From the NCBI GenBank assembly GCA_003557545.1, contig PWOD01000128.1, positions 1 through 17,878 on the forward strand: a stretch of 17,878 nucleotides of DNA, in the 5' to 3' direction. Positions within the stretch are counted from its first letter, which is position 1. Each line of letters opens with the position of its first letter. Source of the DNA: a bacterium (GTDB lineage: Bacteria > T1Sed10-126). Position numbers and translations under genes: made by a program. Shown piece by piece: positions 1 to 17,878 of this stretch. The notes under the pieces were generated by a model. It was given only the letters and a program-made list of their open reading frames with translations. It searched no databases and had not been told where the DNA came from.

Positions 1-1
1 G

Positions 2-91
2 ACAGGTGATATGGGCTTATTATGGACCCGATTGTTGAAATGGGGACAAAAATTGGCCTCTTATCCGTTTATCGTGAAATATTTTATTTAA
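2..91 (+). CDS. possible 3' end of an upstream gene (partial)
   Basis: An open frame runs from the window edge to a TAA at 89-91 and encodes about 29 residues rich in aromatic and basic amino acids, ending in Val-Lys-Tyr-Phe-Ile. The other two plus-strand frames are closed within about 40 bases. The composition looks protein-like, but the stretch is too short for any family assignment, and it could be chance in AT-rich DNA. No terminator hairpin is visible after it. Confidence 0.3.
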   Translation, partial: TGDMGLLWTRLLKWGQKLASYPFIVKYFI

Positions 92-131
92 TGGACAACA
101 AAGAACAAAAATATTGTATGTTATCAAAAAA

Positions 132-161
132 TTGATAAACTTGGACTTGTTGCGGTAGACT
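132..161 (+). promoter_or_regulatory. candidate promoter of the beta-barrel gene
   Basis: TTGATA (132-137) and TAGACT (156-161) are separated by 18 bases and would give a leader of about 90 nt before the ATG at 261. The -35 element overlaps a small perfect inverted repeat, TTATCAA-4 nt-TTGATAA (121-138), which could be an operator or just AT-rich symmetry. Both boxes are imperfect matches to the housekeeping sigma consensus. Confidence 0.35.
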
Positions 162-260
162 CTTAATTGAGTTTGTGAGAGGGACTATTTATTGGAGTGT
201 TCAGACAATCAAGCATTTTTTGATAAAAAAATAAATACTTTTAAGGGATAGGTGAATTAT

Positions 261-908
261 ATGGGGAAAGTGTTCAGACAAAAAACTCGATTTTTTTCGC
301 TGATATTGGCTGTTTTAGTGTTATTGGTGTGGGTTGATTTATTGTATGCCGCTGAGTATGAGGGGAAGAATAGTAGGGTTGGAAATGCGGGTTTTTCTTA
401 TCAGCAAGGTAGGTGGGTTACAAATGAGTATGATTTTCCACGTTTTGCTATCGGTGCGGGATCTTTTGCAAATGTTTATGATTCTGACAATTGGGATAAT
501 AGTTGGGGTGGATTAGCTTTGCGGTTTACAGCTTATATTAACAAGCACTTTGCGATCCGAAGTAGACTTTATTCTACTGTGGCTAAGGATACTTTTGATT
601 ATGATGCTAAAATTTCAGGTTTAGATTTTGGACTAATGGTTGGTAGCAATTGGGCTGAAGGATTTAATGTCATGGGAGGATTGGGTTTTTATACAGAAAA
701 TTTTACCTGGGATCATCCTCTGGCTTCCAGCGACAGTTGGTCTGGAGGGTTGGTGTCGTTGGGAATAGGTTATCAATGGAGAAATCTTTCTTTAGAACTG
801 GTTGGAGATATTAAGGATCCTTCCGATCCAGAAAGTTATTTTGAGGGTGGTAGTTCTAATGCGACTTATACATCCGGTTCATTAACTTTGGAATATATTT
901 TCGATTGA
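261..908 (+). CDS. exported outer-membrane beta-barrel-like protein, 215 aa
   Basis: This is probably a small outer-membrane beta-barrel of the OmpW/OmpA-barrel size class; its function is unknown. A basic N-terminus is followed by a hydrophobic core (about residues 12-28) and an Ala-rich cleavage site near residues 30-31, a classic Sec signal peptide. The mature part alternates polar and hydrophobic residues, is rich in Gly, Tyr, Trp, Asn and Ser, and ends in a beta-strand with Tyr-Ile-Phe-Asp, close to the terminal aromatic signature of outer-membrane proteins. I chose the ATG at 261 over the upstream GTG at 252 because AGGTGA at 250-255 sits 5 nt before it. The gene stands alone, and its base composition looks AT-richer than the genes after 6000. 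It implies a diderm cell. Family assignment rests on pattern only, not a specific motif. Confidence 0.75.
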   Translation: MGKVFRQKTRFFSLILAVLVLLVWVDLLYAAEYEGKNSRVGNAGFSYQQGRWVTNEYDFPRFAIGAGSFANVYDSDNWDNSWGGLALRFTAYINKHFAIRSRLYSTVAKDTFDYDAKISGLDFGLMVGSNWAEGFNVMGGLGFYTENFTWDHPLASSDSWSGGLVSLGIGYQWRNLSLELVGDIKDPSDPESYFEGGSSNATYTSGSLTLEYIFD

Positions 909-1278
909 TTAGAAAACTGATGTAAAATAACTTCTTTGGTAGTGCACTCAACCCTCAAAAAGCCCACAATATCCTGGCTAGCCAGAAAACTATCCGTGAG
1001 AAATATTTTATCCCGATTTTAATGAGCCTTAAACTGTGTTATTTTTGAATTTATAACATACTTTACTCAATCCTAATTTTTTGTTCTGTACGTAAACGCA
1101 TTAAAGCCGTTACAAGATGCCGCTTTAGAAGGCATTGAAATCGGGGTGATCTAAGAGCAAAGCTATATGAGTGAAAGAAAAACACTTGCGTATATTTGCG
1201 CGTTTTAACGAAAAAGGGGTAAAATAGAAAATAGCTCAAAGGGCTAGTAATGAGTGATATGAATAGAACAAAAGCAAA
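909..1278. other. intergenic stretch, no recognisable gene
   Basis: About 370 bases between the beta-barrel gene and the tRNA-like fragment. It holds a perfect 10-bp palindrome TGGCTAGCCA near 977-986. Two short start-less open frames (about 929-1048 and 1089-1154) read like protein on the plus strand, but neither matches a family I recognise. They may be remnants of a decayed gene. No clear terminator or promoter was found. Confidence 0.5.
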
Positions 1279-1306
1279 TGAGCCGGGTGGGATTCGAACC
1301 CACGAC
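1279..1306 (-). repeat. 28-nt duplicate of the tRNA-Lys 3' end
   Basis: These 28 bases are identical to 1484-1511, the T-arm, the 3' acceptor strand and the discriminator base of the tRNA-Lys gene, in the same orientation. The match stops abruptly on both sides (1278 versus 1483 differ; 1307 onwards diverges). The remainder of a tRNA (D-arm, anticodon arm, 5' acceptor strand) is absent, so this is a fragment and not a second gene. Such 3'-end copies are typical of attachment-site duplication by elements that integrate into tRNA genes, but no integrase gene is present here. Confidence 0.85.
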
Positions 1307-1431
1307 CCGTCGCATCCTGCTCCTCAAGGGGGAAGCATCTTCCCCCTCGACGCTTCGCTGCTCCCCCACGGCACATCCTGTGCCTGAAACCCTGAGGGAT
1401 GACTCCCTCAGACTCCCTGGGTGTCGTGGTT
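1307..1431 (-). repeat. hairpin-rich cassette between tRNA-Lys and its 3' fragment
   Basis: This is a GC-rich block in an AT-rich neighbourhood with three perfect short hairpins: GGGGGAAG-CAT-CTTCCCCC (1328-1346), GGCACA-TCC-TGTGCC (1370-1384) and CTGAGGGA-TGAC-TCCCTCAG (1392-1411). On the minus strand, two diverged copies of a unit beginning GGAGCAG and ending near GCG-CG lie beside them. The ends are complementary: CCACGAC at 1300-1306 (inside the tRNA fragment) and GTCGTGG at 1423-1429. The whole block could therefore fold as a closed multi-hairpin structure. Hairpin-plus-linker units of this general style occur as extragenic repeats in many bacteria. Whether this one is a repeat family, a small mobile element or a structured RNA is open. 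Confidence 0.6.
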
Positions 1432-1483
1432 ATTGATTATATTAAAGTTTACCGGGGAACTGTAGCTGTGGGGTAATGATAAG

Positions 1484-1557
1484 TGAGCCGGGTGGGATTC
1501 GAACCCACGACACCCGGATTAAAAGTCCGATGCTCTGGCCAACTGAGCTACCGGCTC
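1484..1557 (-). tRNA. tRNA-Lys (UUU)
   Basis: Read on the minus strand, the gene folds as a complete cloverleaf: acceptor stem GAGCCGG/CCGGCTC, D-stem GCTC/GAGC, anticodon stem TCGGA/TCCGG with loop CTTTTAA (anticodon UUU), and T-arm GTGGG-TTCGAAT-CCCAC. The discriminator base is A at 1484. The CCA end is not encoded. It lies divergent from the stress-protein gene. Its 3' terminal 28 nt are duplicated about 205 bp further downstream at 1279-1306. Confidence 0.97.
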
Positions 1558-1569
1558 AACTTGTTTGTA

Positions 1570-1595
1570 GGTTAATTTCCAGGAAGGAAATTACC
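1570..1595. repeat. imperfect inverted repeat upstream of tRNA-Lys
   Basis: GGTTAATTTCC (1570-1580) and GGAAATTACC (1586-1595) are complementary over 10 bp with a one-base bulge and a 5-base loop. It lies just upstream of the tRNA gene on the minus strand and about 190 bp before the stress-protein gene on the plus strand. It could be a protein-binding site or a small stem in the pre-tRNA leader. No T-run follows that would make it a terminator. Confidence 0.4.
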
Positions 1596-1781
1596 TGTTT
1601 ACAGTGCGAATATGGTACATTTTTTTTCAAAAAATAAAAGGGTTTTATTGTTAAAATCAGGATTTTATTATTGTTATGGTAAGTGGGGGAGTTCTGAAAA
1701 TTTAGAAATGCTTTTTTTACAGAGGGTAGAATGATACTATCAGACTGAGTTTGACACAAAAAAGTTAAGGACTGATTTTAG

Positions 1782-2261
1782 ATGAAAACCTTCTCTAGAA
1801 TTTTAGTTCCAATTGATATGTCAAAGAACTGTTTGCCAGCGCTTAAGGTGGCAAGAAAAATGGTAGCAGAAACTGATTCTACTTTAGCTTTTTTGTATGT
1901 GTTACGTTCAGAAGGGGAAGAGGTGGAATCATTTCGTTCGCTTTATAAACGTGAAATGTCAGCGGATAAATTAATTTCAACTTATGTTTATCCACGGGTA
2001 AAGGATTGGCTTCGTGAGATCGATCCCCGGCTGACTGATCAAAGTCGTCTTGAGGTGCGGGTGGGCAAGCCGCATGAAGAGATTCTTAAATATGCTTCTG
2101 AGCGGGAGTTCGACCTGGTAGTCATGGGGACCCATGGTCGCATTGGATTTAAACGCTGGTGGATTGGATCTGTGGCGGAGCGTGTGGTTCGTCAGTCAGA
2201 CTGTCCGGTATTAACCGTCCGTTCGCGCGGCAAGGCAACTGATAGGGTTATCGGCGAGTGA
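1782..2261 (+). CDS. universal stress protein (UspA family), 159 aa
   Basis: A single-domain cytoplasmic UspA-family protein, expected to bind ATP or AMP and to dimerise; members are usually induced under growth arrest or stress. The N-terminal beta-strand carries the family's Val-Pro-Ile-Asp (Asp12, nucleotide contact). The C-terminal signature G-x2-G-x9-G-S is complete at Gly116, Gly119, Gly129 and Ser130, which puts it in the nucleotide-binding subgroup. The length is normal for one Usp domain. The ATG at 1782 has AAGGA at 1767-1771, about 10 nt upstream. The gene is apparently monocistronic, divergent from tRNA-Lys and followed by tRNA-Ala on the same strand. The specific stress role cannot be read from sequence. 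Confidence 0.93.
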   Translation: MKTFSRILVPIDMSKNCLPALKVARKMVAETDSTLAFLYVLRSEGEEVESFRSLYKREMSADKLISTYVYPRVKDWLREIDPRLTDQSRLEVRVGKPHEEILKYASEREFDLVVMGTHGRIGFKRWWIGSVAERVVRQSDCPVLTVRSRGKATDRVIGE

Positions 2262-2331
2262 GCAAATCAAAGGTTTGATTGTCCTGTTCTGTTAAAGTCG
2301 ATCAGAGACCGGCAAAAATCTTCAGTGGGAA

Positions 2332-2360
2332 TTGAATGATTGTCCAATAACTGATAAAAT
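2332..2360 (+). promoter_or_regulatory. promoter of tRNA-Ala
   Basis: TTGAAT (2332-2337) and TAAAAT (2355-2360) are spaced by exactly 17 bases and end 27 bases before the mature tRNA-Ala 5' end, as expected for a tRNA promoter with a short leader. It is independent of the upstream stress-protein gene, whose stop lies about 70 bases before the -35 box. Confidence 0.6.
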
Positions 2361-2387
2361 TAATGTTCGCTAAAAGTTTGTTGGTCA

Positions 2388-2460
2388 GGGGCTGTAGCTC
2401 AGCTGGGAGAGCGTCTCGTTCGCAACGAGGAGGTCACGGGTTCGAATCCCGTCAGCTCCA
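2388..2460 (+). tRNA. tRNA-Ala (CGC)
   Basis: A complete cloverleaf: acceptor GGGGCTG/CAGCTCC, D-stem GCTC/GAGC, anticodon stem TCTCG/CGAGG with loop TTCGCAA (anticodon CGC, reading GCG), and T-arm with TTCGAAT loop. The third acceptor pair is G3:U70, the universal identity element of alanine tRNAs, which confirms the call. CCA is not encoded. It is convergent with the helicase gene, whose stop is only about 16 bases away, and no terminator hairpin is visible between them. Confidence 0.96.
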
Positions 2461-2476
2461 TTATTGTCTATTGATA

Positions 2477-3868
2477 CTAAATATTCTCCCGTTCAATCCG
2501 ATAGCCGATAGTTTTTTCGATTGCCCGGAGATCATCTTTATCCCGCCGTGTAGCCAGTGTGTAGGCGTCACCTGTTTCGCCGGCTCGTCCTGTTCGCCCG
2601 ATTCGATGGGTGTAGACATCTGGCTCATCAGGCACATCATAATTAATTACGTGGGAGATATGATCAACGTCAAGTCCGCGCGCCGCAACGTTAGTGGCGA
2701 CAAGAAACTGAAAGCGTTGCCGTCGGAAACCGGACATTGTAGCTTCCCGTGCGATCGAATCCATTCCTCCCTGAAGACCACAGGCGTTGTAACCCTGGTT
2801 ACGTAGTTTACGAGTAAGTTTACGAACCGTATTTCTGGTGCGGCAGAAGATGATTCCAGAGGTGATGTTTTTATGGTCCAGAATTTTTTTCAGTATACGA
2901 TCTTTATCCTGTGGTTTGACCGGGACAATAAAATGAGAAATTGTGCTGGTTGGTGCCTGTCGGCCGACGGAAATTTTTTCCGGTTGGTCGAGAATTCGTT
3001 CGGCAAGTTTTTGGATCGGTGTGGGAATGGTGGCTGAAAAGAAAAGGTTTTGTCTCCCCTGGGGGATGCGGTACATGATTTTTTTAATTTCAGGTAAAAA
3101 ACCCATATCACACATTCTATCAGCTTCATCCAGCACAAAATATTTTATAGAACGAAAATTCACAGTTCCCCGGCCATAATGGTCAAGCAGCCGCCCGGGA
3201 CAGGCTATAAGCAGGTCAACCGGTTTTTCTAACCGATCAATTTCAGAATATATATCGGTTCCTCCATAAACGCTTTCAATATTAAAACGTCCGCCCGGAT
3301 TTAGTTTTTCGGCCTCTCTGGTAATCTGATCGGCCAGTTCGTGGGTGGGAGCGAGAACCAGGGCTTGTGGACCCTGTTCGGCTGGTTCCAACAGTTGAAA
3401 AATCGGTAGTAGAAAAGCGGCGGTTTTCCCGGTGCCTGTGGGGGCGGTGCTGACGATATCATTGCCTTCTAAGACGATGGGGATCGTTTCTGCTTGAACG
3501 GGCCGGGGATTTTCAAAACCGGCTTTTGTTAATGTTTCGATCAGTTCATCATTCAGGCCAAGGTCGGCAAAGCTTACGTCGGGGACAGGTTCCGGTTCTG
3601 GCCGGGTGAATTCAGCCTGAGGCTGTTCAGATTTAACTGGTTGGGCAGCTGGAGTAGTCCCATTAGTTTTTTTAACCTGACCCGCTGCTGGCCCTTTTTT
3701 AGTTGTTATAACTTCAAATTCTACCTGATCTCCAGAGGAAAGTTGGTTAGAATTATTTGAGTTTATAACATTTGAAATGTGGACAAAAAGATCGTCGCCA
3801 CCTTGCTGTTCGATAAACCCAAAACCCTTTTTTGCATCAAACCATTTCACAGTACCGATATTTGCCAT
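2477..3868 (-). CDS. cold-shock domain / DEAD-box RNA helicase fusion, 463 aa
   Basis: An ATP-dependent RNA-unwinding enzyme with its own RNA-chaperone domain. Residues 1-67 form a CspA-type cold-shock domain with both RNA-binding motifs (KGFGFIE at 14-20, DLFVHIS at 26-32). A Pro/Glu-rich linker (about 68-97) follows, then a full DEAD-box core: Q motif region 99-125, Walker A APTGTGKT (142-149), motif Ia PTHELA (174-179), DEAD (247-250), SAT (278-280), motif [11 protein letters not shown] and motif [10 protein letters not shown] (421-428). The protein ends about 35 residues after motif VI, so there is no RhlE/CsdA-like tail. Motif Ia has His where Arg is nearly always found. The ATG at 3868 has an AGGATGG-type SD about 11 nt upstream. 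The domain pairing suggests a role in unfolding RNA in the cold or in ribosome assembly; that role is inferred. Confidence 0.94.
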
Positions 3869-4191
3869 TGCTAAAAAAACACCATCCTAATATTTTTTGC
3901 TGGAGAGGATCAATTAAGGGAGTTTATTTTTAAATAGTGAAGTAATTGCACAGCACAAAATTTAAAAATTGCAGGTATATTCCCCGGTTACATAGTGACT
4001 AATCATCCAGCTTGATTATTGATTCAGTCAAATATTATACAGCAAATTTAGATTTTTCATAGTAGTTTAGAGTTGAATTTGATGTTATTAAGCGAGCGAT
4101 TTTTGAGTTTTAGCCAGCGGTGGTTAAAATAGAGCTGCAGATAACCAGGTGATTCGGGGAATGGTCGAAGGGGCTTGACGATCAACAGTGG
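3869..4191. other. intergenic region holding the helicase leader
   Basis: This stretch separates the methyltransferase stop from the helicase start, both on the minus strand. It contains the candidate helicase promoter and about 160 nt of AT-rich leader. No open frame of note and no convincing terminator for the upstream methyltransferase unit were seen. Confidence 0.5.
4034..4039 (-). promoter_or_regulatory. candidate -10 box of the helicase gene
   Basis: A perfect TATAAT on the minus strand (4039 to 4034), preceded directly by TG. The -35 region is weak (TATGAA or similar at 17 bases spacing). Transcription would begin near 4027 and give a 5' leader of about 160 nt. That length recalls the long, temperature-sensing leader of cspA in Escherichia coli, but no cold-box sequence was identified. 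Confidence 0.45.
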
Positions 4192-5016
4192 TTAAAAAAG
4201 CTGTCGTTGTTGTTCGCCCAACCGTTCTCGGGCAGTTTTCAGATAATCGGGATCGATTTCGAACCCAACAAAATCAAGTTTAAGTTGCTGGGCTGCCAGG
4301 GCGCTGTTACCAATACCGAGGAAAGGATCAACCACCAGCCGGGTTTTTTCCAGACCGTGTAATTTAATTGCCATTTCAGCCAGGGCGGGTGGAAAACTTG
4401 CCGGGTGGGGACGATCTTTTTGGCGGTTCTGGATTGTTTCATAAGGGATAAACCAGGTATTACCGCGACACCTGAGATCCTGGTTATCCCGTCCCCAGCG
4501 TTTGATATTTGATTTATCCTTATAAGGAACCCCAATGGCTTTTCTGTCAAGCTGTACATCATCATTGTGGGTAAGGTGAAAAATATATTCATGACACTGG
4601 TTGAGGTAACGCTGGCTGTTGATCGGTTTGTAATGGCCGATATTTAGTTCGGCGCGGTTCTGCGAATGGTCCGGCTGGATGGTAATCGATTTAATCCAGT
4701 GGATTTCATTCTGTAGTTGAAAAAAATTTCGTAGTTCGAAAAGAACTTCATGGGGTCCCCAGAGATCGGAAGGTTTTGAACCAATGTTAAGAAAGATTGA
4801 GCCGTCGTCAGCCAGAACCTGCTTTATTTCCCGGGCCCACTGGCCTATCCAGTCCAGGTAAGAATCACGGCTTTCAGTATCATCATAGAGGTTATAAGCA
4901 ATACCCAGATTGTAAGGGGGAGAGGTTACGACTACGTCTACAGAACCGGGGCTTAATCGTCTGGAGAGATTCTCCAGGCAGTTTTCATTATAAAGTTTAA
5001 GATTTTGCCGGCTCAT
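4192..5016 (-). CDS. orphan DNA methyltransferase, beta class, 274 aa
   Basis: An S-adenosylmethionine-dependent DNA methyltransferase acting on an exocyclic amino group (N4-cytosine or N6-adenine). The motif order is that of the beta class: catalytic motif IV TSPPYN near residue 32-37, a central target-recognition region, a motif X-like Arg-Pro-His-Pro-Ala-x-Phe-Pro segment near 223-230, then motif I DPFLGIGNSALAA near 246-258 for cofactor binding. The TSPPY form of motif IV is common in N4-cytosine enzymes but does not settle the target base. No restriction endonuclease lies beside it, so it is an orphan modification enzyme. The ATG at 5016 starts 3 nt after the stop of the dehydrogenase gene, so the two are probably translationally coupled. 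Confidence 0.9.
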   Translation of the reverse strand: MSRQNLKLYNENCLENLSRRLSPGSVDVVVTSPPYNLGIAYNLYDDTESRDSYLDWIGQWAREIKQVLADDGSIFLNIGSKPSDLWGPHEVLFELRNFFQLQNEIHWIKSITIQPDHSQNRAELNIGHYKPINSQRYLNQCHEYIFHLTHNDDVQLDRKAIGVPYKDKSNIKRWGRDNQDLRCRGNTWFIPYETIQNRQKDRPHPASFPPALAEMAIKLHGLEKTRLVVDPFLGIGNSALAAQQLKLDFVGFEIDPDYLKTARERLGEQQRQLF

Positions 5017-5019
5017 AGT

Positions 5020-5739
5020 TTAACCACCCGGCTTGATTTGTGGGTGGAGGTCTAATTCACGTGTCCAGGCATCACGGGGTTGCTCATAAAGATGAATAAT
5101 TTCCCGGGCAATAGAACGGGGATTAATGAAACTGGAAGGATCTCTGTGGGGTTGTTCAGAACGTTTTTTCGGACTATCTATTTCACCGTTAACGGTGATG
5201 GCAACCAGGTGTACTCCACGATCCTGAAACTCCTCAGAAAGACTTAGAGTAAGCCCCCTAAGAGCAAACTTGGAGGCATTGTATGCGCAATGATTTAGCC
5301 GAGCTTCAACTGCTCCGGTGGCCAGAATATTGGCGACAAAACCACTGCCTTGCCGGGCCATTTTAGGTACCAGCTCCCGGGCCAGTATAAAGGGGCCCTG
5401 GCAGTTGACTTCCATATGTTTTTTGAAATGATTGAGGTTGGTATCTTCCAGCGGAGCTGGTCTATAATAACCGGCATTGTTGATCAAAACGGAGATAGGG
5501 GGCCATTGTTTGGGAATGGCTTGAGAAATATCACGTAATGATTCCGGCCGGTGAAAATCGATCGGTAGCGCTATACTGTCACCCGGTTCCTGTTGATTGA
5601 ATTCATCGGCCAGATCCTTTAATTTATCCATATCCCGCGCACACAGAAGCGTATTAAATCCATAATTGGTAAGGGCTCTGGCGATATGTTCTCCCAGTCC
5701 TCTTGAGGCGCCAGTGATCAAAGCAGTTTTGTTGAACAG
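5020..5739 (-). CDS. short-chain dehydrogenase/reductase, 239 aa, apparent CTG start
   Basis: An NAD(P)-dependent oxidoreductase of the classical SDR family. Numbered from the CTG at 5739, the cofactor motif TGASRGLG is at 9-16, NNAG at 87-90, the catalytic Asn near 112, and YxxxK as Tyr153/Lys157. The catalytic Ser expected 13 residues before Tyr is Ala140 (Thr141 is next to it), so activity may be altered. The first beta-strand, which every SDR needs, is complete only if translation begins upstream of the in-frame TTG at 5721. The in-frame CTG at 5739-5737 gives an ordinary SDR start (Met-Phe-Asn-Lys-Thr-Ala-Leu-Ile-Thr-Gly) and lies 6 nt after a strong SD, GGGGTGA (5752-5746). An in-frame TGA just upstream excludes any longer form. 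The substrate is unknown. Confidence 0.85.
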   Translation of the reverse strand: MFNKTALITGASRGLGEHIARALTNYGFNTLLCARDMDKLKDLADEFNQQEPGDSIALPIDFHRPESLRDISQAIPKQWPPISVLINNAGYYRPAPLEDTNLNHFKKHMEVNCQGPFILARELVPKMARQGSGFVANILATGAVEARLNHCAYNASKFALRGLTLSLSEEFQDRGVHLVAITVNGEIDSPKKRSEQPHRDPSSFINPRSIAREIIHLYEQPRDAWTRELDLHPQIKPGG

Positions 5740-5844
5740 TTTTGTTCACCCCGTAAATCTGCATCATGATTGGTTAAGCCCGTTAATTGGTAAAACACCG
5801 GTAAAGATAGCATGATAAGTTGATTGACTTGTATGAATCATCCA

Positions 5845-5873
5845 ATCTTACCACGTTTAAAAGAGATAGTCAA
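5845..5873 (-). promoter_or_regulatory. candidate promoter of the SDR-methyltransferase unit
   Basis: On the minus strand, TTGACT (5873-5868) and TAAGAT (5850-5845) are spaced by 17 bases and give a leader of about 100 nt. The -35 box is one base from consensus; the -10 box matches four of six. Confidence 0.5.
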
Positions 5874-5952
5874 AATTTATGAGTCAATTTTTATAAGAGT
5901 AAGTAAAGTGGCAGGATGAAGATGTGATATTGTTTTCAATAATCCTTCCATG

Positions 5953-5982
5953 CAGACATAGAGCAGGGTGATTAGTTATAAT
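5953..5982 (+). promoter_or_regulatory. candidate promoter of the long plus-strand operon
   Basis: CAGACA (5953-5958) and a perfect TATAAT (5977-5982) are spaced by 18 bases, about 45 nt before the mtaB start. It is divergent from the SDR promoter. No riboswitch, and in particular no thiamine-pyrophosphate aptamer, is visible in the short leader although thiazole genes lie downstream. Confidence 0.55.
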
Positions 5983-6032
5983 AAATAGATGGAATCTTTA
6001 GATTTGAGTACTGATGGAACGGAGTTTTAGAG

Positions 6033-7289
6033 TTGCTTGTTGCAATTAAGACATTTGGTTGCCTGGTTAATAAGTCTGAGGAAGAAAAATTAAAAAGCCG
6101 GTTGATCGAGCAGGGTTTTGGGCTGACCTGGGACTGTAACAGGGCCGATATCTGTATTATTAATAGCTGCTGCATAACAACCAGCGCTGCCGCCAAAATC
6201 CGCAAAGAAATTCGTCGTGTCAGGCGGGATAACCCGACCGTGGAGTTGATCTTTACAGGGTGCTATGCAAAATTATTGAAGAATAAAGCTGCCGGGGTAG
6301 TTCACCAGGCAGACAAAATTATTTTTAACACAGATAAAACAGGGGTTGTTGAATATCTGAGTGCAAAATATTCAGCTTCAGCAGATTTGCACAAAAAAAG
6401 TTTCGACCGGCAGTTTAACACAAGGAAGTTTTTAAAAATCCAGGATGGTTGCCGGGAGTTTTGTGCTTATTGTATAGTCCCCTACGTCAGGACAAAGCTC
6501 TGGAGTCGTCCGGTGGAGGATATTCTGGAGCAGATTGATCGGTGGACTGCAGAAGAGTATAAGGAGATAGTCCTGACAGGGATTCACCTGGGAAATTATG
6601 GAAAGGAACAGAGTTCGGGGATAAATTTTCTGGAGTTACTTAAACGGATTGAACAAGCCTCTCCAAATTGCCGGATCAGGTTGAGTTCTGTTGAACCGCA
6701 GGATGTGACGGAGGAGTTGATTGAGCTGATTGCAACAAGTCAGACATTTTGTAATCAGATTTATTTGACAGTACAGAGTGGTTCAAACCGGGTTTTGGAG
6801 CGAATGGGGAGGGATTATAGAGGTGAAGATTTACTGCGGATCAAACAGAATTGTCAGAAATTTTCTCAAGAGATTTTTTTAAACGCTGATTTAATGGTTG
6901 GGTTTCCCGGGGAACGGGAGAATGATTTTGAACAGACTATGGAGATTGCTAAGAGTCTACAACTGGCCCGGGCTCATATTTTTCGATACAGTGATAGGCC
7001 GGGGACAGTGGCAAGTAGTTTAGATGACAGGGTAGAGGATAGGGTGAGCAAACAACGCAGCCGGCGGTTACACAAGTTATTAGAGCTGTTAGCCCAGCGC
7101 CAGGCTCTTAAACTGATTGGTCGGGAAGTGGAGATTATCGCGGAATATCAGGACGATTCAGGTTGTTGGTTTGGATACAGTGAACAATATCTGCCGGCCC
7201 GGTTGCCTGGTACGGCGCGACGTGGCGAGCTAATCAGAGGAACTGTTGAAGCTGTTGAACAGCAGCAGTTACTGGTGAGGAGGAATTGA
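6033..7289 (+). CDS. mtaB: tRNA (t6A37) methylthiotransferase MtaB, 418 aa
   Basis: A radical-SAM enzyme of the MiaB/RimO/MtaB family, which adds a methylthio group to N6-threonylcarbamoyladenosine at position 37 of ANN-decoding tRNAs. The N-terminal domain has the three cluster cysteines Cys10 (TFGC), Cys46 (NSC) and Cys77 (TGCYAK). The radical-SAM triad CxxxCxxC is Cys140, Cys144, Cys147. The sequence VLTGIHLGNYG near 180-190 is typical of the MtaB branch rather than MiaB or RimO. The C-terminal 60 residues look like a TRAM RNA-binding domain. The start is a TTG at 6033 with GGAG at 6021-6024; no better start precedes the conserved first strand. It heads the operon and overlaps the next gene by 4 nt. 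A TsaC-family gene further along may act on the same tRNA base. Confidence 0.9.
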   Translation: MLVAIKTFGCLVNKSEEEKLKSRLIEQGFGLTWDCNRADICIINSCCITTSAAAKIRKEIRRVRRDNPTVELIFTGCYAKLLKNKAAGVVHQADKIIFNTDKTGVVEYLSAKYSASADLHKKSFDRQFNTRKFLKIQDGCREFCAYCIVPYVRTKLWSRPVEDILEQIDRWTAEEYKEIVLTGIHLGNYGKEQSSGINFLELLKRIEQASPNCRIRLSSVEPQDVTEELIELIATSQTFCNQIYLTVQSGSNRVLERMGRDYRGEDLLRIKQNCQKFSQEIFLNADLMVGFPGERENDFEQTMEIAKSLQLARAHIFRYSDRPGTVASSLDDRVEDRVSKQRSRRLHKLLELLAQRQALKLIGREVEIIAEYQDDSGCWFGYSEQYLPARLPGTARRGELIRGTVEAVEQQQLLVRRN

Positions 7290-8662
7290 TTATTAATTAC
7301 CGGATAAAACTATTCTGGGGAGTGTTAGTAGTTATAGTGCTGGGGCTGGTGGTTTCGGGGGGACAGCTGTCTGCCGCCGATACGGAGCCGGAGCTAGTGG
7401 ATGTTGAACCGGAATTCTATGGTTATCCTCTGAAAATTTTTCGGGTGCTGGAAGCACAGCATCCATATCCAGAGTCAACCGGACTATTTGTCACGGAAGT
7501 GGATCCGGAATCTCCAGCGGGGCTGGCCCGCCTGGAACCGGAGCAAATAATCAAGAAAATTGATGGAGTAAAGATAAACCAGATGGATCAGGTGTTTGAA
7601 ATAGTTAATCGTAATCCGGGAGAAAAATTAAAATTTGAAGGGTATCGATTACGACCGAGTTATATTAAACGGCGCCGTGAGGACCCGTTTTTTGATTTTC
7701 GTGGTAGTGAACCCTATAGAAGGTTTGAATATGAAATAAGCTATCCCAGGAAATATGTGCCAGAACCTCAACCTGTGATAGTTCATCCGGAAGGGCAGCT
7801 GTATCATAAAACAGGGTTTGGTCACTCTCCAGACACGTCAACTGGAAAAGTTATAGAAAGTAGTGAAAAGGCCAGAGAGATGGGATATAGGCCCTGTCCT
7901 TTCTGCTTTCCCGGAGAAGCTGATAATGATCAGCAGGTAACAGAGCTGCTGGATGATCAGATACCTATCAGCTCCGGGGTGGCCGCGGAGTTGCAGGATG
8001 AGTTTGGAGTCGTTGAGGAACTTGATCCAGAGCTGGAGCGTTTAATCTCTGAGATTTTTCCGCAGCGTCTGAGATCGGAACTGGACCCGCAGATTGTTTT
8101 TCTTGATACGAATATATTTTATGGGTTTGGTTTACCTACCGGTGAGATTGTTATCTCCCGAGGGTTATGGGAATTTTTAGAATTTGAAAAACCACGAGCT
8201 TTTTTGTTGGTGACATTGCTGGGCCATCTGGATTTGCAACACTGGCCGGGATTGCCCGGAGAAGAGTATTTGTTCAGTACCATCAGGCGATGGCTAGATC
8301 GCTTAACCAGACAGATAAGTGGATTGGACCTGGGCCATCTGGAGCGGTTTGAACAGATGTTACCCGCTTATATACGGGCCAGCTACCGGGGAATAATGGA
8401 ACATGGGTACAGCGTGGAAGAGGAAAGAAGAGCCTACTTTATGGGTTTGGTATATTTACATCGGGCCGACCTGGATATGGAAGCCGTAGAATCTTATCTT
8501 GTAAAAGCCAGGGATATTCATAAGTTTCCCCAGGAGGGTCGCTTGAGTTATCGATTACAGCGGCCGTTTCCCAGCAATATAGAGAAGGAACTTAGTTATT
8601 GGAAAGATCTTATACCTGATCAGTTCGGGCGGGATAGTGAAAGCCATCCCGGACTCTGGTAG
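7286..8662 (+). CDS. exported PDZ protein with M48-like domain lacking HExxH, 458 aa
   Basis: An N-terminal hydrophobic segment (about 8-30) acts as signal peptide or anchor. A PDZ-like domain follows (about 55-125, with GLFVTEVDPESPAG at 66-79). Next is a small cysteine/histidine module: His174, His180 and, after a Gly-Tyr-Arg-Pro motif, Cys204 and Cys207, like short zinc-binding modules that end in GYRPCxxC. Residues 240-440 match the layout of an M48 zinc metallopeptidase (Asn-x-Phe-x-x-x-x-Leu-Pro-x-Gly-x-Ile-x-x-x-x-Gly-Leu near 276-294, then the helix that should carry HExxH). The zinc site is gone: GHLDLQH (313-319) replaces HExxH, and the later EAD-type ligand motif is RRAY (381-384). 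Translation starts at TTG 7286 beside a strong GAGGAGG, overlapping the mtaB stop. It is probably a non-catalytic envelope protein. Confidence 0.75.
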   Translation: MIINYRIKLFWGVLVVIVLGLVVSGGQLSAADTEPELVDVEPEFYGYPLKIFRVLEAQHPYPESTGLFVTEVDPESPAGLARLEPEQIIKKIDGVKINQMDQVFEIVNRNPGEKLKFEGYRLRPSYIKRRREDPFFDFRGSEPYRRFEYEISYPRKYVPEPQPVIVHPEGQLYHKTGFGHSPDTSTGKVIESSEKAREMGYRPCPFCFPGEADNDQQVTELLDDQIPISSGVAAELQDEFGVVEELDPELERLISEIFPQRLRSELDPQIVFLDTNIFYGFGLPTGEIVISRGLWEFLEFEKPRAFLLVTLLGHLDLQHWPGLPGEEYLFSTIRRWLDRLTRQISGLDLGHLERFEQMLPAYIRASYRGIMEHGYSVEEERRAYFMGLVYLHRADLDMEAVESYLVKARDIHKFPQEGRLSYRLQRPFPSNIEKELSYWKDLIPDQFGRDSESHPGLW

Positions 8663-8670
8663 GATAAAAG

Positions 8671-9717
8671 ATGAAGATAGCGGTTGTCGGGGAGAGTTTG
8701 GTCTCAGCCCTTCTGGCTCTCTATTTGAGCCAAAAAGCAGATTTAACATATTTTTCCTGCGGATCAAAATTTAATCGGCCACTAATACGCTTTCCACTGG
8801 TTGAGCAGTTTTCCCGTGAGGTTTTTTTAGAAGCAGAATCCGGACTGGAGTTGAGGACTGTCGGAGGACAGTTGGAAAAACTAATTGGTGGTCTGGCAGG
8901 TTGTCTTCAAATTGATCTCAGGGATAGTTCGGGTCTGTTGATTATGGGCCAGAAAGATAGCGTTAAGCCGGGAGATTTTCAGATGGATTTCAATGGTCTG
9001 GAAACAGAGCTATTAAAGGGGAAAAAACTTCGAAAACAGCAACCTTTTCTGGCAAATTTTATTCAGCGCGGGATCCGGTTAAGATCATTTGAAAAAATTG
9101 TTATTAATCGGCTTGATAAAAGATTGAAAAACAATTTACAGTTTTGCCCCGAGGGAAGACCGTTTTTGCCAGGCTCTAATCATGATTCTACCGGGGTGAT
9201 GGTTTCCCATCCCAATCTACCCTGTGGATCAGGGGAGTTTGACAGGTTTATTGGTCTGGGCGTTGGGGGGGCGGATTTGTTGAGTAGAAAGATGGTCGAC
9301 AGCGAATGGGATCTGGAACGTCAACCGTACATGGAGTTAAGGGTTCGGCAAACTAAAATATATGGCCCGGTTTTAACTGACCGGCTAACTATTTATCCGG
9401 ATGGCGAAGGATTTATCAGGATTGTTCATAATTCCCCTCTGTCAGGCCGAAGCCGGCAGGTTATGAGTTCTGAACTGTTGGAGATGTTGCATGGTTCCTA
9501 TGAACTTTTCCCGGGATTTTATGAGGAGGAATTTGTCGAAAGTAAGGTTAAATTGCGAGTCATTTGCAATAAAACCTGGCGTCCCGAAATTTCTGGAACG
9601 AGGAAACTTTTATTGATCAGTGACGGTGCAGCTTCAGAGTTGTATTTTTTGAACGATATTTTTCAGCAGATTGAGGAGGTATTATTCGGCAGTGATAGAA
9701 TTGAAATTAAACGGTGA
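8671..9717 (+). CDS. DAO/ThiO-like protein with degenerate FAD site, 348 aa
   Basis: The overall plan resembles FAD-dependent D-amino-acid-oxidase-fold proteins such as glycine oxidase ThiO. There is an N-terminal beta-alpha-beta start (KIAVVGESLVSALLALYLSQ, residues 2-21) and a C-terminal section whose Tyr-Pro-Asp-Gly-Glu-Gly strand and Pro-Gly-Phe helix correspond to the DAO substrate-domain pattern. The dinucleotide signature GxGxxG is not present (Gly-Glu-Ser-Leu-Val-Ser instead), and the usual C-terminal Gly-His-x-x-x-Gly FAD contact is missing. FAD binding is therefore doubtful. The gene sits directly before thiS and overlaps it by 26 nt, the place where thiO often lies, so a link to thiazole synthesis is inferred from position. 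An unrelated Rossmann-like protein is an alternative. Confidence 0.55.
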   Translation: MKIAVVGESLVSALLALYLSQKADLTYFSCGSKFNRPLIRFPLVEQFSREVFLEAESGLELRTVGGQLEKLIGGLAGCLQIDLRDSSGLLIMGQKDSVKPGDFQMDFNGLETELLKGKKLRKQQPFLANFIQRGIRLRSFEKIVINRLDKRLKNNLQFCPEGRPFLPGSNHDSTGVMVSHPNLPCGSGEFDRFIGLGVGGADLLSRKMVDSEWDLERQPYMELRVRQTKIYGPVLTDRLTIYPDGEGFIRIVHNSPLSGRSRQVMSSELLEMLHGSYELFPGFYEEEFVESKVKLRVICNKTWRPEISGTRKLLLISDGAASELYFLNDIFQQIEEVLFGSDRIEIKR

Positions 9718-9895
9718 AAGCAAACAGTATCAAGATGAGATAAGCTTACAGCAGTTAGTTGAGCAAGAGATTGGCGGCGGTGCTCATCTGGCTGTGGCGG
9801 TTGATGGTAGAGTGGTTCCCCGGGATAGCTGGGAAAAGCTGATTTTACAGGGGGCTGAAGAGATAGAGATAGTTCAGCCCATACAGGGAGGTTGA
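9692..9895 (+). CDS. thiS: sulfur carrier protein ThiS, 67 aa
   Basis: A ubiquitin-fold sulfur carrier for thiazole synthesis in thiamine biosynthesis. It begins Met-Ile-Glu-Leu-Lys-Leu-Asn-Gly as usual, has the typical VAVDGRVVPRDSWE segment, and ends in Gly-Gly, the residue pair that is adenylated and then thiocarboxylated. I chose the GTG at 9692 because it gives the normal length and N-terminus; the longer form from TTG 9671 would translate the SD itself (GAGGAGG, 9673-9679). Spacing from that SD to the GTG is somewhat long at 12 nt. It overlaps the DAO-like gene and lies 7 nt before thiG. No thiF, thiH or thiC is present in the window. Confidence 0.92.
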   Translation: MIELKLNGESKQYQDEISLQQLVEQEIGGGAHLAVAVDGRVVPRDSWEKLILQGAEEIEIVQPIQGG

Positions 9896-9902
9896 ATTAA
9901 AC

Positions 9903-10691
9903 ATGGAGCAAGTTGCTGGAGATGTTTTTGAAATTGCCGGAGAAACGTTTGGTAGCCGGTTACTGGTGGGAACCGGGGGACATACAAATCTAAAAAAACT
10001 GGAGGACTCGATACGGATTTCTGGAACAGAAATTGTCACAGTAGGTTTACGCCGCGTTGCTTCTACCGGTGGCCCGGCCGGTGGGGTTATGGAACTGTTA
10101 GCAAAGCTTAATGTTAAGCTTTTGCCGAATACAGCCGGTTGTTATACAGCCGAGGAGGCGGTTTTAACCGCTAAAATGGGGCGGGAATCGTTGGATACAA
10201 ACTGGGTAAAATTGGAAATTATTGGAGATGATGAAACACTCTATCCAGATACCGAACAGCTGGTTGCTGCGGCGGAAGAACTTGTAAACGAGGGATTTGT
10301 TGTTTTGCCATATAGTAGCGATGATCCGATTGTTGCAAAAAAACTGGTTGAGGTTGGTTGTGCAGCTGTGATGCCGTTGGCTTCACCGATCGGTTCCGGT
10401 CGGGGGATTAGCAATCCGGATAATTTGCGGATTATTCGTGAAGCTGTTGAAGTTCCCCTGATAGTTGATGCGGGAATAGGCTCGGCGAGTGATGCCGCAC
10501 TGGCAATGGAGCTGGGAGCTGATGGGGTTTTGCTCAGTAGCGCTATAGCTCGAGCCGAACAGCCGGTGTTGATGGCCGAGGCAATGCGTGATGCGGTCGC
10601 TGCTGGTAGAAACAGTTATCGTGCAGGGAGAATCCCAAAGAAACTTTATGCCAAACCAACGACAGTAATGCAGGGTCGAATACGTCGGTAA
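9903..10691 (+). CDS. thiG: thiazole synthase ThiG, 262 aa
   Basis: A cytoplasmic TIM-barrel enzyme that builds the thiazole phosphate ring from 1-deoxy-D-xylulose 5-phosphate, dehydroglycine and ThiS thiocarboxylate. The Schiff-base lysine is present as Lys103 in NWVKLEIIGD. Other conserved segments are the Leu-Pro-Asn-Thr-Ala-Gly-Cys strand (74-80), VLPYSSDDP, the phosphate-binding Ser-Pro-Ile-Gly-Ser-Gly-x-Gly-Ile loop and VDAGIGSASDAALAMELGAD. The length is normal and the N-terminus intact. The gene follows thiS by 7 nt, a standard thiS-thiG pair. All visible catalytic features are conserved, in contrast to the proteins flanking the pair. Confidence 0.96.
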   Translation: MEQVAGDVFEIAGETFGSRLLVGTGGHTNLKKLEDSIRISGTEIVTVGLRRVASTGGPAGGVMELLAKLNVKLLPNTAGCYTAEEAVLTAKMGRESLDTNWVKLEIIGDDETLYPDTEQLVAAAEELVNEGFVVLPYSSDDPIVAKKLVEVGCAAVMPLASPIGSGRGISNPDNLRIIREAVEVPLIVDAGIGSASDAALAMELGADGVLLSSAIARAEQPVLMAEAMRDAVAAGRNSYRAGRIPKKLYAKPTTVMQGRIRR

Positions 10692-10707
10692 TATTAGTGG
10701 GGATTGA

Positions 10708-11757
10708 GTGATTAAATCTATGTTGGTTAATTTTAAAATTCCTGATTTCATTGTCGTTGCTGCTGCCCGCCAGCAGCAGTCGGAGTCGAAAGCTGTTGCT
10801 GTGGTGCAAAACAATCGAGTTGTAGCGGTGAATGACAGAGCTCGTAGGCTGGGTCTGGAAATCGGAGAACTACCGGGAGAAGCCGATGACGGTATGGAAC
10901 TTCACCAGGTGGAGTTTGAGCTGAATGAGATTATCAAAAGAGATCGGGAACTGTTGCAGAATATTCACAAATTAAGTCCACTGGTGGAGCGGTTGAAGTT
11001 CGGTGAATACTTGATTGAACTAGTGGGTGATAGCTGTTTCGATTCCTGGTTTGAGTTGATTAAAAACGATTATCCGACCGCGACGGCCGGGATAGCAGCG
11101 AGTGGGTGGCTGGCTCATCTGATCTGCCGCTGCCAATCGCCGGGAATGATGGAGAAGGTTGACCGGGAAAACTATCGGGAGGCTCTCTGTGAAATACCGG
11201 TTAGCCAGTTGTGGGGCTTAGGCTCCGGAGTAGGGGGCCGCTTACAACAGGAGGGACTCTCTCGTCTGGGTGATTTTTTTGCTCTTCCCAAAGCCCGCCG
11301 CGAGGAACTGCTCGGGTCAGACAGTCAGCTCCTTGAGTTGATTTTACAGGGCCGAGATCCCAGGCCGTTAAATTGTTTTTCTAAACCTCGGGAGTTGAGC
11401 ACAAAACTGTCGTTAAAATCAATTGACGGTAACTTTGAAAAAGTTTTTGAAACTGTTGCTGCCAGATTAAAGAAAATTGTTGTTCGGCTGGAAGCTACCT
11501 CCAGCAGGGTTTATAGAATGAGGATTAAGCTTTGGGCAAAAGGACAAGTCGAGCAGACGAAAGCGGTGATTTTTCCCCGACCGGTAGCTAAAATTGAAGA
11601 GTTGAGATCCGGGTTGGAAGGTGTATGGAAAACCTTGAGCGCTGAAGCCGGTTATGAAGCGGTTGAACTATTAATGGATGGTGTTATAAGTGATCTGGAA
11701 AATTATCATAAATTTCAGCAGAGCAGTATTGAACAATTGGAGATTGTTGACAACTAA
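10708..11757 (+). CDS. degenerate Y-family DNA polymerase-like protein, 349 aa
   Basis: The architecture follows DinB/ImuB proteins. There is a palm/fingers region (about 1-160) with Lys-Ala-Val-Ala-Val and Ala-Arg-x-Leu-Gly matching the usual KPVAV and ARxxGV, a helix-hairpin-helix thumb (about 162-203, GLGSGVGGRLQQEGLSRLGD) and a little-finger-like domain (about 225-330). The catalytic acids are gone: the first motif (usually DxDAFF) reads Val-Asn-Phe-Lys-Ile-Pro-Asp-Phe, and the SxDEAxLD motif reads Lys-Phe-Gly-Glu-Tyr-Leu-Ile-Glu. Polymerase activity is therefore unlikely, as in ImuB. Neither imuA/dnaE2 nor lexA-like sites are seen nearby. A C-terminal Gln-Leu-Glu-Ile could be a weak beta-clamp motif. 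The start is GTG 10708 or ATG 10720. Its place in a thiamine/RNA-modification operon is unexplained. Confidence 0.7.
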   Translation: MIKSMLVNFKIPDFIVVAAARQQQSESKAVAVVQNNRVVAVNDRARRLGLEIGELPGEADDGMELHQVEFELNEIIKRDRELLQNIHKLSPLVERLKFGEYLIELVGDSCFDSWFELIKNDYPTATAGIAASGWLAHLICRCQSPGMMEKVDRENYREALCEIPVSQLWGLGSGVGGRLQQEGLSRLGDFFALPKARREELLGSDSQLLELILQGRDPRPLNCFSKPRELSTKLSLKSIDGNFEKVFETVAARLKKIVVRLEATSSRVYRMRIKLWAKGQVEQTKAVIFPRPVAKIEELRSGLEGVWKTLSAEAGYEAVELLMDGVISDLENYHKFQQSSIEQLEIVDN

Positions 11758-12859
11758 AAGCAGTTTTTTACTGCTGTTCGGTATCTTTTTCCTGGGATTG
11801 GGCAGCAGTGCAGTTGAGGCTGAGACAGCGTTGTTTAATATTTATAGCGATACAGAGTATGAGCAGATCGAACAGCAAGTCACAGGTGAACTGACCGGGT
11901 TAAAAGAGTTTGATGAAAAACGCCTGTTACGACTTTATAAAACAGCCGATTCGAGAGGAGAGTCGGAGGCTGCAAGAAACTATCTGCTGGCACTGCTTGA
12001 TCGTGATCTACAGGAGTTTGAGTGGTTAAATCCAGTCACTGTTCATCGGATTGCCGGACTGTTCTTTTATCAGTATGAGGATTATTTGCGTGCCTACCAG
12101 GCATTTAGAAAATCAGCTGAATTGTCCAAAACAGAGTTGGAGAAAGAAAATTTAAAAGGCTGGAGCCGCCGTTCATTAGATAATTTCAACCGCCGCTTAG
12201 AGAGTGATCCCGAGGGAACGGTTAAACAGCTGTTTGTTCCGTTAAAAGCCTCTCTGGAACAGGGCAAAACAGCTTTTGTTCTGGAGAAAATAACACAGCA
12301 TCAGGAGAAGTTTGACGGCGTTTTTGAGTTTGACCGGTTGGTTGGGGTGGTTAGGTATCATCAGGCTTTTGAAAGCTGGTTGGACAGGGTGATTGAGGCG
12401 GATAACAGTACTGGCCGAGAAGTTTTGAACGAGCTTCTGGAGGAGGGTTGGAACTATTATTCTCAACCGGACTATCAAAGGCTGGCCGGGGAGGCGCAGG
12501 GGCGAGTATTTTATTTACTTGGCTCGAAGCGATTTGTTGCTGGTGAACAGCAGGAGGCTTTTAATGATTGGTTGAGAGCTCAAGCGTTTTCTGAGAACGA
12601 GCGACCGGAAATTATTCAAAAACAGGCGAATTTTTTTTATTTACAGGGTGACTATCAGCGAACCCGGGAAAAACTGGCCCGACTCGCTGCTACCTACCCT
12701 GAGTTTGATATAGCCCCGGGGCTCATCTGGTTCACACATTTTCGTGCCAATCAGACAGTGATAGTCCTGGTTCTGCTGCTGATTGGATTGTTCGGTATTA
12801 GCGCTTTTTTTCTCAGGGCATTTCAGCAAAACAAAGTGGAAGAATCATCTGATGAGTAA
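11747..12859 (+). CDS. exported TPR-like protein with C-terminal membrane segment, about 370 aa
   Basis: I recognise no named family. From the preferred TTG start at 11747 the protein opens with a signal peptide (hydrophobic run Phe-Leu-Leu-Leu-Phe-Gly-Ile-Phe-Phe-Leu, cleavage near Ala-Val-Glu-Ala). The body is helical and charged, with tandem helix pairs and aromatic/Ala spacing like tetratricopeptide repeats (for example Tyr-Arg-Ala-Tyr-Gln-Ala-Phe and Tyr-Leu-Gln-Gly-Asp-Tyr-Gln-Arg). Near the C-terminus is one strong transmembrane segment (about 20 residues, Val/Leu/Ile-rich), then a short charged tail. It should therefore be anchored in the inner membrane with its helical domain outside. 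GGAG (11739-11742) lies 4 nt before this TTG; an ATG at 11690 would give a longer overlap with the polymerase-like gene. It may act as an envelope scaffold, perhaps with the PDZ protein. Confidence 0.7.
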   Translation: MTTKSSFLLLFGIFFLGLGSSAVEAETALFNIYSDTEYEQIEQQVTGELTGLKEFDEKRLLRLYKTADSRGESEAARNYLLALLDRDLQEFEWLNPVTVHRIAGLFFYQYEDYLRAYQAFRKSAELSKTELEKENLKGWSRRSLDNFNRRLESDPEGTVKQLFVPLKASLEQGKTAFVLEKITQHQEKFDGVFEFDRLVGVVRYHQAFESWLDRVIEADNSTGREVLNELLEEGWNYYSQPDYQRLAGEAQGRVFYLLGSKRFVAGEQQEAFNDWLRAQAFSENERPEIIQKQANFFYLQGDYQRTREKLARLAATYPEFDIAPGLIWFTHFRANQTVIVLVLLLIGLFGISAFFLRAFQQNKVEESSDE

Positions 12860-12907
12860 ACGGGTGGAAAATTAAAATTAGCCGAAACGTAGGAGGTTAA
12901 GTGCAGA

Positions 12908-13738
12908 ATGTTATATGTTGTTGCTACACCTCTTGGGAATAGTCAGGATATAACTTTGAGAGCACTGGAGCTGCTCCGTGAGGCTGATGAATGGGTGGTG
13001 GAAGATACTCGAAGAACAGCTAAATTACGGGAGATGTTTAACCTGCCCCACAAACCATTGATTAGTTATTATGATGAGGTTGAAGAGTTTAAAACGGAGC
13101 AACTGATAGAAAAGCTTAAGCAGGGTTTAACCCTGGCTCTCGTAAGTGATTCGGGAACTCCGGTTGTTTCTGATCCTGGATATAATCTTATTAAAACAGC
13201 CCACGAAGAGGGGATTAAGGTGCTTCCCGTACCGGGGCCAACTGCACCGGTGGCTGCTTTGAGTGTCAGTGGATTTCCCTCTGATAAATTTATTTTTTGT
13301 GGTTTTTTACCCAAAAAAAAGAAGGCTAGAAGGGATAGTTTGTTGGAAATAAAATATTTTTCCGGGACAGCAATTTTTTTTGAAAGTCCCCGGCGGATTA
13401 TTGATAGTTTGAAATTGCTGCTGAATCTTCTGGGCAATAGAATGGTATTTGTCTGTGCGGAAATGACTAAACGGTTTGAACGCTATTATCGTGGTCCTGC
13501 ACGTGAGGTGATAGAACAGCTGTCGGATGATAAAATCAAAGGTGAATTTACTGTACTTGTGCATCCGGCCGAAATAGAGTCTATCGAACCGGAAAAATAT
13601 TTGAGAGAATTACTGGAGCGTGGTTTGAAACTATCCGATGCCGCTCGAATTGCCGGTAAATTCTCTGATAGATCACGCAGTGAGCTTTATAAGCTTGGAC
13701 TTGAGATTCAGTCGCAAAGCGGTTTAGAAGAGGAGTAG
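12908..13738 (+). CDS. rsmI: 16S rRNA 2'-O-ribose C1402 methyltransferase RsmI, 276 aa
   Basis: A tetrapyrrole-methylase-fold enzyme that methylates the ribose of C1402 in 16S rRNA at the decoding centre. Family motifs in order are Tyr-Val-Val-Ala-Thr-Pro-Leu-Gly-Asn at the N-terminus, Glu-Asp-Thr-Arg-Arg-Thr (32-37), Ile-Ser-Tyr-Tyr, LVSDSGTPVVSDPGY (78-92, usually with Ala-Gly-Thr-Pro), PVPGPTAPVAALSVSG and the CGFLPKKK segment. The length is normal. The ATG at 12908 has AGGAGGT at 12891-12897, 10 nt upstream, one of the strongest SDs in the window. It begins the translation-related half of the operon and is followed 6 nt later by the TsaC-like gene. Confidence 0.95.
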   Translation: MLYVVATPLGNSQDITLRALELLREADEWVVEDTRRTAKLREMFNLPHKPLISYYDEVEEFKTEQLIEKLKQGLTLALVSDSGTPVVSDPGYNLIKTAHEEGIKVLPVPGPTAPVAALSVSGFPSDKFIFCGFLPKKKKARRDSLLEIKYFSGTAIFFESPRRIIDSLKLLLNLLGNRMVFVCAEMTKRFERYYRGPAREVIEQLSDDKIKGEFTVLVHPAEIESIEPEKYLRELLERGLKLSDAARIAGKFSDRSRSELYKLGLEIQSQSGLEEE

Positions 13739-13744
13739 GAGTTG

Positions 13745-14335
13745 ATGTTTGAAAAATTGCAGCCCTGGGAACTTCAAGGGTTAATAGATAAGATTAAGCA
13801 GGGTGCAGTTGTTATTTTTCCGACCGATACTGTTTATGCAATAGGCTGTTCAATGGCGGTACCAGCCGCTATCGATCGACTTTATAAGATAACAGGCCAT
13901 ACGGAGGACGATCAGCTGACTGTCCTGGCAACTGTTGATCAGGTCGAACAGATGACGGAAACTGTTAAGCAGGAAAAGCTGGCCATGCAGCAGTTCTGGC
14001 CGGGAAATCTGACAATCTTGCTGGAAGCTAACGGTAAATATGACCGCCGGTTAATTAGACAGGGTAAACTTGCCCTGAGAGTACCGGATGTTGCGCCGCT
14101 GCAGGAATTGTTTAATCTCTGTGGGCCGCTGGTGGCAGTCGGAGCAAATCTTAGCGGACAACCATCGCCGGTCAGTTTGCAGGAACTGTCACCCCTGTTG
14201 ATGCAGGAGGCAGATCTGATTCTGGGTGAATTAACCGGTAGCGGTGAACTCTCGACTGTGGTTAGCTGGAATCGGCAACAAAACCGCTGGGAGCTGCTGC
14301 AGGAGGGTCAGTTGAAACTGTCTGAGTTACTTTAA
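13745..14335 (+). CDS. TsaC/Sua5/YrdC-like protein with altered active site, 196 aa
   Basis: A YrdC-domain protein. Family members make threonylcarbamoyl-AMP from threonine, bicarbonate and ATP for the t6A37 modification of tRNA. The fold motifs are clear: Pro-Thr-Asp-Thr-Val-Tyr (26-31), Phe-Trp-Pro-Gly (84-87), Leu-Arg-Val-Pro-Asp (111-115) and Ala-Asn-Leu-Ser-Gly (134-138). The family's catalytic KxR...SxN signature is not conserved: Thr50-Gly-His52 replaces Lys-x-Arg, and Gly133-Ala-Asn135 replaces Ser-x-Asn. There is no C-terminal Sua5 domain. The ATG at 13745 is preferred over TTG 13742, with GAGGAG at 13730-13735. The next genes (YwlE-like, RpiB, Upp) are in the order seen around ywlC in Bacillus. 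It may be a divergent TsaC or a paralog with another job. Confidence 0.8.
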   Translation: MFEKLQPWELQGLIDKIKQGAVVIFPTDTVYAIGCSMAVPAAIDRLYKITGHTEDDQLTVLATVDQVEQMTETVKQEKLAMQQFWPGNLTILLEANGKYDRRLIRQGKLALRVPDVAPLQELFNLCGPLVAVGANLSGQPSPVSLQELSPLLMQEADLILGELTGSGELSTVVSWNRQQNRWELLQEGQLKLSELL

Positions 14336-14370
14336 TTAGAACTCAATTTTCGCAGGAAGGAACGATATAA

Positions 14371-14817
14371 TTGAAGGTTGTATTTGTTTGTACTGGTAAT
14401 ACCTGTCGCAGTCCTATGGCAGAGTATTTAATGAAAAAAATTATCAAACAGGACTCGCACGATATTGAGGTTGAATCAGCCGGGATAATGGCCTCTCCCG
14501 GTCAACCGGCTCATCCCCACACGGTTAAGATCCTGTTAGCCAATGGAATATTGGACATAGAAAACCATCGATCTCAGTCGCTTGATCAGGTTGATTTATC
14601 CGAAGGTGATATATTGCTGGGGATGACTGAGATTCATAAACAACATCTGCTTGATGATTATGGAACTGGTCAGGTAGTAGTTGATAAATTAGATAGTTTT
14701 GTGGGGCTCCCTCTGGATCTATCAGATCCTTATGGGCGGGAGTCCGGCAGATATAAAAAACTCTACGATGAGTTAACTAAAGCGCTTGTGAAATTACGGG
14801 ATATTTTAGCAGAATGA
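14371..14817 (+). CDS. ywlE: YwlE-like protein-arginine phosphatase / LMW-PTP family, 148 aa
   Basis: A low-molecular-weight phosphotyrosine-phosphatase fold. The P-loop CxxxxxR is Cys7-Thr-Gly-Asn-Thr11-Cys-Arg13-Ser, and the general acid is Asp119 in a DPYG loop. In Bacillus YwlE the P-loop residue Thr11 is known to select phosphoarginine over phosphotyrosine; here the same residue sits at the same number, so arginine-phosphatase activity is likely. The usual partner, the McsB arginine kinase, is not in the window. The start is TTG 14371 with GGAAGGA about 10 nt upstream; it leaves the P-loop strand complete. The position between the TsaC-like gene and rpiB matches the ywlC-ywlE-rpiB order known from Firmicutes. 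Confidence 0.88.
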   Translation: MKVVFVCTGNTCRSPMAEYLMKKIIKQDSHDIEVESAGIMASPGQPAHPHTVKILLANGILDIENHRSQSLDQVDLSEGDILLGMTEIHKQHLLDDYGTGQVVVDKLDSFVGLPLDLSDPYGRESGRYKKLYDELTKALVKLRDILAE

Positions 14818-14871
14818 GCAGTCGATCCTAACTGAATATGACTAATTTTCCGCAAAGGAGAGAAAAATAGG

Positions 14872-15924
14872 ATGGAAATTATTTTAGGTGCTGACCATGC
14901 TGGATATGAATATAAAGAAGCGATCAAAGAATATTTATTGAAACGTGGCGATCTGGTTGAGGATATGGGGGCAACATCTAAGGAACCCAGTGATTATCCC
15001 GATTTCGCCCGGCCAGTGGTGGAAAGGTTAGTTTTTTCTAATGAACGTCGGGCAATTTTAATCTGTGGTAGTGGTGTTGGTATGTCAATTGTGGCAAACC
15101 GCTGCCGGGGGGTTCGGGCCGGCCGTTGTTTGACTGTCGAAGAGGTCAAAAAAGCTCGTCAACATAATGATATTAACTGTCTCACACTCGCTTCAAGGGG
15201 TATTTCTGTGGAACAGGCTGTGGAGTTGACAGAGGCTTTTTTAACCACGGAGTTTGAGGGGGGGCGGCATATAAAACGTCTAAAAAAGATCGATACACCC
15301 CCGGTGCAGGTGGTTAAGCATCCTCTGGTTCAAACTAAATTGACGCAGTTGAGAGACAGGGCAACCTCCAAAAAAGAGTTTCGAGAACTGATTGGCGAAT
15401 TAACTGGATTAATGTTTTATGAAGCGACCCGAAGCTGTCCGACAACTGAAAAGATTGTTGAAACACCACTGCAAAAAGCTGAGGGTAGAGAACTGTTGCA
15501 GCGGATAGTTATCGTACCGATTTTACGGGCCGGATTGGGTATGGTCGATCCGATTTTGAAACTTGTTCCCACAGCCAAGGTCGGGCATGTGGGATTGTAT
15601 CGTGATGAAACCAGTCTTGAACCTGTTGAATATTATCTGAAAGTTCCAGAAAATGTTGGCGAATGCATGGTGCTTTTCCTTGATCCTATGCTGGCCACGG
15701 GTGGTTCGGCGGTCAAGGCTCTCAGTCTGCTGAAAGAAAAGGGATTTAATAATGGATTACGATTTCTCTGTCTTGTGGCTGCTCCTGAAGGAATAGCGGC
15801 TTTGCAGGAGAATCATCCTGATGTGTCGATCTATACAGCTGCTGTTGATGAGCGGCTGAATTCCAGGGGCTATATAATACCTGGTCTGGGTGATGCCGGC
15901 GATCGGCTGTTCGGGACGGTTTAG
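14872..15924 (+). CDS. rpiB-upp: fused ribose-5-phosphate isomerase B / uracil phosphoribosyltransferase, 350 aa
   Basis: Two complete enzymes in one chain. Residues 1-143 are RpiB, which interconverts ribose 5-phosphate and ribulose 5-phosphate: Asp8-His9-Ala-Gly, Asp-Tyr-Pro-Asp-Phe-Ala (41-46), catalytic Cys65 in CGSGVGMS and His-Asn-Asp (98-100). Residues 146-350 are Upp, which converts uracil and PRPP to UMP: the PRPP loop [10 protein letters not shown] is at 270-279 and the uracil-binding C-terminal [17 protein letters not shown] at 333-349. The junction (about 141-150) is only a few residues long, and the reading frame is continuous with no internal stop. In many genomes rpiB and upp are separate near neighbours. 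The ATG at 14872 has AAAGGAG upstream, and the stop abuts the ispE start. Confidence 0.95.
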
Positions 15925-16839
15925 ATGGATCTTAAAGAAAAGAAGTTAATAATTAAAACCCCGGCTAAACTGAATTTAGGCCTGCGTGTGGGTCCGCCAT
16001 TGGCCAGTGGATATCATGGTTTAGAAACAGTTTTTCAGACCGTTAATCTTACCGATACAATTAGTCTACAACCAGCACAAAAAGCTCAAGGAACAGACAG
16101 TTTGGTGGTGGAAGGATCGATTGATTTGCCGGTGACGGATGAAAATCTGGTTATTAAGGCCGTGAATTTTTTGCGAGATCAGGGGATGAAAATTCCTGTC
16201 CTGGAGATAAAACTGCTGAAGCAAATTCCGATTGGCGCCGGGCTGGGAGGTGGCAGTGGAAATGCAGCCGGAGTGTTAAAGTCTTTTGAGCAGCTGTTTG
16301 AGCAATCTTTTACCAGTTCTTTTCTGTTATCACAGGTGGCGACCCAGCTGGGTGCGGACGTACCGTTTTTCTTATGGGGAGGAACAGCCCGTGCCGCCGG
16401 TATTGGTGAGCAGTTGCTGAGATTGCCAGATCAGCAGGGAGCAGCTTTAATATGTCTGCCAGAGCTATCGATAGCCACTGAACAGGCTTATGATCAACTT
16501 GATAAACTGCGGGAGGGAAAAGCTGAAGCGCCGCCACAGATAGTGGATAGTGCTGGCGGACCGGCAAATAAATTATGGAAAAATTTTGATCTACAGAATG
16601 ATTTCTGGCTGATTTTAAAAGAGCAGTTTCCCCAGATGGTAGAACTTCATAAGCAGTTGGCCGAAACAACTGATTATGTTAGTTTAACTGGTAGTGGTTC
16701 AGCTCTCTATGGTCTTTATGATGATCTGTCTGAGGCTCGAGAAGCCGGTCAAAAAGTTGCTGCGGAAACTGCAATTAAGGACTGGTATGCAGTTGAGTTT
16801 ACGGACGGTATTCAGGTTGAGTCCGTCAACCTTGGTTAA
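15925..16839 (+). CDS. ispE: 4-diphosphocytidyl-2-C-methyl-D-erythritol kinase IspE, 304 aa
   Basis: A GHMP-family kinase that phosphorylates CDP-methylerythritol in the non-mevalonate isoprenoid pathway. The N-terminal Ala-Lys15-Leu-Asn-Leu carries the conserved lysine. The ATP-binding motif is PIGAGLGGGSGNAAG (102-116), with Gly-Asn in place of the usual Ser-Asp. The catalytic Asp145 is in LGADVPFF, and the C-terminal GHMP motif is Leu-Thr-Gly-Ser-Gly-Ser-Ala. The His of the Gly-Tyr-His segment (29-31) is kept. The ATG directly abuts the rpiB-upp stop, indicating coupling. The pairing with spoVG downstream recalls the ispE-spoVG neighbourhood of Firmicutes. Confidence 0.94.
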   Translation: MDLKEKKLIIKTPAKLNLGLRVGPPLASGYHGLETVFQTVNLTDTISLQPAQKAQGTDSLVVEGSIDLPVTDENLVIKAVNFLRDQGMKIPVLEIKLLKQIPIGAGLGGGSGNAAGVLKSFEQLFEQSFTSSFLLSQVATQLGADVPFFLWGGTARAAGIGEQLLRLPDQQGAALICLPELSIATEQAYDQLDKLREGKAEAPPQIVDSAGGPANKLWKNFDLQNDFWLILKEQFPQMVELHKQLAETTDYVSLTGSGSALYGLYDDLSEAREAGQKVAAETAIKDWYAVEFTDGIQVESVNLG

Positions 16840-16874
16840 GTCACAGCATTTTTATTCTAATGGAGGCGTTAAAT

Positions 16875-17156
16875 GTGGAAGTAAGTTCAGTTGAGTTGAA
16901 GATTTTAGACAACCCTGGTGGCCGGGTACTGGCCTTTGCATCGGTTGTGTTTGATGAGCAGTTTGTTGTTCATAATGTCCGATTAGTCCGGGCAAAAAGT
17001 GGGCTAGTTGTAGCGATGCCAAATGAAGAGTATAAGGGCCGGTTACGTGATATTGCCCATCCCTTGAACAGTCAGTTCAGAGAGGAGATCATGGGGGCGA
17101 TTGTGGAGCAGTTTAACAGGGAAGTAGGCCCTAACCGGCAGATAGCCAGCTGGTAG
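16875..17156 (+). CDS. spoVG: SpoVG family RNA/DNA-binding regulator, 93 aa
   Basis: A small regulator; SpoVG proteins bind nucleic acid and adjust gene expression, and they are found in spore formers and also in many non-sporulating bacteria. The family core is intact: Phe-Val-Val-His-Asn-Val-Arg, VAMPNEEY and RDIAHPLNSQFREEI. I prefer the GTG at 16875 over the ATG at 16860: it gives the usual Met-Glu-Val start, and the ATGGAGG sequence itself supplies the SD (GGAGG, 16862-16866, 8 nt spacing). It lies 35 nt after ispE and is the last gene of the long operon. It says nothing definite about sporulation here, and no other sporulation gene is visible. Confidence 0.93.
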   Translation: MEVSSVELKILDNPGGRVLAFASVVFDEQFVVHNVRLVRAKSGLVVAMPNEEYKGRLRDIAHPLNSQFREEIMGAIVEQFNREVGPNRQIASW

Positions 17157-17223
17157 TTACTCCTGGTGAACAGTAGTTTTAACCGGGTAGATAAGGTTTA
17201 TTCTTTGTTATTAAACAGAGCCA

Positions 17224-17252
17224 TAGACTGAAACCGGTTGATGCTGTATAAT
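17224..17252 (+). promoter_or_regulatory. promoter of the L31-prfA unit
   Basis: TAGACT (17224-17229) and a perfect TATAAT (17247-17252) are spaced by exactly 17 bases. Transcription should start near 17260, giving a leader of about 45 nt before the L31 ATG. The 148-base gap after spoVG supports a separate transcription unit, although no terminator hairpin is clear in it. Confidence 0.65.
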
Positions 17253-17304
17253 AATTCGGCTAAAACTGATTTAATTAACAAGAAATTTATAAGAGGTGTG
17301 TAAA

Positions 17305-17577
17305 ATGGCAGCACAGGTTGAAAAGGAATACCGCGACGTTGTTTTTAGAGATCAGACCAGTGGCGATCAGTTTATTATAAAATCGACCGTTGAAACCGAT
17401 CAGACCACCACTGTGGATGGGAAAGAATATCCACTGCATGAGGTGGAAGTATCTTCTTCCAGTCACCCGTTCTATACAGGTGAGCAGAAATTTGTTGACA
17501 CTGAGGGTAGAGTTGAGAGGTTTGAGCGTAAATACGGTAAAATGAAGCAAGAGGATGAAACCGAGGGCGAAGAGTAA
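17305..17577 (+). CDS. rpmE2: ribosomal protein bL31, type B, 90 aa
   Basis: A large-subunit ribosomal protein that bridges the 50S and 30S subunits. It is the zinc-free type B form: none of the CxxC cysteines of classical RpmE are present, and it has the diagnostic [20 protein letters not shown] segment (50-69) followed by Val-Glu-Arg-Phe. A Glu-rich tail extends slightly beyond the usual end. I chose the ATG at 17305 because AAGAGGTG (17291-17298) is 6 nt upstream; a GTG at 17296 would lie in the SD. In many bacteria type B is the zinc-starvation paralog, but here it sits in the prfA-linked position, so it may be the main L31. Confidence 0.94.
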
Positions 17578-17878
17578 TTTGTGGGTTACCCTTCGCTCAA
17601 CAACTTGAGGAGTTAGAGCTCAGGTTAAAACAGCTTGAGTTCGAGCTGAGTAATCCAGATGAGCTATCAGCTATGCAGTTTCAGCAGATGTCTCAGGAAT
17701 ACTCACGGATCAAGCCGGTGGTTGAAACATACCGCAGATATGGTGAGCTGAGTCAGGAACTTGCTGACAGCCGGGAGTTGCTCGAGGCAGAAGATTGCGA
17801 GATGGTTCAGCTTGCTGAGCAAGAGGTTACCCACCTTCAGCAGCAGTTAAAAAAATTACAACAACAGTTGAAAGAGCA
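17577..17878 (+). CDS. prfA: peptide chain release factor 1 (5' part)
   Basis: The N-terminal domain of RF1, which terminates translation at UAA and UAG. The translated frame gives a coiled-coil-rich stretch (Gln-Leu-Glu-Glu-Leu-Glu...), then Leu-Ser-Asn-Pro, Ser-Gln-Glu-Tyr and Tyr-Arg-Arg-Tyr, in the order and spacing of RF1 domain 1. The window ends about 100 codons in, before the anticodon-mimic and GGQ motifs, so RF1 rather than RF2 is judged from this N-terminus and from the L31-RF1 neighbourhood. No ATG, GTG or TTG is in frame between the TGA at 17556 and the conserved region; the best candidate is ATT at 17577 (GAGGG at 17563-17567, 9 nt upstream). The first in-frame ATG, 17673, would remove the first helix. 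Confidence 0.8.
   Translation, partial: MCGLPFAQQLEELELRLKQLEFELSNPDELSAMQFQQMSQEYSRIKPVVETYRRYGELSQELADSRELLEAEDCEMVQLAEQEVTHLQQQLKKLQQQLKE

Follow-up and report, generated by a model that had tools for sequence, protein, structure and literature searches.

M48 metallopeptidases such as Escherichia coli BepA combine assembly-promoting and degrading roles, and what sets these apart has yet to be settled. If an M48-type protein without the cutting half were conserved, binding on its own would be shown to be of use, and such a protein would provide a tool to test this. The locus described here raises the question of whether such a protein exists, because it encodes a frame in which a PDZ-like domain and a small Cys/His module precede a region resembling an M48 peptidase without HExxH. 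We asked whether this region descends from M48, which catalytic residues it has lost, whether the gene is maintained by selection and what the protein may do.

A conserved gene order in Candidatus Busufiota

The window (the whole stretch of DNA analysed, 17,878 nucleotides) is contig C188 from a 2.15-Mb genome of phylum T1Sed10-126. This fits the GTDB phylum also called Candidatus Busufiota, for which two genomes are listed, both 2.15-2.2 Mb in size and recovered from the sediment of hypersaline soda lakes (PMC11382960). It was represented in all comparisons by two genomes, that of the window and G001, which belongs to another genus. The frame of interest and its neighbours are:

6033..7289, forward strand: mtaB, tRNA methylthiotransferase (TIGR01579, 374 bits), overlapping the following frame by 4 nt
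7286..8662, forward strand: open reading frame of 458 aa with PDZ, HHCC module and degenerate M48 domain (pseudo-M48)
8671..9717, forward strand: 348-aa open reading frame without a family match, beginning 8 nt after the pseudo-M48 frame
G001, L016 3649-5058: single known ortholog of the pseudo-M48 frame, 55% identical, with the same catalytic losses

An earlier note on this DNA had placed the frame at 7286-8662 and the open reading frame call agreed, with an uncertain start: the TTG at 7286 lies only 2 nt past a GGAGG, and an ATT at 7289 is possible. The order mtaB, pseudo-M48, 348-aa frame is identical in G001. The 348-aa frame had no Pfam or NCBIfam match and its N-terminus resembles an FAD/NAD-binding protein; it is retained beside pseudo-M48 and thiG in both genera, yet is only 26% identical between them.

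Probable signal peptide, PDZ domain and HHCC module

Four regions were distinguished along the protein:

7286..7378, forward strand: probable Sec signal peptide, cleavage at about A31/D32
7433..7651, forward strand: HtrA-like PDZ domain, residues 50-122
7766..7918, forward strand: small zinc-type module, residues 161-211, ligands H174, H180, C204 and C207
7964..8614, forward strand: degenerate M48 (gluzincin-type) domain, residues 227-443

Inspection of the N-terminus revealed a hydrophobic stretch followed by a good signal-peptidase site (SAA/D; AVA/EE in the ortholog, within AVAVA/EE), making a cleavable signal peptide likelier than the signal anchor proposed earlier and suggesting that the protein is exported. 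Both genomes of the phylum encode an Omp85 of BamA type, and therefore the host cell envelope is probably double.

The PDZ-like domain proposed in the earlier note was recovered, as residues 50-122 matched the PDZ domains of DegP and DegQ in the PDB (E about 1e-5) and the PDZ_6 profile with an E-value of 1.9e-5, at 24.7 bits below the Pfam gathering cut-off of 27. The proposed Cys/His metal-binding module was also upheld: H174, H180, C204 and C207 were unchanged in all six M48-linked modules aligned, and the module is the best conserved part of the protein (76% identity between genera). It shares the H...C..C layout and spacing of Ada-type zinc modules (PF02805) and similar small envelope modules. 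However, Ada-type modules have Cys at the second ligand and no Phe after CxxC, whereas the HHCC module has a second His and a Phe at these places; the Ada_Zn_binding profile scored the two proteins at 13.3 and 15.1 bits, short of its cut-off at 23, and its CCCC ligand set is replaced by H, H, C, C. Generic modules retrieved with an HHCC-module profile likewise lacked the second-ligand His and the post-CxxC Phe. The invariant ligands are consistent with zinc binding by the module.

The C-terminal domain descends from M48

The Pfam M48 profile (PF01435) gave 12 bits for the window protein against a cut-off of 20.3 (E 0.19), and no M48 domain was reported for the ortholog. In a profile-profile comparison with hhalign, the two orthologs together were set against 12 intact M48s, which aligned 181 columns with an E-value of 1.3e-12 and a probability of 97.7. 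The score of 90 lay well above the maxima of 300 column shuffles (26.5) and 200 block shuffles (35). A search with the profile of the 12 intact M48s gave 38 bits for the frame, and the other window frames tested scored 0 bits or less. A structure model of residues 227-458, built on an alignment that included ten intact M48 rows, reached a pLDDT of 76 and a pTM of 0.73, and matched a Geobacter sulfurreducens M48 peptidase (Q74D82, PDB 3c37; Z 15.1 over 171 residues) and BepA (Z 14.9 over 176 residues) far above the remaining matches. The model leans on these intact rows and is to that extent circular, the two orthologs alone giving a pLDDT of 37. Q74D82, the nearest solved fold, has an intact zinc site and neither a PDZ domain nor an HHCC module.

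Common descent with M48 is thus well supported by profile comparison and modelling, and the M48-like domain without HExxH that had been proposed is borne out, including in the fold search (with the intact rows in the alignment) and despite the sub-threshold Pfam score. That the resemblance is due to chance and the domain has another helical fold, as the Pfam E-value and the missing ortholog match might suggest, is scarcely credible against the shuffle-controlled profile comparison, the 38-bit match and the fold matches.

Loss of the catalytic residues

In BepA the zinc ligands are H136, H140, E201 and the plug residue H246, the last within the HPx4R active-site plug (PMC7950410, where the plug is defined). 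BepA residues were mapped onto the window protein through a PDB alignment and a new alignment, taking as hallmarks the ten positions invariant across 35 intact M48s. The corresponding regions are:

8120..8155, forward strand: predicted edge-strand region, residues 279-290, with Tyr279 at the position of M48 Asn105 (alignment to BepA)
8213..8227, forward strand: T310-L311-L312-G313-H314 in place of HExxH, retaining the second His but neither the first His nor the catalytic Glu
8240..8242, forward strand: H319, a kept M48-conserved His at the BepA H145 position (alignment)
8423..8437, forward strand: E380-R-R-A-Y384, third-ligand Glu kept and Asp lost (aligned to BepA E201 and D205)
8561..8581, forward strand: degenerate HPx4R plug, R426-P427-x4-I432, aligned as RPx4I in both orthologs

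Both orthologs have lost the same six of the ten hallmarks (N105 to Tyr, H136 to Thr, E137 to Leu, D205 to Tyr or Leu, H246 to Arg and R252 to Ile), while H140, H145, E201 and P247 are kept. The string TLLGH is identical in the ortholog. With no general base, and with two zinc-binding His residues missing (one catalytic, the other in the plug), canonical catalysis should be impossible and has almost certainly been lost; residual catalysis is presumably lacking altogether, and weak metal binding at the kept residues is possible.

This mapping corrects the earlier account in detail. There, GHLDLQH was given as the replacement of HExxH; the true counterpart is T310-L-L-G-H314, and the quoted string begins one residue before the second His. 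Loss of the third zinc ligand to RRAY was dropped once BepA numbering had been mapped, since E380 corresponds to E201, the leading Glu in the BepA string E-Q-E-A-D, whereas R382 and Y384 stand in for the second Glu of that string, which is no ligand, and for its Asp. The Asn of an N-x-F motif (NIF) was similarly abandoned as the M48 edge-strand Asn, the homologous position being Y279. The description of a domain without its zinc site is accurate for the first His and the plug His, but the second His (H314) and the third-ligand Glu (E380) remain. Some alignments placed the plug His-Pro at F414-P415 rather than R426-P427; the window protein has no His at either place.

Compared with BepA (YfgC), a periplasmic M48 protein to which the window protein is also likened in location, the two have in common a gluzincin-type M48 domain, the second His, the third-ligand Glu and the plug Pro. 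HExxH, the His plug (HPx4R) and the C-terminal TPR of BepA are all absent from the window protein, which unlike BepA carries an N-terminal PDZ domain and an HHCC module.

The gene is maintained by selection

Between the two genera pseudo-M48 is 55% identical, compared with 49% for MtaB, 26-30% for three less-known neighbours, 66% for RsmI and 79% for ThiG; dN is about 0.4 and dS is saturated. Within the M48 domain, the active-site helix (69% identical) and the edge strand (68%) exceed the domain average, and the helix together with an insert, HxDLQHxPGxPGEEYLF, is among the best conserved stretches. Because the identity exceeds that of MtaB, these comparisons support a gene under purifying selection rather than one that is decaying. 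In an M48 tree the two orthologs share a stem about 4 changes per column long, and their own tips are short (about 0.5), which suggests that the catalytic losses predate the split of the two genera and that constraint has been renewed since. The long stem might be expected of a functionless M48 remnant in decay, but we consider this very improbable given the full-length frame and the same gene order in two genera, the 55% identity with dN far below dS, and the short branches after the split.

An ortholog with an intact HExxH had been named in the earlier note as one finding that would speak against a pseudopeptidase. The single known ortholog, from the other genus, shows the same losses, and HExxH is present in distant module-bearing relatives. 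The absence of the catalytic Glu and first His from both orthologs, together with purifying selection (dN about 0.4), supports the reading of the protein as an M48-derived pseudopeptidase.

Relatives and distribution of the architecture

Single-protein and two-row scans of genome and viral contigs found only the G001 ortholog, plasmids gave no match, and full-length matches among 386 diverse genomes were confined to the two orthologs. Within the limits of the search patterns and samples, the combination of signal peptide, PDZ, HHCC module and M48 thus appears only in phylum T1Sed10-126, as the search for the same domain order elsewhere indicated. The earlier statement that no described family has this combination holds for the three domains together; pairs of PDZ with M48 and of HHCC module with M48 do exist, with intact catalytic sites.

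HHCC modules directly precede intact M48 domains in each of the three genomes from a second phylum (L027-L029) and in several of a third (L062, L115, L116). The window protein shares with these the module H-x5-H ... C[PT]xCF immediately before the M48 domain; unlike it, they have an intact HExxH, third Glu and HPx4R, and no Pfam PDZ match was found in them where scanned. Two further HHCC-module M48 proteins of the third phylum, that of G025 (L117, L118), keep HExxH but no longer have the plug His, and Q and V respectively occupy the place of the third ligand. Their partial erosion is separate from that of the window protein, which loses HExxH and the plug His and keeps the third ligand.

A PDZ domain lies N-terminal to an intact M48 domain in L104 and L093 (PDZ_6 1e-8, M48 7e-24), the same order as in the window protein; these differ from it in having an intact zinc site and no HHCC module, and are distant in the M48 tree. 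Both are contigs of the viral collection, where they may represent host DNA or carried genes.

A single clade of the HHCC-module M48s and the window pair was neither supported nor rejected (p-AU 0.155), with weak placement on a long branch, and the topology does not settle the intact source lineage of the window protein. We tentatively suggest, as a possible though doubtful history, that HHCC-module M48s form an undescribed group in which the catalytic site was lost by different routes, with the window protein as its most eroded member, and that a PDZ domain gained in Ca. Busufiota would have yielded an envelope factor dedicated to chaperoning or sorting without proteolysis, nature's equivalent of the engineered protease-dead BepA. 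The group, with its intact and partly eroded members, offers a series for tracing the passage from envelope protease to pseudoenzyme. The window protein can be described as an M48-family pseudoenzyme whose set of domains is unusual and whose phylum is little studied.

Possible functions

The proposal that this is a secreted envelope pseudopeptidase, which binds and holds or sorts clients without cutting them, we regard as evenly poised between right and wrong. The signal peptide would export the protein, the HtrA-like PDZ domain would probably bind exposed C-termini of client proteins, and the HHCC module would serve as a structural or interaction element stabilised by zinc. An extended client segment would then be held by the groove and edge strand of the M48-type domain, uncut because that domain lacks the general-base Glu, the first zinc His and the plug His. 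Most likely the protein would act in envelope protein quality control, as a holder or as an adaptor for sorting, a role suggested by its strong conservation; peptide binding, the sorting role and the identity of clients are inferred. The Omp85 of BamA type and the separate intact M48 in both genomes fit this reading.

Loss of catalysis need not stop an M48 protein from engaging clients, because protease-dead BepA E137Q has been used to trap LptD contacts and keeps part of the assembly-promoting effect, being dominant negative (PMC8423444, PMC7950410). The BepA edge strand is required for both degradation and the chaperone-like effect, some of which E137Q keeps (PMC8423444). Plant FtsHi and other pseudo-metallopeptidases (PMC8197885, PMC11266112), although from unrelated families, have likewise lost metallopeptidase residues and conserved a function; the term M48 is absent from the main text of a 2024 review of pseudo-metallopeptidases.

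Several observations count against the client-holder reading. For LptD, the client classically associated with BepA, the match is weak or missing, and only two sequences with the full architecture are known. No neighbouring gene indicated envelope quality control, mtaB, thiG and rsmI being housekeeping genes. The sub-threshold Pfam score of the PDZ domain and the dependence of the structure model on intact M48 rows weigh on the same side. The kept second His and third-ligand Glu count against a dead enzyme, leaving room for metal binding or odd chemistry.

Alternatively, the protein might be a regulatory pseudo-subunit: bound to the cell's own active M48 or to a different envelope protease, it would govern how active that enzyme is or which clients it takes, as many pseudoenzymes do. 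Among pseudo-metallopeptidases, regulation of active relatives and scaffolding of complexes are frequent (PMC11266112), and both genomes encode at least one separate, intact secreted M48 (L002, L012). In both, however, that gene is unlinked to pseudo-M48 and lies on a different contig, and we consider this alternative unlikely.

A residual metalloenzyme, with an altered metal site of different chemistry or specificity built from H314 and E380 and perhaps also H319, D316 or E326/E327, is decidedly unlikely. Both genera have kept the second His, the extra His and the Glu of the third ligand, along with the helix and insert described above, but this conservation could be structural; with Leu as general base and Thr as first His in both proteins, the gluzincin mechanism cannot run.

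Other features of the genomes

At window positions 10708-11757 lies a 349-aa Y-family polymerase-like (IMS) protein with a weak Pfam match and 29% identity across genera, which may be a non-catalytic ImuB-like protein. A TPR-like membrane protein has 389 aa in the window (11690-12859) and 854 aa in the other genus (L016 8659-11223). Positions 14872-15924 form one frame in which, by eye, an RpiB/LacA-type isomerase is fused to a uracil phosphoribosyltransferase, an unusual fusion. Elsewhere in the window genome, a DUF3108-like secreted protein (by eye) is followed by an intact M48 (L002 404-2535); the same gene pair occurs in two genomes from another phylum (L030 and L031), and a functional link between its members is possible.
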